A DNA stretch of 64,000 nucleotides from Enterocloster asparagiformis (GTDB lineage: Bacteria > Bacillota > Clostridia > Lachnospirales > Lachnospiraceae). Every line of letters begins with the position of its first letter. The first letter of the stretch is position 1. Positions 1 to 64,000 of the stretch are shown here, one piece after another. A model generated the notes under the pieces. That model did not search any database, was not told the DNA's origin, and saw only the letters and a program-made list of their open reading frames with translations. Position numbers and translations under genes: made by a program. Where the stretch lies: assembly GCA_018380885.1 (NCBI GenBank), contig JAGZSY010000002.1, positions 175,946 to 239,945 of the forward strand, given 5' to 3'.

Positions 1-3000
1 ATCTTCTGGTTGACCTCGTCCATATACGTGCGCTCGGACTGCGGCCCGCGGCTCTCACTGCCCGCCTCCGCGCGCTCCCCCTCCAGCTCCACGTAAAATA
101 CCGTGCCCTGATGCAGCTTGCTCTCTACCGAGATGTCGCCGCCCATCAAGTCCACCAGGCCCTTGGTGATGCTTAAGCCCAGACCGGTTCCCTCCACGCG
201 GGTCATATGCTTGCTGCGGGTGAAGGGCTCAAAAATGTGCGTTAAAAATTCTTCCGTCATGCCTACCCCGGTATCGCGGATCGTAAACCGGTACCGGACC
301 CTGTTTTCCAGGACAGCCGGTATCTCCTCCACCTCAAAGTCCACCCGTCCGCCCTCCGGCGTATATTTGACCGCATTGCTCAGAATGTTGATGAGAATCT
401 GGTTGATCCGCAGCGCATCCCCGTAAAAGCACGGGTTAGCGATCTCCCCTGTCCGAATGCAGAATTCGAGTCCCGCCGCCCTGGCCTGGGAAGCCATGAT
501 GGCGGAGAGCTGCCCCAGTATCTCATGGATGGATATCCGCATGATATTTAAGCTGATCTGGGAGCTCTCGATCTTGCTCATATCCAGAATGTCGTTGATC
601 AGACTCAGCAGATGCCTGGAGGAAATGGATATCTTTTGCAGGCAGTCCGTCACCCGCTCCTGATCCCCCAGATGGGCCATTGCCAGCGCGGTCATACCCA
701 TGATTGCGTTCATCGGGGTGCGGATATCGTGGCTCATGGTGGAGAGGAAATCGCTCTTGGCCCTGTTTGCATCCTCCGCACGCGCCAGCGCGTTCTCCAA
801 TTCCCGCTTGGTCCGGCGCTCGGCTGCCAGCATATCCGTCACGTCCGCACGCACCAGACATATAGTCCTGTGATTCACGTCCCCCCACATGACATTAACC
901 TGCTTATAGCGCTCCTGTCCCTCCTCCTCGCAGCAGACCAGGAAATCGTATCCGCTGGGTTTTTCTTCCAGCTTTTTGCGCATCGTTGCGATCTGAAACT
1001 GGAGGCGCGCTTCTTCCAGCGCCTCCGGGCAGATGGAGCGGTCCACGAAACGGAGGATCGAGTCATTGTACTGCTCGACAAAATAAGGCGGCAGATTATC
1101 CAGCACCGTCTCCCTGGTATACAGCGTCAGGCATCCCTGGCGGATGTTGATAAAACCGGCCAGCTCAAATGTGTAGGCGATCACGTGGAGCATTCCCTGC
1201 TGCTCGCGGACGGATTCGGTAATGTCGGCCCGGGTCAGGCACACTCTTCCCAGGCGCAGGTCCACAGCCGAGACCGTGATATTCTTGGTGCGGATATCCC
1301 CGTTGGCAGCCACCATGGAAAAAGCAATGGTATAAGCGCCCTCCCGGCGCAGGCGCTGCTGAATGTATCCGGCATCCAGAACCTCCCTCATGCGCTCCCG
1401 GTCCCGCGGTACCACTTCATGTTCAAGCACACTTTCGATCTGACGGGAGTAAACCTCCTCGCAGCACCCGGCGCCGCCTTCCGGCTGGCTGTCGGAAAGG
1501 ATTCTGTATGTATCGCGCCGCAGGTCCACATCCGCAATAAAGTCATAACCTGTTGCGGAGATCTGCTTCATGATGCGGTCCGCAATGGTCTGCTGGGTGA
1601 TATCCGTCACGGTGAGGATTCCGGTGACATCCCCGCTGTCCGGAGTCGCCACCAGGTTCATATTCACCTGGACGTACCTGCCCGTGTCCTCTTTGGGCGG
1701 ACGCATAAAGCACTCCAGGCGCCGCTCCACATCCCCCCGCCGGAACGCCTCCAGCGCGGGCTCGTTCAGGTAAATATCGAGAAAACGCTTCCGCTCCTCC
1801 TCGTCCTCCACCAGGCCGGCAAGGCCGATAAAAAAGTCCTCGCGCACTGTCCCGAAGGTCTCCAGCAGGTCGGAATCCGTGTAATCAATAATCTCTATAA
1901 TCTGGTTCTGCGTGATATTGCAGTGCCCCAGGATCAAAGCGTTCGGCCCTTGCGCCTGGTAATGCTGCATGATCAGGTCTTTGTACTGCTGCCGGAGCCG
2001 GCTCTGCTCCTCCCGCTCCCTGGTCATATCGTGGTACACCGAGTAAACCCGGATTTCACCGGCCTCGCTCTGAATCAAGGAGAGGCTGTTTTTCACCCAG
2101 ACATACCCCCCGCTGCCTTTTTGCAAGCGGTAGACGATCTCACAGTGGCTCTCCCGGCCAGCGATGTACTCCGCCATCTTGGTATTTACGTAATCCTGAT
2201 CGTCAGGGTGAACGCCCTCCATGGCATCCCGCCGGTAGAGGTCCCAGGCCTCATCCAAGGTCATCTCCGTCATGGCTGCAAAGCCCTCTGACAGAAATTC
2301 CGGCAGCATTTTTCCGTCCTGGCCATAACTCACCACCGCAACGCCGCCGGGCAGATTTTTCAAGACCGTCTCAAAATACTGGGCCAGCCGCTCTTTCTCC
2401 CTGCGCAGCTCAATCTCCTCCGTCACATCGCGGATGATCTTGACATAGGCTGAGATTCCGTTCCATTCAATTTCCTTAAAAGAAGTGCTGTAAAAACGCC
2501 CTGCCTCGGGCACAAGGATCTCATGCCCCTCCCAGCTGCCTTTATCCTCTCTCAAAAAGCAGCGCTCGCACGGCTCCTCCTTTCCGTAGAGTGCCCGGTA
2601 GCATTTCTGTCCCACGCACTCCCGCGCCTCGGCAAAGAGACGCTTAGACTCATTGACATAGAGAAGGTCATAATTTTCCTTGTCAATGACGTAAATTCCG
2701 TCCGCCATATCGCCGGCGATATCCTGGAACAAGCGGTTTTCCGCAGACATACCGGTGAATACGGCGTAAAACTTTGTACAGTCAGACAGAGGCCCGATCC
2801 GCCTGCCGTTCAAGTGGATCCAGATCAGGCTGCCGTCCTTGTGGCGCATGCGGTAGGACACATCCAGAACCTCCCCGCTGATCAGCGCGGCCCTGGCCGC
2901 GGCGATCACCCGCTCCCGGTCGTGCTCATAGATCACATCCAGGGCGTCGCGGCTCACCAGCCGGGTAAACTCCTCCCTGGTATGGCCGGACAGCTTCATC

Positions 3001-3911
3001 ACGCCGTCTGAGAAATAGGTGGGCATAAAGCGCCCGCCCTCAACCTGATAGCTGGCAATTCCCCCCGGTATCGAGTTGACCAGATGGGCCATCTCCTGCT
3101 GGGCTTCCTTGAGGTCGGATATATTGTGGAACACGCAGTGGAGCAGCGGATAACCGCTCTCCTCCCCGATCCACTTGATCTGCGCGCGGACCCAAACGAT
3201 ATGGCCGCTGCGGTGCTGTTTGCGAAACTCAATGGTGGCGACGCCCTTTGTGCGGATCACCTCGGCGGCCTTGGCCACCACCGCGGCCTTATCCTCATGG
3301 TAGGTCATATCCGCCGCATCGCCCTTGACCAGCTCCCGGTATTCCTCCACCGTGTACCCGGACAATTCCGGTACGCCGTCGGAAAAGTAAACCGTCTCAA
3401 ACCGGTCCGACACCTTGTAGATGGCAACGCCGCCGGGAATCGCATTGATGATATCCTGCATCTCCTCGTTGGCGTTCGCCAGCTCCCGCTCCAAACGGCC
3501 TTGTCCTGTCCGCCATTCCTCCGGGCTCCCTGCCCCGCCGCCTCTCACCACAAACAGGCTCTTAAGCTTCCATCCGCCGTCTTTTCGGGCGAGCACGGCA
3601 AACAGGTTCCTGCGGCTGGCCGTCAGAGAATTGCGCAGGGTCAGCTCAACGGACAGGCTGCAGGCATCTGCGGCCAGAATCTGCTCATTAAATTCAGAGA
3701 ACGCGCAGACAAAGGGTTCCTGTATATTCCGGATCGCTTCCCTGAGGCAGCCGGCCATTTCATCCACGCCGTGGACAGTTCCAAAACCGCCGGGATTGAT
3801 AATCTCCACATCAGCCGCCGCCAGGGCAACCGACTGTTCCACATTCAGCTGTTCATACCAGGCGCGGCAAAATGCCTCCAGCGTTTCCCTGGCCGTTTTC
3901 TGCATATCCAT
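1..3911 (-). CDS. Multi-PAS sensor histidine kinase with N-terminal NTF2/SnoaL-like domain (3' end cut by window)
   Basis: At least 1303 codons are open from ATG 3911, preceded by GGTGGAGGA, to the left edge. Residues 1 to about 125 look like an NTF2/SnoaL-like domain. At least four PAS-type segments follow up to about residue 1000, three with a recurring PGG(V/I)A motif. The kinase core has the H-box FLSTMSHDIRTPMNAIMG (phospho-acceptor His about residue 1061), an N box (NQILINILSNAVKY), and the G boxes DTGVGM and GTGLGLSI. It should autophosphorylate; a receiver domain could follow outside the window. No transmembrane segment is visible, so it is probably cytoplasmic. The ligand is unknown. 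Called by hand translation. Confidence 0.93.
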   Translation of the reverse strand, partial: MDMQKTARETLEAFCRAWYEQLNVEQSVALAAADVEIINPGGFGTVHGVDEMAGCLREAIRNIQEPFVCAFSEFNEQILAADACSLSVELTLRNSLTASRRNLFAVLARKDGGWKLKSLFVVRGGGAGSPEEWRTGQGRLERELANANEEMQDIINAIPGGVAIYKVSDRFETVYFSDGVPELSGYTVEEYRELVKGDAADMTYHEDKAAVVAKAAEVIRTKGVATIEFRKQHRSGHIVWVRAQIKWIGEESGYPLLHCVFHNISDLKEAQQEMAHLVNSIPGGIASYQVEGGRFMPTYFSDGVMKLSGHTREEFTRLVSRDALDVIYEHDRERVIAAARAALISGEVLDVSYRMRHKDGSLIWIHLNGRRIGPLSDCTKFYAVFTGMSAENRLFQDIAGDMADGIYVIDKENYDLLYVNESKRLFAEARECVGQKCYRALYGKEEPCERCFLREDKGSWEGHEILVPEAGRFYSTSFKEIEWNGISAYVKIIRDVTEEIELRREKERLAQYFETVLKNLPGGVAVVSYGQDGKMLPEFLSEGFAAMTEMTLDEAWDLYRRDAMEGVHPDDQDYVNTKMAEYIAGRESHCEIVYRLQKGSGGYVWVKNSLSLIQSEAGEIRVYSVYHDMTREREEQSRLRQQYKDLIMQHYQAQGPNALILGHCNITQNQIIEIIDYTDSDLLETFGTVREDFFIGLAGLVEDEEERKRFLDIYLNEPALEAFRRGDVERRLECFMRPPKEDTGRYVQVNMNLVATPDSGDVTGILTVTDITQQTIADRIMKQISATGYDFIADVDLRRDTYRILSDSQPEGGAGCCEEVYSRQIESVLEHEVVPRDRERMREVLDAGYIQQRLRREGAYTIAFSMVAANGDIRTKNITVSAVDLRLGRVCLTRADITESVREQQGMLHVIAYTFELAGFINIRQGCLTLYTRETVLDNLPPYFVEQYNDSILRFVDRSICPEALEEARLQFQIATMRKKLEEKPSGYDFLVCCEEEGQERYKQVNVMWGDVNHRTICLVRADVTDMLAAERRTKRELENALARAEDANRAKSDFLSTMSHDIRTPMNAIMGMTALAMAHLGDQERVTDCLQKISISSRHLLSLINDILDMSKIESSQISLNIMRISIHEILGQLSAIMASQARAAGLEFCIRTGEIANPCFYGDALRINQILINILSNAVKYTPEGGRVDFEVEEIPAVLENRVRYRFTIRDTGVGMTEEFLTHIFEPFTRSKHMTRVEGTGLGLSITKGLVDLMGGDISVESKLHQGTVFYVELEGERAEAGSESRGPQSERTYMDEVNQK

Positions 3912-4123
3912 CTGCTCGATCCTCCACCCGGACAGCTTCCCCCTTCGCTTCCGGCCCCAACAATGCGCAGCCCCGGTTTATCCGGCGCAGGCGCGTTCCC
4001 ATCTGTTCTCTCCCGTTACTGCATCTCGCTTAAAAATTCATCAATAAACCCGTTAAATTCTGGTTCTTTTTCATATTAGTATCTTTCATTCTATCATAAA
4101 TTCCATTAACCTACAATCTTTTT
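3912..4123. other. AT-rich spacer upstream of the histidine kinase
   Basis: The 308 bases between the kinase start and the end of ctpA hold no convincing gene. The part next to the kinase is AT-rich and probably carries its promoter, though I could not fix -35/-10 boxes. The part next to ctpA is the terminator listed separately. Confidence 0.5.
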
Positions 4124-4185
4124 AAAAAAGCCCCCTCAAACCGGAAGGCGCAGGCACCGGCATCCCGCCGGCGTCCGCGCCTTCC
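4124..4185 (-). terminator. Rho-independent terminator after ctpA
   Basis: On the minus strand GGAAGGCGC (4185-4177) pairs with GCGCCTTCC (4151-4143), with further pairing inside, followed by a C-T6 run at 4131-4124. It closes the ftsE-ftsX-M23-ctpA operon and separates it from the histidine kinase. Confidence 0.75.
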
Positions 4186-4219
4186 ATATCCCTGTGCCGG
4201 ACAGCGGAGTACCCGCCGC

Positions 4220-5611
4220 TCAGCTCTTATCCGTCTGTCCTGTTCTGTCCTTCACCACTTCCACAGCCCGCTGCACCTGGTTGTCCTCCTCAGGCTTCAC
4301 CACTGCCTGGGTTTTTAATTTTTCATCCAGCTCCACCGTCACGTCCGGCTCAATGCCCTTTCCGTGGAGGTCAAAGCCGCTGGGAGTGTAGTAATGGGAA
4401 ACCGTGATCTTGATGGCCGAGCCGTCGCCCAGAGGGATCAGGTTCTGCACAATGCCTTTGCCGTAGGAGGTGGTCCCCACCACGGTAGCCCAGTTGTAGT
4501 CCTTCAGCGCGCCGGTCAGCACCTCGGAGGCGCTGGCGGAATCGCCGTTCACCAGAACCGCGATGGGCAGGTCCATCTGATGGCCGTCAGAGGCCACGTA
4601 GTGGTCGCCCTTGCCGTTCTTATCCGCGGTGTAGACGATCATGGTCTTGCCCTCGCCCTTATCGTAGCGGGTGAAGTTGTCGGGCAGCATATAATCCGCA
4701 ATTTCCACGGCGCTGTTGAGCAAGCCGCCCGGGTTGCTGCGCAGATCCAGCACCAACCCCTTCATTCCCTGAGCCTCCAGATCGTCCAGGGCATCTTTAA
4801 ACTGCTGGGTGGTCACCAGGTCGAACTGGGTGATCAAAATATATCCGATCTGATCCGCCAGCATCTGGTGCTCTACGGTGGGAACCTCGATGCTCCGCCT
4901 GGTCAGGGTCATGTCCACATACTCGTCCTTTTCCTGGCGGTACACGGTAATGTTTACCTGGCTGCCCTCCTCGCCCTTGATATAGTTGTTCACCAGAATG
5001 GTCAGGCTCTCGTTTGCAACCACCTTGTCCTCCACCTTGTAGAGGATGTCCCCGGGCTTCATGCCCGCCTCGTAAGCCGGCGAATTCTCGAATACGCGCA
5101 CAATGGTGCACAGGCCGGTGTTCCTGTTCTGGCTCAGCATGGCGCCGATGCCGGAGTAGACGCCCTCGGTGCTCTCCTGCATCTCCTTGTAATCCTCCAC
5201 CGTATAGTACTCGGAGTAGGGGTCGTTGAGGCCGGCGAGCATCCCTTTGTAGATATAATCCTCCACATTGTCCATATCCTCATCGTAGAGGAAATACCGG
5301 CCGATGATATTCTGGATCAGAGACATTTTCGTATTGATCTGTTCATAGTCCAGCTCATCCTGCGCCACTTCCTTGCCGTCCGTGATACCGGGACCGGTCT
5401 GGGACGCCTCCGGGCGGCTTCCTCCCCGCGCCATACCCCTGCTGAACAGGTAAATCCCCAGGGACATACCCACCACAATCAGGCCGGCAAACACCGTCAC
5501 CAGCGCGCCCGCTAAGACGCCGTGCCAGAAGCGGCTGTTCCCCTCCTGCCGCTTGGGCGGCATCGGATTCTCCTGGTTCATATTTTCGTTGAAATTGTTC
5601 TGATTATCCAC
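4220..5611 (-). CDS. ctpA: S41 family C-terminal processing peptidase (CtpA-like)
   Basis: 463 aa. A short cytoplasmic tail is followed by one membrane segment at about residues 31-57, so the protease faces outside. A PDZ region lies around residues 150-230 (SGIGAML, PGDILYKVEDK) and the S41 core at 250-420. Spacing from E. coli Prc predicts the Ser/Lys dyad as S360 in GDSASASE and K385 in SYGKGIVQ. CtpA proteases trim or regulate cell-wall hydrolases. Here it is 55 bp behind an EnvC-like M23 protein and FtsEX, so it may act on that complex. Family call secure; substrate inferred. Confidence 0.94.
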   Translation of the reverse strand: MDNQNNFNENMNQENPMPPKRQEGNSRFWHGVLAGALVTVFAGLIVVGMSLGIYLFSRGMARGGSRPEASQTGPGITDGKEVAQDELDYEQINTKMSLIQNIIGRYFLYDEDMDNVEDYIYKGMLAGLNDPYSEYYTVEDYKEMQESTEGVYSGIGAMLSQNRNTGLCTIVRVFENSPAYEAGMKPGDILYKVEDKVVANESLTILVNNYIKGEEGSQVNITVYRQEKDEYVDMTLTRRSIEVPTVEHQMLADQIGYILITQFDLVTTQQFKDALDDLEAQGMKGLVLDLRSNPGGLLNSAVEIADYMLPDNFTRYDKGEGKTMIVYTADKNGKGDHYVASDGHQMDLPIAVLVNGDSASASEVLTGALKDYNWATVVGTTSYGKGIVQNLIPLGDGSAIKITVSHYYTPSGFDLHGKGIEPDVTVELDEKLKTQAVVKPEEDNQVQRAVEVVKDRTGQTDKS

Positions 5612-5666
5612 TTTCTGTCTCCTATCTGTCCGCTACACTTCATCTTCCCGCAGCCCGCTTTGGCCG

Positions 5667-6875
5667 TCAAGGGCTCACATACTTTCTCGGATTCACATAA
5701 GTCCCCCCGGACCTGATTCCGAAATGCAGATGCGGGCCTGTGGAATACCCCGTCGATCCCACCTTGGCAATCACCTGGCCTTGTGTCACCTTAGCCCCCT
5801 TGCTCACCAGCAGCTGGGAGCAGTGCATATACACCGTGCTCACCCCGCCGCCGTGATCGATCATGATATAGTTCCCGGCCGAATAGCTGTATGTAGCGAT
5901 CACCACCTCGCCATCCGCGGCTGCGATAATGTCGGCTCCGGTGCTTGCGCCGATATCCATTCCCTTGTGATTGCTGGACGCCCCTTCCGTGGGCGACTCA
6001 CGGTCCCCGAAGTTGGAGGTAATCCGGCTGCTGGAAGGGCAGGGCCACTTAAAGCTAATATTCCCCAAATCCGTAACCGTATACGTCTGTCCGGCCTGCT
6101 GGGCCTTCTTCTTCGCCTCCTCCTCCCTGCGCTTCATCTCGGCCTCGATCTGGCGCATCTTGTCCTCCTGGGCCTTGATATCCGCCTCGTACCCGGCGAT
6201 CTGTTCCTGGGTGGTCGAAATCTTCGCATTGTAGGAGGTGAGCTCCGCCTCCTTATCGTCCAAAAGCTGCTTGACCGAAGCCTGTTTGGCCTTGGTGGTG
6301 TCCTGAAGCGCCACAAGGTCCACATGCTCCTGCTCCAGCTCCGCCTCGCGCTTTGCCACGGCGTCCTTTGTCTCGCCGTATTTCACCAGCATATCCCGGT
6401 CGTACTCCGTGATCTTGCTCACGTACTCCGCCCGGTTGAGCATTTGGGAAATGCTCTTGGACTGCAAAATCAAGTCCAGATAGCTGGTATCCCCGCGCTC
6501 ATACATGTATTTGATTCTGAGCTTCATGGATTCGTACTGATTCTGCTCCGTCTCCATCGCCGCCTCCAGCTCCGTCTGGGCCTGGGCGATCTCCGCTTCC
6601 TTCTGTGCGATCTGTTCCTCCAGCTGGGATAGCTCGCCGGCCAGCGCGTTTAAATTTCCATCCAGCTGGCGCACGTATTTTTCCGTGTCCGCCTTTAAAC
6701 CCTCCAGCTGTTTTAAGGCGTCCTCCGTTTTCTTTTTTTCCTGTTCCAGGGTGCTCACCTGGTCCTTGGCATCCTTTAACCCCTGGCTGGTGGCGTAGGC
6801 CGTAGGGCCGGCCGCCAGACCTGCCGCGACCACGCACGCCGCCGCCAGAATCCGGATTCGTCTCCATCGGTTCAT
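5667..6875 (-). CDS. EnvC-like murein hydrolase: coiled coil plus M23 peptidase domain
   Basis: 402 aa. An N-terminal signal segment (LAAACVVAAGLAAG) is followed by a long Glu/Lys/Gln-rich coiled coil (about 30-255) and a C-terminal LytM/M23 domain. Zn ligands are intact: H and D in HKGMDIG and the His pair in GPHLHFGI. This is the layout of FtsEX partners (EnvC, PcsB, CwlO-type): FtsX recruits the coiled coil and the M23 domain cuts peptide cross-links. Intact ligands suggest it is itself an endopeptidase, unlike E. coli EnvC. It lies 19 bp after ftsX. Confidence 0.92.
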   Translation of the reverse strand: MNRWRRIRILAAACVVAAGLAAGPTAYATSQGLKDAKDQVSTLEQEKKKTEDALKQLEGLKADTEKYVRQLDGNLNALAGELSQLEEQIAQKEAEIAQAQTELEAAMETEQNQYESMKLRIKYMYERGDTSYLDLILQSKSISQMLNRAEYVSKITEYDRDMLVKYGETKDAVAKREAELEQEHVDLVALQDTTKAKQASVKQLLDDKEAELTSYNAKISTTQEQIAGYEADIKAQEDKMRQIEAEMKRREEEAKKKAQQAGQTYTVTDLGNISFKWPCPSSSRITSNFGDRESPTEGASSNHKGMDIGASTGADIIAAADGEVVIATYSYSAGNYIMIDHGGGVSTVYMHCSQLLVSKGAKVTQGQVIAKVGSTGYSTGPHLHFGIRSGGTYVNPRKYVSP

Positions 6876-6894
6876 GTTCCCTCGCCCCTTCCCG

Positions 6895-7803
6895 TCAAAC
6901 CTTCAGATGCTTGTGTATGGTAAAGAAGCTCACCAGAAAACCGATTCCCACGCCCAGGGACATAGCCACTCCCGTCATGTAGGGGAAAATCTCCTGCAGG
7001 GGCAGGGGAGCAAAAATCCCCGTGATCACCTGGTAGCGCTCATTGATAAAGAGCACGGCCTTCTGGTACAAAAAATACATCCCGCCCAAAGGGATCAGGG
7101 CTCCGAACAGCCCCAGCAAAACGCCCTCCACCACAAAGGGTGCCCGTATCATATAGTTTGTCGCCCCGATCAGGCGCATAATCTCATTTTCCTGCCGTCG
7201 AAACGCCGCGGCCACGGATATGGTGTTGCTGATCAGGAACACGGCCACCGCCAGCAGCACGCCGATGATCACCGCGGACAGCAGGCCCACGATCTTAGCC
7301 GTGCTGGACAGCCCGGCCACCGCGCTGTTGGAGTAATTCACCTTCCGCACGCCGTCGATCAGCTGCAGCCTGGCTACCACCTGGTCCTGATCCCCAATAT
7401 CGTTGAGAAAAACCGTGAAGGAGGCCGAGCCTGCCAGCGGGTTGTCGTCGGCAAAGCCCTCGGCCAGGTCCTCCATACCCTTAAAATACTCGGACTTAAA
7501 GGATTCCCAGGCCTGTTCGGCGGAGACGTACTCCATATCCCGCACCTCTCCCCAGGCGCGTATCTCGTTTCCGATGGCTAAAATCTGATCCTCGGGCAGA
7601 TCGTCCGCAAAAAACACGGTGATCCCAACCGTGGACTGGGCCACCTGCGTCACGTTCTGCACATTGGCCACAATGGCAAAAAAAAGGCAGAATAAAAAAA
7701 TACACGCAGAAATCGTCGCCATGGAAGCCAGGGAGAACAGGATATTTCTGCATATATTAACGATGCCCTGTTTCAGGCAATACCAAAATGTGCTAATTCT
7801 CAT
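6895..7803 (-). CDS. ftsX: Cell-division ABC permease FtsX
   Basis: 302 aa from ATG 7803 (MRISTFWYCLKQG). A longer frame to 7908 exists but only overlaps ftsE. The order is: cytoplasmic N-terminus, TM1 (about 20-45), a large extracellular loop (about 50-165), then three C-terminal TM helices, the FtsX/MacB-type permease fold. With FtsE it transmits ATP hydrolysis to an extracellular peptidoglycan hydrolase, here the M23 protein just downstream. Its start overlaps the ftsE stop by 11 bp, so the two are translationally coupled. Confidence 0.95.
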   Translation of the reverse strand: MRISTFWYCLKQGIVNICRNILFSLASMATISACIFLFCLFFAIVANVQNVTQVAQSTVGITVFFADDLPEDQILAIGNEIRAWGEVRDMEYVSAEQAWESFKSEYFKGMEDLAEGFADDNPLAGSASFTVFLNDIGDQDQVVARLQLIDGVRKVNYSNSAVAGLSSTAKIVGLLSAVIIGVLLAVAVFLISNTISVAAAFRRQENEIMRLIGATNYMIRAPFVVEGVLLGLFGALIPLGGMYFLYQKAVLFINERYQVITGIFAPLPLQEIFPYMTGVAMSLGVGIGFLVSFFTIHKHLKV

Positions 7804-8497
7804 ATTCGAAGCGCTGCCTTTCCGGTGTGATATAGCTGCCCGTGTCGTCGGTGATAATCCCACGGTCCATGGTAATGACCCGCTTTCCCATCTCCTCCAC
7901 CAGCTCATGGCTGTGGGTGATCACGACCACCGTTGTTCCGCGCTGGTTGATCTCATCCAGAAGCCTCATGATCTCATGGGCATTGAAGCTGTCCAAATTG
8001 CCCGTGGGCTCATCGGCCAGCAGCACCTCCGGATCATTGATCAGCGCCCTGGCAATGGCCACGCGCTGCTGTTCCCCGCCGGAAAGCTGTCTGGGATAAG
8101 CCTTGTACTTGGCCGACAGCCCCACCATGCGCAGCATCTCCGGCACGGACTCCTTGATCACCCGCCCCGGAACGCCGATCACCCGCTGTGCAAACGCAAC
8201 GTTCTCAAATACAGTGCGGTCTTTCAGGAGTCTGAAATCCTGAAAGACCACGCCCAATCCTCTACGATATTTTGGGACGTACCGCCGGGGCATGCGACCT
8301 AAGTCCATGTTGTTCACCTTGATGCGTCCCTTTGTGGGTTCCAGCTCTTTGAGCAGCAGCTTCATCAGCGTGCTTTTGCCGGAACCGCTTCTCCCTACGA
8401 TAAAGACAAACTCGCCCTCGTCAATGGTGAGGCTGATATTTTTCAGCGCCTTGTTGCCCGTCTCATAGGTCTTGCTTACTCGATCGATCTCTATCAT
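7793..8497 (-). CDS. ftsE: Cell-division ABC ATPase FtsE
   Basis: 234 aa, normal length for FtsE. Walker A is GRSGSGKST, the signature LSGGEQQRVAIARAL, Walker B EVLLADEP, and the H-loop His is in VVVITHSHE. It powers FtsX at the division site. First gene of the ftsE-ftsX-M23-ctpA operon; CGGAG precedes ATG 8497. The promoter presumably sits in the 130-bp spacer to the regulator gene upstream, which also holds palindromic repeats. Confidence 0.96.
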   Translation of the reverse strand: MIEIDRVSKTYETGNKALKNISLTIDEGEFVFIVGRSGSGKSTLMKLLLKELEPTKGRIKVNNMDLGRMPRRYVPKYRRGLGVVFQDFRLLKDRTVFENVAFAQRVIGVPGRVIKESVPEMLRMVGLSAKYKAYPRQLSGGEQQRVAIARALINDPEVLLADEPTGNLDSFNAHEIMRLLDEINQRGTTVVVITHSHELVEEMGKRVITMDRGIITDDTGSYITPERQRFEYEN

Positions 8498-8520
8498 CCG
8501 TTACTCCGAAATCTAATTTA

Positions 8521-8628
8521 CACGCAGCCGCGGGGGGCTTCGCCCCGCGGGCCATTACACTCGGCAATCGCCCGCTGCCTCTGGCTGCGGCCCATTACAT
8601 ACAGCAATCGCCCTTCGGGCCATTACAC
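8521..8628. repeat. Intergenic palindromic repeat cluster (CATTACA / CAATCGCCC units)
   Basis: CATTACA occurs at 8553, 8593 and 8621, and CAATCGCCC at 8565 and 8605, each with GC-rich inverted repeats between (CCGCGGGG...CCCCGCGG at 8528-8550; GCCCTTCGGGC near 8610-8620). The first unit abuts the stop of the regulator gene at 8629. The same words recur at 24972-25005, next to the oppF stop. This looks like a dispersed REP-like element; part may also work as a terminator, although no T-run follows. Confidence 0.55.
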
Positions 8629-9717
8629 TCAATAATCCAAGCTCTCCATGTAGCGCATATACTTGGCTACCATCAGCGCAATCTTGAAGGTGATGGCGTC
8701 CTCGAATACCCGCAGATCCAGGCCGGTGCTCTTCTCCAGCTTATCCAGGCGGTATACCAGGGTGTTGCGGTGGATGTAGAGCTGTCTGGATGTCTCAGAC
8801 ACGTTCAGACTGTTCTCAAAGAACTTGTTGATCGTGGTCAGGGTCTCCTCGTCGAACTCGTCCGGAGACTTGCCGTCGAACACCTCGCGGATGAACATCT
8901 TGCACAGCGGAATGGGCAGCTGATAGATCAGACGGCCGATTCCCAGATTGTTGTAGGCGATCACGTTCTTGTTGCTGTAGAAGATCTTGCCCACGTCCAG
9001 AGCCATCTTCGCTTCCTTATAAGAACGAGAAACTTCCTTGATATCATTGATAATAGTGCCGTAAGCCACGCGCACCTTGGTCATGGCCTCGGTGTTGAGC
9101 ATGTCGAGAATGGTGTTGGCCGTCTTGTCCAGCTCGCTGTAGCTCTCGCCCTGCTTCACTTCCTTCACCAGGATGATGTTCTTCTCATCCACAGCGGTGA
9201 TGAAGTCCTTGGTCTTGGTCGCGAACAGGCTGCGCACAGTCTCCAGCGCGTTCACGTCCTTCTCGTTGTGGGTCTCGATAATGTATACAACACGCTTCAC
9301 ATCCGTATCGATGTGCAGCTTCTTGGCGCGGTTGTAAATGTCCACCAGCAGCAGGTTGTCCAGCAGCAGGTTCTTGATGAAGTTGTCCTTGTCAAAGCGC
9401 TCCTTGTAAGCCACCAGCAGGTTCTGTACCTGGAACGCGGCCAGCTTGCCCACCATGTAAACATCGTCGCTGGCGCCCTTGGCCAACATGATGTACTCTA
9501 ACTGGTGCTCGTCGAACACCTTGAAGAACTGAAATCCCTGGATCACCTGGCTGTCGGCCGGCGAATCCACAAAGGCCAGAATGGAGCTCTCCGAATCCTC
9601 CGCATCCGTGAATGTGGAAGCCAACACTTTACCTTCTGTATCGCAAATGCATAAATCAATTCTGGTAATGCCTTTTAATCCATCTAATGTAGTCTGCAGT
9701 ATCTGATTTGAAATCAT
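8629..9717 (-). CDS. PucR/CdaR-type transcriptional regulator
   Basis: 362 aa. The C-terminal 60 residues match the PucR-type HTH (HRNTLVYRLDKLEKSTGLDL, then a helix ending KIALMVAKYM). The middle (about 110-270) is the degenerate GGDEF-like region of CdaR proteins, and the N-terminus (about 1-110) resembles a small-molecule sensor domain. Such proteins often activate sugar-acid or purine genes. Target here unknown; the neighbours are an MsmK/UgpC-type ATPase and cell-division genes. AAAGGAGAG lies before ATG 9717. Confidence 0.82.
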   Translation of the reverse strand: MISNQILQTTLDGLKGITRIDLCICDTEGKVLASTFTDAEDSESSILAFVDSPADSQVIQGFQFFKVFDEHQLEYIMLAKGASDDVYMVGKLAAFQVQNLLVAYKERFDKDNFIKNLLLDNLLLVDIYNRAKKLHIDTDVKRVVYIIETHNEKDVNALETVRSLFATKTKDFITAVDEKNIILVKEVKQGESYSELDKTANTILDMLNTEAMTKVRVAYGTIINDIKEVSRSYKEAKMALDVGKIFYSNKNVIAYNNLGIGRLIYQLPIPLCKMFIREVFDGKSPDEFDEETLTTINKFFENSLNVSETSRQLYIHRNTLVYRLDKLEKSTGLDLRVFEDAITFKIALMVAKYMRYMESLDY

Positions 9718-9790
9718 CTTCTACTCTCCTTTTTCCAAATATAGTCGGAGTAATCTAATATCCTATTTTCCTATTTTAATGCAAAATTAC

Positions 9791-9830
9791 AAAAAAAGCA
9801 AGGGAGTTATACACTACCTTGCTTTTTTTT
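9791..9830 (-). terminator. Terminator after the MsmK/UgpC ATPase gene
   Basis: Perfect arms AAAAAAAGCAAGG and CCTTGCTTTTTTT with a 13-base loop. On the minus strand it ends in a T-run 30 bp after the ATPase stop. The symmetry would let it work on both strands. Confidence 0.85.
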
Positions 9831-9859
9831 ACAAGTCAATCAATTTGACCGTGTGAATA

Positions 9860-10972
9860 TTAGTTCAGGATTACAAGCTCAGTATCCTTGTCAAAAATGT
9901 GAATCTTCTCCAGATCCAGCGCCAGCTTCACGGCATCGCCAGGCCTTGCGGTGGTGCGCGGATTTACCTTGGCGGTAAAGCTGGTGTCGTCCACATCAAA
10001 GTACAGCAGCACTTCGGAACCTAACATCTCGTACACGCGGACGGTGGACTCGATTATGCTCTTGGGGGACATGGCCAGGAAGGACTCCTCGTCATGCAGG
10101 TCCTCGGGGCGGATTCCTAAGGTAACGGTCTTGCCCACATAGCCGGCTTCCTCAAGATTCTTGGCCTTGGCCTCGGGCAGAGCGATGGTGTGGCCCGCAA
10201 AGGTCAGGGTCACTTCCGCGCCGTCCTTGGCAACCGTGGCGTCGATCATATTCATCTGCGGAGCGCCGATGAATCCGGCCACGAACTTGTTGCAGGGCTT
10301 GTCATAAAGGTTGCGGGGGTTGTCTACCTGCTGAACCACGCCGTCCTTCATCACAACGATTCTGGTACCAAGGGTCATAGCCTCGGTCTGGTCATGGGTA
10401 ACGTAGATGATGGTGGTCTCAAGTCTCTGGTGCAGCTTGGAAATCTCAACACGCATCTGGCCTCTCAGCTTTGCATCCAGGTTGGACAGCGGCTCATCCA
10501 TCAGGAACACTTTGGGGTTACGCACGATGGCACGTCCCATGGCAACACGCTGTCTCTGGCCGCCGGACAGAGCCTTGGGCTTGCGGTCTAACAGGTGATC
10601 CAGATCCAAAATCTTGGCCGCGTCATGAACTTTCTTGTCGATCTCGTCCTTGGGGGTCTTTCTCAGCTTCAGACCAAAGGCCATGTTGTCATATACGGAC
10701 ATATGAGGATACAGAGCGTAGTTCTGGAATACCATTGCGATATCGCGATCCTTGGGCTCCACATCGTTTACCAGCTTGTCATCGATGTAAAGTTCACCGG
10801 ACGAGATGTCCTCCAGACCAGCGATCATACGAAGAGTCGTAGACTTACCACAGCCGGACGGACCTACAAAAATGATGAATTCCTTATCCTTGATTTCCAG
10901 ATTAAAATCCTTAACAGCCACAAATCCGTTGGGATACTTCTTAGTTACGTTTCTCAGTGATAAACTAGCCAT
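9860..10972 (-). CDS. MsmK/UgpC/MalK-type sugar ABC transporter ATPase
   Basis: 370 aa from ATG 10972 (MASLSLRNVTKKYP), with AGGAGG before it. A longer frame to 11104 is not needed and lacks a ribosome site. Walker A is VGPSGCGKST, the signature [15 protein letters not shown], Walker B VFLMDEPLSNLDAKLR, and a C-terminal TOBE/OB region starts around residue 245. This is the shared carbohydrate-importer ATPase. No cognate permease or binding protein is nearby, typical of a multitasking MsmK that serves several unlinked CUT1 importers. A long AT-rich leader (to about 11200) contains an AAATCC...GGATTT inverted repeat at 11119-11137. Confidence 0.93.
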   Translation of the reverse strand: MASLSLRNVTKKYPNGFVAVKDFNLEIKDKEFIIFVGPSGCGKSTTLRMIAGLEDISSGELYIDDKLVNDVEPKDRDIAMVFQNYALYPHMSVYDNMAFGLKLRKTPKDEIDKKVHDAAKILDLDHLLDRKPKALSGGQRQRVAMGRAIVRNPKVFLMDEPLSNLDAKLRGQMRVEISKLHQRLETTIIYVTHDQTEAMTLGTRIVVMKDGVVQQVDNPRNLYDKPCNKFVAGFIGAPQMNMIDATVAKDGAEVTLTFAGHTIALPEAKAKNLEEAGYVGKTVTLGIRPEDLHDEESFLAMSPKSIIESTVRVYEMLGSEVLLYFDVDDTSFTAKVNPRTTARPGDAVKLALDLEKIHIFDKDTELVILN

Positions 10973-11229
10973 TCTGTTCTTTCCTCCTAAAAAATACACT
11001 TCATTATGATGTAATAGTAACCGCCGCATCTCACTTAAATCCCCTGAAGTGAAACCGCTTTTGTAACTATCCCTATCATACATGAAACCATTTTCATTTA
11101 CCATATTGACAATTTACAAAATCCAAATTTAGGATTTAGCTAAATTGTATACCAGGAAAAAAAAGTGCTCGAAATCACAAATTTCCGCGGAACGGGCTGT
11201 TAGAACTTTGTTAAATATGATAAAGCCTG

Positions 11230-12069
11230 TCAATATTCAATAAATCCCTCACCAAAAACTTCACGAACATCACTGACAATGACGAACGCCCGGGGATCAA
11301 AGCGGGAAACCAGCTCCCGAAGTTGTACAATTTCCTTCTTGGATACCACACAAAACAACATATTTTTCTCTGAATTGGAATACATGCCCCTGGCAGCCAG
11401 ACCGGTGACGCCACGGTTCATCTCCTTCAGGATTGCCTCCGCGATCTCACGGTGGTGTTCTGAAATGATGTACGCCTGCTTGGAGAACTTCAGGCCCTCG
11501 ATCAGGCCGTCGGAAATTTTCGACACGCTGAAAATCGCAATCAGGGCGTAAAGCGCCGCGCGTATGCCGAACACGGTGGCTCCAGCCAGCACGATGACTC
11601 CGTCCAGAATCTGCATGATCTGGGCGATGGTGTAATGCTTCATGTGCTTCTGGATCAGGGCGGCCAGCATATCCGTGCCGCCGGTGGTGGCGCGGGCCAG
11701 GAAAACCAGGCCGATTCCCACGCCGCTGATAATACCGCCGAACAGGGCGGAGAGGAAAATATCGTCCTGCATAAAGGAACCGTCCGGAATAATATACAGG
11801 GCCACAGAGAGCATCACCGTGGCGAACAGCGTGCGCTTGATAAAGGTCCAGCCCATGATCTTGAACGCGGCGATAAACAGTGGGATGTTGAGCAGCGTGT
11901 TGCTCAGCCACAGGGGCACATTCCAAATCTGTTTGATAATAATGGCCACGCCGGTCACGCCGCCCGTAACCATATTGGCAGGATCGAAAATGTTCTTGAT
12001 GCCCACTGCCATCAAAATCGTCCCGATCACAATCATCCCATAATCCACCGCCGCACTCTTGTTTCTCAT
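11230..12069 (-). CDS. YitT family membrane protein (DUF161 + DUF2179)
   Basis: 279 aa. Five to six hydrophobic segments fill residues 10-190 (with a GGVTGVAIII stretch), then a soluble DUF2179-type C-terminal domain (about 210-279; MYSNSEKNMLFCVVSKKE). YitT proteins are widespread in Firmicutes and of uncertain function, possibly transporters. AAAGGAGAAGG precedes ATG 12069. Its stop at 11230 leaves a 257-bp spacer before the ATPase gene in which I see no gene. Confidence 0.9.
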   Translation of the reverse strand: MRNKSAAVDYGMIVIGTILMAVGIKNIFDPANMVTGGVTGVAIIIKQIWNVPLWLSNTLLNIPLFIAAFKIMGWTFIKRTLFATVMLSVALYIIPDGSFMQDDIFLSALFGGIISGVGIGLVFLARATTGGTDMLAALIQKHMKHYTIAQIMQILDGVIVLAGATVFGIRAALYALIAIFSVSKISDGLIEGLKFSKQAYIISEHHREIAEAILKEMNRGVTGLAARGMYSNSEKNMLFCVVSKKEIVQLRELVSRFDPRAFVIVSDVREVFGEGFIEY

Positions 12070-12110
12070 AACCTTCTCCTTTCACAGCACAACGCATGCC
12101 CAAAACGCGC

Positions 12111-12144
12111 AAAAAGGCAGCCGCCGGAATCCCGGAAAGCTGCC
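12111..12144 (-). terminator. Terminator after cvfB-like gene
   Basis: On the minus strand GGCAGC...GCTGCC forms the outer stem with pairing inside (TCCGGGATTCCGG), followed by TTTTT. It lies 14 bp after the CvfB-like stop and upstream of yitT. Confidence 0.75.
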
Positions 12145-12157
12145 CAGTCCTGAACTG

Positions 12158-12991
12158 TTAAATCCGCTCGATGGTCTTTTCGGTAATTTTCACCTTGCCC
12201 TCCTTTAGCAGGCGTCCCACCGCCCGCTTGAAGGCATTTTTGCTCATGTTGAACTCCCGCATGATCACCTCCGGCTTCGCCTTGTCGTTAAAGGGAAGCA
12301 CCCCGTCGAATTCGTCAATGACCTTTAAAACCTTGTCCGCGTCCGACGACATCTGAATATAAGCCTTGTCGCGCGCGCACAGGTCCAGCTTGCCGTCCTC
12401 ACGAACCTTCATCACCCGGGCCTGAATCTCCTCGCCCTCGCGGAAGCTCCCAAACATCTCCTGTTTGGGGATCAGGCCGTAATACTTGTTGTCCACCGCC
12501 ACGAACGCTCCCAGCTTCTCGCTGATCTCGTAGACCGTTCCCGTCACCCAGTCGTCCGCCTTGTAGGGAGACTGGTTGCTCATATGGGAGTACACCCGCA
12601 TGGTGGCCGCCAGGCGTCGGCTCTTGTCCACGTACAGGGTCACCAGACATTTCTCGCCCTTGCGGACCGGATGGGTCTGTTCTTTAAAGGGCAGCAGCAG
12701 ATCCTTCTCCAGCCCCATATCCAGAAACGCGCCGATCTTGGCCACGTCCTTCACCTCCAGCAGAGCGGTCTCGCCCACCTGGAGCTTAGGTTTCCCCGTC
12801 GTGGCGATCAGACGGTCCGAGGAGTCCTTGTAGATAAACACCTCCAGCTTATCTCCCACCTTGGCTCCCTGGGGCACCTGCTTTTTGGGCAGCAGCACGG
12901 AGACCTCGTCCTCCGCCTTCTCTCCCACGTAGACGCCGAATTCCTTTGTCCGCAATATTTCCAGTTCCTGTACTTTACCTAACTCAATCAT
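12158..12991 (-). CDS. cvfB: CvfB/YitL-like S1-domain RNA-binding protein
   Basis: 277 aa, usual length for CvfB. Tandem S1-like OB folds (about 1-65, 68-130 with LEVKDVAKIGAFLDMG, 140-210 with WVTGTVYEISEKLGAFVAV) are followed by a C-terminal winged helix (about 220-277, MREFNMSKNAFKRAVGRLL). The family binds RNA and affects virulence and expression in Staphylococcus. Single-gene unit with its own terminator; no information here on targets. Confidence 0.9.
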   Translation of the reverse strand: MIELGKVQELEILRTKEFGVYVGEKAEDEVSVLLPKKQVPQGAKVGDKLEVFIYKDSSDRLIATTGKPKLQVGETALLEVKDVAKIGAFLDMGLEKDLLLPFKEQTHPVRKGEKCLVTLYVDKSRRLAATMRVYSHMSNQSPYKADDWVTGTVYEISEKLGAFVAVDNKYYGLIPKQEMFGSFREGEEIQARVMKVREDGKLDLCARDKAYIQMSSDADKVLKVIDEFDGVLPFNDKAKPEVIMREFNMSKNAFKRAVGRLLKEGKVKITEKTIERI

Positions 12992-13123
12992 TCCCGATGC
13001 TCCTCTTTCCCAGGTCCGCCGCCAGCGGGCGGCCGCTTTTTAACCTGCTGCTTCTCATACGTACGGCCGGATGAAAGCCGTTCCCCGGCTCCATCCTTTC
13101 TATAAATAAAGTATCTCAGCGCT

Positions 13124-13840
13124 CTACGCCTCCGCCCTCAGCCAGACAACCGCGTAGACTTCGCCCCTTTCGCTCCCCAGCACAATCGTGTAGCTGTTGT
13201 CCTCCCCTCGGGCCACCCGTGGCACAATCACGTCGCCCAAAAGCGCCGCTTTCTTATAGTCTGCCCTGATTTCCCGGATTGTAATCCCGGCCGGGATCGC
13301 TTCCCTGGCAATCTCCACATATTGCGCATTGTTCACGTGGTGGTTGGTATCCAGGTGATGCCGGGTAACCGCCACCGGCTCCGCTGTCTCCAGTTTTTCC
13401 GGCACCGGAATCTTGCGCGGCGCCTTCCCCAGATCCAGCCTGGGCTCCGGCTCCCCGTAGGGCTCTGTATCCCGGTCAGTCACGCGGATGGGCTGCTCCT
13501 TCTCCAGATCGTACAGAAACCACACCGAAGCGGCCCGGACGCAGTCCTTCCCGTCCTCTCCCCGCAACACGAAATTCCGGTATCCGTAGATCCCCTTGAA
13601 ATCATTGTGCCAGGTTCCCACGGTCAGCCGGTCCCCCAGGCGCGGATAGCGGTCGATGACGATCTGCCAGGAGGACAAAAGCCATATTTTCCCGTGCTCG
13701 CCCAGATAGCCGACGCCCACGCCCACATCCTCGGAGTGGAAGGTGCTGCAGTCCTGCATGTAATTAATGATTCCGGTCACCGTCAGCCTGCCCTCTTCGT
13801 CCGTCTCGCTGTAGCGCACCCTGCTGTTAAACGTATACAT
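13124..13840 (-). CDS. Acyl-ACP thioesterase (FatA/FatB-like)
   Basis: 238 aa, the usual length of bacterial acyl-ACP thioesterases. Two hot-dog repeats: residues 1-125 (RYSETDEEGRLTVTGIINYM) and 150-238 (VTRHHLDTNHHVNNAQYVEI). The NHHVNNAQY motif holds the conserved Asn/His of the active site. It releases free fatty acids from acyl-ACP in the cytoplasm. AGAGG precedes ATG 13840. Monocistronic, with a 398-bp upstream gap that contains a structured element. Confidence 0.9.
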   Translation of the reverse strand: MYTFNSRVRYSETDEEGRLTVTGIINYMQDCSTFHSEDVGVGVGYLGEHGKIWLLSSWQIVIDRYPRLGDRLTVGTWHNDFKGIYGYRNFVLRGEDGKDCVRAASVWFLYDLEKEQPIRVTDRDTEPYGEPEPRLDLGKAPRKIPVPEKLETAEPVAVTRHHLDTNHHVNNAQYVEIAREAIPAGITIREIRADYKKAALLGDVIVPRVARGEDNSYTIVLGSERGEVYAVVWLRAEA

Positions 13841-14020
13841 AGATTAACCTCTCTCTTCACGGCCCGGCCGCCTTTGTAAAAACGCCCGGATGCCTGGACT
13901 TATTGTAGCACAAAGGCCGGGGAGAATACAAGCACGTTTTCGGCCCAGGCCCCTGTCTTTGACAGAATTTGTCACTTTTTTACAGACCGGCCTTAAATGG
14001 GGGGCTCAGGGCCGCAATGC

Positions 14021-14095
14021 CAAAAGAGAGCCTCCCTCCGGCGGGAACGTCCTCGGGGACGATCCGCTGCCAGGAGCGGGGGCTCTCTCGTTTTG
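14021..14095 (-). other. Branched stem structure, candidate terminator or structured RNA
   Basis: Outer arms GAGAGCC (14026-14032) and GGCTCTC (14081-14087), extended by CAAAA/TTTTG with a small bulge, enclose three hairpins: TCCC-TCCGGC-GGGA, GTCC-TCGG-GGAC and CCGCT-GCCAGG-AGCGG. On the minus strand the closing arm is followed by TTTTGG, so it may end the nucleotidyltransferase-HD transcript, or be a leader of the thioesterase gene. It does not match an RNA class I know. Confidence 0.45.
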
Positions 14096-14153
14096 CAATG
14101 ATATTGATCGCCATGGGACGGCGGGCTGGGCGTATGGGAATGCCAGGGGCCCA

Positions 14154-14204
14154 GGGGGTGCTGGAGTTAGGGGCTCGGGGGTGCTGGCGTTAGGGGCTCG
14201 GGGC
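14154..14204. repeat. Two-copy 23-bp tandem repeat
   Basis: GGGGTGCTGGAGTTAGGGGC is repeated 23 bp later as GGGGTGCTGGCGTTAGGGGC, one substitution apart. Non-coding spacer downstream of the nucleotidyltransferase-HD gene. No function seen. Confidence 0.7.
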
Positions 14205-14238
14205 AGCAGGCGCCCCGCCCCGGTTTCCGTATCCGCCC

Positions 14239-15321
14239 TCATCCGGCGACGCTTCTCTCCCACACCTCCAACGCCTGGTGCGCCTGATGACGGCGGCGCT
14301 CAAAGTGTTCCATGGCCTGGGGGCTGCCCGCGCATTTGGCGCGGCTTTTCTCAAAGCGCTCCTCCAGGGATACCTCCCGCTCGCCCTGCACCAGCTTGTC
14401 CGCAAGGTATACCACCAGCGTTTCGTCCGCCTGTTGTGGTATACAATCCAGATCGTGGTGCTGGCGCACAATCTCGGCCGCCAGGGGATAGCCGCTTCTC
14501 CTGAGGATATCGGCTCCCAGCCTGGCGTGGTCGGGCCGGCCTTTGCCGATGTCGTGGAGCAGGGCCGCGGAGCGGACCAGGCCCAGGTTCAGGCGGATTC
14601 CAGATTGGCCCAGCCTGACGGCCATATCCAGCGCTTTGCGGCTGACCGCCTCGCCGTGGCGCCGGACCGTCTCCGGCATACCGCTGGTCCGCAGCAGCCA
14701 CCTTAAGGCCTCTCCGTCCGGATACCCCTTCCCGCGGCTGCCGTTCAAGGCCAGAAGCCTCCGGTACTCCTCCCTGGTATCCGCGTCCGTGAAGCTTCCC
14801 TCGTCGTAGACCACCACATCCTTTACCAGGTCCCGCTGGCCCTTCAGGAAGCCCCGCAGCCCGTCGTCCCCTTGGTAATCCACGGCAAGCCTTACCATGT
14901 CTCGGTCCAGCTTCACCGGGTGGCCGTACCGGTCCATGCTTTTTGTTCGGACAATGGGGCTGTCGCACTCCATCACCCTGCGCACCGTGGCTCCAGTCAC
15001 CGCGGGCACGTCCACAGGCATGACCAGAATCTGGTCGCAGCGGTCCGCGATGGCCTCAAACCCCAGGCGCAGCGAGTCCATCATCTCTGAAGTCCTGTAG
15101 TTTACATTGCGGATCAGCACCACTCCGCTGTCCGCCAGCTCCCGCTCCAGCTCTTCCCCCCGAAATCCGGTCACCACGGCGATGGGGTCCGCCTGCTCCT
15201 CTTTTAGCATGGAAACCAGATGCCCGGCAACGCTGAACTCCCCGAAGGGAAGCAGGGGCTTGAAGGCCCCCATGCGGGAAGAAAGGCCCGCCGCCGCAAT
15301 CACTGCTCCTGTCCGCTTCAT
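14239..15321 (-). CDS. MocA-type nucleotidyltransferase fused to HD domain
   Basis: 360 aa from ATG 15321 (MKRTGAVIAAAGLSSRMG, TGGAGGA upstream); the longer frame to 15450 runs back into the scaffold gene. Residues 1-195 are a MobA/MocA-like NTP transferase (AAGLSSRMG nucleotide loop; MPVDVPAVTGATVRRVM). Residues 215-360 are an HD domain (SAALLHDIGKGRPDHARLGA with HD at 'LLHDIGKG'; IVRQHHDLD). MocA makes the cytosine-dinucleotide form of molybdopterin, the cofactor used by XDH-family enzymes, which fits its place behind the xdh-type genes. The role of the HD half is unknown. Confidence 0.87.
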   Translation of the reverse strand: MKRTGAVIAAAGLSSRMGAFKPLLPFGEFSVAGHLVSMLKEEQADPIAVVTGFRGEELERELADSGVVLIRNVNYRTSEMMDSLRLGFEAIADRCDQILVMPVDVPAVTGATVRRVMECDSPIVRTKSMDRYGHPVKLDRDMVRLAVDYQGDDGLRGFLKGQRDLVKDVVVYDEGSFTDADTREEYRRLLALNGSRGKGYPDGEALRWLLRTSGMPETVRRHGEAVSRKALDMAVRLGQSGIRLNLGLVRSAALLHDIGKGRPDHARLGADILRRSGYPLAAEIVRQHHDLDCIPQQADETLVVYLADKLVQGEREVSLEERFEKSRAKCAGSPQAMEHFERRRHQAHQALEVWERSVAG

Positions 15322-15388
15322 TCCACATTCCTCCATCCGCAGCGCCTGAAACGGCCGCCATGGCCGCGGCGCGTATTTTCTCCGGCCG

Positions 15389-15805
15389 CTACGCCTTCGC
15401 AGCCTCCCTGACCGCCATCTGTTCCATCCTGGCTGCCCGGCGGACCGCATAGTCCTTCAGCGTCTGTTTAAGGGCGATCTCAGCCATCTGCGCGCAGTGG
15501 GCGCTCTCCTTCTCCAGGCCGCCGAAAAACTCCGACAAGACGGCGGCGCTGATCAGATAGGCCTCCATCACCGGCTTGCCCAGGGCCAGCTCCGCCGCCC
15601 TGGCCGCGCAGGCCTTTAAGGGCGGGCAGGCGGACTCGGTAATCGTAAAGCGGCACTCGGTGATGATCTCCCGACTGGTGTTCACAAACATGGCCAGCAC
15701 ATCCCCGCAGCCCGGCTCTCTCGCCTCGCCTCTGCCCAGAAATGTCTCCGGCGCTCCCAGATTGTCCTTCTTTTCGCTGTATAAAATGATTTTCTCCCGA
15801 TCCAT
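15389..15805 (-). CDS. IscU/NifU-like Fe-S scaffold protein
   Basis: 138 aa from ATG 15805 (MDREKIILYSEKKDNLG, AAGGGA upstream); a frame to 15886 adds an Arg-rich stretch unlikely to be translated. The three scaffold Cys sites are present: GCGDVLAMFVN, SACPPLKACA and SAHCAQMAEIALKQTLKDY, matching IscU/NifU N-domains. It assembles [Fe-S] clusters. In this operon it could supply the many clusters of the Mo-hydroxylase complex. The central motif ACPPLKACA differs from the canonical GCG, so specialised use is likely. Confidence 0.78.
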   Translation of the reverse strand: MDREKIILYSEKKDNLGAPETFLGRGEAREPGCGDVLAMFVNTSREIITECRFTITESACPPLKACAARAAELALGKPVMEAYLISAAVLSEFFGGLEKESAHCAQMAEIALKQTLKDYAVRRAARMEQMAVREAAKA

Positions 15806-16058
15806 CTCATTATCCCTTTCACACGGCCGGCGGCGGGGGCGGACCCTTCCGGCCCGCCGCCGCATTTCACCGCTCCGGCCAGACATTTCACCGCCCGGCT
15901 CGATCCCTTGGCGGCTGCCCAGGCGTTTTTCTCAGTTCACCAACATCGTCCACCGTCCGCCTCGCCCAGGCCTTCATCCTCCGGCCAAGGCGCCGGCCGG
16001 AAGGCGGAGCCGCGGCCGGGCCGATCTCCCGGCCCCCGGCTCAAGCCGCACATCTCCC

Positions 16059-18425
16059 TTAGAATCCCAGGAACCGCCGCACCATCACCTTGGCCATCTC
16101 AATCTTGTATCCGTTCATCTCCAGCGGGATGGCATGGCGCAGCGCAATGTCCGCCGCCTCCCGTGCAGTCTCCTCATTCAGCGTTTTGCCGCGCAGGTAA
16201 TCCTCCGCCTCGGTCATCTTCATGGGGACGGGGGCCACGGCGCCCAGCACCAGGCTCACATCCTCCACCACGCCTCCCTCCAGGCGGTAGGTTCCGGCCA
16301 CCGCCAGCACCGCGAAATCGATGGATTTGCGGATGCGGTACTTGTCGTAAACCGCCACCGTACCAGGCTGGGGCTTCGGCACCACGATCTCCAGCACGAT
16401 CTCACCTGGCTTTAAGAGATCCTTCACCCGGGTGGAGCCGGCAAAGAACACGGCGCCGTCCAGCTCCCGCAGATTGGTTTTCACCTTAGCGCCGTAGGCG
16501 TAAAGCATGTTGGCCATGTCGCTGGGGTTTACCGCCAGGCAGCCGCAGTTAAAGCAGCGGCAGGCCTCACTGCGGATCGCCTCCTCCGGCAGATTTCCCA
16601 TGTCCTCCCGGTCCATGCCGCGCTCCTCAACCGGAAGCAGTGGGGACTTCACCGCGCTGTGGCTGTGACGGCATTCCGGATCAAAGGAAGCCAGCTTTTC
16701 CGCCTGTCGGCTCTCCTGGACCTGCTCCACCGCCAACGGCTCCAGGCCGCAGTAGCGGTTGATCGCCACGGCGGTCTCCTTGCCGGCCGCGATGGCCTTG
16801 ATCACCGTAGCCGGTCCGGTAGTCACGTCGCCGCCGGCGAAAATTCCGTCCACGCTGGTGCGGTTGCCCTCCAGGGCTTTGATTCTGCCGCGCTCCGTCT
16901 CCACCTCGTAGGCTCCGTTCAGGAACTCCAGGTCCGCCTTCTGGCCGATGGCCATGAGAATGATATCGGCGTCCAGGGTCAGCAGCTTGTCCTCGTCGTA
17001 GACGGGGTTGAAGCGGCCGGTTTCATCCAGCACCCTGGGACAGTGCTTGAACTCGATGCCGCTGACCTTTCCATCCTTGCGCAGCACTTCTTTGGGGCCC
17101 CAGCCGTTTTGAATGACCACACCCTCTTCCAGGGCGCGGGTGATCTCCTCCTCGTTGGCCGGCATGCCGTCCCGCTGCTCTAAGCAGACCATGGTCACGT
17201 TGGGAGCGCCCAGGCGCTTGGCGGTGATGGCCACGTCCATGGCCACATTGCCGCCGCCCACAACCACCACGTCGGAACCGGGTTTTTCCAGAATATAATT
17301 ATTTACGTCCACCAGGAATTCCAGGCCGAACCGGGTCAGCTCCTCGCCGGACAGGCCGATCAGAGGCCGCTTCCATGTTCCGGTGTCCAGCATCACGCCG
17401 TCGCTTTCCCTGTAAATCTCATCCAGCATGACATCGGTTCCCACCGCGCAGCCGCAGCGGAATACAACGCCCATGTTTTCCAGAGCCCCCACAAACCTGC
17501 GCACGATCTCCTTGGGCAGGCGGTAGGCCGGAATCGCATAGGACAGGCAGCCGCCCGCCTCCTTCTGTTTCTCGTACACGGTCACGCGGTAGCCGCTCTG
17601 GCGCAGATAGCAGGCCGCGGTCAGCCCGGCCGGTCCGGAGCCCACGATGGAGATGTGCTTTCCGTTCTCCTGCTCAGGTCCGGTCAGGAATTTGTCCGCG
17701 TGCTCCAGAATATAATCGCCCAGGAAGCGCTCGATGCTGCCCACGTTTAAGCTCTCGTCGTAGGTGTTGCGGTTGCAGCCCTCCATGCAGAAGTGGGCGC
17801 AGACGCGGCTGGTGATGGCCGGCATGGGGTTGACCTCCAGCAGCACCCTGGCCGCTTTCTCGTACTCTCCCGCCCGCACCATTTCCATGTAAGCGGAAAT
17901 GTCCGTGTGCGCCGGACATTTTCCCGTACAGGGAGTCTCACACACCTTGGCGGCCCCGAAAATGGAGTGGTACCGGTTCTCGCCCATCATGGCTGAGCAC
18001 AGGTGGCCGCTCTTTCTGGCGCAGTTGATCTTTCCGCCCAGGATGTCCGGGTAACGGTAATACCAGCAGCGGATATCCTGGCAGATATTGCCGGCCACCG
18101 TGGCCGTGTTGCGCAGGTTGGGCGTGGCCACGCTTTTCGCTGCGGTTTGCAGCGCGGGCCAAGAGCTGCCCACCACCGGCGAGTCCGCCACCTCCCGCAG
18201 GGTGGCCGCGGCGCCGATGTGCAGACCGTCCTCCTGCTCCTCAATGCGGTTTAATCCCGGGATGTGCTTTAAGTTCACCACCTGCCTGGGATATTCCGGC
18301 AGAAGGCCGTCCTTCAAAACGCCCAGAAGATCCGTGCCGCCGCCCATGGCCACAGTGCCCGGCTCCTTCAGAAAGCCGGCCGCCTCCTCGGCAGACGACG
18401 GGTTCATATATGTAAAATTCTTCAT
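16059..18425 (-). CDS. Mo-hydroxylase FAD subunit with an inserted GltD-like NAD(P)H oxidoreductase module
   Basis: 788 aa. Residues 1-160 are the first part of a CO-dehydrogenase/XDH-type FAD domain (GGGTDLLG, TVAGNICQDIRC), with C115, C120, C135 and C143 in the loop that carries a [4Fe-4S] cluster in 4-hydroxybenzoyl-CoA reductase. At C162 the chain switches to a complete GltD-like module: CxxxCxxxCP Fe-S motif, C209/C213/C217, FAD-binding GSGPAG at 262, NAD(P)-binding GGGNVAMD at 390, GGDVTTGPATVIKAI at 531. At CRCFNCGC (622) the FAD domain resumes (NPSDMANMLYAYGA), and CO_deh_flav_C closes it (about 680-788). Normal subunits are about 290 aa. The insertion should wire NAD(P)H to the Mo enzyme. 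Its start abuts the xdhA-like stop. Confidence 0.9.
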   Translation of the reverse strand: MKNFTYMNPSSAEEAAGFLKEPGTVAMGGGTDLLGVLKDGLLPEYPRQVVNLKHIPGLNRIEEQEDGLHIGAAATLREVADSPVVGSSWPALQTAAKSVATPNLRNTATVAGNICQDIRCWYYRYPDILGGKINCARKSGHLCSAMMGENRYHSIFGAAKVCETPCTGKCPAHTDISAYMEMVRAGEYEKAARVLLEVNPMPAITSRVCAHFCMEGCNRNTYDESLNVGSIERFLGDYILEHADKFLTGPEQENGKHISIVGSGPAGLTAACYLRQSGYRVTVYEKQKEAGGCLSYAIPAYRLPKEIVRRFVGALENMGVVFRCGCAVGTDVMLDEIYRESDGVMLDTGTWKRPLIGLSGEELTRFGLEFLVDVNNYILEKPGSDVVVVGGGNVAMDVAITAKRLGAPNVTMVCLEQRDGMPANEEEITRALEEGVVIQNGWGPKEVLRKDGKVSGIEFKHCPRVLDETGRFNPVYDEDKLLTLDADIILMAIGQKADLEFLNGAYEVETERGRIKALEGNRTSVDGIFAGGDVTTGPATVIKAIAAGKETAVAINRYCGLEPLAVEQVQESRQAEKLASFDPECRHSHSAVKSPLLPVEERGMDREDMGNLPEEAIRSEACRCFNCGCLAVNPSDMANMLYAYGAKVKTNLRELDGAVFFAGSTRVKDLLKPGEIVLEIVVPKPQPGTVAVYDKYRIRKSIDFAVLAVAGTYRLEGGVVEDVSLVLGAVAPVPMKMTEAEDYLRGKTLNEETAREAADIALRHAIPLEMNGYKIEMAKVMVRRFLGF

Positions 18426-20717
18426 TTATTTTCCCTCCTTGTCCTTCAGCGCCTGTATCACCTTGGCGGGCGAAAACGGATACGAGTTCAGCTTGATGCC
18501 GCAAGCGTTGTAGATAGCCATGCGGATGGCCGGACCGCCCGGCGCCAGCAGCGGCTCGCCTACGCCGACCGCGCCGAAGGGGTAGTCGTTGTCGCTGTTC
18601 TTCATGGATTCCAGCACAATGTGGTCATGGTTCACCACGTCGTTAAAGGTCCTGGTCTTGTAGTCGATGTTGCTGGGATTTAACACCCGGTAGTCGTTGG
18701 GATCCCAGACAGTCTCCTCCATGCAGGCGATATCGATGCCAGCGAAGAAGGACTGCAGCTGGTTCTTTAAGGGCAGCGGATTCACGATCACGCCCGCGTC
18801 GGAGCCGCCGAAGTGGTCCACAATGGAGAAGGTGCCCATTTCCAAATCCACCTCCACCTCCACAAACTGCAGATGGAAGATCGTGCTGTTGTGCACGCCC
18901 TCAAAGTGTCCGCAGCCGGTAACGCTGTCCACCTTGCCCATCAGGTGCGGGAACAGCAGGTAGACCTCCTCGGGGTTGCTCAGGCGGTAAACGCGGCCGC
19001 CCTTAAAGCCCAGATCGTCCTCCGGAACGCCGAATTTCTCATGGGCGATCTGATAAAGCTTGCGCTTCACATCCTCGCAGGCCCGCTTGGCCACGATGCC
19101 GCCGCAGTAGGTGGACCGGGAGCCCGTGGAGCCGAAGTCCGGAGGCGTCATGCCCGTGTCCGCGTCTGATACCCGGATGCTCTCCAGGGGCATATCCAAC
19201 TCCTCGGCCACGATCTTTAACATGACGTCCCTGGTTCCCGCGCCGAACTCCGCCATACAGGTGGAGAGGTAGACGGCGCCCAGACCGGTCAGGGTCACGT
19301 TGGCGTTGCTCGGCTTGCCGCCTGTGTCGGAGTGGCCCGCCGCGCCCACTCCCACGCCTCTCACCTTCTTGCCGTCCGGCGACACCCAGGTGGGCACGCC
19401 CCAGCCTTTAAAACGGTCGTTCCAGCGGAAGGCCGCGGCCGTTTTCACCACCAGATCGCTCCAGTCCGCCGTCTTGTTGTTCTGCCAGGGGTGGGGCTCC
19501 GCCATGGCGTTGTGATAGCGGTCGCCCTTCTTCATGGCGTTTTTCACCAGGTACTCCACCGGGTCCACATCCAGCTTGATGCAGGCTTCCATAATCGCCT
19601 GGCTCACCAGCGCGGTGCTCTCCATGTATCCGTAGCCGCGGAAGGACCCTGAGGGCATGTGGTTGGTGACCACCACCTCCGCGTCGTATTTCTTGTTGTT
19701 GGTCTTGCACAGAATCGGCAGGGTGTTGGTTCCCACCGCCAGCATGAACTCCTGGGTGGAGGCGCAGACGCCCGCGTCCGCGTACTGGCGCATCTCCACA
19801 GCGCTTGCCAGACCGTCCTTCTTCATGCCGAACTTGATGTGCGCCTTTGTCACCATGCGGTTCTGATGGATGGCGAAATGCTCCTCCTTGCTGTAACAGA
19901 ACATCACGGGACAGCGGGCCGCCTTCGCCATGACGGCGGTAAACACCAGGGGCTGCACGTTGCCGCTGTAGAGCTTGGAGCCGAAGCTGCCTCCCACGGC
20001 CGGAGCGGTCAGCCGTACCTGCTCATAGGGCACGTTCAGGGCGGAGGCCACGTTCTGATGGCAGTAGGCGGGGGCCGCTGCCGAGGCGATAAAGTTGTAG
20101 GTGTCGTCCTCGTACCAGCAGATGGTCACCGGCGGCTCCACGGGCAGCGGGTTCTGCCCGTTCTCGATGGAGGAGTCCACCTCCACGATCACGTCGGACT
20201 CCGCAAAGCCCTGTTCCAGATCGCCCACCTCAAAATTCAGGTTGTTTTTGTGGGGCGCGATATTTCCGGGCAGCTCCGGGTAGAGCTGGGGCGCATCCTC
20301 TGCCAGGGCTTCCTCGATGGTGAACACGGGCTTTAACACCTGGTACTTCACCTCGATGAGCTTCATGGCCTCCATGGCGATATCCTCGGTCTCCGCCACC
20401 ACCAGCGCCACCGCGTCGCCCACAAAGCGCACGTACTCGTCCATCAGGTGGTGATGCTTCGGCGGCGTAAAGCCGTTGGTGATGAAAATATTCCGGTCCA
20501 CATCCTTCCAGGTGATCACAGCGGAAACGCCGGGATAAGCCTTGGCCTTCTCCGTGTTGATCTCCTCCAGCTTCGCATAGGGATAGGGGCTCCTCAAGAT
20601 TTTTCCGTACTGCATGCCGGGCTTTTTGAAATCCCCTGTGTACATCGCCTTGCCCGTCACAATCTGCGGGCCCAACAGGCGTTTTGTCTCCTTGCCAACA
20701 TACTTTAATTCGCTCAT
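18426..20717 (-). CDS. XDH-family molybdenum-binding subunit
   Basis: 763 aa, usual length. The N-terminal a/b hammerhead (about 15-125) is followed by two Mo-cofactor domains with GGSFGSK, PSGSFRGYGYMES, FGSTGSRS and the C-terminal AVGVGEPLLAPGGPAI, whose Glu is the catalytic base. It binds molybdopterin cytosine dinucleotide and hydroxylates or reductively dehydroxylates an organic substrate. The substrate cannot be read from the sequence; it need not be xanthine. Start ATG 20717 overlaps the 2Fe-2S gene stop (ATGA) and GGGAGGAG precedes it. Confidence 0.94.
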   Translation of the reverse strand: MSELKYVGKETKRLLGPQIVTGKAMYTGDFKKPGMQYGKILRSPYPYAKLEEINTEKAKAYPGVSAVITWKDVDRNIFITNGFTPPKHHHLMDEYVRFVGDAVALVVAETEDIAMEAMKLIEVKYQVLKPVFTIEEALAEDAPQLYPELPGNIAPHKNNLNFEVGDLEQGFAESDVIVEVDSSIENGQNPLPVEPPVTICWYEDDTYNFIASAAAPAYCHQNVASALNVPYEQVRLTAPAVGGSFGSKLYSGNVQPLVFTAVMAKAARCPVMFCYSKEEHFAIHQNRMVTKAHIKFGMKKDGLASAVEMRQYADAGVCASTQEFMLAVGTNTLPILCKTNNKKYDAEVVVTNHMPSGSFRGYGYMESTALVSQAIMEACIKLDVDPVEYLVKNAMKKGDRYHNAMAEPHPWQNNKTADWSDLVVKTAAAFRWNDRFKGWGVPTWVSPDGKKVRGVGVGAAGHSDTGGKPSNANVTLTGLGAVYLSTCMAEFGAGTRDVMLKIVAEELDMPLESIRVSDADTGMTPPDFGSTGSRSTYCGGIVAKRACEDVKRKLYQIAHEKFGVPEDDLGFKGGRVYRLSNPEEVYLLFPHLMGKVDSVTGCGHFEGVHNSTIFHLQFVEVEVDLEMGTFSIVDHFGGSDAGVIVNPLPLKNQLQSFFAGIDIACMEETVWDPNDYRVLNPSNIDYKTRTFNDVVNHDHIVLESMKNSDNDYPFGAVGVGEPLLAPGGPAIRMAIYNACGIKLNSYPFSPAKVIQALKDKEGK

Positions 20718-21241
20718 ACCTGCTCCTCCCTCTTTTTCCGGTTCTGATCCACATAGGACATAATGGATTCCACCGCCGTGTAATGGGTTCCGCAGCGGCA
20801 GTAATTACCGGCCAGCGCCTCCCGCACCTCTTCCTCCGTGGGCTCGGGATTTTCATTTAACAGCGCCTTGGCTGTCATGATCACGCCCGGGATGCAGAAG
20901 CCGCACTGGTAACCGCAGTTGTCCAGAAACGCCTGCTGCAGGCCGTCCAACTCCCCTGTGGCCCGGTCCGCCAGCCCCTCGATGGTGGTGATCTCCGAGC
21001 CGTCGCAGTCCATGGTCAGCGTCATGCAGGAGGTCACGGCCTTGCCGTCCATGATCACGGTACAGCAGCCGCAGGCTCCCTGGTCGCAGCCGATCTTGAG
21101 TCCGGTCAGCCCCAGGCGGTCCCGCAGGGTGTGGGCCAGCGTCTCGCTCTCCGGCATATCAGTCCTGCCGTCCCCCACCGGGATCTCATACTCCCTGCCG
21201 TTGACAGTGAGCGTGATGATTTTCTGAGTGATTTCTTTCAT
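20714..21241 (-). CDS. XDH-family [2Fe-2S] electron-transfer subunit
   Basis: 175 aa. Plant-type [2Fe-2S] motif GCDQGACGCCTV in the first half, helical [2Fe-2S] domain with QCGFCIPGVIMTA and NYCRCGTHY in the second: the two clusters that link the Mo site to FAD. Normal length for this subunit. AAAGGAGA lies upstream of ATG 21241; its 3' end overlaps the Mo-subunit start by 4 bp. Confidence 0.95.
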   Translation of the reverse strand: MKEITQKIITLTVNGREYEIPVGDGRTDMPESETLAHTLRDRLGLTGLKIGCDQGACGCCTVIMDGKAVTSCMTLTMDCDGSEITTIEGLADRATGELDGLQQAFLDNCGYQCGFCIPGVIMTAKALLNENPEPTEEEVREALAGNYCRCGTHYTAVESIMSYVDQNRKKREEQV

Positions 21242-21268
21242 GTTTGTCTATCTCCTTTCTGTTTGCAG

Positions 21269-22503
21269 CTATGGCTGCCGGTCATTCTTCACAAAGAGGC
21301 AGAACACCGCGGCGATAACGGAGCAGCCCAGGAAAATGTACCACACGAACGCATAATTTCCGGTCAGGTCGATGGCCCGGCCCACGATGATCGGCATGAT
21401 CAGGCTGGCCAGCTGGAACAGCAGGTTCTGGGTGGAAGCCGCCGTCGCCGTGTACCGCTCCCCGGCCAGGATCATGGCTGAGGTGGTATAGTGGGTGGAG
21501 GGCAGGTAGGAAATGGCTCCGTAGACACAGCCCACGGCGATCAGCCCCATATACCCTCTCTGCATGGAGAACAGCACTGTCATTACGCCCATGGCCGCGA
21601 GGTGACGATCAGGAAATTCCGGTGGGTCATGCGGCATTTTGACGCAATGGAACCGGACAGACAGGAGGCGATAATCCCCGCGATGCTGTAGCAGGTGATG
21701 ATCATGCCGCCCTGCACAGGCGTAAAGCCCAGGCTCTGGGCGTAGCGGTTGGTCCAGGTGGCGAAGCCCACGGTTACGAACATAAACATGAAGCCGCTGG
21801 CCCCCAGCAGAAGCTGCTGTTTGTTAGTAAAAAATCCCACTAGGCCTTCCAGCAGCCCGGCCTGTCCACCGGCTGTAGCGGCCGTCTGGGCCACCGCCGG
21901 GTTCTTTGCGGGCGCCGCGGCCGGCATTCTCTGGATGGGCTGTACAAACACCACCAGCAGAGCCACGATGATAACCGCGATGGCCGCCACGATCAGGAAC
22001 GTGTTTCTCCAGCCCACAGCCTGGTTTAAAGGCGCGCCGATGGACTGGGCCAGGGTGATGCCAAAGGGCGGCGAGGCCAGCACCACGCCCATGGCGGAGG
22101 CGCGCTTTTTCGGCTCAAAGGTGGTGGCGACCACTTTGGAGCACTGGGCCATCACGCAGCCGCTGCTGACTCCTGTGATCACGCGGATGATCAGTCCCAT
22201 CTGATGGCTGGTGACCAGCGACATAGCCGCCGTCATCACGCCTCCCAGCACGGTACAGGCGATGAGGATGTACTTGGGCTGATACTTATCCGCCATAATT
22301 CCACCCGGAATCTGGGTCACCAGATAACCGGCAAAAAATGCCGACATGTAAAGTCCCGCCTGTGTGGCGTTGATCCCGAATTCATTTGACACGTCCGCCA
22401 TCAGAGGGCTCCAGATATAGCGGCTCAAAAATGTAAATGTAAATGCAAGCGTGACTGCCGCGAGGGACAGATAAGGATTGCGCTTCTTTTGTTCTGCTCC
22501 CAT
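21269..22503 (-). pseudogene. MFS transporter interrupted by a frameshift
   Basis: From ATG 22503 (AAAGGAG upstream) an MFS protein reads 300 residues (MGAEQKKRNPYLSLAAVTLA; GGIMADKYQPKY motif in loop 2-3), then stops at 21583 after CRMTHRNFLIVTSRPWA. The missing helices continue in the next frame (AAMGVMTVLFSMQRGYMG) to the stop at 21269, which together would give a normal ~410-aa, 12-helix transporter. A one-base deletion near 21590-21610 explains it. It is first in the Mo-hydroxylase operon and probably carried the substrate or product. Either a real inactivation or a sequencing error. Confidence 0.85.
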
Positions 22504-22549
22504 AACCTACTCCTTTAATATTGTTATTTTTTTAACACTTTTGGTTAAA

Positions 22550-22601
22550 AAAAATGGCTGCAGTCCATTTTTCTTACTATACAAAATGCATTTTGTATAG
22601 T
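22550..22601. promoter_or_regulatory. Perfect 26-bp palindrome, probable TetR operator
   Basis: ACTATACAAAATG followed directly by its exact reverse complement at 22576-22601. A second inverted repeat, AAAAATGG...CCATTTTT, lies beside it at 22550-22572. Both sit between the divergent MFS/Mo-hydroxylase operon and the TetR gene, about 75-100 bp before the MFS start. A TGTATAGT half-site recurs near 22728-22735. Confidence 0.7.
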
Positions 22602-22757
22602 TCCTATATTACGGCTATTTTCGCCTTTCGTCAACATATTTTTGCTATTTACGATATTTTTTTGTGAGAATATCGACTTTTTATGACATTTTTCACAATT
22701 TAATCAGCAATACAAATACCATTATGTATAGTATAATTAATAACAAGACCGCCAGCC

Positions 22758-22786
22758 TTGCACCCAAGGGTGTTTCCCGCTATAAT
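22758..22786 (+). promoter_or_regulatory. Promoter of the tetR gene
   Basis: TTGCAC (22758-22763), 17-bp spacer, TATAAT (22781-22786). A CACCC-AA-GGGTG palindrome overlaps the -35. The leader that follows holds a GCGCTTGC...GCAAGCGC hairpin at 22799-22824, 20 bp before the start codon. Confidence 0.75.
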
Positions 22787-22844
22787 AGAACAAAGAGCGC
22801 GCTTGCCCGTGGAGCTGCAAGCGCACAGAAAACGGAGAATCCAT

Positions 22845-23495
22845 ATGGCAAATGAGACAGAGAATACAAACTTAAAAGAACAGATCCTCCAGGTTGCGGG
22901 CCGCATGTTTCTGGAGTACGGTTACAGCGGCACCACGTTTCAAAAGATCGCCGATGAGCTGGGCATCACCAAAGGGAGCATCACCTATCACTTTAAAAAC
23001 AAGTTCCTGATCATGGAGATTTTTATTGACGATTTCTTCAACCAGCTGAAGGCCTTCATCGACTCCTTCCCTGATGAGTACCAAAATATTTACTGGCGCT
23101 ACTGCGTCATGTACATCTACGCCTACCGCCGCATCATGCGCACGCCGCGGAATATTGAGCTGTTTTACCACAAGGATCAGCAGACCCAGTGGCAGACCCA
23201 CAAGATTAACGTGGTATCCCACATCTACGAGCGGATCGAGCAGGATTTCCACAAGTCCTACGATATGACGGACCTGCAGATGAAGGCTTACATAGACATG
23301 GGCGCGCGCTCCAAGCTCTTCCTGGTATACCAGGAGAATCCGGGCGTGATGGACCTGGACCAGTATTGTTATTACCACATTTATCTGGTGGGCGCCCTGT
23401 GCAAGCTGGACGAGCAGACGATTCAGGAGAATATCCGCAGCGCTTTTCAGTTCGCGGACAGCCATGAGCCGGAAATTTCGTCGATTTTCCAGTAG
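22845..23495 (+). CDS. TetR family regulator, divergent from the Mo-hydroxylase operon
   Basis: 216 aa from ATG 22845 (MANETENTNLKEQILQVAG; CGGAGA upstream). The promoter at 22758-22786 rules out the longer frame from 22758. N-terminal HTH: TTFQKIADELGITKGSITYHF, a classic TetR recognition region. The ligand domain has several Tyr/Phe and fits an aromatic effector, though this is inference. It is the obvious candidate to bind the palindrome at 22576-22601 and control the operon opposite. Confidence 0.9.
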   Translation: MANETENTNLKEQILQVAGRMFLEYGYSGTTFQKIADELGITKGSITYHFKNKFLIMEIFIDDFFNQLKAFIDSFPDEYQNIYWRYCVMYIYAYRRIMRTPRNIELFYHKDQQTQWQTHKINVVSHIYERIEQDFHKSYDMTDLQMKAYIDMGARSKLFLVYQENPGVMDLDQYCYYHIYLVGALCKLDEQTIQENIRSAFQFADSHEPEISSIFQ

Positions 23496-23523
23496 GACGG
23501 AGGTTATCCGGGCGCGGGCGGCA

Positions 23524-23570
23524 TAAAAAAACGCCGTATCAACGTTTTTACGTCGATACGGCGTTTCTTA
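23524..23570. terminator. Bidirectional terminator between tetR and the cysteine desulfidase gene
   Basis: AACGCCGTATC (23530-23540) pairs with GATACGGCGTT (23555-23565). The minus strand continues into a T-run, and the plus strand into TTTCTT. It serves two convergent genes. Confidence 0.85.
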
Positions 23571-23582
23571 TGCCGGTATGCG

Positions 23583-24851
23583 TTATTTATTTTCCATAAT
23601 CTCCACAATCGTCTTTTCCGTCTCCACCATCCCCGGCGAGGCGATGAGTCCCATATTGTGCATGGTGTCCTCCGGCGTACGGCCGTTGATGCCGTGCACA
23701 TTGTCGATGAAGATGCCCTGCATGGCGAAATCCACGGACTGGAAGGCGCTGTCCACGGCCACGATGCCCTTCATGGTGCAGCCCTTGTTGCCGCCGTCGC
23801 AGATCATGCCAGTCAGGCTGCTGGCCATGTTGTTCAGGGTCCTGGCCATCATGTCCACGGTGCCGTCCTTCAGGTACACCAGGCCGCAGGCCATGCCGCT
23901 GCCCGCCGCGATGCCGCAGCCGCAGAAGGCCGACAGCTTGCCTGAGTATTCCTTAATGTACATGCAGACAAGGTAGCTCAAGGCGGTGGCCCGCAGCAGC
24001 TTTTCGTCGGAAAGTCCGTTGACCTTTGCCACCGCGTACAGGGGCAGGGTGGCGATGATGCCGTGGGCCCCGGAGCCGGTGATGCTCATTGCCGGCTTAT
24101 CCAAGCCGATCACACGGGCCTCGATGGCCGCGTTGCACAGCAGGGAAGCCGTTTTCTGCTCATCCTTTGAGATAATCTCCCCGCCGTTCTTTTGGAGCAG
24201 ATAGCGGGCGTAGGTGGTGCGCGGGTTGTTTAACCCCTCCTCGAACAGCTCATAGTTCATCCGGAACGCGTCCATGATAAACCGAATCTCCTCCACGTCC
24301 ACCGTGGTGATGTAGTCGTAAATCTGTTCCAGCGTGTAGGAGTGGATCAAGGGCTTCCCTTCCGCCGTCTCGCCGTGCGCCTCCTCCTTGGAGAAAACCA
24401 CCTCCCCGTTCACCGCGATCCGCACAATATTGGTGTGGGAATCCCGGATGGTCACCACGGCCTCGCCGCTATCCGTCTCCACGGAAGCCTCTATGAAGAT
24501 ACGGCTGGTGATCTCCGTCATCTTCGCCTCTACGATCCCGTCCGCCACCATTTTCTCCGCCGCCTCGTTGTCAGCCTGCGTCACGTCCGCCAGGCTCTCC
24601 AGCCCTTTCTCCGGAACTCCCGCCACGGCTCCAAGGGCCGCTGCGTAGAGGTTTCCCACATGGCTGCTGCCCGGAATCCCGCAGGTGAACGCGTTCTTGT
24701 ACATCCCGCTGTTCAGCTTCAGGAGGACCTTTTTCACATCCCCCTTTAAATAGGAACGGGCGGTGGACACCGCAAAGGCGATGGCCCCCGGCTCCGTCAC
24801 GCCCAGCGCGGGCTTCATATCGTTTTTGATCAGTTCTGTCAATTCATGCAT
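23583..24851 (-). CDS. L-cysteine desulfidase / serine dehydratase-alpha family (CyuA/YhaM-like, UPF0597)
   Basis: 422 aa, usual for this family. Conserved Fe-S cysteines are seen in NAFTCGIPGSSHVGN, SAFCGCGIAAGSGM and CDGGNKGCTMK, which bind the catalytic [4Fe-4S] cluster. Known members split L-cysteine into pyruvate, ammonia and sulfide; closely related proteins are anaerobic L-serine dehydratases, so either substrate is possible. It follows the opp operon but behind a terminator. Peptide uptake, a C-S lyase and a dipeptidase nearby favour cysteine. Confidence 0.87.
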   Translation of the reverse strand: MHELTELIKNDMKPALGVTEPGAIAFAVSTARSYLKGDVKKVLLKLNSGMYKNAFTCGIPGSSHVGNLYAAALGAVAGVPEKGLESLADVTQADNEAAEKMVADGIVEAKMTEITSRIFIEASVETDSGEAVVTIRDSHTNIVRIAVNGEVVFSKEEAHGETAEGKPLIHSYTLEQIYDYITTVDVEEIRFIMDAFRMNYELFEEGLNNPRTTYARYLLQKNGGEIISKDEQKTASLLCNAAIEARVIGLDKPAMSITGSGAHGIIATLPLYAVAKVNGLSDEKLLRATALSYLVCMYIKEYSGKLSAFCGCGIAAGSGMACGLVYLKDGTVDMMARTLNNMASSLTGMICDGGNKGCTMKGIVAVDSAFQSVDFAMQGIFIDNVHGINGRTPEDTMHNMGLIASPGMVETEKTIVEIMENK

Positions 24852-24885
24852 GGTAATCTTCTCTGCCTCCCTGTTTTACTTAGCT

Positions 24886-24920
24886 GAAAAGCCGCTCTGC
24901 TGTCAGCGCGGCGGCTTTTA
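24886..24920 (-). terminator. Terminator after the opp operon
   Basis: AAAAGCCGC (24887-24895) pairs with GCGGCTTTT (24911-24919). On the minus strand it ends in TTTT about 85 bp beyond the oppF stop and separates opp from the desulfidase gene. Confidence 0.75.
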
Positions 24921-24971
24921 TCATCTTACACCCGGACAGTGCATTGTTCAATCGTTTTTCAACTCCCAGGT

Positions 24972-25005
24972 AATCGCCCGCAGGCTGCGCCAATGGCCCA
25001 TTACA
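24972..25005. repeat. Copy of the CATTACA/AATCGCCC intergenic element
   Basis: AATCGCCC at 24972 and CATTACA at 24999-25005, with GCAGGCTGC between, abut the oppF stop codon. The same words in the same order occur at 8553-8627 next to another stop. Confidence 0.5.
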
Positions 25006-25980
25006 TCAAACCAAATGGCATGCCGCGAAATGTCCCGGCGAAACCTCCTTAAATTCCGGCCGCTCCTCTGCGCAGCGCTGGGTGGCGTGGGGGCAGCGGG
25101 AGGCGAACTTACAGCCCGGAGGCGTGTTGATGGGGCTGGGAATATCTCCCTTTAACATCTGCACCTTCTTCGTCTTGCTGATCGCCGGGTCCAGCTCCGG
25201 GACGGCGGACATCAACGCCTGGGTATAGGGGTGCAGGGTGTGGGTGTAGAGCTCCTCGGTGTCGGCGAACTCCACCAGGGACCCCAGGTACATCACGCCC
25301 ACCTTCTTGGAAATGTGGCGCACCATGGACAGGTCGTGGGCGATAAAGAGATAGGTCAGCCCCAGCTCGGCCTGCAAATCCTCCAGCATATTCACCACCT
25401 GGGCCTGAATGGAAACGTCCAGGGCGGAAATGGGCTCGTCGCAGACGATGAACTCCGGGTTCACGGCCAGCGCCCTGGCGATGCCCACCCTCTGGCGCTG
25501 TCCGCCGGAGAACTCGTGGGGGTAGCGGCTGGCGTGGTCCTTGCCCAGGCCCACGGTGTTTAGCAGCTCGTAGATGCGGTTCTGGCGCTCCTTGCCCTCG
25601 TACAGGTGATAGATGTCCAGAGGCTCCCCGATGATATCGGACACGGTCATGCGGGGATTTAAGGAGGCGTAGGGGTCCTGGAAAATCATCTGCATGTTTT
25701 TCCGGTAGGGCCACACCTCCTTGGCGCTAAGCGGCGCCAGGTCCACTCCCTTGAACAGAATCTGCCCCGCGGTGGGCTTGTACAGGCGCATGATGGAGTA
25801 GCCGGTGGTGGATTTGCCGCAGCCGGACTCTCCCACCAGGCCGATGGTCTCCCCCTTGTGAATCTGGAACGAGACGTCGTCCACCGCCTTCACATACTCG
25901 ATCTGCTTTCCCAGGAGTCCCTTGCGGTTCTCAAAATACATCTTCAGATTTTTTACTTCCAATAACAGCTCGTCAGACAC
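25006..25980 (-). CDS. oppF: Oligopeptide ABC transporter ATPase OppF
   Basis: 324 aa from GTG 25980 (GGGAGGA upstream, [16 protein letters not shown]). The GTG overlaps the oppD stop by 8 bp, so coupling is likely; an upstream ATG at 26007 lies within oppD and has no ribosome site. Walker [13 protein letters not shown], signature [15 protein letters not shown], Walker [14 protein letters not shown], and the C-terminal oligopeptide domain ending [13 protein letters not shown], whose Cys-rich tail is typical of Opp/Dpp ATPases. Confidence 0.95.
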
Positions 25981-27001
25981 GGCGGATTCCTCCCTTCTGT
26001 GCTTCATATCCTTCGTTGCGCGGCGCCTGCGGATGGCACATAAAGCAGCTCACCCGGTGGGTATCGCTGAGCTGCTGCTCAGGCACCGGCATGGAAGCGC
26101 AGGCCTTCATGGCGAACTGGCATCTGGGATAGAACGGACATCCGGTGGGCGGATTGAGCATATCCGGCGGCGTGCCTAAAATTGGGATCAGGCGCTGCCT
26201 GGATTCCTCCCCCGACACCTTGGGCACGGAGTTGAGCAGTCCCATGGTGTAGGGATGCCTTGGCTCGTAGAAGATTTCCTCCGTGGTGCCCTCCTCCATC
26301 ACCTTGCCGCCGTACATCACGATGATCTTGTCGCAGATGCTGGAGGCGCAGCCCAGGTTGTGGGTGATCAGGATGGTGGCCGTTCCCATACGCTCGTTCA
26401 GCTCCTTCATCAAGGACAGCACCTGTGCTTGAATGGTAACGTCTAAGGCGGTGGTGGGCTCGTCCGCGATCAGCAGGTCCGGCTCGCAGGACAGGGCCAT
26501 GGCGATCATGGCTCTCTGGCGCATACCGCCGGAAAACTCGTGAGGGTAGGACTCATAGCGCTTCTCCGGGGAAGGGATTCCCACCAGCTTTAACATCTCG
26601 ATGGCCTTCTGCTTGGCCTCGGCCTTGGTCATCTTCTGATGGTTTAAAATGGCCTCGCTGATCTGGTTGCCGATGGTGAACAGCGGGTTTAAGGACGTCA
26701 TGGGGTCCTGGAAAATCATGGAAATCTGATTTCCCTGAATCTTCCTCATCCTGCTCTTTTTTACCTTGGTCAGGTCCTCGCCCTTAAAGAGGATTTCGCC
26801 TCCGGTCACCTTGCCGGGATGGGCCAGCAGCCCCATAATGGATAAGCTGGTCACGCTCTTGCCGCTGCCCGACTCTCCCACAATGCCCACGATCTCGCTC
26901 TTGTGGACGGAAAAGCTCACGTCCCGGATCGCCTTCACTTCCCCCAGATGGGTAAAGAAAGAAGTGTGCAGCCCTTTTACTTCCAATAATTCTTCGTTCA
27001 T
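25973..27001 (-). CDS. oppD: Oligopeptide ABC transporter ATPase OppD
   Basis: 342 aa. Walker [13 protein letters not shown], signature [15 protein letters not shown], Walker [15 protein letters not shown], and the oligo/dipeptide C-terminal motif [15 protein letters not shown]. It pairs with OppF to energise the OppBC channel. TAGGAGGGAG precedes ATG 27001, 20 bp after oppC. Confidence 0.95.
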
Positions 27002-27021
27002 TGTACCGCTCCCTCCTATCT

Positions 27022-28365
27022 TTACTTTCTCTGCTTCGGATCAAAGGCGTCTCTGAGTCCGTCGCTGAACAGGTTGAATGTCAATATGGTTACGGAAATG
27101 GCGATGGCCGGGAACACCATCTGGTACGGATACACGTAGATTCCGGCCAGGGCGTCGTTGCACAGCGTGCCCCAGGAAGCCATTGGCGCCGAGATTCCAA
27201 GACCCACGAAGCTTAAGAAGGCCTCGTTGAAGATGGCGCTGGGAATCTGCATTGCGATGTTTACCATGATGGGGCCCATCATGTTGGGAATCAGATGCTT
27301 GGTGATGATCCGCCTGGTGTCCGCGCCGGTGACGATGGCCGCCTTGACGAACTCCTGCTGCTTTAAGGTCAGCACCTGGCCCCTGACGATACGGGCCATC
27401 TTCACCCAGAAGGTCAGGCCCAAAGCCAGGATGATGGACACGATGCCGGGTCCCACCACCACCATGATCAGAATCACGTACAGGGTCATGGGGATGGAGT
27501 CCAGCACGTCCACGATACGCATCATAATGTTGTCGGTCTGCCCGCCCGCGTAGCCCGCGATCGCCCCGTAGAACACGCCCACCACGAAGTTGATAAAGGC
27601 CGCGAAGAAGCCTACCAGCAGGGAGATGCGCGCGCCGTACACGATTCGGATAAACAGGTCTCTGCCCAGGCCGTCTGTGCCCAGCAGATAGGTCTGGTTC
27701 TTGACGCTCACCTGGTTGGTCAAAAGCTCACCGTCGCAGGTCACCTGGGTGCGGGCCATCTTGTTCTCCAGGATGTCCTGGGCCTCGGACAGGGTGATCT
27801 CCTTTGTGTCCGTGCCTGCAAAATAATTTTTCAGATAGTCGGCCTTTTTCACCTGAACCATAATGTTCCCGTTCTTTTTAGCCGTTTTCTCCAGCTTCTT
27901 ATATTCCTTCAGCGCGTCGGAGTAGAGACTGTAATCCACCACAACCGATTTTCCGTTGATATCAAAATAGTTCTTTTTCTGGGCCATATCCTTGCGGACG
28001 GCCTCCGCCAGCTCCTTTAACTCCCCCTTGGGGCTGACCACCATCACCATGTACTGGGGCGTGATGTAGATGCTGTTCTCCTCGTCCACCGGGTACACCT
28101 TCATAACCGCCGGAAGGTTTGCCAGATTTAAGTCCTGCTGCTTGTAGCTGTAGGGCCAGAACCAGGGGATCACAATGGCGCCCAGGGTGATGACAAAAAT
28201 GGCGATCATGGAAATCATAGCCACCTTGTTGGCCTTCAGCCGTCTCCACCCGTCCTGGAAAAAGGTGAGGCTGGGCCTTTCAATTTTCTCTGCATCTTTT
28301 TCCTGCTGCTGTAGAGGTTCCCAGACCTCGGCAGGAAGATTGTTCAGCTCGTTTTCATTGGTCAT
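27022..28365 (-). CDS. oppC: Oligopeptide ABC permease OppC with an unusually long extracellular insert
   Basis: 447 aa against about 300 for most OppC. After TM1 (about 48-72) comes roughly 155 residues of hydrophilic, Lys-rich sequence (75-230), then the normal BPD_transp core starting at LLGTDGLGRDLFIRIVYG, with the EAA-type motif ATVTGADTRRII-like segment near residue 345. The insert is predicted outside the membrane, between TM1 and TM2. Some Firmicutes OppC proteins carry such inserts; its job is unknown, perhaps contact with OppA. Confidence 0.92.
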   Translation of the reverse strand: MTNENELNNLPAEVWEPLQQQEKDAEKIERPSLTFFQDGWRRLKANKVAMISMIAIFVITLGAIVIPWFWPYSYKQQDLNLANLPAVMKVYPVDEENSIYITPQYMVMVVSPKGELKELAEAVRKDMAQKKNYFDINGKSVVVDYSLYSDALKEYKKLEKTAKKNGNIMVQVKKADYLKNYFAGTDTKEITLSEAQDILENKMARTQVTCDGELLTNQVSVKNQTYLLGTDGLGRDLFIRIVYGARISLLVGFFAAFINFVVGVFYGAIAGYAGGQTDNIMMRIVDVLDSIPMTLYVILIMVVVGPGIVSIILALGLTFWVKMARIVRGQVLTLKQQEFVKAAIVTGADTRRIITKHLIPNMMGPIMVNIAMQIPSAIFNEAFLSFVGLGISAPMASWGTLCNDALAGIYVYPYQMVFPAIAISVTILTFNLFSDGLRDAFDPKQRK

Positions 28366-28382
28366 GCTCTGTCTCCTAACAC

Positions 28383-29300
28383 CTATTGATACTTGATTCT
28401 CGGGTCAATCAGCACATAAAGAATATCCACAACCAGAATACAGATCACCAGGATCACGGAGAAGAACACGGTGATTCCCATGATCAGGGTGTAGTCGCGG
28501 TTTAAAATGCTGTTGGTGAACAGGTTGCCGATTCCCGGTATGCCGAACACCTTCTCCACCACAAAGGAGCCGGTGATCAGAGCCGCAAACATGGGGCCGA
28601 TGTAGGTGACCACGGGAAGAATCGCATTGCGCATCGCGTGCTTTCCCAGCACCTTCCACTCCGGCAGCCCCTTGGCTCTGGCGGTGCGAATGTAGTCCTG
28701 ATTCAGCACGTCCAGGGTGGAGGTGCGCATCAGCCTCACCACGTAGGCCAGGGAGAACAGGGCGCTGACAATCACCGGGCCGATGTAGCCCTTCCAGTTG
28801 TTCACGCCGTAGGAGGGCACCATGCCCAGTATCTTGCTGAACACGAACAGGAAGCCCGTGGCGAACACAAAGCTGGGTATGGTCGCGCCCAATGTGGACA
28901 GAAACATGAGCAGCCGGTCCACGAATTTATTTTGCCGCAGCGCGGCGATAATCCCGAAAAACACTCCCACCAAAAGCACGATGGCGGAGGCCCAGATTCC
29001 GATGGTCAGAGAGTACGGAAATCCGGAGGAAATGATGTCGTTGGTCGTGAGTCCCTTTTTCATAAAGGAAATGCCGAAATCGCCGTGGGCGTAGTCGGAC
29101 AGATATTTGAAGTACTGCTCGGACAGCGGGCGGTCCAGCCCGTATTTGGCCTTCATATTTTCAATGATCACAGGGTCCGCCATTTTCTCGGAGGAAAAGG
29201 GATCGCCCGGAATGGCTTTCATCAGAAAGAAGGTGAGGGTCATGATAAACCAAATTGTGATGATTGCGGATACGACCCTCTTTAATATGTATCGAAGCAT
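28383..29300 (-). CDS. oppB: Oligopeptide ABC permease OppB
   Basis: 305 aa, typical. TM1 LRYILKRVVSAIITIWFIMT, then the large first loop (PGDPFS), five further helices and the conserved IRTARAKGLPEWKVLGKHAMRN-type cytoplasmic region contacting the ATPases. AAAGGAG precedes ATG 29300. Second cistron after oppA, with a hairpin between them. Confidence 0.95.
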   Translation of the reverse strand: MLRYILKRVVSAIITIWFIMTLTFFLMKAIPGDPFSSEKMADPVIIENMKAKYGLDRPLSEQYFKYLSDYAHGDFGISFMKKGLTTNDIISSGFPYSLTIGIWASAIVLLVGVFFGIIAALRQNKFVDRLLMFLSTLGATIPSFVFATGFLFVFSKILGMVPSYGVNNWKGYIGPVIVSALFSLAYVVRLMRTSTLDVLNQDYIRTARAKGLPEWKVLGKHAMRNAILPVVTYIGPMFAALITGSFVVEKVFGIPGIGNLFTNSILNRDYTLIMGITVFFSVILVICILVVDILYVLIDPRIKYQ

Positions 29301-29376
29301 TTTCTGGCTCCTTTCGTATACGTCGGGCGCTGGGCGGGTTTAATGGGCTCAGCGCGAAAGCATGCAGCGCACGTAT

Positions 29377-29415
29377 AAAATCGGAGGCCGGCAAAGGGTA
29401 TCCCTACCGGCCTCC
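29377..29415 (-). terminator. Leaky terminator/attenuator between oppA and oppB
   Basis: GGAGGCCGG (29383-29391) pairs with CCGGCCTCC (29407-29415); on the minus strand a short T-run (GATTTTA) follows. Such an element after the binding-protein gene usually keeps oppA mRNA in excess over the permease genes. Confidence 0.65.
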
Positions 29416-29429
29416 ATCAGTCTTTCCGA

Positions 29430-31208
29430 TTATTCAATCACACTGGCTGCCTTGAACATAAAGGTATTGCTCGCCGTCAGCTCCACATCCTCGACCTGGT
29501 CCTCATTGACCACTGCCGTATAGGACGGATAGTAGAGCGGGGTAACCGGCATATCCGCCATCAGAGCCTGCTCCGCCTCAACCCATGCGTTGTCGCGGTC
29601 TGTGCCCTGGGATGCCAGCGCCTTGTCGAATGCGATATCAAACGCCTCGCTGCCCGGATTCAGAGTGGTGTCGTGGGGAGCACCGGTGTAGGGTTTCCAT
29701 CTCCACTGGGGAGTGTTGTTTCCGTTCTGGGAGTAGAACAGTTTGATCAGTCCGCTGGCATCGTAGGGGCTGTTGGTCCAGCCGCCGGTAGCCATCTGGT
29801 AGTCGCCCTTGTTCTTGGTGGAGGTGAACACGCTGGACTCCTCCGCGCGCAGGGTTACGGTGATGCCTAAGTTGTCCTCCAGCATCTGCTGAATGGCTTC
29901 GCAGGTCTTTTTGTTGCGGTCATTGTTTGCGTATGTAATTTCCAGAGCCGGGAAGTCCTTGCCGTCGGGATAACCGGCCTCGGCCAGCTCCTGCTTCGCA
30001 GCCTCGACGTTGGCCTGTCTCGGGTTGATTCCGTACTCTTCCGCCGGATAGCCGTCGCTCTCCATGGTTCTGAAGGAGCCGCCGTCGGTTTTCTGGCAGG
30101 TGGGAGCGATAAAGCCGCTGGCCGGGATGCTTCCGTCTTTTAATACCTGCTCAACGATCTGCTTGCGGTCGATGGCGTATGCGATGGCCTTGCGCACGTG
30201 CAGATTGTCGGTGGGCGCTTTGTCCACGTTGAAGTTCATGAACTGAGCGCCGGTATCCGCGCTCACGATCACGTTGGGATCTTCCGCAACGATCTGGGGA
30301 ATCTGCTCGGAGGGAAGGTTGTCCATCACGTCGATCTCGCCTGCCTGGTAAGCCTGGTAAGCGGTGTTGTCGTCGGTGATGATCACGGCCTTGATTCCGG
30401 CCAGCTTCACAGCGTCCGCGTCATAGTAGTTGGGGTTCTTCTTGAACAGGAAATGGGAACCCACCTGGAACTCCTCCAGCATGAACGGTCCATTGCTGAC
30501 GCAGGTTTCCGGCTTCTTCTCCCAGCCCTCTCCGGCCGCTTCCACAACGTCCTTCTTGATGGGAAGGTAAACGTCGTTGGCAACCAGCTGCGGGAAGTAA
30601 GGAGTCACGTTCTTTAACACAACCTCAAAGGTGTACTCGTCAATCGCGGTGGCCTTGATGTCGTCATAGGAGCCGGTGCCGTCGAAATACTCCTGGCCGC
30701 CCACCACGTAGTCGGTGATGGCCTGCAGAGCCTCGGAAGCGAAATCCGGATCACAGATTCTTCTCCATGAATACTCGAAATCCTTGGCGGTCACAGGATC
30801 TCCGTCGGACCACTTGGCGTCGTCTCTCAGATGGAAGGTATAGGTCTTGCCGTCCTCGGACACATCCCAGCTCTTGGCCATACCCGGCTTGAAGCCGTCG
30901 GACGTCGAAACGGTCAGTCCCTCAAACAGCTGTTTTACAATTGCATCCGAGATGGACTCGGAGTTGTTGGTGGGGTCCCAGAGCTTGGGCTCCTTGTTCA
31001 GACGCCAAACCAGATAACGGTCGGAGCCTTCGGAAGTCTCGCCCTCCGCTTCAGCCTCGGTTTCCTCCCCGGCGGCGGAAGTTATCCCCCCCCCCCCCTG
31101 ATTCGTGGTGGCCTGGGTCTCGGCCGGCTTGGAACCGGAACCGCATGCGCTTAACGCTGCTGCGGCTGCGGTGGCGAGCACCAGTGTTACTAACATCCTT
31201 TTTTTCAT
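29430..31208 (-). CDS. oppA: Oligopeptide-binding lipoprotein OppA, with a 13-G homopolymer in its linker
   Basis: 592 aa SBP family 5 protein. Signal peptide with lipobox LSAC (Cys22), a Gly/Ala/Glu-rich linker to about residue 60, then the binding domain (YLVWRLNKEPKLWDPTNN; WDVSEDGKTYTFHLRDDAKW). It captures peptides outside the cell for OppBCDF. The linker contains 13 consecutive G on the coding strand (31098-31086, encoding four Gly), a slippage-prone tract early in the gene. AAAGGAGG precedes ATG 31208, and a strong promoter lies at 31242-31270. Confidence 0.94.
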   Translation of the reverse strand: MKKRMLVTLVLATAAAAALSACGSGSKPAETQATTNQGGGGITSAAGEETEAEAEGETSEGSDRYLVWRLNKEPKLWDPTNNSESISDAIVKQLFEGLTVSTSDGFKPGMAKSWDVSEDGKTYTFHLRDDAKWSDGDPVTAKDFEYSWRRICDPDFASEALQAITDYVVGGQEYFDGTGSYDDIKATAIDEYTFEVVLKNVTPYFPQLVANDVYLPIKKDVVEAAGEGWEKKPETCVSNGPFMLEEFQVGSHFLFKKNPNYYDADAVKLAGIKAVIITDDNTAYQAYQAGEIDVMDNLPSEQIPQIVAEDPNVIVSADTGAQFMNFNVDKAPTDNLHVRKAIAYAIDRKQIVEQVLKDGSIPASGFIAPTCQKTDGGSFRTMESDGYPAEEYGINPRQANVEAAKQELAEAGYPDGKDFPALEITYANNDRNKKTCEAIQQMLEDNLGITVTLRAEESSVFTSTKNKGDYQMATGGWTNSPYDASGLIKLFYSQNGNNTPQWRWKPYTGAPHDTTLNPGSEAFDIAFDKALASQGTDRDNAWVEAEQALMADMPVTPLYYPSYTAVVNEDQVEDVELTASNTFMFKAASVIE

Positions 31209-31241
31209 TGCACGTCCTCCTTTGAACTTAATTTTACCTAT

Positions 31242-31303
31242 AGTATAATTATTTTTGTTTATTTTGTCAATATATTGACTTTATTTTCTTGTACGATTAT
31301 AAT
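31242..31303. promoter_or_regulatory. Back-to-back divergent promoters sharing a 14-bp palindrome
   Basis: Leftward (oppA): -35 TTGACA (31270-31265), 17-bp spacer, -10 TATACT (31247-31242). Rightward (dppA): -35 TTGACT (31275-31280), 17-bp spacer, -10 TATAAT (31298-31303). The two -35 boxes lie in the perfect palindrome GTCAATATATTGAC (31266-31279). One dimeric regulator bound here could block or switch both promoters; the XRE-cupin protein downstream is a candidate. Confidence 0.85.
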
Positions 31304-31352
31304 ATTTTTATATTTTAGGTCGTTTCGACCCGAATCTTGCAGGAGGATGCTT

Positions 31353-32192
31353 ATGAAAATTTATATTTCGGTGGACATGGAGGGAATGGCCGGTATCACC
31401 GCCCCCTTCCAGGAAAAAGAGGAAGTCGCTTCCTTTCGGAGAGCGCTTCACAATCAGATCCGTTGGATCATAGACGGCGTACACGCCTCGGCCGTGGACG
31501 GACAGGTGGAGGAGATCACCATCTCCGACTCCCACGGCAGCGGCACCAACCTTTCCTATGATGAGCTCTGCGCCATGGACGAGCGCATAAGCCTGGTCAG
31601 CGGTTCCCCGCGCAAGCACTTCATGATGTCCTGTCTGGACGAGAGCTACGACGCCGTCTTTCTGGCCGGCTACCACGCAGGTCCCGGCGAGCCCTTGGCC
31701 AACATGGACCACAGCTTTTCCGGGCGCGCCGTGGGCTGCCTGAGAATCAACGGAGACTATATGAACGAATCCACCACCAACGCGGCCCTGGCCGGGGACT
31801 ACGGCGTGCCGGTGGCCCTGGTGATCGGCGATTCCGGCCTGCGCCGCCAGCTCATCGACGAAAAGCGGATGCCCTGGGTGGAATTTGTGACCACAAAGGA
31901 GAGCCTGTCCCGCTACGCGGCCAAGTTCCCGCCCCAGAAAAAACTGCGGGAAGCTACCGTGGCCGCGGTTAAGCGGGCGCTGGAATCCGACTTAAAATCC
32001 CTGCCCCTGTACCGGGTGGAGGCGCCCATCCGCCTGTCCATCGACTTTAAAACCACCGCCATGGCCGAGATGGTGGCCCAGCTGCCCATGGTGGAGCGGA
32101 TAAACGGCACCGAGGCCGCGGTAACCTGCCGCGACATGACCGAGGTGGAATGCGCGATCTCCGCAATCACCGGACTGGCCGGAATCGCGTAG
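31353..32192 (+). CDS. dppA: M55 family D-aminopeptidase (DppA-like)
   Basis: 279 aa from ATG 31353, six bases after AGGAGG. Matches B. subtilis DppA throughout: SVDMEG gives metal ligands D8 and E10, SDSHG H61, AGYHAGPG H108, NMDHSF the probable nucleophile H120, and NGDYMNES E139. These zinc enzymes release N-terminal D-amino acids from peptides in the cytoplasm and form decamers. Divergent from opp, so imported D-Ala-containing peptides, e.g. from peptidoglycan, are a natural substrate. Confidence 0.93.
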   Translation: MKIYISVDMEGMAGITAPFQEKEEVASFRRALHNQIRWIIDGVHASAVDGQVEEITISDSHGSGTNLSYDELCAMDERISLVSGSPRKHFMMSCLDESYDAVFLAGYHAGPGEPLANMDHSFSGRAVGCLRINGDYMNESTTNAALAGDYGVPVALVIGDSGLRRQLIDEKRMPWVEFVTTKESLSRYAAKFPPQKKLREATVAAVKRALESDLKSLPLYRVEAPIRLSIDFKTTAMAEMVAQLPMVERINGTEAAVTCRDMTEVECAISAITGLAGIA

Positions 32193-32387
32193 AGGGCGGC
32201 CCCGGAGTCGCATTGGGCCGGGCCCCTTGGCTCGCCGTACGAGCCCGCGTTGCATTGGACGCGCTGGAATCGCATCGGCCGGGCCCGCCCCGTATAGACC
32301 GGCGTGACCCTGGGCCGGGCCCGCTGCACACCGCCCCATCGGGCGCATATTTGCATACTGTATACAATACGAAAGGAAGAATACATC
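32193..32387. repeat. GC-rich spacer with three GGCCGGGCCC repeats
   Basis: The spacer between dppA and the C-S lyase gene has GGCCGGGCCC at 32216, 32277 and 32313. The first two lie in a longer similar context (CGCATTGGGCCGGGCCC, CGCATCGGCCGGGCCC). No gene is seen. The last 40 bp are AT-richer (GTATACAATAC) and lead into the ribosome site of the next gene. Confidence 0.6.
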
Positions 32388-33554
32388 ATGAACCAGTACA
32401 ATTTTGACGAAATCATTGACCGGACCGGCACAGACTGCCTGAAATGGGACGACAACGGCAGCCCGGACCTTCATCCCATGTGGGTGGCTGACATGGATTT
32501 CGCGGTGGCGCCGCAGATCCAGGCCGCAATGGAGCGCCGCCTGCACCACCCCGTGTACGGCTACACCTTCCACGGCGACGGCCTGTTAAACGCCATCACC
32601 TCCTGGGTGGGCCGCCGTTACCACTGGGATATCAAAAAGGAGTGGGTGGAGTTCAGCCCCGGCGTTGTGCCCGCCCTTTCCATGAGCGTGCTGGCCTTCA
32701 CCAACCCGGGCGACCGCGTGATCATCATGACGCCGGTGTACCGCCCCTTCTACAACAGCGTGCGTGAGAACGGGCGCGTGATCGTAAACCACCAGCTGAC
32801 CAAGGACGACGAGGGCTACTACACCATCGACTTCGACCGCCTGGAGGCCCAGATCGATAAGCGCACCAAGATGCTCATGATGTGCAACCCCCACAACCCG
32901 GCGGGGCGCGTCTGGACCATGGAGGAGCTGACCCGTCTGGCGGACATCGCCAAGCGCCACGACCTGGTCGTGGTCTCCGACGAGATCCACGCGGACTTCA
33001 TTTACTCCGGCCACCGGCACATCTCCATCGCCTCCCTGTCCGAGGACATGGCGAACCGCACCGTGACGGCCTACGCGCCCAGCAAGACCTTCAACCTGGC
33101 CGGCCTCTGCCAGTCCTACGTGGTGATCCCCAATCCCCGTATGCGCGACGCCTACATGGCCATCTACGACGGCTGCATGGATCTGGGCAGCAACGTGTTC
33201 GGCATGACCGCCTTAACCGCAGCCTACAACGAGGCCGAGGACTGGCTGGATCAGCTGCTGGTCTACCTGGAGGCGAACCGCGACCACGCGGTGGACTACA
33301 TCCGCAGGAACATTCCCGAAATCAAGGTGATGGCGCCGGAGGGCACCTACCTGCTGTGGCTGGACTGCGCAGGCCTGGGACTAAAGAACGAGGAATTAAA
33401 CCAGTTCTTCCTGGAAAAGGCCAAGGTGCGCATGAACATGGGCTACCGGTTCGGCGAACAGGCCGACACCTTTATGCGCTTGAACATCGGCTGTCCCAGG
33501 GCGCTTTTGGACGAGGGATTAACGCGTATCGAACGGGCGGTCAAAGCGCGCTGA
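32388..33554 (+). CDS. MalY/PatB-type PLP C-S beta-lyase
   Basis: 388 aa from ATG 32388 (GAAAGGAAG upstream). Fold-type I aminotransferase; WVADMDFAV near the N-terminus and YGYTFHGD are typical of MalY/PatB. K233 in APSKTFNLAGL binds PLP, with D198 in VVSDEIHADF and CNPHNPAGR. The family cleaves cystathionine or cysteine S-conjugates into pyruvate, ammonia and a thiol. Next to peptide importer and dipeptidase genes, it may act on cysteine conjugates released from peptides. Confidence 0.92.
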   Translation: MNQYNFDEIIDRTGTDCLKWDDNGSPDLHPMWVADMDFAVAPQIQAAMERRLHHPVYGYTFHGDGLLNAITSWVGRRYHWDIKKEWVEFSPGVVPALSMSVLAFTNPGDRVIIMTPVYRPFYNSVRENGRVIVNHQLTKDDEGYYTIDFDRLEAQIDKRTKMLMMCNPHNPAGRVWTMEELTRLADIAKRHDLVVVSDEIHADFIYSGHRHISIASLSEDMANRTVTAYAPSKTFNLAGLCQSYVVIPNPRMRDAYMAIYDGCMDLGSNVFGMTALTAAYNEAEDWLDQLLVYLEANRDHAVDYIRRNIPEIKVMAPEGTYLLWLDCAGLGLKNEELNQFFLEKAKVRMNMGYRFGEQADTFMRLNIGCPRALLDEGLTRIERAVKAR

Positions 33555-33572
33555 CAAACGGGGGAAATGATT

Positions 33573-34172
33573 ATGAATTGGAGCCGTATTCGCGACGAGA
33601 GAAAGAAAAAGGGGTACACGCTGGCCCAGGTGGCGGAGGAAACCGGTTACACCATCGGTTACCTCTCCCAGCTGGAGCGCAATCAGAAGCAGCCCTCTCT
33701 GGCGGCCCTGCGAAAAATCGCGGGCTGCCTGGGCTGTTCCGAGGTCTGGCTGATCATGGGCACGGAAAATGAGACGGCCATCTCCACCTCGCCGGATCAG
33801 GAGACGCCCTACGGTCCCGGCTATATTCTCCGAAAGGATCTGCGCGTTCCCATGAAGATTCCTGAGATCGACACAGAATACTCAATTTTCACGCCGGACA
33901 AGCTGCCGGACGGCCAGAAGCCGTGCATGACCGGGCTGTACGTCACCTTGAACCCCGGCTGCTGGGTCACGGAAACCATGATCCTGCACCAGAACATGGA
34001 CGAGACCGTTCTGATTATGGAAGGCCAGCTGGAGGTCCACATCGGCACTCACGTCTACAACGCCGTCCAGGGGGACTGCCTCTATATCCCCCAAAACACG
34101 CTTCACAATTATTTAAATACAGGCCTGGAGGATGCCGTGTGCATCGTATTCTTCTCCGACCTGATCTACTAG
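33573..34172 (+). CDS. XRE-family regulator with C-terminal cupin
   Basis: 199 aa from ATG 33573 (MNWSRIRDERKKKGYTLAQV); an ATG six bases earlier is too close to the GGGGG ribosome site. HTH_3 at residues 1-60 (YTIGYLSQLERNQKQPSLAAL), cupin at about 115-195 (MILHQNMDETVLIMEGQLEV, GDCLYIPQNTLHNYLNTG). This class senses small molecules such as amino acids or polyamines. It sits inside the gene set it probably controls, with the palindrome at 31266-31279 as a likely target. Confidence 0.92.
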   Translation: MNWSRIRDERKKKGYTLAQVAEETGYTIGYLSQLERNQKQPSLAALRKIAGCLGCSEVWLIMGTENETAISTSPDQETPYGPGYILRKDLRVPMKIPEIDTEYSIFTPDKLPDGQKPCMTGLYVTLNPGCWVTETMILHQNMDETVLIMEGQLEVHIGTHVYNAVQGDCLYIPQNTLHNYLNTGLEDAVCIVFFSDLIY

Positions 34173-34180
34173 GAGGAATT

Positions 34181-35182
34181 ATGAATATTCAATATACCAT
34201 TGACGGACATTTCGACATGCTCGGCGATGTCTGCGAGCGGAGAAGGAAGGGGGAGCGCCAGGTAATACGCCGCCATTTCTATCCGGCTTTCGCCGCCGGC
34301 CATGTGACCGGCGTAGTCGCCTCGATCTTTGTGGACAGCTGCTGTCTGCCCTACGGCGCTTTGGAGGAAGCCATGGAACAGATCGGCGCCCTCCACTGCG
34401 AGATCGCGGAGTCCCCGGACCTCCTCATGCTGTGCACCTGCGCCGCGGATTTCGAAGAAGCCGCGCGCACGGGCAGGCTGGGCGTGCTCATGTCCTTTGA
34501 GGGGGCCGAGCCCGTATCCTCCTGCACGCTGCTCCACAGCTTTTACGCCGCCGGAGTACGGGGCCTGGGCCTGGCCTGGAGCCGCAGAAACCAGGCGGCC
34601 GACGGCTGCGACTTTATGGGCGGGCTGAAAAAGGGCGGCTTGACCCAGTTCGGCCTGGACCTGGTCCGGGAGGCGGAGAGCCTCTCCATGCTCATCGACG
34701 TCAGCCACTTGAGCGACGAGGGCGTGGAGGACGTGCTGAACCACACCTGCTCCCCCATCGTGGCCACCCACTCCAACTCCCGGTCCATTGCGGCCAACAA
34801 CCGCAACTTAACCGACGCCCAGATGGCTGAGATCGCCCGGCGCGGCGGCCTGGCCGGATTAAACGGCTGCAGCATCATCGCCTCGGAGACAAAGGAAGGC
34901 GCCTGCCGCGAAAAGCTGATCGAGCATCTGGATCACATGATCGACGTGATGGGCGAGGACCACGTGGGCTTCGGCTTCGATTTCTGCGACCAGTTTCTGA
35001 CCGCAAGCTCGCCTCAGGACCTGGCGCGGATGCCCTATGTGTCCTTTGATCTGGTGGGCGGGCACGCCGCCCTGCCGGAGTTTCTCAAACAGCTGGCCGG
35101 CCACGGCTACAGCGAGGAGCGCCTGGGCAAAATCGCCGGCGGAAACTGGCTGGAGCTGTTCCGGAAATTAGAGAGGAATTAA
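34181..35182 (+). CDS. M19 membrane-dipeptidase family enzyme
   Basis: 333 aa, eight bases after the regulator's stop, with AGGAGG before ATG 34181. Zinc ligands: H10 and D12 in IDGHFDML, Glu in MSFEGAEP, His in IDVSHLSDEG and in ATHSNSR; GFGFDF near the C-terminus is also conserved. No signal peptide, so cytoplasmic despite the family name. M19 enzymes split dipeptides, including Cys-Gly conjugates and those with a C-terminal D-residue. Fits processing of peptides brought in by Opp. Confidence 0.92.
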   Translation: MNIQYTIDGHFDMLGDVCERRRKGERQVIRRHFYPAFAAGHVTGVVASIFVDSCCLPYGALEEAMEQIGALHCEIAESPDLLMLCTCAADFEEAARTGRLGVLMSFEGAEPVSSCTLLHSFYAAGVRGLGLAWSRRNQAADGCDFMGGLKKGGLTQFGLDLVREAESLSMLIDVSHLSDEGVEDVLNHTCSPIVATHSNSRSIAANNRNLTDAQMAEIARRGGLAGLNGCSIIASETKEGACREKLIEHLDHMIDVMGEDHVGFGFDFCDQFLTASSPQDLARMPYVSFDLVGGHAALPEFLKQLAGHGYSEERLGKIAGGNWLELFRKLERN

Positions 35183-35195
35183 TCAGGAGGAAATC

Positions 35196-36737
35196 ATGAA
35201 TCAGAACCTTGAAGAAAATGTGAGACAAATTTTATCCAGATGGACCGACGGTCTCTGCCCCGGCGGGCAGGTGCTGATCCGCAAGAGCGGCGAGACCTTC
35301 TACGAGGGCTGCTTCGGCTTCGGCAACCTGGAGAACAGGATCCCCATCACGGCGGACAGCATCTTTCACATCGCGTCCATCTCAAAGCAGTTTACCGTGC
35401 TGGCCGTTCTGCTGCTGCAGGAGGACGGCCTGCTGAGCGTGGACGACGACATACGCCGCTACGTGGCCGACTTAATCCACTTTGAGGAGCCGGTGACGCT
35501 GCGCCAGATGTTCAACAATGTCAGCGGCATCCGGGACCAGTGGGAGCTTCTGTTCATGCGCGGCATCAAGATCAACGACTCCATCGATATGGAGGACGTA
35601 AACGAGACGATCCGCCTGCAAAAGACCTTAAACTTCCCGCCCCAGGAGGGTTATCTCTACAGCAACACGGGCTTCCACCTGCTGTCCGTGATTGTGGAGC
35701 GGGTGAGCGGGATGCCCTTCCCACAATTCGTGAGGGAGCGCATTTTCCTTCCCCTTCACATGGAAAACACCATGGTCCGCAGCAGCTACAGCCAGATCAT
35801 CCCCGGGCTGGCCTACTCCTACCAGGACGACGGCACCGGCACCTACTACTACAACCCGCTGGGCTACTCCCTGTACGGGCCCACCAGCGTCAACACCTGC
35901 GCTCGCGATCTGGTGCGGATTCTGGAGGAATACCGCAATCCCACCCTGTTCAGCCGCGGGACGGTTGATACCGTGCTCACCGCAGCCAAGCTCAAGGACG
36001 GCAGCGAAATCGAGTACTGCGGCGGCATGATGACCCATGTCTGGAACGGCATGAAGGTCTACGAGCACGGCGGGGCGGACGCGGCCTACCGCGCTCAGCT
36101 CCTGTGGATTCCCGAAAAAGAGCTGGAGGTGGTCCTGTTGAGCAATACCACCACCTACGCGGCCTCCGTCGCGGCCAAGAAGCTGGCCGCCCTGGCTCTG
36201 GGCATGGAACCGGAGAACCAGTCTGCGGAGGTTAAAAACGCCTGTGAGGCCTCTGCAGACCTCTATGTAACCGCCGCCCCGGACGATCCCTTTGTCATGG
36301 AAATCACTGAGCGCGACGGCACATTTTTCATGAAACGCGAGTATGGCCAGGCGCCTCTGATCCGCCAGGGAAACGGTTCCTACCGCATCGGGCCCTTAGA
36401 CGAGTACCTGGTGTTCCACGGCGACACCATAGAGCACCTGCTGCCCGCCCGCTCCGTAACCCTGCGCAGAGCGCAGCGCATCCTCTCCGAGGGCTGCCCG
36501 GTGCGCCCGGGAACCTACTATCAGGACGAGACCCGCTGCATGCTGACAATCCGTCTGGACGGCGGTCGTCTTGCAATTTCCCACCCGCGCTACGGGGAAA
36601 CGCCGCTGTACTTTACGGCGGACCAGACCGGCGTCTTCGGCTTCGGCCCCGACTTTGTGATGTACGTCTCCGCCTGTGAAGGGGGCATCTGCCTGGACGG
36701 CTACCGGGCGCGCCGCATGGTCTGCCGCGCGCTATAG
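35196..36737 (+). CDS. Serine beta-lactamase-like hydrolase (S12 family; D-aminopeptidase/PBP4*-like)
   Basis: 513 aa, AGGAGGAAATC before ATG. SxxK is S61-I-S-K64 (HIASISKQFTVLA), the YxN motif is YSN in GYLYSNTGFHLL, and a third-motif region HGGADAAYRAQL is seen. After residue about 335 come C-terminal antiparallel-sheet domains as in D-aminopeptidase of this family. No signal peptide is evident. With M55 and M19 genes in the same operon, hydrolysis of D-amino-acid peptides or esters is more likely than antibiotic resistance. Its TAG overlaps the next, opposite gene's stop. Confidence 0.87.
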   Translation: MNQNLEENVRQILSRWTDGLCPGGQVLIRKSGETFYEGCFGFGNLENRIPITADSIFHIASISKQFTVLAVLLLQEDGLLSVDDDIRRYVADLIHFEEPVTLRQMFNNVSGIRDQWELLFMRGIKINDSIDMEDVNETIRLQKTLNFPPQEGYLYSNTGFHLLSVIVERVSGMPFPQFVRERIFLPLHMENTMVRSSYSQIIPGLAYSYQDDGTGTYYYNPLGYSLYGPTSVNTCARDLVRILEEYRNPTLFSRGTVDTVLTAAKLKDGSEIEYCGGMMTHVWNGMKVYEHGGADAAYRAQLLWIPEKELEVVLLSNTTTYAASVAAKKLAALALGMEPENQSAEVKNACEASADLYVTAAPDDPFVMEITERDGTFFMKREYGQAPLIRQGNGSYRIGPLDEYLVFHGDTIEHLLPARSVTLRRAQRILSEGCPVRPGTYYQDETRCMLTIRLDGGRLAISHPRYGETPLYFTADQTGVFGFGPDFVMYVSACEGGICLDGYRARRMVCRAL

Positions 36738-37142
36738 GGAGGTCAGAAGCCTTCGGCTGTCGTAGATGAGCGTCAACACCAGCTCGTCCTCGTCACGGCT
36801 GATCAGGATATCCTCGGCCATAAAAAGCGCCATGCGCAGCCCGCGGCACTGGTCCTGGACCCGAAACTCCTCCGAGCTGCGCAGCAGCGCCGTTATGCTG
36901 CCGTCCCCATCCCAGTCCACCTCCAGCAGAGAGGAGGTCACCCTGGCGAAATCCCTCAGCGCGGGCAGAACCGCCTGCTCGAACCACTTTCTTCCCAGGG
37001 CGATCCGCTCCGCCTCCGCATTGCGCTTTGCATCCAGAATTGACTCCCAGACCCGCATACGCTGTCCGGGAGTCAATGTCTCCAGCTCCGTGTACACGGC
37101 TTCCTCCAGATTTTCCAGTTTCCGATAATCATACTGTTCCAT
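36732..37142 (-). CDS. Unknown protein, paralogue A of the mirror-image cassette
   Basis: 136 aa from ATG 37142 (MEQYDYRKLENLEE; GGAGG upstream). The promoter at 37168-37196 excludes the longer frame to 37211. Soluble, acidic, mostly helical with some strand at the end. It aligns with the protein at 37801-38202: shared ME-x-YDY start, RKWFEQAVLPALRDFARVTS against RAWFNAAILPALRDFAEMTA, and matching LEV/LEI, LLR/VLR and MAL..(A)E/DYI blocks. I recognise no family. Its stop shares CTATAG with the S12 gene's stop on the other strand. Confidence 0.75.
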   Translation of the reverse strand: MEQYDYRKLENLEEAVYTELETLTPGQRMRVWESILDAKRNAEAERIALGRKWFEQAVLPALRDFARVTSSLLEVDWDGDGSITALLRSSEEFRVQDQCRGLRMALFMAEDILISRDEDELVLTLIYDSRRLLTSL

Positions 37143-37167
37143 TTCCATTTCCTCCACATTCTGCTTC

Positions 37168-37224
37168 ATTATACCGACTATATTCAGTATATTCAAGATT
37201 AATTTTGCCACTTATAGTTAGTGG
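37168..37224. promoter_or_regulatory. Promoter of paralogue A and operator-like repeat before the first XRE gene
   Basis: Minus strand: TTGAAT (37196-37191), 17-bp spacer, TATAAT (37173-37168). Beside it on the side of the XRE gene lies CCACT-TATAGTT-AGTGG (37208-37224), an inverted repeat that overlaps that gene's probable -10 (TATAGT). The XRE protein likely binds here and controls both directions. Confidence 0.75.
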
Positions 37225-37237
37225 TGAGGTGAAAACC

Positions 37238-37453
37238 ATGTATGATTATAGTCCGCTGTGGCAAACCATGAAAAATATGGAGGTCACTACCTATCGGCTG
37301 ATCAAAGACGGTATAGACAGGAAAACACTCTTTAATTTGCAGCACAATAAAAATGTCACGGTGATTACTCTGGAAAAGTTATGTACCATATTGAATTGTT
37401 CTGTGGAAAATGTCGTCAGAATCGTGCCGGAAGAAAAAGGAGAGGAAGCTTAG
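37238..37453 (+). CDS. Small XRE-type HTH regulator (cassette regulator 1)
   Basis: 71 aa from ATG 37238 with GGTGAGGTG upstream. Almost all of it is a single Cro/CI-type HTH: TTYRLIKDGIDRKTLFNLQ and TVITLEKLCTILNCSVENVV. Divergent from paralogue A with a 95-bp shared control region. Its last codons (PEEKGEEA) lie in one arm of a terminator hairpin shared with the convergent XRE gene. Confidence 0.85.
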   Translation: MYDYSPLWQTMKNMEVTTYRLIKDGIDRKTLFNLQHNKNVTVITLEKLCTILNCSVENVVRIVPEEKGEEA

Positions 37454-37467
37454 TCCTCTCCTTTTTC
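37433..37467. terminator. Bidirectional terminator embedded in the 3' coding ends of both XRE genes
   Basis: GAAAAAGGAGAGGA (37433-37446) and its exact complement TCCTCTCCTTTTTC (37454-37467) surround the loop AGCTTAG, which contains both stop codons. Each arm encodes the Glu/Lys-rich C-terminus of one regulator and, transcribed from the other side, gives the T-rich 3' side of the terminator. Confidence 0.85.
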
Positions 37468-37677
37468 CTCGTCCCGTTTGAACTCCAGAAGATCGGAAAT
37501 ATCACAGTCTAAAAACTCGCAAAGCCTGGCCATGATGGTCAGATCCACCCGGCTGATCTTGTTCTTACAGTAGTTGTTGAGCTGTGTCCGCTGCATCATA
37601 CAAGCCTTGCAGACACTGTTCTTGCTGCAATTATGCTCCTTCAGATATGATTCCAGCTTGATCTCAATACGACTCAT
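37450..37677 (-). CDS. Small XRE-type HTH regulator (cassette regulator 2)
   Basis: 75 aa from ATG 37677 (GAGGGGG upstream); extension to 37722 has no ribosome site and would cross the -10. HTH fold: CKACMMQRTQLNNYCKNKIS and DLTIMARLCEFLDCDISDLL, with five Cys, several in the N-terminal helix (NCSKNSVCKACMMQ). Ends in EEKGED, mirroring EEKGEE of regulator 1. The two genes overlap tail to tail by 4 bp. Divergent from paralogue B. Confidence 0.82.
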   Translation of the reverse strand: MSRIEIKLESYLKEHNCSKNSVCKACMMQRTQLNNYCKNKISRVDLTIMARLCEFLDCDISDLLEFKRDEEKGED

Positions 37678-37696
37678 GCCGCACCCCCTCTTTTTC

Positions 37697-37775
37697 GGTA
37701 CACTCATTATATGGGTAGACATGTACCAAAATAAGATGTATTATAATACAGCCTGCACATAAATATCATTATGTG
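37697..37775. promoter_or_regulatory. Divergent control region of regulator 2 and paralogue B
   Basis: Minus -10 TATAAT at 37711-37706 is flanked by GGTACA (37697-37702) and TGTACC (37722-37727), an inverted repeat fit for an operator. Plus-strand -10 TATAAT at 37742-37747 would serve paralogue B. Downstream, CACATAA-ATATCA-TTATGTG (37756-37775) is a third inverted repeat in the leader of paralogue B. Confidence 0.65.
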
Positions 37776-37800
37776 GCAAATTGCACCGGGAGGTATTGAC

Positions 37801-38202
37801 ATGGAAACCTATGACTATTCTGAACACGGGCCGGGAAACGATATCAGCGCAGAGCTGGACGCCATGTCCCCCAAGGAACTTCAGGCCGTCGCACAGGCGA
37901 TTCGGGACATCCGCCGCTCCAGCGCCCACGCGCGCCAGGACAGCAGCAGGGCCTGGTTCAACGCCGCCATCCTGCCTGCGCTGCGGGATTTCGCAGAGAT
38001 GACCGCCTCCGTCCTGGAAATCACCGACAGCGACCGGCCCATCGTCTGCGCCGTGCTCCGCAACGCCGAAGGCCTGGACATTACAAACAGCTGCAAATGC
38101 ATGAAAATGGCGCTGAACCTGGCCGACTACATCCACATGGCGGCGGATGAGGGGGGCGTGGCCCTCTCCCTGACGTTCGACTGCCAGAGCTATATTGACT
38201 GA
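37801..38202 (+). CDS. Unknown protein, paralogue B of the mirror-image cassette
   Basis: 133 aa from ATG 37801 (METYDYSEHGPGNDISAEL; CGGGAGG seven bases upstream). Same length, YDY start and central WF-x-AAILPALRDF block as paralogue A, with roughly a third of positions alike by eye; the linker and tail differ. Soluble, no signal or membrane segment. Two Cys occur in NSCKCMKMALNLADYI where A has CRGLRMALFMAEDIL. Family unknown. Confidence 0.75.
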   Translation: METYDYSEHGPGNDISAELDAMSPKELQAVAQAIRDIRRSSAHARQDSSRAWFNAAILPALRDFAEMTASVLEITDSDRPIVCAVLRNAEGLDITNSCKCMKMALNLADYIHMAADEGGVALSLTFDCQSYID

Positions 38203-38255
38203 CCGCTCAGAGGGCGCCCATCGGCTTTTATGCTGATGCGGCGGCCCATGGCGCG

Positions 38256-38286
38256 AAAAAAGCCCCATGGAAACTCCATGAGGCTT
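38256..38286 (-). terminator. Terminator after tRNA-Gln
   Basis: On the minus strand AGCCTCATGG pairs with CCATGGGGCT around a short loop, followed by TTTTTT, immediately after the tRNA 3' end. Confidence 0.8.
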
Positions 38287-38291
38287 GTGAG

Positions 38292-38364
38292 CTGGGCTAC
38301 TTGGATTCGAACCAAGAAAATGACGGAGTCAGAGTCCGTTGCCTTACCGTTTGGCGATAGCCCA
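38292..38364 (-). tRNA. tRNA-Gln (anticodon CTG)
   Basis: Acceptor TGGGCTA pairs with TAGCCCA; D arm with CCAAACGGTAAGG; anticodon stem ACGGA/TCCGT around loop CTCTGAC gives anticodon CTG (reads CAG, Gln); T arm CTTGG-TTCGAAT-CCAAG. Discriminator base G; CCA is not encoded. A promoter upstream and a terminator downstream make it a single-gene unit. Confidence 0.95.
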
Positions 38365-38404
38365 TTATTTAATTCCGCAGCCCTCAGTGACGACTGCGGA
38401 ATTT

Positions 38405-38432
38405 ATTATATCATACTGTCAAAAATAGTCAA
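38405..38432 (-). promoter_or_regulatory. Promoter of tRNA-Gln
   Basis: TTGACT (38432-38427), 16-bp spacer, TATAAT (38410-38405). Between it and the tRNA lies an ATTCCGCAG...CTGCGGAAT hairpin (38373-38403), which may belong to the 5' leader or terminate the gene upstream. Confidence 0.75.
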
Positions 38433-38450
38433 GCATTTTTTTCTAATTTT

Positions 38451-39746
38451 TTAAATAATTCCCACAATAATTGCAAATAGCATCATGACCACGCTCAAAG
38501 CCCACAGCGGCAGGAAGGAAAACTTGATGTGCTCCTTCAAATCCACGCCCGCAAGGCCGATCGCCAGGAAGGTGGGAGGCACAACCGGGCTCACGGACAG
38601 GCCCACGTTCTCGCCGATGAGCATAGCGCGTCCAACGGTATCCAGGGTGACGCCAAAGGGAGCCACGATCTCGCCGATAATCGGCATGATTCCATAGTAG
38701 TAGGGATCCGGCCCGAGGACCATTCCAAGCGGAGCGCCCAGAGCGCCCACAATGTAGTGCAGGTAGCGCTGCAATCCCACGGGAAGCGCGTTGATCAACA
38801 CCTTGGACATTTCCAGGACCATTCCGGTCTGCGTCATCACGCCCAGGAAAATTCCGGCGCACAGCAGGGTGACCGTCAGCATGATGCTGGAGGGCGCGTG
38901 GGCCTGTATCCGCTTCTGCTGGAGCTGCGGGTCCGGATAGTTGACCGCAAGAACGATGATCGTGCCAACCATGAACACCGCGTAGGTGGGAAGCCATTTC
39001 TGCACCAGGGCAATGATCAGGACAATGGTGAACAGCAGGTTGAACCACAGCAGCTTGGGACGCTTTAAGGACAGGTCCACGCTGGCCTCCTCAACCGCTT
39101 CCTCGGCCTCAGTCTGCACAAGGCCCAGCTTTGCCAGGCGCTTGGTCTCCACAACGCCCATAAACACTGCGATTCCGATCAGGGATACCAGGCCGAACAC
39201 CTGCATGGGGATCATCTTAATCCACAGCTCGGTGGCGTCCACATTGGCCGTGGTCGCAGCCCGGATGGTGGGCCCTCCCCAGGGCACCAGGTTCATAATA
39301 CCGGTGGCAGCGCCGCAGAGCAGAAGCAGCACCGTGGGACGGATATGCATCTTCTTGTAGATGGGCAGCATGGTCGGTATGGTGATCAGGTACGTGGTGG
39401 CGGCCGCGCCGTCGATGTGGCCGATCATGGCGATGATCGAGGTGAAAATCAGGATCAGCGTGATGTTCTTTCCCGCCTTCTTTACCAGGCCGTCCACCAG
39501 CTTGTCAAACAGCCCGGCGTCGTTCATAATTCCGAAATAGGTCACGGAAAATATAAACAGGATGGCCGTCTGCCACGTGGAGCCCACGCCTTTTCCGATA
39601 AAATCGGAAATATCCGTCAGGCTGAAGCCGCAGATCAGCGCTCCGATAATCGGCAGCACCGCGAAGCAGAACGCCGGCAGCGCCTTGCTCTTAAAAATCA
39701 GCAGCATCATAACGATAATAATCAAAAAACCTATCAATGCAAGCAT
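38451..39746 (-). CDS. CitMHS-family citrate (or related carboxylate) transporter
   Basis: 431 aa with about 11-12 hydrophobic helices, usual for CitM/CitH. Conserved stretches include MIGHIDGAAATTYLITIPTM, NLVPWGGPTIRAA and PVVPPTFLAIGLAGVDL near the end. CitM/CitH carry citrate as a complex with Mg or Ca. The convergent-looking neighbourhood with citDEF 3 kb away makes citrate the best guess. AGGGGGAA precedes ATG 39746. Confidence 0.9.
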   Translation of the reverse strand: MLALIGFLIIIVMMLLIFKSKALPAFCFAVLPIIGALICGFSLTDISDFIGKGVGSTWQTAILFIFSVTYFGIMNDAGLFDKLVDGLVKKAGKNITLILIFTSIIAMIGHIDGAAATTYLITIPTMLPIYKKMHIRPTVLLLLCGAATGIMNLVPWGGPTIRAATTANVDATELWIKMIPMQVFGLVSLIGIAVFMGVVETKRLAKLGLVQTEAEEAVEEASVDLSLKRPKLLWFNLLFTIVLIIALVQKWLPTYAVFMVGTIIVLAVNYPDPQLQQKRIQAHAPSSIMLTVTLLCAGIFLGVMTQTGMVLEMSKVLINALPVGLQRYLHYIVGALGAPLGMVLGPDPYYYGIMPIIGEIVAPFGVTLDTVGRAMLIGENVGLSVSPVVPPTFLAIGLAGVDLKEHIKFSFLPLWALSVVMMLFAIIVGII

Positions 39747-39770
39747 TTCATTTCCCCCTCTTCTCTCTTG

Positions 39771-40514
39771 CTATTTTCCTACCTTCTGAATGAGATAATT
39801 CAACTTCTCCACCCAGGTGTCATGATCCTCCACCATGATCGTGTGCCCGCCGTTTAACAGGAACACCTCCGTGTCCGCGATGCCGTCGGTGAGCATTTTC
39901 ACATGCTCCATGGTCCGCGCCTTGTCCAGGCTGCCGTGGGCGATCACCACCGGACAGGAAATTTTCGGCAGGTCCGGCCGGAGGTCGTGCTCCCGGAGCG
40001 TCTTGGACGACTGGTATACGGTCTCCTTGTCGACCTCCCTGGCGTACTCGATCATTTTTTCCTTTAAAGCCGGGTCCACCGGCCTTGAAAAGCAGCGGGA
40101 AATAAACGGTTCGAACAATTCCATTGAAAACCACTGCTCCTGAATCCGCTTGGGCAGGTCCGGGTCACCGTGGCCGATGGCGCAGGGACCGGTGTTGGAC
40201 AGCAGCAATCCCGCAATCAGGTGCTCCGAATCCGCAATCGCCGCCTGAAGCGCCATCACGCCGCCCGCCGAGTATGCGGCCAGAATCACTCGCTTCAGCC
40301 CCAGCTCCCGGATCAGCTCCGTCACCCTATTTCCCAGCTCCACAATATCCCAGGGCCCCGGCGACCGGCTCCAGTCAATCACCGAGGACTGCCAGGGAAT
40401 CTCCCCCTCAATTCCGTCAAATACAGCGGGGGGCGTCGCCATGCCGCCCGGTATAAAAAGCACCGCAGGCTGCTGTGGGTCCAGCTCCCTTGTAATCTTT
40501 AAATTGCTTGCCAT
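39771..40514 (-). CDS. Alpha/beta hydrolase
   Basis: 247 aa. Oxyanion region VLFIPGGMATPP, nucleophile elbow AAYSAGGVM (Ser), Asp in VIAHGSLDKART and His in LLNGGHTIMVEDHD complete the catalytic triad. No signal peptide. It lies 24 bp upstream of the citrate carrier gene in the same direction, so it may cleave an ester or lactone related to the transported acid; substrate unknown. Confidence 0.88.
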   Translation of the reverse strand: MASNLKITRELDPQQPAVLFIPGGMATPPAVFDGIEGEIPWQSSVIDWSRSPGPWDIVELGNRVTELIRELGLKRVILAAYSAGGVMALQAAIADSEHLIAGLLLSNTGPCAIGHGDPDLPKRIQEQWFSMELFEPFISRCFSRPVDPALKEKMIEYAREVDKETVYQSSKTLREHDLRPDLPKISCPVVIAHGSLDKARTMEHVKMLTDGIADTEVFLLNGGHTIMVEDHDTWVEKLNYLIQKVGK

Positions 40515-40580
40515 TTTCGATCTCCTGTTCTAAATTCTCATTTGGACCGGCGGCCGCCCTGTCCCTGAAGCCATTTTTCA

Positions 40581-40610
40581 TTGTTGACTTCACTGTGGAT
40601 TTATTATAAT
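40581..40610 (+). promoter_or_regulatory. Probable promoter of the first LysR gene
   Basis: TTGTTG (40581) or TTGACT (40584) with TATAAT at 40605-40610, spacers 18 or 15 bp. A TCGGA-TTT-TCCGA inverted repeat at 40656-40668 lies in the leader, a possible LysR site. The opposite hydrolase/carrier operon starts in the same 195-bp gap. Confidence 0.5.
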
Positions 40611-40709
40611 ATAAAATCAATTTTTTGGATAATATCAATACTCCATACCCTCCTTTCGGATTTTCCGATGGATAAAGTGCACAACCAGAAAGGAACGTGA
40701 ACAGCAGAC

Positions 40710-41666
40710 ATGGAATTAAAAGAAGTTCAATATATTCTGGCGATCGCGGAATGCGGAAGCCTCTCCAAAGCAGCCCAGCACCTGTATGTGGCCCAGTCCT
40801 CGCTCAGCCAGTTTTTAAAAAACTACGAGGCTCAATCCGGATACACCCTGTTTATCCGTACCCCCCAGGGGCTCAAGCCCACCCGCGAGGGTGCCCTGTA
40901 CATCCACACTGCCCGCCAGATCCTGCGCATGCAGCACAATCTGAACAATCAGCTGATGGAACTGTCCGGACTCCAGCGCGGAAAGGTGTCGTTCTCCCTC
41001 TCCTCCTTCCGGTCCCCCTATCTGCTTCCCCTTGTACTGCCCGCGTTCCGCCGGAAATACCCCAATATCGAGGTGTCCATCACCGAGGCCCATATGGCCA
41101 GGCAGGAACGGCTTCTCGCCGAGGGGCGCGTGGACGTGGCGTTTCTCAGCCTTCCGCTGGAAAATGTGGACGTGCCCTATTTAAAGGTGATCGAGGAGGA
41201 AATATTTCTGGCCGCGCCTGACGGCCATCCCATCACAAAGCACGCCAGACGCAACCCAAAGAGCGGGCGCATGTGGATCGATTATCCCACCATGAACGGC
41301 CAGGATTTCCTTCTCTACAGCATCAACCACCGCCTGAGCACCTTTTCCGACCATATTTTCCTGGAGCACGCCATCACGCCCAAGGTCACCCAGACCCACG
41401 ACAGCTTCGAGACGCTGATCCGTCTGGCCGAGGTGGGCATGGGGCTGACCTTTATCCCGGAAACCTACATCGATTCACGGCACAGCCTCTCTTATTTCTC
41501 CATCGGGGAAACGGGAGAGTTCCGCACCCTGGTGCTGGGATATCCACCGGCAGGCTACCTGTCCAAGGCGACCCAGGCATTTTCCGATATCGTGATCGAT
41601 ACGCTGCGAAAGCAGCACGAAGCCCTGGAGAACAAGCTGAAGGAGGGCGCGCACATTGGACGTTAA
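40710..41666 (+). CDS. LysR-type regulator 1 of the citrate locus
   Basis: 318 aa. N-terminal winged HTH (ECGSLSKAAQHLYVAQSSLSQFL), then the two-lobed substrate-binding domain. Divergent from the hydrolase-CitM operon, and 10 bp overlapped by a second LysR gene. The two are paralogues: both have the block LIRLAEVGMGLTFIPETY / LIARLASAGLGITFLPETF and a SIGETG motif. Confidence 0.92.
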   Translation: MELKEVQYILAIAECGSLSKAAQHLYVAQSSLSQFLKNYEAQSGYTLFIRTPQGLKPTREGALYIHTARQILRMQHNLNNQLMELSGLQRGKVSFSLSSFRSPYLLPLVLPAFRRKYPNIEVSITEAHMARQERLLAEGRVDVAFLSLPLENVDVPYLKVIEEEIFLAAPDGHPITKHARRNPKSGRMWIDYPTMNGQDFLLYSINHRLSTFSDHIFLEHAITPKVTQTHDSFETLIRLAEVGMGLTFIPETYIDSRHSLSYFSIGETGEFRTLVLGYPPAGYLSKATQAFSDIVIDTLRKQHEALENKLKEGAHIGR

Positions 41667-42588
41667 AAATATCCGCTATCTGTTTGCCATCGAGGAGCTG
41701 GGGAGCATCTCCGCCGCCGCCAAGCGGCTGTACATCTCCCAGCCCACCCTGAGCCAATTTTTAAAGAAATACGAGGACGATCTGGGCTACCCCATTTTCA
41801 TCAGGACCGCCCAGGGCCTGAAATTGACCTGGGAGGGCACCGTTTTCCTGGACACGGCCCGGGAGATGCTGCGGCTGGAGCGGGACATGAAAAACCGCCT
41901 GGCGGACGAATCCGGGGATATATCCGGCTCCGTGGCCTTCGCCGTATCGGCCCAGCGGGCGCCCTTTCTGATGCCCCAGGTCCTGCCGGAATTTTACCGG
42001 AAATACCCGTCGGTGACGGTGGAGATCGTGGAGGGCCGGACTAAGGATCTGGAGGAAAAGCTCCAGAAGGGGTCCATCGACCTGGGAATCCTGGTGCCGC
42101 CCCTGTCCAACTCCAGCCTCTGCTGCGAGGTGTTTATGGACGAGGAAATCCTCCTGGCCGTGCCCGCCGGCATGGAGCTGCCTGTTCCGCCTCACCGGGA
42201 GCCCGGGCGCATCCCCTGGGTCGATCCTGCCGGGCTCTCGGAGTGCCAATTCCTTCTCTATGATATCAACAACCGGCTGTACGACTTTGCCAACGATCTC
42301 TTCGCCCGCTACGGCTTCAGGCCCGCCAACCAGCGGACCTTCCGCAACCTGACGCTGATCGCGCGCCTGGCCTCCGCCGGACTGGGGATCACCTTCCTGC
42401 CGGAGACCTTCGCCGATCCCTCCTACCGCCTGGACTACTACTCCATCGGGGAAACCGGCTGCTTCCGCCCCCTGGCTTTAGGCTACCCCTACGCCCGCTA
42501 CCGCTCAAATGCGGTGACGCGGTTCGCCGCGCTGTTAAAGGAAACGCTGCTGGCGGAGCAGGAGGCCTTCCGGGCCCGGTACCGCTGA
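41656..42588 (+). CDS. LysR-type regulator 2 of the citrate locus
   Basis: 310 aa from TTG 41656, overlapping the stop of LysR 1 by 11 bp with AAGGAGGG upstream, so translational coupling is likely. HTH EELGSISAAAKRLYISQPTLSQFL; effector domain to the end. Placed just before citDEF with a perfect palindrome between, it may bind there. The tandem duplication could let one activate the carrier and the other the lyase. Confidence 0.9.
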   Translation: MDVKNIRYLFAIEELGSISAAAKRLYISQPTLSQFLKKYEDDLGYPIFIRTAQGLKLTWEGTVFLDTAREMLRLERDMKNRLADESGDISGSVAFAVSAQRAPFLMPQVLPEFYRKYPSVTVEIVEGRTKDLEEKLQKGSIDLGILVPPLSNSSLCCEVFMDEEILLAVPAGMELPVPPHREPGRIPWVDPAGLSECQFLLYDINNRLYDFANDLFARYGFRPANQRTFRNLTLIARLASAGLGITFLPETFADPSYRLDYYSIGETGCFRPLALGYPYARYRSNAVTRFAALLKETLLAEQEAFRARYR

Positions 42589-42640
42589 GCGCGGCTCGCA
42601 GCCGTGGACTTTGTTTCCCCGCAGATTGCGCACAGCGGCC

Positions 42641-42658
42641 TATAGGCATTTGCCTATA
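42641..42658. promoter_or_regulatory. 18-bp palindrome upstream of citD
   Basis: TATAGGCA-TT-TGCCTATA, perfect, 92 bp before the citD start. It fits a LysR-type binding site (ATA-N-TAT like ends). The citDEF promoter probably follows; TATAAC at 42713-42718 may be its -10. Confidence 0.65.
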
Positions 42659-42750
42659 CTTGCATTTGTACAATCGTATTGGAAACCGCCCGGCAAATGT
42701 GGTAATCTGAATATAACAGCAATCAAAGCAAGTGAACAAGGAGGGGACTT

Positions 42751-43050
42751 ATGCTGATTCAAAAAGCCGCAATCGCCGGCACCCTGGAGTCCAGTGACGC
42801 CCAGGTTACGGTGGAGCCGGGGACAGGCGCCCTGGAGCTCTCCATTGAGAGCAACGTCATTCACCAGTTCGGGCGCCAGATCCGCCGGACCGTGCTGGAC
42901 ACCTTAACGCGTCTGGATGTGACGGACGCCAAGGTAACCGTAGTGGACAAGGGCGCGCTGGACTGCACCCTGAAAGCGCGGGTGGAGTGCGCCGTGTTCC
43001 GCTCCGCCGGACAGACGGAAAAGCTTCCGTGGGGAGGTGCAATCTCATGA
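42751..43050 (+). CDS. citD: Citrate lyase acyl carrier protein (gamma subunit)
   Basis: 99 aa, normal. The conserved GTLESSDAQVTVEP block near residues 10-22 carries the Ser that receives the phosphoribosyl-dephospho-CoA arm. Carries the acetyl/citryl thioester between CitF and CitE. GGAGGGG precedes ATG; its TGA overlaps the citE start (ATGA). Confidence 0.95.
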   Translation: MLIQKAAIAGTLESSDAQVTVEPGTGALELSIESNVIHQFGRQIRRTVLDTLTRLDVTDAKVTVVDKGALDCTLKARVECAVFRSAGQTEKLPWGGAIS

Positions 43051-43949
43051 CACATCCGAATAAAAAGCGTCTGAGACGCTCTATGATGTTTTTAAACTGC
43101 CAGAAGCCGGGCCTGATCAAGGACCCGTACATTTACGGCCCTGATTCCATTATGCTGGATCTGGAGGACGCCGTGGCCGAAAACCAGAAGGACGCGGCCA
43201 GGTACTCCCTGTACCACGCCTTACAGGAAATCGACTACCGCGGCGTGGAGCGGGTGGTGCGCATCAACGGCCTGGACACCCCTCATTGGCGTGAGGACAT
43301 CCGCGTCTGCGTGGCCGGCGGGGCCGACACCATCCGCATCGCCAAGACCGAGCGCGCTGCGGATGTGCGTACCGTGGAGGAGGCCGTCACCGCGGCCGAG
43401 GAGGAATTCGGCGTGCCCGTGGGCAGAACCCTGCTGATGGCCGCCATCGAGTCCACCCGCGGCGTGTTAAACGCCCTGGAAATCTGCGAATCCTCGGAGC
43501 GTCTCTTCGGAATCGCCCTGTCCGGCGGCGACTACACCAAGGATTTGCAGACCGTGATCTCCGGCACCGGCGTGGAGCTGGCCGGGGCAAGGCAGCATAT
43601 GATCATCGCGGCCAGGGCGGCCGGCGTGCAGTGCTTTGACACCGTGTTCACCAACCTGGACGACATGGAAGGCTTTGAGCGGGAAGTGCGGATGATCAAG
43701 GCAATGGGCTTTGACGGCAAGAGCCTGGTCAACCCCAGGCAGATCGACATTGTCCACAAAATCTTCACCCCCACCCAGAAGGAGATCATTTTTGCCGAGA
43801 AGGTGGTGCGGGAGATCGACGAGAAAAAGGCCCTGGGCATCGGCGTCTTTACCGTGGACGGCAAGATGATCGACATCGCCTTCTACGACGGAGCCATGAG
43901 AACGCTGGGGCTGGCAAAAGCATCCGGTGTATATGAGGGGGATCTGTAA
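43047..43949 (+). CDS. citE: Citrate lyase beta subunit (citryl-ACP lyase)
   Basis: 300 aa from ATG 43047 with GGGGAGG upstream. HpcH/HpaI-type TIM barrel: RRSMMFLNCQKPGLIKD, SIMLDLEDAV (metal/substrate Asp-Glu) and MAAIESTRGVLNA. Cleaves citryl-ACP to acetyl-ACP and oxaloacetate. Confidence 0.95.
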   Translation: MTHPNKKRLRRSMMFLNCQKPGLIKDPYIYGPDSIMLDLEDAVAENQKDAARYSLYHALQEIDYRGVERVVRINGLDTPHWREDIRVCVAGGADTIRIAKTERAADVRTVEEAVTAAEEEFGVPVGRTLLMAAIESTRGVLNALEICESSERLFGIALSGGDYTKDLQTVISGTGVELAGARQHMIIAARAAGVQCFDTVFTNLDDMEGFEREVRMIKAMGFDGKSLVNPRQIDIVHKIFTPTQKEIIFAEKVVREIDEKKALGIGVFTVDGKMIDIAFYDGAMRTLGLAKASGVYEGDL

Positions 43950-43950
43950 A

Positions 43951-45513
43951 ATGATGAATAAAGTTGGACGTGAAATTCCCGACGGGCTGCTGATCCGGTA
44001 CGGGAAAAAAGGGTTTGAAGGTTCCTACGCCCGGGACGACGAGCAGTACCACAAGGCGGCTCCCACCGTGCGCGCCGTGGTGGACCCGAAACAGAACAAG
44101 ATGGTTTCCTCTATCCGGGAGGCTCTGGAAAAATGCGGGCTGAGGGACGGAATGGTGCTCTCCTTCCACCACCATTTCCGGGACGGGGACTATATCGTTA
44201 ACATGGTCATGGAACAGGTGAACGCCATGGGTGTGAAGGACATCACCATCTGCGCCAGCTCCTTGGGAGCCGCCCACGATCCGGTGGCGCGGCTCATCGA
44301 GGAGGGCGTGGTTACCGGCATCCAGTCCTCCGGCGTGCGCGGAAAAATCGGCGAGGCCATCTCCTACGGCAAGCTGAAAAACCCGGCCATCATCCGCTCC
44401 CACGGCGGCCGTGTGCGGGCCATCGAGGAGGGCGACGTGCACATCGACATCGCCTTTATCGGCGCCCCCACCTCAGACGAATGCGGAAACGCCAGGGGCG
44501 TGGGCGGCAAGAGCGACTGCGGCGTGCTCTCCTACTCCATGGTGGACGCCCAGTACGCGGACCACGTGGTGGTGATCACCGACTGCCTGGTGCCCTTCCC
44601 CAACTTCCCGCCCAGCATCTCCATGGTGGACGTGGACTACGTGTGCGTGGTGGATGAGATCGGCAACCCGTCCAAGATCGTCAGCAACGCGGTGCGCATG
44701 ACAAAGGACGTGCGGGAGCTGAAAATGGCGGAGTACTGCACCAAGCTCATCGAGCTCTCCCCCTTCTTCAAGGACGGCTTTTCCTTCCAGACCGGGGCGG
44801 GCGGGGCCTCCCTGGCGGTCAACACCATGCTGCGGCCCATCATGGAGGAGAAAAATATCCACATGAGCTTTGCCATCGGCGGCATCACCAAGCCCATGTG
44901 CGACCTGTTGGACGCCGGGCTGGTGCGCAATATTGTGGACGCTCAGGCCTTTGACCTGGGGGCCATCGAATCCATCAAAAACAATCCCAGGCATTTTGAG
45001 ATTTCCACCTCAGAGTACGCCAATCCTCTGAACAAAGGGGCTTTTGTCAACAAGCTGGACTTTGTGATCCTGGGCGCTCTGGAGGTGGATGTGGACTACA
45101 ACGTCAACGTGGTGACCGGCTCCGACGGCATCGTGCGCGGAGCCCCGGGAGGCCATCCCGACACCGCCGCTGGCTCCAACTGCTCCATCATCGTCGCCCC
45201 CCTGGTCCGGGGCCGCATCCCCACCGTGTGCGACAAGGTGGTGACCGTGGTGACGCCCGGCGAGGTGGTGGACATTATCGTGACCGACTACGGCATCGCC
45301 ATCAATCCCAGGCGTACCGATCTGATCGAGGCGTATAAGGGGTCCGGGCTGCCCATCCGCACCATCGAGGAGCTGCGGGATATCGCTTACTCCATTGTGG
45401 GAACGCCGGATGAGATTCAGTTCAAGGACCGGGTTGTGGGAATTATCGAGAGCCGGGACGGAACGGTATTAGATGTGGTGAGGGAGATCAAGCCATACGA
45501 GTTTGAGGATTAA
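43951..45513 (+). CDS. citF: Citrate lyase alpha subunit (citrate:acetyl-ACP transferase)
   Basis: 520 aa from ATG 43951, one base after the citE stop, GAGGGGG upstream. CoA-transferase-like fold with SFHHHFRDGDYIVNMVM near the start and TGAGGASLAVNTM in the middle. Exchanges the acetyl group on CitD for citrate. The usual maturation genes citC, citX and citG are absent from this cluster, so they must act from elsewhere. A terminator follows. Confidence 0.95.
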   Translation: MMNKVGREIPDGLLIRYGKKGFEGSYARDDEQYHKAAPTVRAVVDPKQNKMVSSIREALEKCGLRDGMVLSFHHHFRDGDYIVNMVMEQVNAMGVKDITICASSLGAAHDPVARLIEEGVVTGIQSSGVRGKIGEAISYGKLKNPAIIRSHGGRVRAIEEGDVHIDIAFIGAPTSDECGNARGVGGKSDCGVLSYSMVDAQYADHVVVITDCLVPFPNFPPSISMVDVDYVCVVDEIGNPSKIVSNAVRMTKDVRELKMAEYCTKLIELSPFFKDGFSFQTGAGGASLAVNTMLRPIMEEKNIHMSFAIGGITKPMCDLLDAGLVRNIVDAQAFDLGAIESIKNNPRHFEISTSEYANPLNKGAFVNKLDFVILGALEVDVDYNVNVVTGSDGIVRGAPGGHPDTAAGSNCSIIVAPLVRGRIPTVCDKVVTVVTPGEVVDIIVTDYGIAINPRRTDLIEAYKGSGLPIRTIEELRDIAYSIVGTPDEIQFKDRVVGIIESRDGTVLDVVREIKPYEFED

Positions 45514-45533
45514 ATACCGGAAGCATTGAAGCC

Positions 45534-45578
45534 AAAAGGGCCGGAGCGCCGCGCGCAGCGGACTCCGGCCCTTTTTTT
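45534..45578 (+). terminator. Terminator after citDEF
   Basis: AAAAGGGCCGGAG pairs with CTCCGGCCCTTTT around a GC-rich loop, ending in T7, about 20 bp past the citF stop. Confidence 0.9.
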
Positions 45579-45715
45579 AACTTTGGCCTGCCGCGAAAGC
45601 TTGGCGGCCCGATCGCAGATGCGGACGCAGACTTTAGGGCTTGGGGGACGCGCATGGACGCGGAGGCTGGCAGCTGTTTTGCGATACCGGCAGGGAAGGG
45701 ATTGCGGCAGGGATT

Positions 45716-45887
45716 GGTTGCGGACAAGGCGCGGAGGACAGCTCAATGACACCGGCATGGGCCCGGCAGCGCTGGCAAGATCGGTTATCGGTTGCGGACA
45801 AGGCGCGAAGGACAGCTCGATGCCACCGGCATGGGCCCGGCAGCGCTGGCAAGATCGGTTGCGGACAAGACGCGGAGGACAGCGGCG
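45716..45887. repeat. Tandem repeat array of 74/67 bp units
   Basis: The unit starting GGTTGCGGACAAGGCGCGGA begins at 45716, 45790 and 45857. Copies 1 and 2 share nearly all positions, including CACCGGCATGGGCCCGGCAG and CGCTGGCAAGATCGGTT. The second unit lacks 7 bp and the third is partial (about 30 bp). It fills most of the 405-bp spacer after citF. Open frames across it (e.g. 45526-46080) just repeat the same peptide and have no ribosome site, so I read it as non-coding. Confidence 0.75.
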
Positions 45888-45918
45888 TTTTTGGATACGC
45901 GCCGCTGCCCGAAACACT

Positions 45919-46515
45919 CTATCGCCAAAAATGTTCGATTTTGCGCTTCACGGATACAGGCAGTTCATTTTTACCGCCTGCGCCGGAAAAGGCCACCCGG
46001 CCCATCCGGCTCATGCCCGCGTAGTGAAAAAACTCCTCCATGGCTCTCAGGGCGCCGCAGCTCTGGCCGAACAGCCGTGAGAACGGGAAGGGCGTGTTGC
46101 AGGAGGTCAGGAGCAGATACCTCTGGCTCCCGGACAGGCGCGGCTGCGGCCGCATTCCCCTCTCCCCCATCGCTGTGCCCAGAAGGCGGTCAAACATGTT
46201 TTTTACGGCAGCCGGCACATTGGCCCAGTAGGCCGGCGCTGCCAGAGCCACCGCATCGCAGCTCCTCAAAAGCCCGGCAATCTCCTGGATATCGTCCTGT
46301 TTCACACAGCGGCCTGTCTCAATGCAGGTCCGGCAGCCGCTGCAATAATCGATGTTTTTCTCGTACAGCCAAATGGTCTGCACCTCCCAGCCGGCCCGCT
46401 GCGCCGCAGCGGTGGCACAGCGCAGCATGGCCGCGGTGGCCCCGTTTTCATGCGGACTGCCCAAGATCGCCAGCAATGTTTGCTTTTTTGTATCCTGTTT
46501 TGCTTTTCCGGTCAT
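45919..46515 (-). CDS. Flavodoxin-like NAD(P)H-dependent FMN reductase/oxidoreductase
   Basis: 198 aa. FMN phosphate loop LGSPHENGATAAML near the N-terminus, then YCSGCRTCIETGRC (a Cys pair typical of the iron-sulfur or redox flavodoxin group) and APAYWANVPAAVKNMFDR. The start codon overlaps the TetR stop (ATGA), so regulator and enzyme are one operon. Probably reduces quinones or other electrophiles, or transfers electrons; substrate unknown. Confidence 0.88.
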   Translation of the reverse strand: MTGKAKQDTKKQTLLAILGSPHENGATAAMLRCATAAAQRAGWEVQTIWLYEKNIDYCSGCRTCIETGRCVKQDDIQEIAGLLRSCDAVALAAPAYWANVPAAVKNMFDRLLGTAMGERGMRPQPRLSGSQRYLLLTSCNTPFPFSRLFGQSCGALRAMEEFFHYAGMSRMGRVAFSGAGGKNELPVSVKRKIEHFWR

Positions 46516-47225
46516 ATGGTTTTCCCTCCTCTGTTGGGGGCGTCCCGTCGGGATGCAGCCGCCCTCCCATCTCCGTCATTCTCCTCCTCCGCCTGCTTTG
46601 CAGCGATCATACGGTAAAGCATATGATATCCATAATCCAAAAACTCCCTCTTTGAGCGCTTCATCACCGCCGAGATATACGCCTCCTTGTCCGAGGCCAT
46701 CCGGATCAGGCCGGACAGTCCGGCCCACAGCGCGAACACAGTGGGCAGTATCTGGAGATCGCGCCTGAATTCCCCCCTTCGGATGCCCTCCTCCAGCAGA
46801 GCGGCGATATCGTCGTTGATCCGCTCGCCCGTGTCAAAAATCTCCTGCTCCACCGGCGGCAGGCTCTCCCCGGTAAAGTCCAGCGAAATCCGCCCCAGAG
46901 CAGTTTCAAAATAGTAGGGATACTGCTCCTGGAAATCCTCTAACGCCAGGCAGATTCCCCTGTACCGCCCCCGCACCTCTGTTTCCTCCCCCATGGCCCG
47001 GCAGATCGAGCCGCGCAGCAGCTCCATACTCCTCAATACCAGCAAATGGACGATCTCCTCTTTATCCAGAAAATACACGTACAGCGTGGCCTTGCTGTAT
47101 CCCGCCTCCCGCGCGATGTCCTCCACCGTCACCGCCGTGATACCGCGCTGGGAAAACAGCCGCTCCGCGGCAGCCGCGATGCGGGCGCGGTGCACGTCAG
47201 CAGGTTCCTTTTTTCTTCTGGCCAT
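46512..47225 (-). CDS. TetR/AcrR family regulator of the flavodoxin-like gene
   Basis: 237 aa from ATG 47225 (MARRKKEPADVHRARI; AAAGGAG upstream); longer reading to 47282 would run through the operator. HTH: TAVTVEDIAREAGYSKATLYVYF. Tetracycline-repressor-type C-terminus (ligand unknown) and a long acidic tail. It precedes the reductase and very likely represses both via the palindrome just upstream. Confidence 0.9.
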   Translation of the reverse strand: MARRKKEPADVHRARIAAAAERLFSQRGITAVTVEDIAREAGYSKATLYVYFLDKEEIVHLLVLRSMELLRGSICRAMGEETEVRGRYRGICLALEDFQEQYPYYFETALGRISLDFTGESLPPVEQEIFDTGERINDDIAALLEEGIRRGEFRRDLQILPTVFALWAGLSGLIRMASDKEAYISAVMKRSKREFLDYGYHMLYRMIAAKQAEEENDGDGRAAASRRDAPNRGGKTI

Positions 47226-47241
47226 GATTTGCGCTCCTTTG

Positions 47242-47280
47242 GTTATCATTAATTGAACTATTGGTTTAATTAATGATAAC
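47242..47280. promoter_or_regulatory. 39-bp near-perfect palindrome, TetR autoregulatory operator
   Basis: Arms GTTATCATTAATTGAAC and GTTTAATTAATGATAAC flank a 5-base centre with one mismatch per 17-base arm, 17 bp before the TetR start codon. Its length fits two overlapping TetR sites or a doubled dimer. Confidence 0.8.
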
Positions 47281-47363
47281 ACATTTTTCTCACCCAGTCA
47301 ACGCGGCAGATAAACGAAGCGTGTGGGGACGGGCGTACGGCTGCAGCCTGGGCGGCTGGCTGG

Positions 47364-47409
47364 CGCAAAAAAATCCCCATCCCGCGCGCTCCGCCCGGGA
47401 CAGGGGTTT
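47364..47409 (-). terminator. Terminator at the end of the 11-gene operon
   Basis: On the minus strand AACCCCTGTCCCG pairs with CGGGATGGGG around a GC-rich loop and is followed by T7, 22 bp after the aldolase stop. Confidence 0.8.
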
Positions 47410-47430
47410 AGGGGTCAGTTAGGCCAACCC

Positions 47431-48189
47431 TTAAAATCGTTTGATGGTATCCGCAATATTCTGCATGCCATTTCGCAGGATATCGATGTCATTTTGCATC
47501 ATCAGCATGTCCAGCCGGTCGGAGAAACGCTCCAGCATTTTCGGGCCTGCGTGAATTCCGAACTTTTTTCCGCTCCTGCGGCATGCGTCGGACACCTTTG
47601 TAATGGCCTCGATCATCACCGGACTCATGGTGTCCCCCGGGACTCCCAGGGAGATGCTTAAATCGTTGGGCCCGATCAGCAGCACATCGATGCCCTCCAC
47701 CGCCGCAATCTCATCCACGCGCTCCACCGCCTTCGCCGTCTCGATCTGCGCGATGGAAATCACGCTGTCGTTGCCAAGCCTCATGGCCTCCTCGTGCTTC
47801 ACGCCCCCGGCGTATCCGGTGGGCGCGCCTCCTGCTGCGAAGCCCCGCTCTCCTAAGGGCGGATATTTTGACCAGTGCACGATTTCTTGGGCCATCTGCG
47901 CCGACTCCGTCATGGGAACCATAACCCCTGAGGCTCCGCCGTCCAGGGAGCGGGAAATACAGTCCTTGGAGAGCATGGACGCGCGGAAAAAGCTTCCCAG
48001 GCCGATCGCTCCGGCCATCAGGCTCATATCGTGAAGTGTCTCGATGGAATAATTGCTGTACTCGCAGTCAAACATCACAAAATCCAGCCCCGCGTTTTTC
48101 GCCATGATACAGATGGCCGGATTGCGCACCACCCGCAGCATGGTCCCGTAAATCTTTTCACCGGATAACAACTTTTCTTTTAAATTCAT
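47431..48189 (-). CDS. HpcH/HpaI-type class II aldolase (operon copy)
   Basis: 252 aa, AGGAGGAA before ATG. Barrel motifs: FVMFDCEYSNYSIETL, GASGVMVPMTESAQMA, IAQIETAKAVE, VLLIGPNDLSISLG. The family cleaves 2-keto-4-hydroxy acids (or makes them) to pyruvate and an aldehyde, metal dependent. Last gene of the operon; its presence suggests the pathway ends in pyruvate plus a small aldehyde. Confidence 0.92.
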   Translation of the reverse strand: MNLKEKLLSGEKIYGTMLRVVRNPAICIMAKNAGLDFVMFDCEYSNYSIETLHDMSLMAGAIGLGSFFRASMLSKDCISRSLDGGASGVMVPMTESAQMAQEIVHWSKYPPLGERGFAAGGAPTGYAGGVKHEEAMRLGNDSVISIAQIETAKAVERVDEIAAVEGIDVLLIGPNDLSISLGVPGDTMSPVMIEAITKVSDACRRSGKKFGIHAGPKMLERFSDRLDMLMMQNDIDILRNGMQNIADTIKRF

Positions 48190-48216
48190 TTGAAATTCCT
48201 CCTGCTTTCCGCCGCC

Positions 48217-49239
48217 TCAGACTGCGGCCTGTTTTGCAATCAAATCCTCCCTGGCCATCCGGCTGCAAAGCCGGAACGCTTCCTTAAACGGGGTGGTTCG
48301 GCAGCTGCCGGTGCCGGCGATATCGTAGGCCGTCCCGTGGGCCGGGGTGGTGATAGGATGGGGAAGCCCTGCCGATATGGTCACACAGTGCATAAAATTC
48401 TGCAGCTTGATGGCGATCTGGCCCTGGTCGTGGTACATGGTGATCACCCCGTCCTTCTTCTCGTCAAAGGCCCTCCCGAACAGGGTGTCCGCCGAAAACG
48501 GCCCCTCCAGGGGCATGCCCTCCCGCCTCGCCCGCTCGATGGCCGGGCGGATAATCTCGATTTCCTCCCGCCCGCAGGTGCCGTTTTCCCCGCTGTGGGG
48601 ATTTAACGCAGCCACCATAATCTGGGGATGGACGCAGCCAGCCCGCCTGAGGGTGGCATATCCCAGCCTGGCCGTCTTTAGGATGTTTTCCTCCGTTATC
48701 TCCCCGGCCACCTCCCGAAAGGGAATATGGCTGGTCACGCGTATATTCCAGAGCCCGTTCAGATAATTCATCTCGCCGAAGCCCTCCCTCTGCCCATATA
48801 GTTCCGCAAACATCTCATGTTCGCTGGGATAGGGATATCCCCCCTTTTTCATCGCCGCCTTGTTGAGCGGCGCAAAGCAGAAGCCGTCCATCTCCCCGGC
48901 CTCGCACAGCCGGATGCATTCCGCCAGGATATCCCCCTGGTCCCTCCCGTTCTCCTCTGTCTCCTGCCCCATTTTCACCTGCCCGATGTCCAGATTTCCG
49001 CAGGGAAGCAGCGCGATTGGGCCCCCCTTGGCAGCCTCCTCCACTGATCCGACCACCCGATACTCAAACTTTGTCCCGCTGTGCCTCATGCCGCGGAGCA
49101 GCAGGGCCTCCTCTCCCACGATCACCGGGATGGCGCTGCTTTTAAAAAAACCTGCGGCCGCGGCCTTGCACACCAGCTCCGCCCCGATCCCGGCCGGATC
49201 TCCCATGGTGATTCCGATCACCGGTTTAATGTTCATCAT
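48217..49239 (-). CDS. PdxA-family dehydrogenase (PdxA2-like)
   Basis: 340 aa from ATG 49239 with AAAGGAACG upstream, overlapping the LeuD-like stop by 14 bp. GITMGDPAGIGAELV, LNPHSGENGTCGREEIEI and YHDQGQIAIKLQ are PdxA motifs, including the His that binds metal. True PdxA acts in vitamin B6 synthesis; copies inside catabolic clusters oxidise and decarboxylate phosphorylated or hydroxy acids. Context favours such a catabolic role. Confidence 0.9.
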   Translation of the reverse strand: MMNIKPVIGITMGDPAGIGAELVCKAAAAGFFKSSAIPVIVGEEALLLRGMRHSGTKFEYRVVGSVEEAAKGGPIALLPCGNLDIGQVKMGQETEENGRDQGDILAECIRLCEAGEMDGFCFAPLNKAAMKKGGYPYPSEHEMFAELYGQREGFGEMNYLNGLWNIRVTSHIPFREVAGEITEENILKTARLGYATLRRAGCVHPQIMVAALNPHSGENGTCGREEIEIIRPAIERARREGMPLEGPFSADTLFGRAFDEKKDGVITMYHDQGQIAIKLQNFMHCVTISAGLPHPITTPAHGTAYDIAGTGSCRTTPFKEAFRLCSRMAREDLIAKQAAV

Positions 49240-49762
49240 ACTGACGTTCCTTTCCCTCACTGTCCTCCAAAAGCCTGCTTTTAAAAAGCGCCTTGATCCC
49301 GCCCGTCTCCAGAATCTCCAGCGCCTCTCCCTGCAGGGGCTGTCCCTTAAGACATATCCCCCTTCCCGGCAGGAACACCTCGCCGCTTCGGATCAAAACC
49401 TGGAGCAAATCGCCGTTTTTCACCGCCCTGCCAATCCCGGGGCAGGTGATCAGCGGCAGGCCCAGGTTGATTCCGTTGCGGAAAAAAATCCTGGCAAAGG
49501 ACTCCGCCAGCACCGCCGACGCGCCCATGGAAAGCAGCGCGATTGGCGCGTGCTCCCTGCTGGAACCACAGCCGAAATTTCTGCCCGCCACAATAATTCC
49601 GCCCTTTACAAAGGACCGGGGTATCTCCGGGTCCACGCCCTCCAGACAGTGCACGCCGATCTCAGCCGGCTCCACCAGCTCCAGATACCGCCCCGGATAG
49701 ATCTGATCGGTATCGATGTTATCGCCCAGCACAAGGGCGGCGCCCTCTATTTTATCCTTCAT
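49226..49762 (-). CDS. Aconitase-family small subunit (LeuD/HacB/DmdB-like)
   Basis: 178 aa from ATG 49762 (GAGGTGAG upstream; a GTG six bases earlier is possible). Motifs GDNIDTDQIYPGRYLE and GRNFGCGSSREHAPIAL are the swivel-domain substrate loop. Works with the LeuC-like subunit to hydrate/isomerise an alkyl- or hydroxy-malate. Not accompanied by leuA, so probably not leucine synthesis. Confidence 0.92.
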   Translation of the reverse strand: MKDKIEGAALVLGDNIDTDQIYPGRYLELVEPAEIGVHCLEGVDPEIPRSFVKGGIIVAGRNFGCGSSREHAPIALLSMGASAVLAESFARIFFRNGINLGLPLITCPGIGRAVKNGDLLQVLIRSGEVFLPGRGICLKGQPLQGEALEILETGGIKALFKSRLLEDSEGKERQYDEH

Positions 49763-49773
49763 TCCCACTCACC

Positions 49774-51021
49774 TCACAATGTCCTGACATCGGTTATCAC
49801 TCCGTTCAGGGCGGAAGCCGCCACCGTCGCCGGCGATGCAAGATAGATATCCGCGCCGGTGCTCCCCATCCTTCCCGGAAAGTTCCGGTTTGTCGCCGTG
49901 ATTGCCGTCTCCCCCGGCGCCAGCACGCCCTCGTGGGCGCCCAGACAGGGGCCGCAGCCCGGCGTGGAGATCGCAGCTCCCGCCTCCATCAGGTCGCGGA
50001 TAAGGCCCTTTTCCATGCACTCCTGAAAGACAGCCGCGGAGGCGGGGATCACGATCAGGCGGCAAAACCTGGGGATATGCTTCCCCCGCAGGATATTCGC
50101 CGCAACCGCGATATCCTCCGTCCTGCCGCCGGTGCAGGAGCCGATAAAGGCCTGATCGATGTGCACCGTTCCCACCGCGTCAATGTCAATTACGTTGTCC
50201 ACGCTGTGGGGAGCCGCGATCTGCGGCGCCAGCCCGTCCAGGCAAAAAACGCGGCGCCCGGCGTACCGGTATCCCTCGTCCGTGTATTGTATCTCGTAGG
50301 GAAATTGCGCCCGTCCTGCAATAAATCGCAGTACCTGATCGTTGGGCTGCATGTAGGCGCATTTTGCTCCCATCTCCACCGCCATGTTACACAGGACCAT
50401 GCGGCCGGCCACATCCAGCTGATCCACATAGGAGCCTGTGAAATCGATCCCCTTGTAAACCGCGCCGTCAGCTTTCATCTGGCCCAGCACGTAGAGAATC
50501 ACATCCTTGGGATAGATGTGAGGCCCCGGTTTTCCTTCCAGCCGGATCTCGACGATCTCCGGCACCCTAAACCACAGCTTTCCGGTGGCCATCACCGTGG
50601 CCATGTCCGTGGCCCCGATGCCCGTTCCAAAAGCACCGAAGGCGCCGTGGAGCGTGGTGTGGGAGTCCGTTGCCACCACCACGCTTCCCGGACACACCAC
50701 GCCCGCCTCAGCCATCACCTGGTGGCATACCCCCTGGTTGATGTCAAAATGATAGGTGAGCTTCTGTTTTTTCGCAAACTCCCGCATCTCCTTGTGGATT
50801 CCCGCGCTGCGGATCGTGGGGCAGGGCGCGTAGTGGTCGAACACAAACGCCACCCGGTCCCGGTCCCACACGTCTTTGCCGCCGATCTCCTCAAAGGATC
50901 GAAGGGTCTGCAAATACAGATCATTTATCTCTGCAAAATCGACGGACGCCGTGACAATCTCACCGGCCGTCACGCGGCTGCGGCCAGCAGCCCTTGCCAA
51001 TATTTTTTCTATTGCGTGCAT
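49774..51021 (-). CDS. Aconitase-family large subunit (LeuC/HacA/DmdA-like)
   Basis: 415 aa, normal. Cluster ligands: Cys in GSCTGGRTEDIAVAA and in TPGCGPCLGAHEG; VVATDSHTTLHGAFGAFGTG is the typical active-site helix. Binds one [4Fe-4S] cluster and performs a dehydration-hydration. GGGAGGA precedes ATG 51021, which overlaps the YcxB-like gene by 13 bp. Related enzymes include isopropylmalate isomerase, homoaconitase and 2,3-dimethylmalate dehydratase. Confidence 0.93.
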   Translation of the reverse strand: MHAIEKILARAAGRSRVTAGEIVTASVDFAEINDLYLQTLRSFEEIGGKDVWDRDRVAFVFDHYAPCPTIRSAGIHKEMREFAKKQKLTYHFDINQGVCHQVMAEAGVVCPGSVVVATDSHTTLHGAFGAFGTGIGATDMATVMATGKLWFRVPEIVEIRLEGKPGPHIYPKDVILYVLGQMKADGAVYKGIDFTGSYVDQLDVAGRMVLCNMAVEMGAKCAYMQPNDQVLRFIAGRAQFPYEIQYTDEGYRYAGRRVFCLDGLAPQIAAPHSVDNVIDIDAVGTVHIDQAFIGSCTGGRTEDIAVAANILRGKHIPRFCRLIVIPASAAVFQECMEKGLIRDLMEAGAAISTPGCGPCLGAHEGVLAPGETAITATNRNFPGRMGSTGADIYLASPATVAASALNGVITDVRTL

Positions 51022-52139
51022 ATGTATCTTCCTCCCTTGCCCCTCACCGCGGCGGCCAGTCCTTTGACCGCCCCGCCCAAAACTGCTTTCGGCACAAAGA
51101 GCACCAGCACATTTCCCTGATAGAAATACAGATATTCCTCATCCTCCCAGACCGCCGTGAGCGCCGCCCACTCTAAGGCCGCCGCCGTGGGCCCGTACCG
51201 GTAGGCCATGTGCTCCCCATCCCAGGAGAATACCCGCTCGTCCCAGAATCCGGCGGGATACCGTCCCGCCCGAAAGCTTTGTTCCATTGCGAAATTCACC
51301 AGACGGCATGGGCGGTACCACATCAACAGGCCCACGGGCCAAACGGCCAGCTCCGCCAGGTAAAACAGCTTTAGAAATCCCATGGGAAACCGGAATCCGG
51401 CGCTCCACAGATACAGCCCCTTTAAGCTCCCAGCCGCAGCCGCCAGCACCAGCAACAGCCAGATACATTTTCCCGGCCTGCTCCATTCCCGCGCCCGCGT
51501 TCGTTTTATGTGAAAACAGTTGCAGTGCCTGAAATCCGCCAGGCCGATGCGATATAAAACCTGGTGCTCATACTGTCCAAAGCCGTCCCCCAGCTCCGCC
51601 CCTTGCCCGCTGTCCGCCTTGTTCGCCAGCTCGCTGATCCGGGCGAGAAACCGGTTTTTCCCGGCCGCGTTCCCCTTAAAAATCCGTGTGGGAACCGCCT
51701 CCACCGCCCCGTTTTGCAGATAGAATAAAATCGTCCGCTCATTGTAGTTCACCCGCACAAGGCTTTGATACCCGCTCCTCCGGCAGACTCCCCCGCTGTC
51801 AAATTCCAGATAATGCTCCCGCACCGCCACTCTGCGCGGCCCGGTGATCTCCCCCGCATCCCCTGTTTTCCCCTTGCCCAGGGCCAGAGAGATCACGGCG
51901 GACAGACGGGGGCTGTAATTCAACAGCAGCGCCAGACAGGCAACTGCCGCCGCCCACCAGGCCGCTGTGTCGTCCCTTGTCAGCGTTCCCCGTAGGGTAG
52001 ACAGATTCAGGTAAACGATGCACCCTGCGCCCAGCAGCAGGAGCAGATGAAGCATCCAAAGGGGCTGCCGCTCATTTGCATGCTTCAGCGCCTGCGCGTC
52101 CAGATAATCTTGTTTCGTGTACTCAAATACATATTCCAT
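51009..52139 (-). CDS. Membrane protein with two YcxB-like domains
   Basis: 376 aa. Two similar halves: a hydrophobic hairpin (about 28-48, 62-80) followed by a soluble YcxB-type domain with the VPTRIFKGNA motif, then again TM helices (about 225-245, 258-280) and a domain ending LYFYQGNVLVLFVPKAVL. YcxB domains are found in many small Firmicutes membrane proteins of unknown function. Its place inside a carboxylate operon, overlapping leuC, is unexpected; no enzymatic motif seen. Confidence 0.75.
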   Translation of the reverse strand: MEYVFEYTKQDYLDAQALKHANERQPLWMLHLLLLLGAGCIVYLNLSTLRGTLTRDDTAAWWAAAVACLALLLNYSPRLSAVISLALGKGKTGDAGEITGPRRVAVREHYLEFDSGGVCRRSGYQSLVRVNYNERTILFYLQNGAVEAVPTRIFKGNAAGKNRFLARISELANKADSGQGAELGDGFGQYEHQVLYRIGLADFRHCNCFHIKRTRAREWSRPGKCIWLLLVLAAAAGSLKGLYLWSAGFRFPMGFLKLFYLAELAVWPVGLLMWYRPCRLVNFAMEQSFRAGRYPAGFWDERVFSWDGEHMAYRYGPTAAALEWAALTAVWEDEEYLYFYQGNVLVLFVPKAVLGGAVKGLAAAVRGKGGRYICTQ

Positions 52140-52172
52140 ACGCCGCCCTCCCTGCGCCGGACCGCCGCCCGC

Positions 52173-53669
52173 TTAAGACTGCCGCTTGCGGCTCTTTCTG
52201 GCATTGGAATACAGGGAAAATCCGATGGAACACAGGGCAAAGATCATCAGCGCGCTGCTGAGCATGGAATTTCCGAAGCAGCGCATATAACTTCCCAGGG
52301 AAATGATCAGCCCTCTCCTCAGATTGGCCTCCATGATCTCGCCCAGCACAAAGCCCAGTACAATGGCGGCGCTGGGAACCTTGAATTTTCTCATCACAAC
52401 GCCCAGCAGACCGCAGGCCAGCGCCACATACATGGAAAACACTTCGCCCGAATAGGCGTAGGTTCCGGTGAACACCAGCGTGACGACCATAGCGATCAAG
52501 ATCGGTTTGGAGAGTGTGGTGATCCGAATCGCGCACTTGATACAGACAAAGCCCACGAAAAACATAAGGAAATTCGCCACAAACAGCGAGAGGAAAATGC
52601 CGTAGGGCACCTCCGGATTGGTGGTAAACAGCGTGGGGCCGCAATTCACATTGTGGATTGCAAAGGCCGCCAGCATAATGGCCGTGGAATTGGAACCTGG
52701 GATTCCCAGGGCCAGCAGCGGAACCATCGCTCCGCCGGTCACCGCATTGTTCGCGCTCTCCGGCGCTATGACGCCCAGGGGATTGCCCTCCCCAAAGCCG
52801 TCTGTTTTGGACAGCTGCTTTACCTCGTTGTAGGCCAAAAAGGACGCCGCCGTAGCTCCCGCGCCAGGCATCACTCCGACCACCACGCCCAGCGTCGAGC
52901 TGAAGAGCATCCACGGAAACAGGGGCTTAATCTCCTTCCATTTTGGGAAGCTCAAGTCTGGCTTCTCGTCCTTTAGCACCAGGTCCTGACCGGAACGGTA
53001 AATCTGGGCCTGCTCGAACATCTCCGTAACCGCGTACAGCCCCATCATCAGCGCCACCATGGAAATGCCGTTGCTCAGGTTCAAAAGCCCCATCGTGTAC
53101 CGCTTTACCCCTGTAAAGCTGTCAAAGCCGATGGTGGACAGCAGCACCCCGATCATGCCGGCCAGAATCCCTTTAAATACATTTTTCTCTCCCAGGGAGC
53201 AGACCATAGACAGTCCCAGAAACGCCAGGGCAAAATACTCCGCCGGCCCAAAGGCCAGCGCCACCTTTGACAGGGGCACCGCCAGGAACAGTAAAAACAC
53301 CGCCCCGAATATTCCGCCGAAGCAGGAGGCGATCAGGGAGGAATACAGCCCAAGGCCCGGACGGCCCTTTTTGTTCAATGCATACCCGTCAATCACCGTG
53401 CAGGCGGCCGCATTGGTTCCCGGCGTGCCGATCAAAATCGCGGGGATCGAACCTCCGTACTCGCCGCCGCAGTACACGCCGGCTAGCATCATCAGGGCCA
53501 CCGTGTGGTCCATGGTGTAGGTAAACGGCAGCAGCAGCGCCATAGCTATGGTGGCGTTGATCCCGGGAATCATGCCTCCGATCGTCCCCCAGGCCACTCC
53601 AAACAGGATAACGGCAATGGATTGCAAATGAAATACCTGTTGCAGACCCATTAAAATATGATTCAGCAC
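52173..53669 (-). CDS. tctA: Tripartite tricarboxylate transporter TctA subunit
   Basis: 498 aa, 10-12 helices; GTIGGMIPGINATIAMALLLPF and IGTPGTNAAACTVIDGYALN are TctA signatures. GTG start with AGGAGGGGAGATT before it, the same 16 bases as at tctB. Large membrane channel of the TTT system, driven by an ion gradient. Confidence 0.94.
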   Translation of the reverse strand: MLNHILMGLQQVFHLQSIAVILFGVAWGTIGGMIPGINATIAMALLLPFTYTMDHTVALMMLAGVYCGGEYGGSIPAILIGTPGTNAAACTVIDGYALNKKGRPGLGLYSSLIASCFGGIFGAVFLLFLAVPLSKVALAFGPAEYFALAFLGLSMVCSLGEKNVFKGILAGMIGVLLSTIGFDSFTGVKRYTMGLLNLSNGISMVALMMGLYAVTEMFEQAQIYRSGQDLVLKDEKPDLSFPKWKEIKPLFPWMLFSSTLGVVVGVMPGAGATAASFLAYNEVKQLSKTDGFGEGNPLGVIAPESANNAVTGGAMVPLLALGIPGSNSTAIMLAAFAIHNVNCGPTLFTTNPEVPYGIFLSLFVANFLMFFVGFVCIKCAIRITTLSKPILIAMVVTLVFTGTYAYSGEVFSMYVALACGLLGVVMRKFKVPSAAIVLGFVLGEIMEANLRRGLIISLGSYMRCFGNSMLSSALMIFALCSIGFSLYSNARKSRKRQS

Positions 53670-53682
53670 AATCTCCCCTCCT

Positions 53683-54174
53683 CTACCAGCGCAGCGGCAA
53701 GCCGCCGATCAGTTCCCGCATAAAGCCCAGAGGCAGATTCACCTTAAGAAGGCTGTAAAAAATCAGGAACAGCACAATAGTCCCCAGAACGCTCACCATC
53801 AGGATCACCCTGGGCGTTCTCAATCCCACAATCAAAAGTATGGCGGCCACCAGAAGAGGTGTGGCCAGAAGATAGCCGATGCGCGACAGCAGAAGAATGT
53901 ACAGCAGGCAGCTGGCAGTCATCGCCAGCGTCAGCCGGAGCTCCTTGGCTGTACAGAACGGCGCCGCGGCCCCCTCCTTCTGCTTCATAAACACGCTTCC
54001 AGCTATGAGAATAACCCCCACGATCAGAATCCCGCCGCACAAAATCTTCGGTATGGCGCCGGGCCCCGCCGGATCGGTGGCAAATAAAACCTTCCACTTG
54101 GAAGCGCTCATAAATCCGACAATGCTTACCACAATACACACCAGTCCCAGATAGCGGTCACTGCGTTCAAACAC
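53683..54174 (-). CDS. tctB: Tripartite tricarboxylate transporter TctB subunit
   Basis: 163 aa from GTG 54174 (MFERSDRYLGLVCIVVSIVG), since AGGAGGGGAGATT sits just before it; the frame to 54204 has none. Four hydrophobic helices in the usual pattern of the small TTT subunit. Lies between the binding protein and TctA. Confidence 0.88.
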   Translation of the reverse strand: MFERSDRYLGLVCIVVSIVGFMSASKWKVLFATDPAGPGAIPKILCGGILIVGVILIAGSVFMKQKEGAAAPFCTAKELRLTLAMTASCLLYILLLSRIGYLLATPLLVAAILLIVGLRTPRVILMVSVLGTIVLFLIFYSLLKVNLPLGFMRELIGGLPLRW

Positions 54175-54248
54175 AATCTCCCCTCCTTCTCCGGCCCGCC
54201 GCACCGGGCGGCGGGCTTAAACCGTGTTCTCAGGTTCCCATATACCGT

Positions 54249-55337
54249 TTAGGAGGCATTTGCCAGAGACTGCTTCAAAAGCTCGGTCTGCTCCTTCATC
54301 ATGTTGGTAAACTCATCTCCGGTGCGGAAATCCACAATCAATCCGTTTGCCTCCACATACTCCTTGAAGCTCTCTTCCTCGGTCATGGCCTTCAGCTGGG
54401 CCACGATGGCATCCACAACCGCCTGGTCCATGCCCTTCGGTCCCAGAATACCGCGGATCTTCGTGATCTCGATCTCGGGATGTCCCAGGTCCGCAAGGGT
54501 GGGCACATCCTCAAAGCCCTCCACGTTGATGTCGTTAAAGCAAGCCAGAATCTTGACGTTCCCCGACCTGGCCGCCTCGGAAAGCTCGGCAAATTCTCCG
54601 ATCGCCGCCGTCAGATGTCCGCCCATCAGGGAAGCCGCCGCGTCGCCGCCGCCCTCGAAGGGTACCAAGTTAAAACTCACCTCATAGTTCTTCTGAACCT
54701 CCATGCCTGCCACAAATCCCAGCTCTCCGGCCACACCGCCGGCCCAGCTCTGGGTTCCCGGCGCATCCTTGGCGCCTTGAATCAGCTCCTCAAAGCTGTT
54801 GTAGGGGCTGGTTCCGGGAACCGCAATCACCATGGGATCCACCAGCATCATGGCTACAGGCGTAAAGCTCTCATAATTTACATCCATATCGTTCATCAGC
54901 GGAGCCGTGAGAATCGTAGATGAGATTCCCAGCAGCGTGTATCCGTCCGGAGCCGCGTTTGCCACATAGGTCCACGCCGTGGCGCCGGAACCTCCCGGCA
55001 TATTGTTAATCACCCAGCCCTTGTGGTTGACTTTCCCCTCCGCAGCCAAATTGAGCAGGGACTTGTCAAACGCCCGCAGCATGATATCGCCGCCTGAGCC
55101 TGTGCTGGAGTGGTACACAACCTCCACCGTCTTTGTGGGATAGTCCGTCTGGGCGGCGGCAGCCTCGGTCTGCTTTGCCTCCGTCTGCTCCGTTCCCGGC
55201 TCCGCCGCCTTCGTATCCGCCGCCTGCGTTGCAGCCGTTGTTGCATTTGCCGGCGCTTCCTGTTTTCCGGAACACCCTCCCAAAACCATTGTTCCAACTG
55301 TGATAACCGCTAACACCCATGTCAACATACGTTTCAT
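54249..55337 (-). CDS. tctC: TctC-type periplasmic-binding lipoprotein
   Basis: 361 aa from ATG 55337 (AAAGGGGATT upstream). Lipobox MVLGGCSG, Thr/Ala/Glu-rich linker, then the Bug/TctC domain starting YPTKTVEVVYHSSTGSGGD and containing NNMPGGSGATAWTYVANA. It captures the carboxylate outside the membrane. Ligand not predictable by eye. Confidence 0.93.
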   Translation of the reverse strand: MKRMLTWVLAVITVGTMVLGGCSGKQEAPANATTAATQAADTKAAEPGTEQTEAKQTEAAAAQTDYPTKTVEVVYHSSTGSGGDIMLRAFDKSLLNLAAEGKVNHKGWVINNMPGGSGATAWTYVANAAPDGYTLLGISSTILTAPLMNDMDVNYESFTPVAMMLVDPMVIAVPGTSPYNSFEELIQGAKDAPGTQSWAGGVAGELGFVAGMEVQKNYEVSFNLVPFEGGGDAAASLMGGHLTAAIGEFAELSEAARSGNVKILACFNDINVEGFEDVPTLADLGHPEIEITKIRGILGPKGMDQAVVDAIVAQLKAMTEEESFKEYVEANGLIVDFRTGDEFTNMMKEQTELLKQSLANAS

Positions 55338-55402
55338 AATACAATCCCCTTTCTTTATCGTTTGCGTTACTGTGGACCGCGGCTTCCGTAAACTTGCCTG
55401 TG

Positions 55403-56494
55403 TTACAGTTTCGCCGCCGTCTCCTTCAGTTTCCTGCACACTGCTCCTCCCATTTCCTGGGTGGATGCCGTTCCCCCAAGATCCGGCGTCACCTCCTTCT
55501 GCTCTGCCAGAACGGCCTCCATCGCGTCCTCGATCTCCTTTGCAGCCTGTATACCGGCCTCATCCCCTTTGAGATTTGCCAGCCAGGAGAGCATCATCTG
55601 GCCGGACATAATCATGGCAAAGGGATTTGCTATATTCTTACCCGCAATATCCGGGGCAGAACCGTGAGTCGCCTGGGCCATGCAGTATTTGGGCCCCACG
55701 CAGAGCCCCGGCGCCATTCCCAGGCCGCCGACCAGACCGGCCGCCTCGTCGGAGAGGATATCCCCGAACATATTTGTGGTCACAATCACGTCAAATTTTG
55801 TGGGGTCCATCAGCATTTTCATCGCAAACGTATCCACCACGCATGTATCCAGCTCAATGTCCGGGTATTCCTGCGCCACCTCTCTGCAGGCCTCCAGGAA
55901 CAGGGAACAGCCCAGCTTGTAAACCGTGTTCTTGTGAATGGCCGTGACCTTTTTCTTCCCGTTCCTCTGGCGCGCCAGCTCAAACGCGGTCCTGGCCGCC
56001 ATAGAGGAATTTCTTCTGGTAATCACCCTGAGGGAGAGCGCTAAGTCCTGGGTGGGCATGCACTCGCTGTTTCCTCTGTACATGTTGCGGTCCGGCTGAA
56101 ATCCCTCGTTATTCTCCCGGACAATCACCAAATCCGTGCGGCTGTCAATACATTTGACGCCCGGAAATGCCCTGGCCGGCCGTATATTGCTCACCAGGTC
56201 ATAGTTCCTGCGCAGAATCGGATGGGGATTCACGCAGTTAGGATCCTTGGGATAGGCCATGTGGCCGATGGGTCCCAGAATCCAGCCGTCCAGCTCATAA
56301 AGCGTATCCAGCGTCGATTGCAACAGCGAATTTCCGTATTCCAGGTAGGAGGAGTATCCCACCGGCAGCGGCACCCACTCGATCTCAACCCCCGGATGCC
56401 GTTTTACCGCGGCCTTTATGACCTCAACCGTCACCGGAACAATCTCATGCCCAATATCATCTCCGTTTAGAACGCCAATCCTGTAGCTTGCCAT
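55403..56494 (-). CDS. Isopropylmalate/isocitrate dehydrogenase-family enzyme
   Basis: 363 aa. [20 protein letters not shown]-terminus, Arg triplet region [28 protein letters not shown], and metal/substrate block [21 protein letters not shown]; Tyr/Lys ([12 protein letters not shown]) present. The GPIG motif and a C-terminal [15 protein letters not shown] confirm the family. It oxidises and decarboxylates a 3-hydroxy-acid, probably the product of the LeuCD-like pair. Which acid is unknown (3-alkylmalate, tartrate and homoisocitrate are all possible). Confidence 0.9.
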
Positions 56495-56507
56495 ATTCTT
56501 CTCCCCC

Positions 56508-57137
56508 TCAATGCTTTTTCTCGCAGATCCCCTTGATCAGATCGGCGCAGCGCACCTGATTGAAGATTCCGCAGTAACAGAAATTCGCCAGCTTGACCGA
56601 TCCCTCCTCCGCGGTCATCCTGCCCTTGTCCACCTGATCGATGATGTACTGCACGAACTTTGGCGGAATCATGTGATGGCCGCACATGGTGGTGATGGAC
56701 AGCGTGTCCTCGTCCGGTAAAATCCCCTTATTTCCCCACACCCCCAGGGAATAGTTGGCCGAATGAGGTTTTACCCCCGCCTCACGGCAGCAGGGAATCA
56801 CCTCGTCGATCAGACCGGTAATCACGCAGGACATACCCACGTCCGCAGCCTTGACCTCCTTCAGGAATCCAACCACCTGGTCGCGCCTGGTAAAAACGCC
56901 TCTGATCCTGGATTTATCCGTAAGCTTATCCTTGATCTCCTGGGAATTGAAGCGGGTGATGGGCCCGGTTTTCACATCCCCCCAGTTCTCCGACCCCTGG
57001 CGTTCAGCCGCCTCAATGTAAATCAGCGCCTTGGGCTTAATATTCTGATCGTTGACATTTTTTGTCTGATACATAAACCATACGAAATCGTGTTTCTGGG
57101 ATTCGATGGAACCGCTGCGATGCAATGAATGTGACAT
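56508..57137 (-). CDS. Unknown Cys-rich protein of the carboxylate operon
   Basis: 209 aa, soluble, AGGAGAGGAG before ATG. I do not recognise the family. Visible features: a C-C pair in VIPCCREAGVKPHSANYS, TTMCGHHMIPPKF, and near the end NFCYCGIFNQVRCADLIKGIC, giving seven to eight Cys plus two adjacent His, so an Fe-S or other metal site is plausible. The start of the protein (DFVWFMYQTKN) is hydrophobic but not a clear signal peptide. It lies directly after the ferredoxin-like gene and before the dehydrogenase. Confidence 0.7.
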   Translation of the reverse strand: MSHSLHRSGSIESQKHDFVWFMYQTKNVNDQNIKPKALIYIEAAERQGSENWGDVKTGPITRFNSQEIKDKLTDKSRIRGVFTRRDQVVGFLKEVKAADVGMSCVITGLIDEVIPCCREAGVKPHSANYSLGVWGNKGILPDEDTLSITTMCGHHMIPPKFVQYIIDQVDKGRMTAEEGSVKLANFCYCGIFNQVRCADLIKGICEKKH

Positions 57138-57160
57138 AATCTGTTCTCCTCTCCTTAAAA

Positions 57161-57886
57161 TCAGTCAATTAACGGTTTCCCCAGCCCAACGTTGATTTTT
57201 GCCCTGTGAGGATAGGGAATGTCCAGATCCTTCAGGCAATCCAGCGCCGGATTGTAGCCGTTTTCATCGATTCTCATGATCAGTCCCAGAGAAAACACAG
57301 TCTCAATCTCCCCCGCTACCTTCTTAAGCGCTGTCAGCACCTGGGGCAGGTCCTCCTCCGCGCAGTTTCCCTCCACGATCACGGACAAAAGGCGCTCATT
57401 CAAAACCTCTTCCTCCAGCTTCCCGGTGGTGATGTCCGGCATAAGGGCCGCCAACGGGGTGGTGTCGCGGTCCTCCAGCTTGACTCCTGAGGCTGCGCAG
57501 GCCATGGCGATCTTCTCCACATCGTACATCCTGGCGCCCGCCCCGGGGCGTCCCACGTCGATACAGAGGCCCACTCGCCCTTTCCGCACCCGGCCGCTCA
57601 CATCATTTGTCTTCACCTCTTCCGTCCCGCGCCCGGTCACCCCGGTCACCCCGTGGTTCTCCACCGGATCGCTCATCACATGCATGAACTGCTTATAGAA
57701 TGTATCTAACTCCGTCGGAACGATCGCGTCCTTGGGGCACACCCTCTGCCTCAGGCAAACATAGCAGTCCACGCACTCATCCTCCACCACATAGCACTTG
57801 TTGTCCGCATACTTGATCGCATCCACGGTGCAATATTTCTGACAGGTTCTGCAGCCAACACATTTTTCTTCGAGTATCTTCGCCAT
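57161..57886 (-). CDS. Ferredoxin-like protein with a conserved C-terminal domain of unknown function
   Basis: 241 aa; first gene of the operon, GAGGGAG before ATG. Residues 1-60 form a 2x[4Fe-4S] ferredoxin (CVGCRTCQKYC and CVDCYVC...VCPKDAI; the second motif is unusual, CxxCxxCxxxxC). The remainder carries the block GRGTEEVKTNDVSGR and an a/b region ending HRAKINVGLGKP. Reminiscent of ferredoxin-containing reductases such as 6-hydroxynicotinate reductase, but I cannot confirm this. Probably passes electrons to an operon partner. Confidence 0.75.
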   Translation of the reverse strand: MAKILEEKCVGCRTCQKYCTVDAIKYADNKCYVVEDECVDCYVCLRQRVCPKDAIVPTELDTFYKQFMHVMSDPVENHGVTGVTGRGTEEVKTNDVSGRVRKGRVGLCIDVGRPGAGARMYDVEKIAMACAASGVKLEDRDTTPLAALMPDITTGKLEEEVLNERLLSVIVEGNCAEEDLPQVLTALKKVAGEIETVFSLGLIMRIDENGYNPALDCLKDLDIPYPHRAKINVGLGKPLID

Positions 57887-57954
57887 AGCTCCCTCCTGAA
57901 CCTACAACCAAATTCGTTTTTGTATACTTTGTATATATATTTATCAAAAACGAA

Positions 57955-57983
57955 TTGCCTTTTGTTATAATCAGAAGTATAAT
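57955..57983 (+). promoter_or_regulatory. Promoter of the LysR gene
   Basis: TTGCCT (57955-57960), 17-bp spacer, TATAAT (57978-57983). The 174-bp gap also holds the opposite promoter of the 11-gene operon and repeated TTGTATA/TTTGTATA words (57919-57939) that could be LysR sites. Confidence 0.6.
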
Positions 57984-58060
57984 ATATCTTAAAGTAAAAA
58001 TATAATACAAAATTATCATATTTTGATAACTTTGGCTCATATTCAGAAAGGAGCGCTGTC

Positions 58061-58993
58061 ATGATCGAATGCAAAGATGTGGACTATATATTGGCTATCT
58101 CGAAAAGCAATAACATCAGCCAGGCCGCCCAGGAGCTGTTTATCTCCCAGCCCGCGCTGACCAAATACTTAAAAAATCTGGAACAGCGCCTGGGGGTAAC
58201 GCTCTTTGACCGGAGCAAGAAGAAGCTGACCCCCACCCTGGTAGGGGAGCGCTATATCGCCTACGCCACGGAAATCGCCATGACCAAAGCCAATATGGAG
58301 GAGGAGCTCTCCCGGATGAAGAGCGAGCATCACGAAAACCTGCGCATCGGCTTCTCCTGCACCGGCCTGCGCAGCCTGATCTACCGCGCGGTCCGGCAAA
58401 CCCGCAGCGCGGACCCCTCCCTCAAAATTACACTGCAGGAGCTGACCTCCGGCGAGATCGAGAACAGCCTGATCAACCACCGGCTGGACCTGGGCTTTAT
58501 CACCCTGCCCGCGGCTTCCTCGGAGGTCTGCACGGAGCTCATGATGGAGGAATACGTACTCTTGGGCGTCCCCTCCACCCATCCCCTGGCGGGCACCGGA
58601 ACGGCCACCAAGTCCCTCAAATATCCCTGGATCGACCTCAACCGCTTTAAAAACTCTTCCTTTATTCTGCGCAACACCGGAACGCGTTTTCGCGAAATCA
58701 CGGACCGCCTGTTCGCCCAGTGCAATTATGAGCCGGAAATCGCCACCTCCGCGCGGAACCACTTCTCATGCATGGAATTTTCAGAGGAGTGGAACATGCT
58801 GTTTTTCACCACGGAATCCTTTATCAAGAACCTGAAAAACCCCCATAGCATGCACTTCTTCATCACCGGCTCCCCGCCGGAAAAGGTGCCCGTTGGCATG
58901 GCCTACCGACGCGGGGAGACGCTGTCCATCCCCGCTTACCGGCTGGTGCACACGATGAATCGGCTCATCTCCGAAAATGCCGGGGAATCCTGA
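58061..58993 (+). CDS. LysR-type regulator, divergent from the 11-gene operon
   Basis: 310 aa, AAAGGAGCG before ATG. HTH KSNNISQAAQELFISQPALTKYL and full effector domain. Position opposite the ferredoxin-first operon, sharing its control region, marks it as the operon's activator. Ends 60 bp before the convergent dehydrogenase gene with a bidirectional terminator between. Confidence 0.93.
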   Translation: MIECKDVDYILAISKSNNISQAAQELFISQPALTKYLKNLEQRLGVTLFDRSKKKLTPTLVGERYIAYATEIAMTKANMEEELSRMKSEHHENLRIGFSCTGLRSLIYRAVRQTRSADPSLKITLQELTSGEIENSLINHRLDLGFITLPAASSEVCTELMMEEYVLLGVPSTHPLAGTGTATKSLKYPWIDLNRFKNSSFILRNTGTRFREITDRLFAQCNYEPEIATSARNHFSCMEFSEEWNMLFFTTESFIKNLKNPHSMHFFITGSPPEKVPVGMAYRRGETLSIPAYRLVHTMNRLISENAGES

Positions 58994-59008
58994 TTCGCTG
59001 CATCCAAT

Positions 59009-59050
59009 AAAAGCAAGCCGCCATGAACCGCCAGCTTGCTTTTGTCTTTT
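59009..59050. terminator. Bidirectional terminator between LysR and the dehydrogenase gene
   Basis: AAAAGCAAGC (59009-59018) pairs with GCTTGCTTTT (59034-59043), with T-runs on both sides. Confidence 0.85.
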
Positions 59051-59052
59051 TG

Positions 59053-60039
59053 TTATAAACGCTGCCCCGGAAAGTCTCCGTTGACCACGTTTTGCGGGCG
59101 GCCCTCCAGATACGCACGCAAATTTTTCTCCGCCGTACACAACAGGCGCTGCCTGCTCTCTTTGGGCGCCCACGATATATGTGGCGTGATAATGCAATTT
59201 CGCGCTGTCAGCAGCGGGCTGGCGCGATCCGGCGGCTCCACACACGCCACATCCAGGCCGGCCGCGTATATTTTTCCGCTGTTTAAGCCCTCCGCCAGAT
59301 CCGCCTCCACAATTAGCGGACCGCGGCTGTTATTGAGAATGATCACCCCATCCTTCATTTTAGCAATATTTTCCCGATTGACGATTCCCTTTGTCGAGGG
59401 CAGCAGCGGGCAGTGCAGCGCAATCACATCCGCCGTTCCAAGCAGCTCCTCCAGCTCCACATACCGGCCAATAGCCCGGCCGCTCTCAACCGGCTGCGCA
59501 TCATAGGCGATCACCTGCATCCCCATCGCCGCGGCGATCCGCCCCGTAGCCTGACCGATCCGGCCGAAGCCGATAATCCCCATTGTTTTTCCCCACAGCT
59601 CGATCAGCGGGTAGTCCCAAAAGCACCAGTCCGGGCAGCTCGCCCACCGGCCCTCCTGCACGGCCCGGCTGTGATGGCCGATGTGGTGGCATATCTCCAG
59701 CAGCAGGGCAATGGCGAACTGTCCCACCGCCTCGGTCCCGTAGGAGGGCACGTTGCTCACCACCACTCCCCGTCCGGCCGCCGCCCGGACATCCACCACA
59801 TTGTAGCCCGTTGCCAGAACACCGATGAATCCCAACGATTTACAAGCGTTTATGACGCGCTCCGACAAAGGCGTTTTGTTGGTAAACACAATCTGCGCAT
59901 CCCCGACCCTCCGGATGATTTCCTCCTCATCGTCCACCGGCGTGCGGTCGTAAACCGTCAATTTTCCGCACTGCTTTAGACCTCCCCAGCTCAAATCTCC
60001 CGGGTTTAACGTATATCCGTCCAACACGACGATTTTCAT
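59053..60039 (-). CDS. D-isomer-specific 2-hydroxyacid dehydrogenase
   Basis: 328 aa from ATG 60039, two bases past the aldolase stop; a GTG at 60051 is an alternative. NAD(P)-binding GFGRIGQATGRIAAAMGMQV with Asp at strand end (AYDAQ), catalytic Arg in NNSRGPLIVE, Glu in CVEPPD, His in ITPHISWAP. Interconverts a 2-keto acid and D-2-hydroxy acid (glycerate/hydroxypyruvate-like). Pairs with the aldolase upstream: the aldolase product or substrate may be reduced here. Confidence 0.92.
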   Translation of the reverse strand: MKIVVLDGYTLNPGDLSWGGLKQCGKLTVYDRTPVDDEEEIIRRVGDAQIVFTNKTPLSERVINACKSLGFIGVLATGYNVVDVRAAAGRGVVVSNVPSYGTEAVGQFAIALLLEICHHIGHHSRAVQEGRWASCPDWCFWDYPLIELWGKTMGIIGFGRIGQATGRIAAAMGMQVIAYDAQPVESGRAIGRYVELEELLGTADVIALHCPLLPSTKGIVNRENIAKMKDGVIILNNSRGPLIVEADLAEGLNSGKIYAAGLDVACVEPPDRASPLLTARNCIITPHISWAPKESRQRLLCTAEKNLRAYLEGRPQNVVNGDFPGQRL

Positions 60040-60043
60040 ATGT

Positions 60044-60841
60044 TCAAACACGCTCCAGCCTACCCGTCCTTTCTCTCAGCATCTTCCCGTCGTCCGTCCA
60101 CAGCTCCTGCAGCTTTCTCAGCTGGTCCCCCAGCGAGAAATGCCGCACGCCCAGGCCGATATAATACTCCGCCTCCTCCGGCTTCTGTATTTCACACCGC
60201 GGCGCAATCCCATGGCGCAGCGCTGCGTCGATCATACGCTTTTCCGCCTCGACGCAGGCCGTTTTGCAGTCCCCCTTGTCCTTTCCCAGGCTCATGCAGT
60301 AGTCCGAGGGTCCGAATTGCAGGATATCGATGCCCGGAATCGAACAGATTTCCTCCAAATGCTCCATGGCCTCCGCCTTTTCAATCATAAAACCCAAAAC
60401 AATCTCGTTCAGCCGGTCCCCGTGTTCCATCTGCGTCAGATAGGGCTGGGTTCCGATATACCTCCTGTTGGGGTATCCGAAGCGCCCTTCCCCGCAGCGG
60501 TCCGCCTTCATGATGCGGATGGTCTCCCGTATCTCCTCGGGGGTGTGGTGATCCGCAAAGAGAATCCCCTGGAATCCCGCGCAGACCGCCTTCTGGGCTA
60601 CATATCCCCTGTTCTGGAAATCCACCTTCAGCATGGTTCCCATGTCGTGCAGCTCCGCGGCCCTGGCAATATTCTCCAGATCATACTGTGTAAACGGCGA
60701 ATACTCCGCCACGAACTCCACATAGTCAAAATTTCCTCCCACCCCCACTACCTCCGTATAAAACGGCCAGGCGCTCCACATTCTGGTGGACAGGACCGGT
60801 TTGCTCTGGTTCATCAATGTCCGTATCTTGTTGTATTTCAT
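60044..60841 (-). CDS. HpcH/HpaI-type aldolase 2
   Basis: 265 aa from ATG 60841 (GGGGAGGGGGAG upstream). TIM-barrel features: FDYVEFVAEYSPFTQYDLE, GILFADHHTPEEIR, VLGFMIEKAEAMEHL and IDILQFGPSDYCMSLG. A more distant member than the copy at 47431-48189. Its two-gene operon with a hydroxyacid dehydrogenase likely completes or branches from the 11-gene pathway. Confidence 0.88.
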   Translation of the reverse strand: MKYNKIRTLMNQSKPVLSTRMWSAWPFYTEVVGVGGNFDYVEFVAEYSPFTQYDLENIARAAELHDMGTMLKVDFQNRGYVAQKAVCAGFQGILFADHHTPEEIRETIRIMKADRCGEGRFGYPNRRYIGTQPYLTQMEHGDRLNEIVLGFMIEKAEAMEHLEEICSIPGIDILQFGPSDYCMSLGKDKGDCKTACVEAEKRMIDAALRHGIAPRCEIQKPEEAEYYIGLGVRHFSLGDQLRKLQELWTDDGKMLRERTGRLERV

Positions 60842-60971
60842 AGACTCCCCCTCCCCATTTGCATATATATTACAGTACATTCTAAATATAGTGTAATATT
60901 TCGTCACAGTCAAATAACTATTTCGACTATTTATATAAAGCAAAGTTATTGTCAAATAATTATCACAATCA

Positions 60972-61129
60972 AACAGGGCTGCCGCCCGACGCGAAATCGC
61001 CGGCACAGCAGCCCTGTTCCCTTATGGTATCACTCGATAATCAACGCTTACAGTTTCCCCCCACGTCCCAATCACATAATCCGTAAGCACCTTTGTGCCG
61101 GCGGACTCAGGCACAGTGGTCAGTATCAC
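60972..61129 (-). pseudogene. Remnant of a gene 3' end with its terminator
   Basis: On the minus strand 35 codons ending TGTWGETVSVDYRVIP then TAA at 61022 read like real protein but have no start; the upstream frame (LHIQSVKGDTDHCA) stops soon, as if frameshifted. Directly after the stop a hairpin AACAGGGCTGC...GCAGCCCTGTT (60972-61018) with TTT makes a terminator. Family not recognised. The fragment's coding look and adjacent terminator suggest a decayed gene. Confidence 0.35.
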
Positions 61130-61646
61130 CTTTCACGCTCTGGATGTGCAGCTGTCCGGCGTTTGGTCCGGCTTTCTTCTTTGGTCTCAGCAGTCAAGGT
61201 GAGACGGCAGTATATTCACCGCACGGATCAGGATACGCGGGGCCGCATATTGCCTCTGCCGTGGCTGTTCTGGTAAGGAGCCGTGCCATGGATGGTCTCA
61301 AACATGGCGGGCAGGCTCCAGACGGCGATATCGGTCACGAATAATTACAGGCGGTCATTTTCTCCCCTCCCCAGCGTTAATGGCCTCCTCGCCCATTCTG
61401 GTGCGTTTAAAGGCCGCCTGCTTCGGTTTCTGTTCCCGCTGGCGCAGAGCCTGGCTTGTGGGGGGCAGTGCGTACAGCTCAGAGGCCACACGGGAGATAG
61501 CGCCTCGCGCCCGGATCGTCAGAGGGCTGAAGATCCAATGCTCCGCGAATCCACTCCTATTCCTGCAGGGAAACGAGCCGCAAAATTGAAGCATTTCCTC
61601 CAGGAACTTTAGAGCCGTCTGTCCCTGTGGGTGGGCCTGATCACAA
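61130..61646. other. Gene-poor, decayed stretch
   Basis: About 500 bases with only short frames on both strands, none with a good ribosome site and family match. A 79-codon minus frame at 61355-61594 (KRTRMGEEAINAGEGRK at its end) and a plus frame with SPHGSGYAGPHIASAVAVL look faintly protein-like but are probably relics. No tRNA or repeat seen. Confidence 0.4.
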
Positions 61647-61690
61647 AACCGCCCGCGCAGCCGTCATTAAATGCGGCCGCGCGGGCGGTT
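61647..61690. terminator. Hairpin terminator near the recombinase gene end
   Basis: AACCGCCCGCGC (61647-61658) pairs with GCGCGGGCGGTT (61679-61690). On the plus strand AATTTTT follows, on the minus strand TTTTG. It lies 57 bp beyond the recombinase stop. Confidence 0.7.
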
Positions 61691-61747
61691 CCAATTTTTC
61701 GCAGGCACAACGGATTTACCGGTGGAATGCATTTTTCATCACTTCAC

Positions 61748-62497
61748 CTAATTCGTTGAACCTCCATTTAATCTGCTCTCCAGTGTATACACAGCCGAAC
61801 CGAAGGCCACCACATGCGAAAGACTTCTCGGGCTCACCTTCCCCTCATCGATTTTCGCTTCCCGGCACAGCTTTTTCAGGCTCTTGTGAATCGCCACCCG
61901 GTCCCAGCATTTCCCGGAACGACTTACAAACACAGGCCCCTCTGAAATATTTATATTCTCTGCAAATGCGGCAAGCTCCTGCCTCAGCAAATCGGGAAGC
62001 ACCACAATTCGCCGATGGTTTCCCCGTGGGATTGCCAGATATCCATGCCGAATGGCTTCCACCGTCACATACCGGTGTTCGCTCACACTGATCTTGGTCA
62101 GCGCCAGCACCTGAATCAGATAGTACAGGCGCAGATTATCCTGACGCTTGGCAGCTCTCAGCAAGCGCTTGTAATCCAAAACAGTCATTTCTTTTCCGGC
62201 CTCTATCACGGGGTTCCGATCTACCTTTGGCGTCGTCATCTGAAAGCTCCAGCCGGCGTACTTAAAAAAAGTATTGACCGCGACAATCTTAGAGCAGGCC
62301 CCCCGCACGGTGTAGTGATCCAAAAGGTATTGACGATATGCGCCGCACAGATCATCATCGATTTCCTTTCCGTTCTGATAAGCACAGAACTGGGCCAGGT
62401 CCGCCTTATATTTGTGGCAAGTTGCCTTTGAATAGCCGGCCGCCGCAAGATAATGATCATATTGATACAATAGTTCAGGAGTAATGGTATAGTTCAT
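61748..62497 (-). CDS. Degenerate tyrosine recombinase (XerC/D-like), probably inactive
   Basis: 249 aa. N-terminal SAM-like core-binding domain (YDHYLAAAGYSKATCHKYKADL) and a catalytic-domain fold follow the XerC/D pattern, but key residues are lost: the TGLR motif reads TKIS, the HxLRH box reads SPRSLSHVVAF (His and Arg replaced), and the chain ends before the Tyr. So strand cleavage is unlikely. It could bind DNA only, or be a relic. No strong ribosome site precedes ATG 62497. A TTATGT-TCGTG-ACATAA inverted repeat lies upstream at 62528-62544. Confidence 0.8.
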   Translation of the reverse strand: MNYTITPELLYQYDHYLAAAGYSKATCHKYKADLAQFCAYQNGKEIDDDLCGAYRQYLLDHYTVRGACSKIVAVNTFFKYAGWSFQMTTPKVDRNPVIEAGKEMTVLDYKRLLRAAKRQDNLRLYYLIQVLALTKISVSEHRYVTVEAIRHGYLAIPRGNHRRIVVLPDLLRQELAAFAENINISEGPVFVSRSGKCWDRVAIHKSLKKLCREAKIDEGKVSPRSLSHVVAFGSAVYTLESRLNGGSTN

Positions 62498-62585
62498 AAC
62501 GTTTTATCAACACTTTCATGGAATTTGTTATGTTCGTGACATAATCTGCCGCTTTTTTTACATAATATATTGTATTCCAGAAAAT

Positions 62586-62792
62586 ATGGCAAAACCGTTA
62601 CAACCGTTACAGAAAGGACCTATTTTGATCATTTTTTTGATTTTACTTTTGCTGGGCGCAATTTTACTGCTCTACTGCGCCGCCCGCATCACGACTCCTT
62701 ATGACCGCCTGACAGACGACCAACAGCAGATGCTATTTTTAACCCAATATGCGCAATCGTCCAGCCGACCAACGCACCCGCCACATTCGTGA
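62586..62792 (+). CDS. Possible small membrane protein
   Basis: 68 aa with one hydrophobic helix (GPILIIFLILLLLGAILLLY) and a polar tail (YDRLTDDQQQMLFLTQY). It lacks a clear ribosome site and its last third overlaps the VanZ-like gene on the other strand by 104 bp. Real or chance cannot be decided from sequence alone. Confidence 0.3.
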   Translation: MAKPLQPLQKGPILIIFLILLLLGAILLLYCAARITTPYDRLTDDQQQMLFLTQYAQSSSRPTHPPHS

Positions 62793-63249
62793 GCACATCG
62801 TCGATCTGGCAATGCCCACGCTGGGTCAGAAGCTGCGACGTCTCCATAGCAATGCTGCATGCCAGGGAGACGGACAGGCAGCCTGCCAGCGACCGCGCCG
62901 TCCCCCTCCCCTGCCACAAGGTTCTAAGAAATATCCCCAGAGGGATGGTCATCAAAATATTTTCGATTACATATGCGTGAGACTGAATACTCGTCCCCCA
63001 GGTCTCCCCCGGTATCAGACTGACTGTGCTGCGTGACCCCGGCGGCCGGGAAAAGAAGGCTAGTTGGATGACTGTGTAAACGTAGACTATCAGAAGAAAG
63101 ACGACGAGGTGGCGGCGGGTTAACTTTATGGTATGGATGCGAAGGTAGGTGAATAGCAAGCTAAGGAGCGTCAGCGCCACAGCGATGGCGAACGCGGCGG
63201 GAAGGTAGGTTATGGGGGATTTTATGTCGGTGAGAATGATGGGTAGCAT
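62689..63249 (-). CDS. VanZ-like membrane protein
   Basis: 186 aa, four to five hydrophobic helices; the VanZ signature is seen in ENILMTIPLGIFLRTLW and METSQLLTQRGHCQIDDVLT followed by NVAGALVGW. VanZ proteins modify surface or cell-wall properties and raise teicoplanin tolerance in enterococci; most homologues have no known role. AGGAG lies before ATG 63249, and a strong promoter from the IS256 end lies upstream. Confidence 0.88.
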   Translation of the reverse strand: MLPIILTDIKSPITYLPAAFAIAVALTLLSLLFTYLRIHTIKLTRRHLVVFLLIVYVYTVIQLAFFSRPPGSRSTVSLIPGETWGTSIQSHAYVIENILMTIPLGIFLRTLWQGRGTARSLAGCLSVSLACSIAMETSQLLTQRGHCQIDDVLTNVAGALVGWTIAHIGLKIASAVGRLSGGHKES

Positions 63250-63423
63250 GTGAGGGGGAGGGCTCCTTTTTTGGGGTGCTTTGATGTGATGCGTAGGATT
63301 GCTTCAATTTTTTGCATATCAGAAGAAATTACCAGAGTGTGTGAATAAAAGTCTGTAAATACGGATTTTCTATGATAATGGCTGGGCAGAAAGTCCTTAC
63401 TGGGGCTTCCGGCCCTGTTTTAT

Positions 63424-63475
63424 ATATAACAGTACATGCCGTTGTATGTCAAGTACAGGCGGAAAATCCGCCTGT
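63424..63475 (-). promoter_or_regulatory. IS256-end hairpin and outward-facing promoter
   Basis: TTGACA (63452-63447), 17-bp spacer, TTATAT (63429-63424) point toward the VanZ-like gene. Just inside lies ACAGGCGGA-AAA-TCCGCCTGT (63455-63475), a hairpin next to the transposase stop. Placement at the end of the element suggests that it drives the neighbour. Confidence 0.7.
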
Positions 63476-64000
63476 CAAAAATAGTATATCACGGCTTATT
63501 CCGGCAGCCTACCCTCATACATGATACTCAACTCACCATATACCTGTCCCCAGTCCCTGATTGGCATTGACCATTTTTTTGTGGCTTCAAACGTAGACAG
63601 ATACAGGGCTTTCAGCAGGGCGGTATCGCTTGGAAATACGCTTCTCTGGCGGTTCAGCTTGCGGTAGACGGCATTCAGGCTTTCGATCGCATTGGTCGTG
63701 TAGATCACTTTTCTTACAGTTGTGGAAAACTTGAAAATTGGGGAGATGGCATCCCAATTCTGTTTCCGGCTCTTCATGGAATTTGGATATTTTTCACTCC
63801 ACTTTTCAGTAACCCGCTCCAGGGCAGCCAAGGCCTTTTCTTCCGTTGGTGCCTGATAGATGGTTTTAAGGTCCGCACAAAATAGCTTTTTATCCTTGTC
63901 TGATACATATTTCATTGTATTTCGTACCTGGTGTACGATACAACGCTGGTATTCTGTATTCGGGAATGCTGCCGTGATTGCCTCTTTCATGCCAGTCAGT
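63455..64000 (-). mobile_element. IS256-family insertion sequence, right part only
   Basis: Contains the transposase 3' half and the element's left end as read here. The other end and terminal repeat are outside the window, so the exact boundary and target duplication cannot be fixed. The 63.3-63.45 kb stretch may include the terminal inverted repeat. Confidence 0.7.
63496..64000 (-). CDS. IS256-family (Mutator-type) transposase, 5' part beyond the window
   Basis: 168 residues of an MULE/IS256 transposase: YQRCIVHQVRNTMKYVSDKD, SPIFKFSTTVRKVIYTTNAI and ESLNAVYRKLNRQRSVFPSD, the last including the DDE Glu. The frame stays open to base 64000 through LTGMKEAI, so ATG 63990 is internal. The stop at 63496 looks native. 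Confidence 0.92.
   Translation of the reverse strand, partial: LTGMKEAITAAFPNTEYQRCIVHQVRNTMKYVSDKDKKLFCADLKTIYQAPTEEKALAALERVTEKWSEKYPNSMKSRKQNWDAISPIFKFSTTVRKVIYTTNAIESLNAVYRKLNRQRSVFPSDTALLKALYLSTFEATKKWSMPIRDWGQVYGELSIMYEGRLPE

Follow-up and report, generated by a model that had tools for sequence, protein, structure and literature searches.

4-Hydroxybenzoyl-CoA reductase (4-HBCR; HcrABC of Thauera aromatica, PDB 1rm6) is a three-subunit molybdenum (Mo) enzyme of the xanthine oxidase (XO) family, and its FAD subunit carries an extra [4Fe-4S] loop. It is one of the few known reductases of this family, together with the urolithin C dehydroxylase of Enterocloster (Ucdh/UcdCFO), XdhD-YgfM and an ergothioneine C-S cleaving enzyme, and it receives its electrons from ferredoxin (PMC12771579). 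Ucdh and XdhD-YgfM carry out NADH-driven reductions (PMC12771579; PMC12507026), the latter acting on uric acid in the reductive uric acid pathway (PMC12507026). In StnC, a GltD-like module passes electrons from NADPH via FAD and [4Fe-4S] clusters (PMC10482914). Such a module follows the N-terminal domain of the large subunit in StnC and NfnABC, whereas in NfnB it constitutes the subunit.

The window analyzed here, i.e., the whole stretch of 64,000 nucleotides from Enterocloster asparagiformis, encodes an XO-family enzyme that likewise has three subunits and the [4Fe-4S] loop at the same place of its FAD subunit. Unlike in HcrABC, a GltD/NfnB-type module is inserted into this subunit, and the predicted electron donor is NADH rather than ferredoxin. 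The features of the locus are as follows.

14239..15450, minus strand: MobA/MocA-like nucleotidyltransferase with HD domain (Pfam), start uncertain
15389..15886, minus strand: NifU-like Fe-S scaffold (Pfam), start uncertain
16059..18425, minus strand: fused FAD/GltD-type subunit, 788 aa, a single ORF
16062..16541, minus strand: C-terminal part of the XO-type FAD subunit, residues 629-788 (Pfam CO_deh_flav_C)
16539..16559, minus strand: RCFNCGC, residues 623-629, junction of insert and FAD subunit (proposed: C624 and C627 in the distal cluster, C629 in the FAD-subunit cluster)
16542..17951, minus strand: inserted GltD/NfnB-type module, residues about 159-628, with FAD motif GSGPAG and NAD motif GGGNVAMD; proposed Fe-S ligands C166, C170, C209, C213, C217 and E232, and C-terminally C624 and C627
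17178..17186, minus strand: CLE, residues 414-416, where NfnB and GltD have the NADP-binding YRR
17952..18425, minus strand: N-terminal part of the XO-type FAD subunit, residues 1-158, with proposed ligands C120, C135 and C143 (Pfam FAD_binding_5)
18426..20717, minus strand: Mo (molybdopterin) catalytic subunit, 763 aa (Pfam)
20714..21241, minus strand: 2x[2Fe-2S] subunit, 175 aa (Pfam and NCBIfam)
21269..22503, minus strand: MFS transporter, its frame interrupted in the window and split into ORFs of 306 and 122 aa that lie in different frames
22758..23495, plus strand: divergent TetR-family regulator (Pfam), start codon uncertain

Membership of the XO family is indicated by Ald_Xan_dh_C, MoCoBD_1, MoCoBD_2, FAD_binding_5 and CO_deh_flav_C, all above their Pfam gathering scores; for the small subunit this is also true of Fer2_2 and Fer2, with Fer2_3 just below. 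The preliminary description had proposed an FAD subunit in two pieces around a complete NAD(P)H module. Pfam and NCBIfam both place a GltD-like module between two pieces of XO-type FAD subunit, which confirms the split, with boundaries now drawn at residues 1-158 (aligned to 1rm6_B and to uninterrupted relatives) and 629-788. The completeness of the insert as an NAD(P)H:acceptor module, with limits now at about 159-628, is supported by Fer4_20, two Rossmann parts and two [4Fe-4S] ligand sets, two of the eight ligands in this two-cluster assignment being placed by inference. The best NCBIfam match, NF009410 (PRK12771 NAD(P)-binding protein), is below its cut-off (406.5 vs 516 bits), as is the YgfK family TIGR03315 (267.1 vs 835.3 bits). 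Fold comparison recovered one HcrB-type fold broken by an NfnABC/StnC-type module, and the structure model, with pLDDT below 50 at residues 117-153 and 625-633, did not resolve into two unrelated concatenated proteins. Among 70 loci with GltD-only genes and six with uninterrupted FAD genes, no homolog was found with both parts as neighboring genes. Two concatenated proteins and an assembly artifact were rejected as explanations; the fused architecture is real and conserved.

Across 48 aligned homologs, the insert keeps its Fe-S, FAD and NAD motifs, which argues against its being a structural or regulatory passenger in an enzyme whose XO-type FAD takes NADH directly. We consider such a passenger most unlikely, although NADH serves both Ucdh and XdhD-YgfM (PMC12771579; PMC12507026) and the FAD subunit of XdhD-YgfM is uninterrupted. 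Since this FAD subunit has only 259 aa, NADH-driven reduction as such can do without an insert of the present kind.

The preliminary description had located the join at the [4Fe-4S] loop of 4-HBCR, with C115, C120, C135 and C143 as ligands. The position holds, and the window protein does have a four-Cys loop, but the ligand set has to be revised. In an alignment of 18 fused and 22 other rows chosen by hand, C120, C135, C143 and C629 are Cys in 18/18 fused and 18/18 loop-bearing uninterrupted rows, part of this conservation being a product of selection because the uninterrupted rows came from matches to a query with these Cys. The four classical FAD subunits in the alignment are without the loop, and C115 is unlikely to be a ligand on the same alignment. 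HcrB C122, C138 and C146 (1rm6_B) align with C120, C135 and C143. For HcrB C155, phmmer sets it opposite Y152, and by eye HcrB CYATY matches CLAVN at C629, the residue with which the corresponding Cys of aldehyde oxidase 5y6q_B and of the uninterrupted relatives aligns. We take HcrB C122, C138, C146 and C155 to be the ligands of its [4Fe-4S] cluster; the 2004 crystal structure paper by Unciuleac reportedly gives them. From the match to these Cys we infer that the insert sits between ligands 3 and 4 of the FAD subunit's own [4Fe-4S] cluster (C120, C135, C143 / C629).

Within the insert, C166, C170, C209, C213, C217 and E232 are retained in 18/18 fused rows. These six positions correspond to the NfnB ligands C47, C51, C90, C96, C100 and E117 (PMC7596348), and the position of E232 is a glutamate in NfnB and K170 in StnC (PMC10482914). 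The N-side CxxC upstream of C166, which in NfnB holds the distal ligands C39 and C42, is absent in all 141 fused proteins, and RCxxCG on the C-side is present in all 141, a set that, like that of 140 below, includes many near-identical E. asparagiformis-like variants. Among GltD-only proteins the C-side CxxC occurs in 67/72; the other five comprise three that end at a contig end, YgfT with an N-side CxxC, and one with RCACC outside the pattern. Because the N-side CxxC is missing and the C-side RCxxCG is present throughout the fused proteins, C624 and C627 would complete the insert's distal cluster. This cluster would then bring both ends of the module together, and C627-G-C629 would join it to the FAD-subunit cluster. 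A paralog of 563 or 525 aa is found beside fused operons at L123 (genome G006) and L104 (genome G004). Neither of these degenerate paralogs retains the NAD domain, E232 or the XO-type GGGTDL stretch; L104 also lacks the FAD motif of the insert, which in L123 survives as GCGPAG. Both, however, have every one of the 11 Cys proposed for the three clusters, which suggests that the Fe-S set is under selection as a unit in its own right.

The insert had been described beforehand as an NADPH module, and here the assignment was changed to NADH. The modules of NfnB, StnC and NfnABC (9bov, 9n5u, 8oh5, 5jca) read YRR where the window insert reads CLE, and in NfnB this YRR binds the NADP phosphate (PMC7596348). 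In the DsrL family, the YRR protein tested used NADP(H) only, and two proteins without YRR preferred or required NAD(H) (PMC7596348). CLE is found in 138/140 fused proteins, with E at that place in 139/140, as against YRR in 70/72 GltD-only proteins, the other two being one with CLE (L073) and YgfT with its YRR one place off. An acidic residue at this place is a usual mark of NAD specificity. The window protein is without the YRR motif for NADP(H), and its replacement by CLE predicts NADH, not NADPH, as the donor. That NADPH is nevertheless used seems quite improbable in view of these counts and of the acidic residue, although the insert shares the fold of modules that use NADP(H), namely those of GltD, NfnB and StnC (for StnC, PMC10482914).

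Taken with the operon described below, we consider it fairly probable that this is a cytoplasmic three-subunit XO-family Mo enzyme with its own NADH module, most likely reducing an imported substrate. NADH would reduce the FAD of the inserted GltD/NfnB-type module, and electrons would pass singly to the proximal [4Fe-4S] cluster of the insert (C170, C209, C213, E232), then to the distal cluster (C166 and C217 with C624 and C627 from the far end), and next to the [4Fe-4S] cluster of the XO-type FAD subunit (C120, C135, C143, C629). From there they would reach the XO-type FAD, the two [2Fe-2S] clusters and Mo. The substrate reduced at Mo would be a small organic molecule that the cell imports, plausibly an acid of aromatic or heteroaromatic type, and the reaction would most likely remove an oxygen function from it. 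In view of the conserved Fe-S ligands, such an electron path from the insert into the XO-type FAD subunit, as suspected earlier, is plausible. The absence of E232 from both degenerate paralogs counts against this mechanism, as do the interrupted MFS gene of the window and the low pLDDT around the junction.

Because the enzyme combines two flavins with five predicted Fe-S clusters and its module is akin to NfnB, flavin-based bifurcation at the FAD of the insert might be considered, in which one NADH electron would go to Mo and one to ferredoxin. The Arg of NfnB that contacts FAD N5 is kept as R302 (via alignment to StnC R239) and is R in 140/140 fused proteins. The equivalent Arg, however, is also present at the FAD site of the non-bifurcating StnC (PMC10482914) and in 70/72 GltD-only proteins, and Pfam shows no further ferredoxin-type domain, so that we regard bifurcation as very improbable. 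The same holds for its extension, in which a distinct class of self-wired Mo reductases would couple exergonic dehydroxylation at Mo to ferredoxin reduction by bifurcation; reducing a dietary or host aromatic would then conserve energy, and the degenerate, Fe-S-keeping paralogs (L123, L104) would be the exit wire.

The start of the fused gene abuts the end of the Mo gene, which in turn overlaps the [2Fe-2S] gene, and therefore the three subunits probably form one transcription unit in the order FeS-Mo-FAD. The unit TetR / MFS-FeS-Mo-FAD/GltD-NifU recurs in nine loci, from Enterocloster, Hungatella, Clostridium sp. AT4, Gemmiger, Angelakisella and another member of the Oscillospiraceae. The TetR, FeS, Mo and fused genes were matched in 9/9 loci, MFS in 8/9, and NifU in all seven that reach far enough; the other flanking genes of the window were mostly unmatched in the loci outside L001, in a comparison that set aside 32 edge ORFs with irregular numbering. 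The MFS gene is intact at 412 aa in L001. For its 306-aa piece in the window, transporters of organic anions and of aromatic acids are among the best NCBIfam matches, none of which reaches its cut-off, and this suggests that an organic acid is imported. The nucleotidyltransferase/HD protein is DVU_1551-like (306.1 vs a cut-off of 315 bits), lies downstream in L001 and L007 as well, and has a probable role in cofactor maturation.

A reductive, dehydroxylating direction had been put forward in the preliminary description. It retains indirect support from the neighbors of uninterrupted sister operons and from the reductive NADH-dependent members of the XO family, but the [4Fe-4S] loop does not prove it. 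Of five uninterrupted sister operons with a Mo gene, four had neighbors scanned in part, and in three of these (L145, L147, L148) an AMP-binding ligase is at or one gene away from the operon (four proteins at L145, one at L146, two at L147, three at L148, none at L149 and L144). Ligase neighbors are expected of HBCR-like reductases and thus favor reduction; a Pfam scan of nine window proteins showed none. As proof of reduction the loop fails, since PaoABC carries a [4Fe-4S] loop yet oxidizes aldehydes (PMC13404670), and so the loop alone is no marker of a reductase. The same Cys pattern is present in PaoB and aldehyde oxidase 5y6q_B by alignment.

These loops also speak for the same wiring run in reverse, in which the Mo subunit would hydroxylate or oxidize the imported substrate and the insert would reduce NAD+. 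Most XO-family enzymes oxidize, the top NCBIfam match of the Mo subunit is XdhA (380.6 vs 780 bits, with 13/13 matches below cut-off), and DsrL proteins of the NAD(H) type, i.e., without YRR, belong mainly to oxidative systems in which electrons go to NAD+ (PMC7596348). The three sister operons at or near CoA-ligase-type genes nevertheless speak against it. Ordinary XO-type FAD subunits, as in XDH, are already able to reduce NAD+ without an added module, and the hosts of fused operons are anaerobes, to which the disposal of NADH is useful. We therefore regard the reversed direction as unlikely; the reductive direction is favored by indirect evidence, and phenolic dehydroxylation as the reaction is a guess.

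The window enzyme is separate from the described reductases in several respects. Its 4-HBCR matches fall short of the NCBIfam cut-offs (TIGR03193, 158.6 vs 257.8; TIGR03194, 343.9 vs 994.55; TIGR03195, 139.5 vs 404.55 bits). The best PDB match of its Mo subunit is 1rm6_A (E 1.1e-67), and a quick maximum-likelihood tree with 32 rows, in which HcrA is among the long branches warned of, places this subunit outside the HcrA clade. The Mo subunit of another fused operon is 26.0% identical to HcrA and had no match in a PDB search at E 1e-60. In E. coli, the domain types of the fused enzyme are named in separate proteins (PMC6637259). There ygfK, whose GltD-like product is 28% identical to insert residues 165-635, adjoins ygfM-xdhD as separate genes, and these are only distant relatives of the fused protein, YgfM giving no BLAST match to it at 1e-3. 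Together with SsnA, YgfK works on the following intermediate of the pathway (PMC12507026), and its feeding of XdhD is only hypothetical.

Ucdh comes from the same genus, and the window operon was considered as Ucdh and rejected on reported distribution, not on sequence. Ucdh is reported at >90% only in Enterocloster species and at <60% in others (PMC12771579). Relatives of the window-type Mo subunit reach 79% in Angelakisella and 76% in Gemmiger, outside Enterocloster, and therefore the window operon is probably not Ucdh. A non-fused E. asparagiformis operon (L102:2420-6155) has the order FAD-FeS-Mo and a Mo subunit 97-98% alike in G006 and G011 (the G011 value from a partial ORF). This subunit is 31.8% identical to HcrA, with which it groups in a tree with long-branch warnings; the identity reported for Ucdh is 32.7% (PMC12771579). 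The L102 operon adjoins another fused operon as well as TylF-type methyltransferase and Crp-type regulator genes, and regulators and a methyltransferase are named for the Ucdh cluster (PMC12771579). It may be guessed that L102:2420-6155 is a better Ucdh candidate than the window operon, and it stays a guess because another E. asparagiformis Mo subunit (L097), which groups with E. coli XdhA, gives 32.7% to HcrA too.

Within the genus of E. asparagiformis, sixteen fused genes were found in 10/17 genomes (E <= 1e-150), with matches that begin at residue 1 or 2 and run to at least 781. In the wider samples they are rare. At E <= 1e-130, and with E. asparagiformis itself included, they occur in at least 5/200 genomes of the family, one match spanning residues 1-456 only, and in at least 4/398 of the phylum; these are lower bounds because only up to five and two candidates per genome, respectively, were scored. 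In one protein search 851 sequences passed, with 120 among the matches listed. Related uninterrupted FAD subunits, mostly of anaerobes by name (e.g., P0144 Peptococcaceae, P0178 Moorellales, P0215 Halodesulfovibrio), differ in having no insert, are 43-49% identical to the window protein over 91-100% of the joined FAD parts, and have the same four Cys, with the order FeS-Mo-FAD in all five loci that have a Mo gene. BLAST found no GltD-like match in the six 19-kb loci with an uninterrupted FAD gene. The FAD parts of the fused proteins are on one side of a branch (SH-aLRT 90), compatible with a single insertion event. In the Mo-subunit tree, the fused operons need two changes, with uninterrupted sisters nested among them, and thus the insert may have been lost or a subunit exchanged; these trees are quick ones without bootstrap and with long-branch warnings. 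Origin from a neighboring ygfK-like gene was rejected, as within the stretch available 0/70 GltD-only loci had either a Mo gene or an FeS gene beside them, in loci picked by peptide patterns of the query, with many short stretches, rather than sampled at random.

In the open-licence PMC literature we found no description of an XO-family enzyme with an NADH dehydrogenase module inside its FAD subunit, and no title naming such a fused architecture. At its junction, RCxxCGC would itself bridge two Fe-S clusters. The architecture offers a sequence signature by which probable NADH-driven Mo reductases can be traced among gut anaerobes. Apparently, this Mo enzyme of a gut bacterium connects cellular NADH directly to its Mo site; its role is probably to reduce a small molecule taken up by the cell.

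About 25 additional residues were observed in three uninterrupted FAD subunits (P0168, P0188 and P0214) at the loop site where the fused subunit carries its GltD module, and thus the loop site tolerates insertions. Degenerate paralogues of the fused subunit were found at two loci:

L123:7645-9336, minus strand, degenerate paralogue adjoining a fused operon
L104:14337-15914, plus strand, degenerate paralogue adjoining a fused operon

Both are without the NAD domain and the XO-type flavin motif, and all 11 cysteines of the three proposed [4Fe-4S] clusters are retained in each. Outside the fused subunits, CLE replaces the NADP-binding YRR in one GltD-only protein, of 1071 aa, from a Dehalococcoidia MAG (L073:9527-12742).

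The MFS gene of the window operon (21269-22503) is broken across two reading frames; its counterpart at the locus L001 is intact (412 aa). L001 also has, at the equivalent position, a counterpart (91%) of the following gene:

Window 23583-24851, minus strand, serine dehydratase alpha-chain-like protein (PF03313), adjoining the TetR gene

Non-fused XO operons were observed beside fused operons at two E. asparagiformis loci:

L102:2420-6155, non-fused XO operon adjoining the fused operon L102:8700-13947
L103:14688-18434, second non-fused XO operon, directly downstream of a fused operon

Among the Mo subunits tested, that of the L103 operon is closest to HcrA, the Mo subunit of 4-hydroxybenzoyl-CoA reductase (35.6%); that of the L102 operon shows 31.8% identity. 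The L102 operon is also adjoined by TylF-type methyltransferase genes, and this neighbourhood, fused operon included, was found again in genomes G006 and G011 (L121 and L122). The non-fused operon at L102 is a possible candidate for the urolithin C dehydroxylase.
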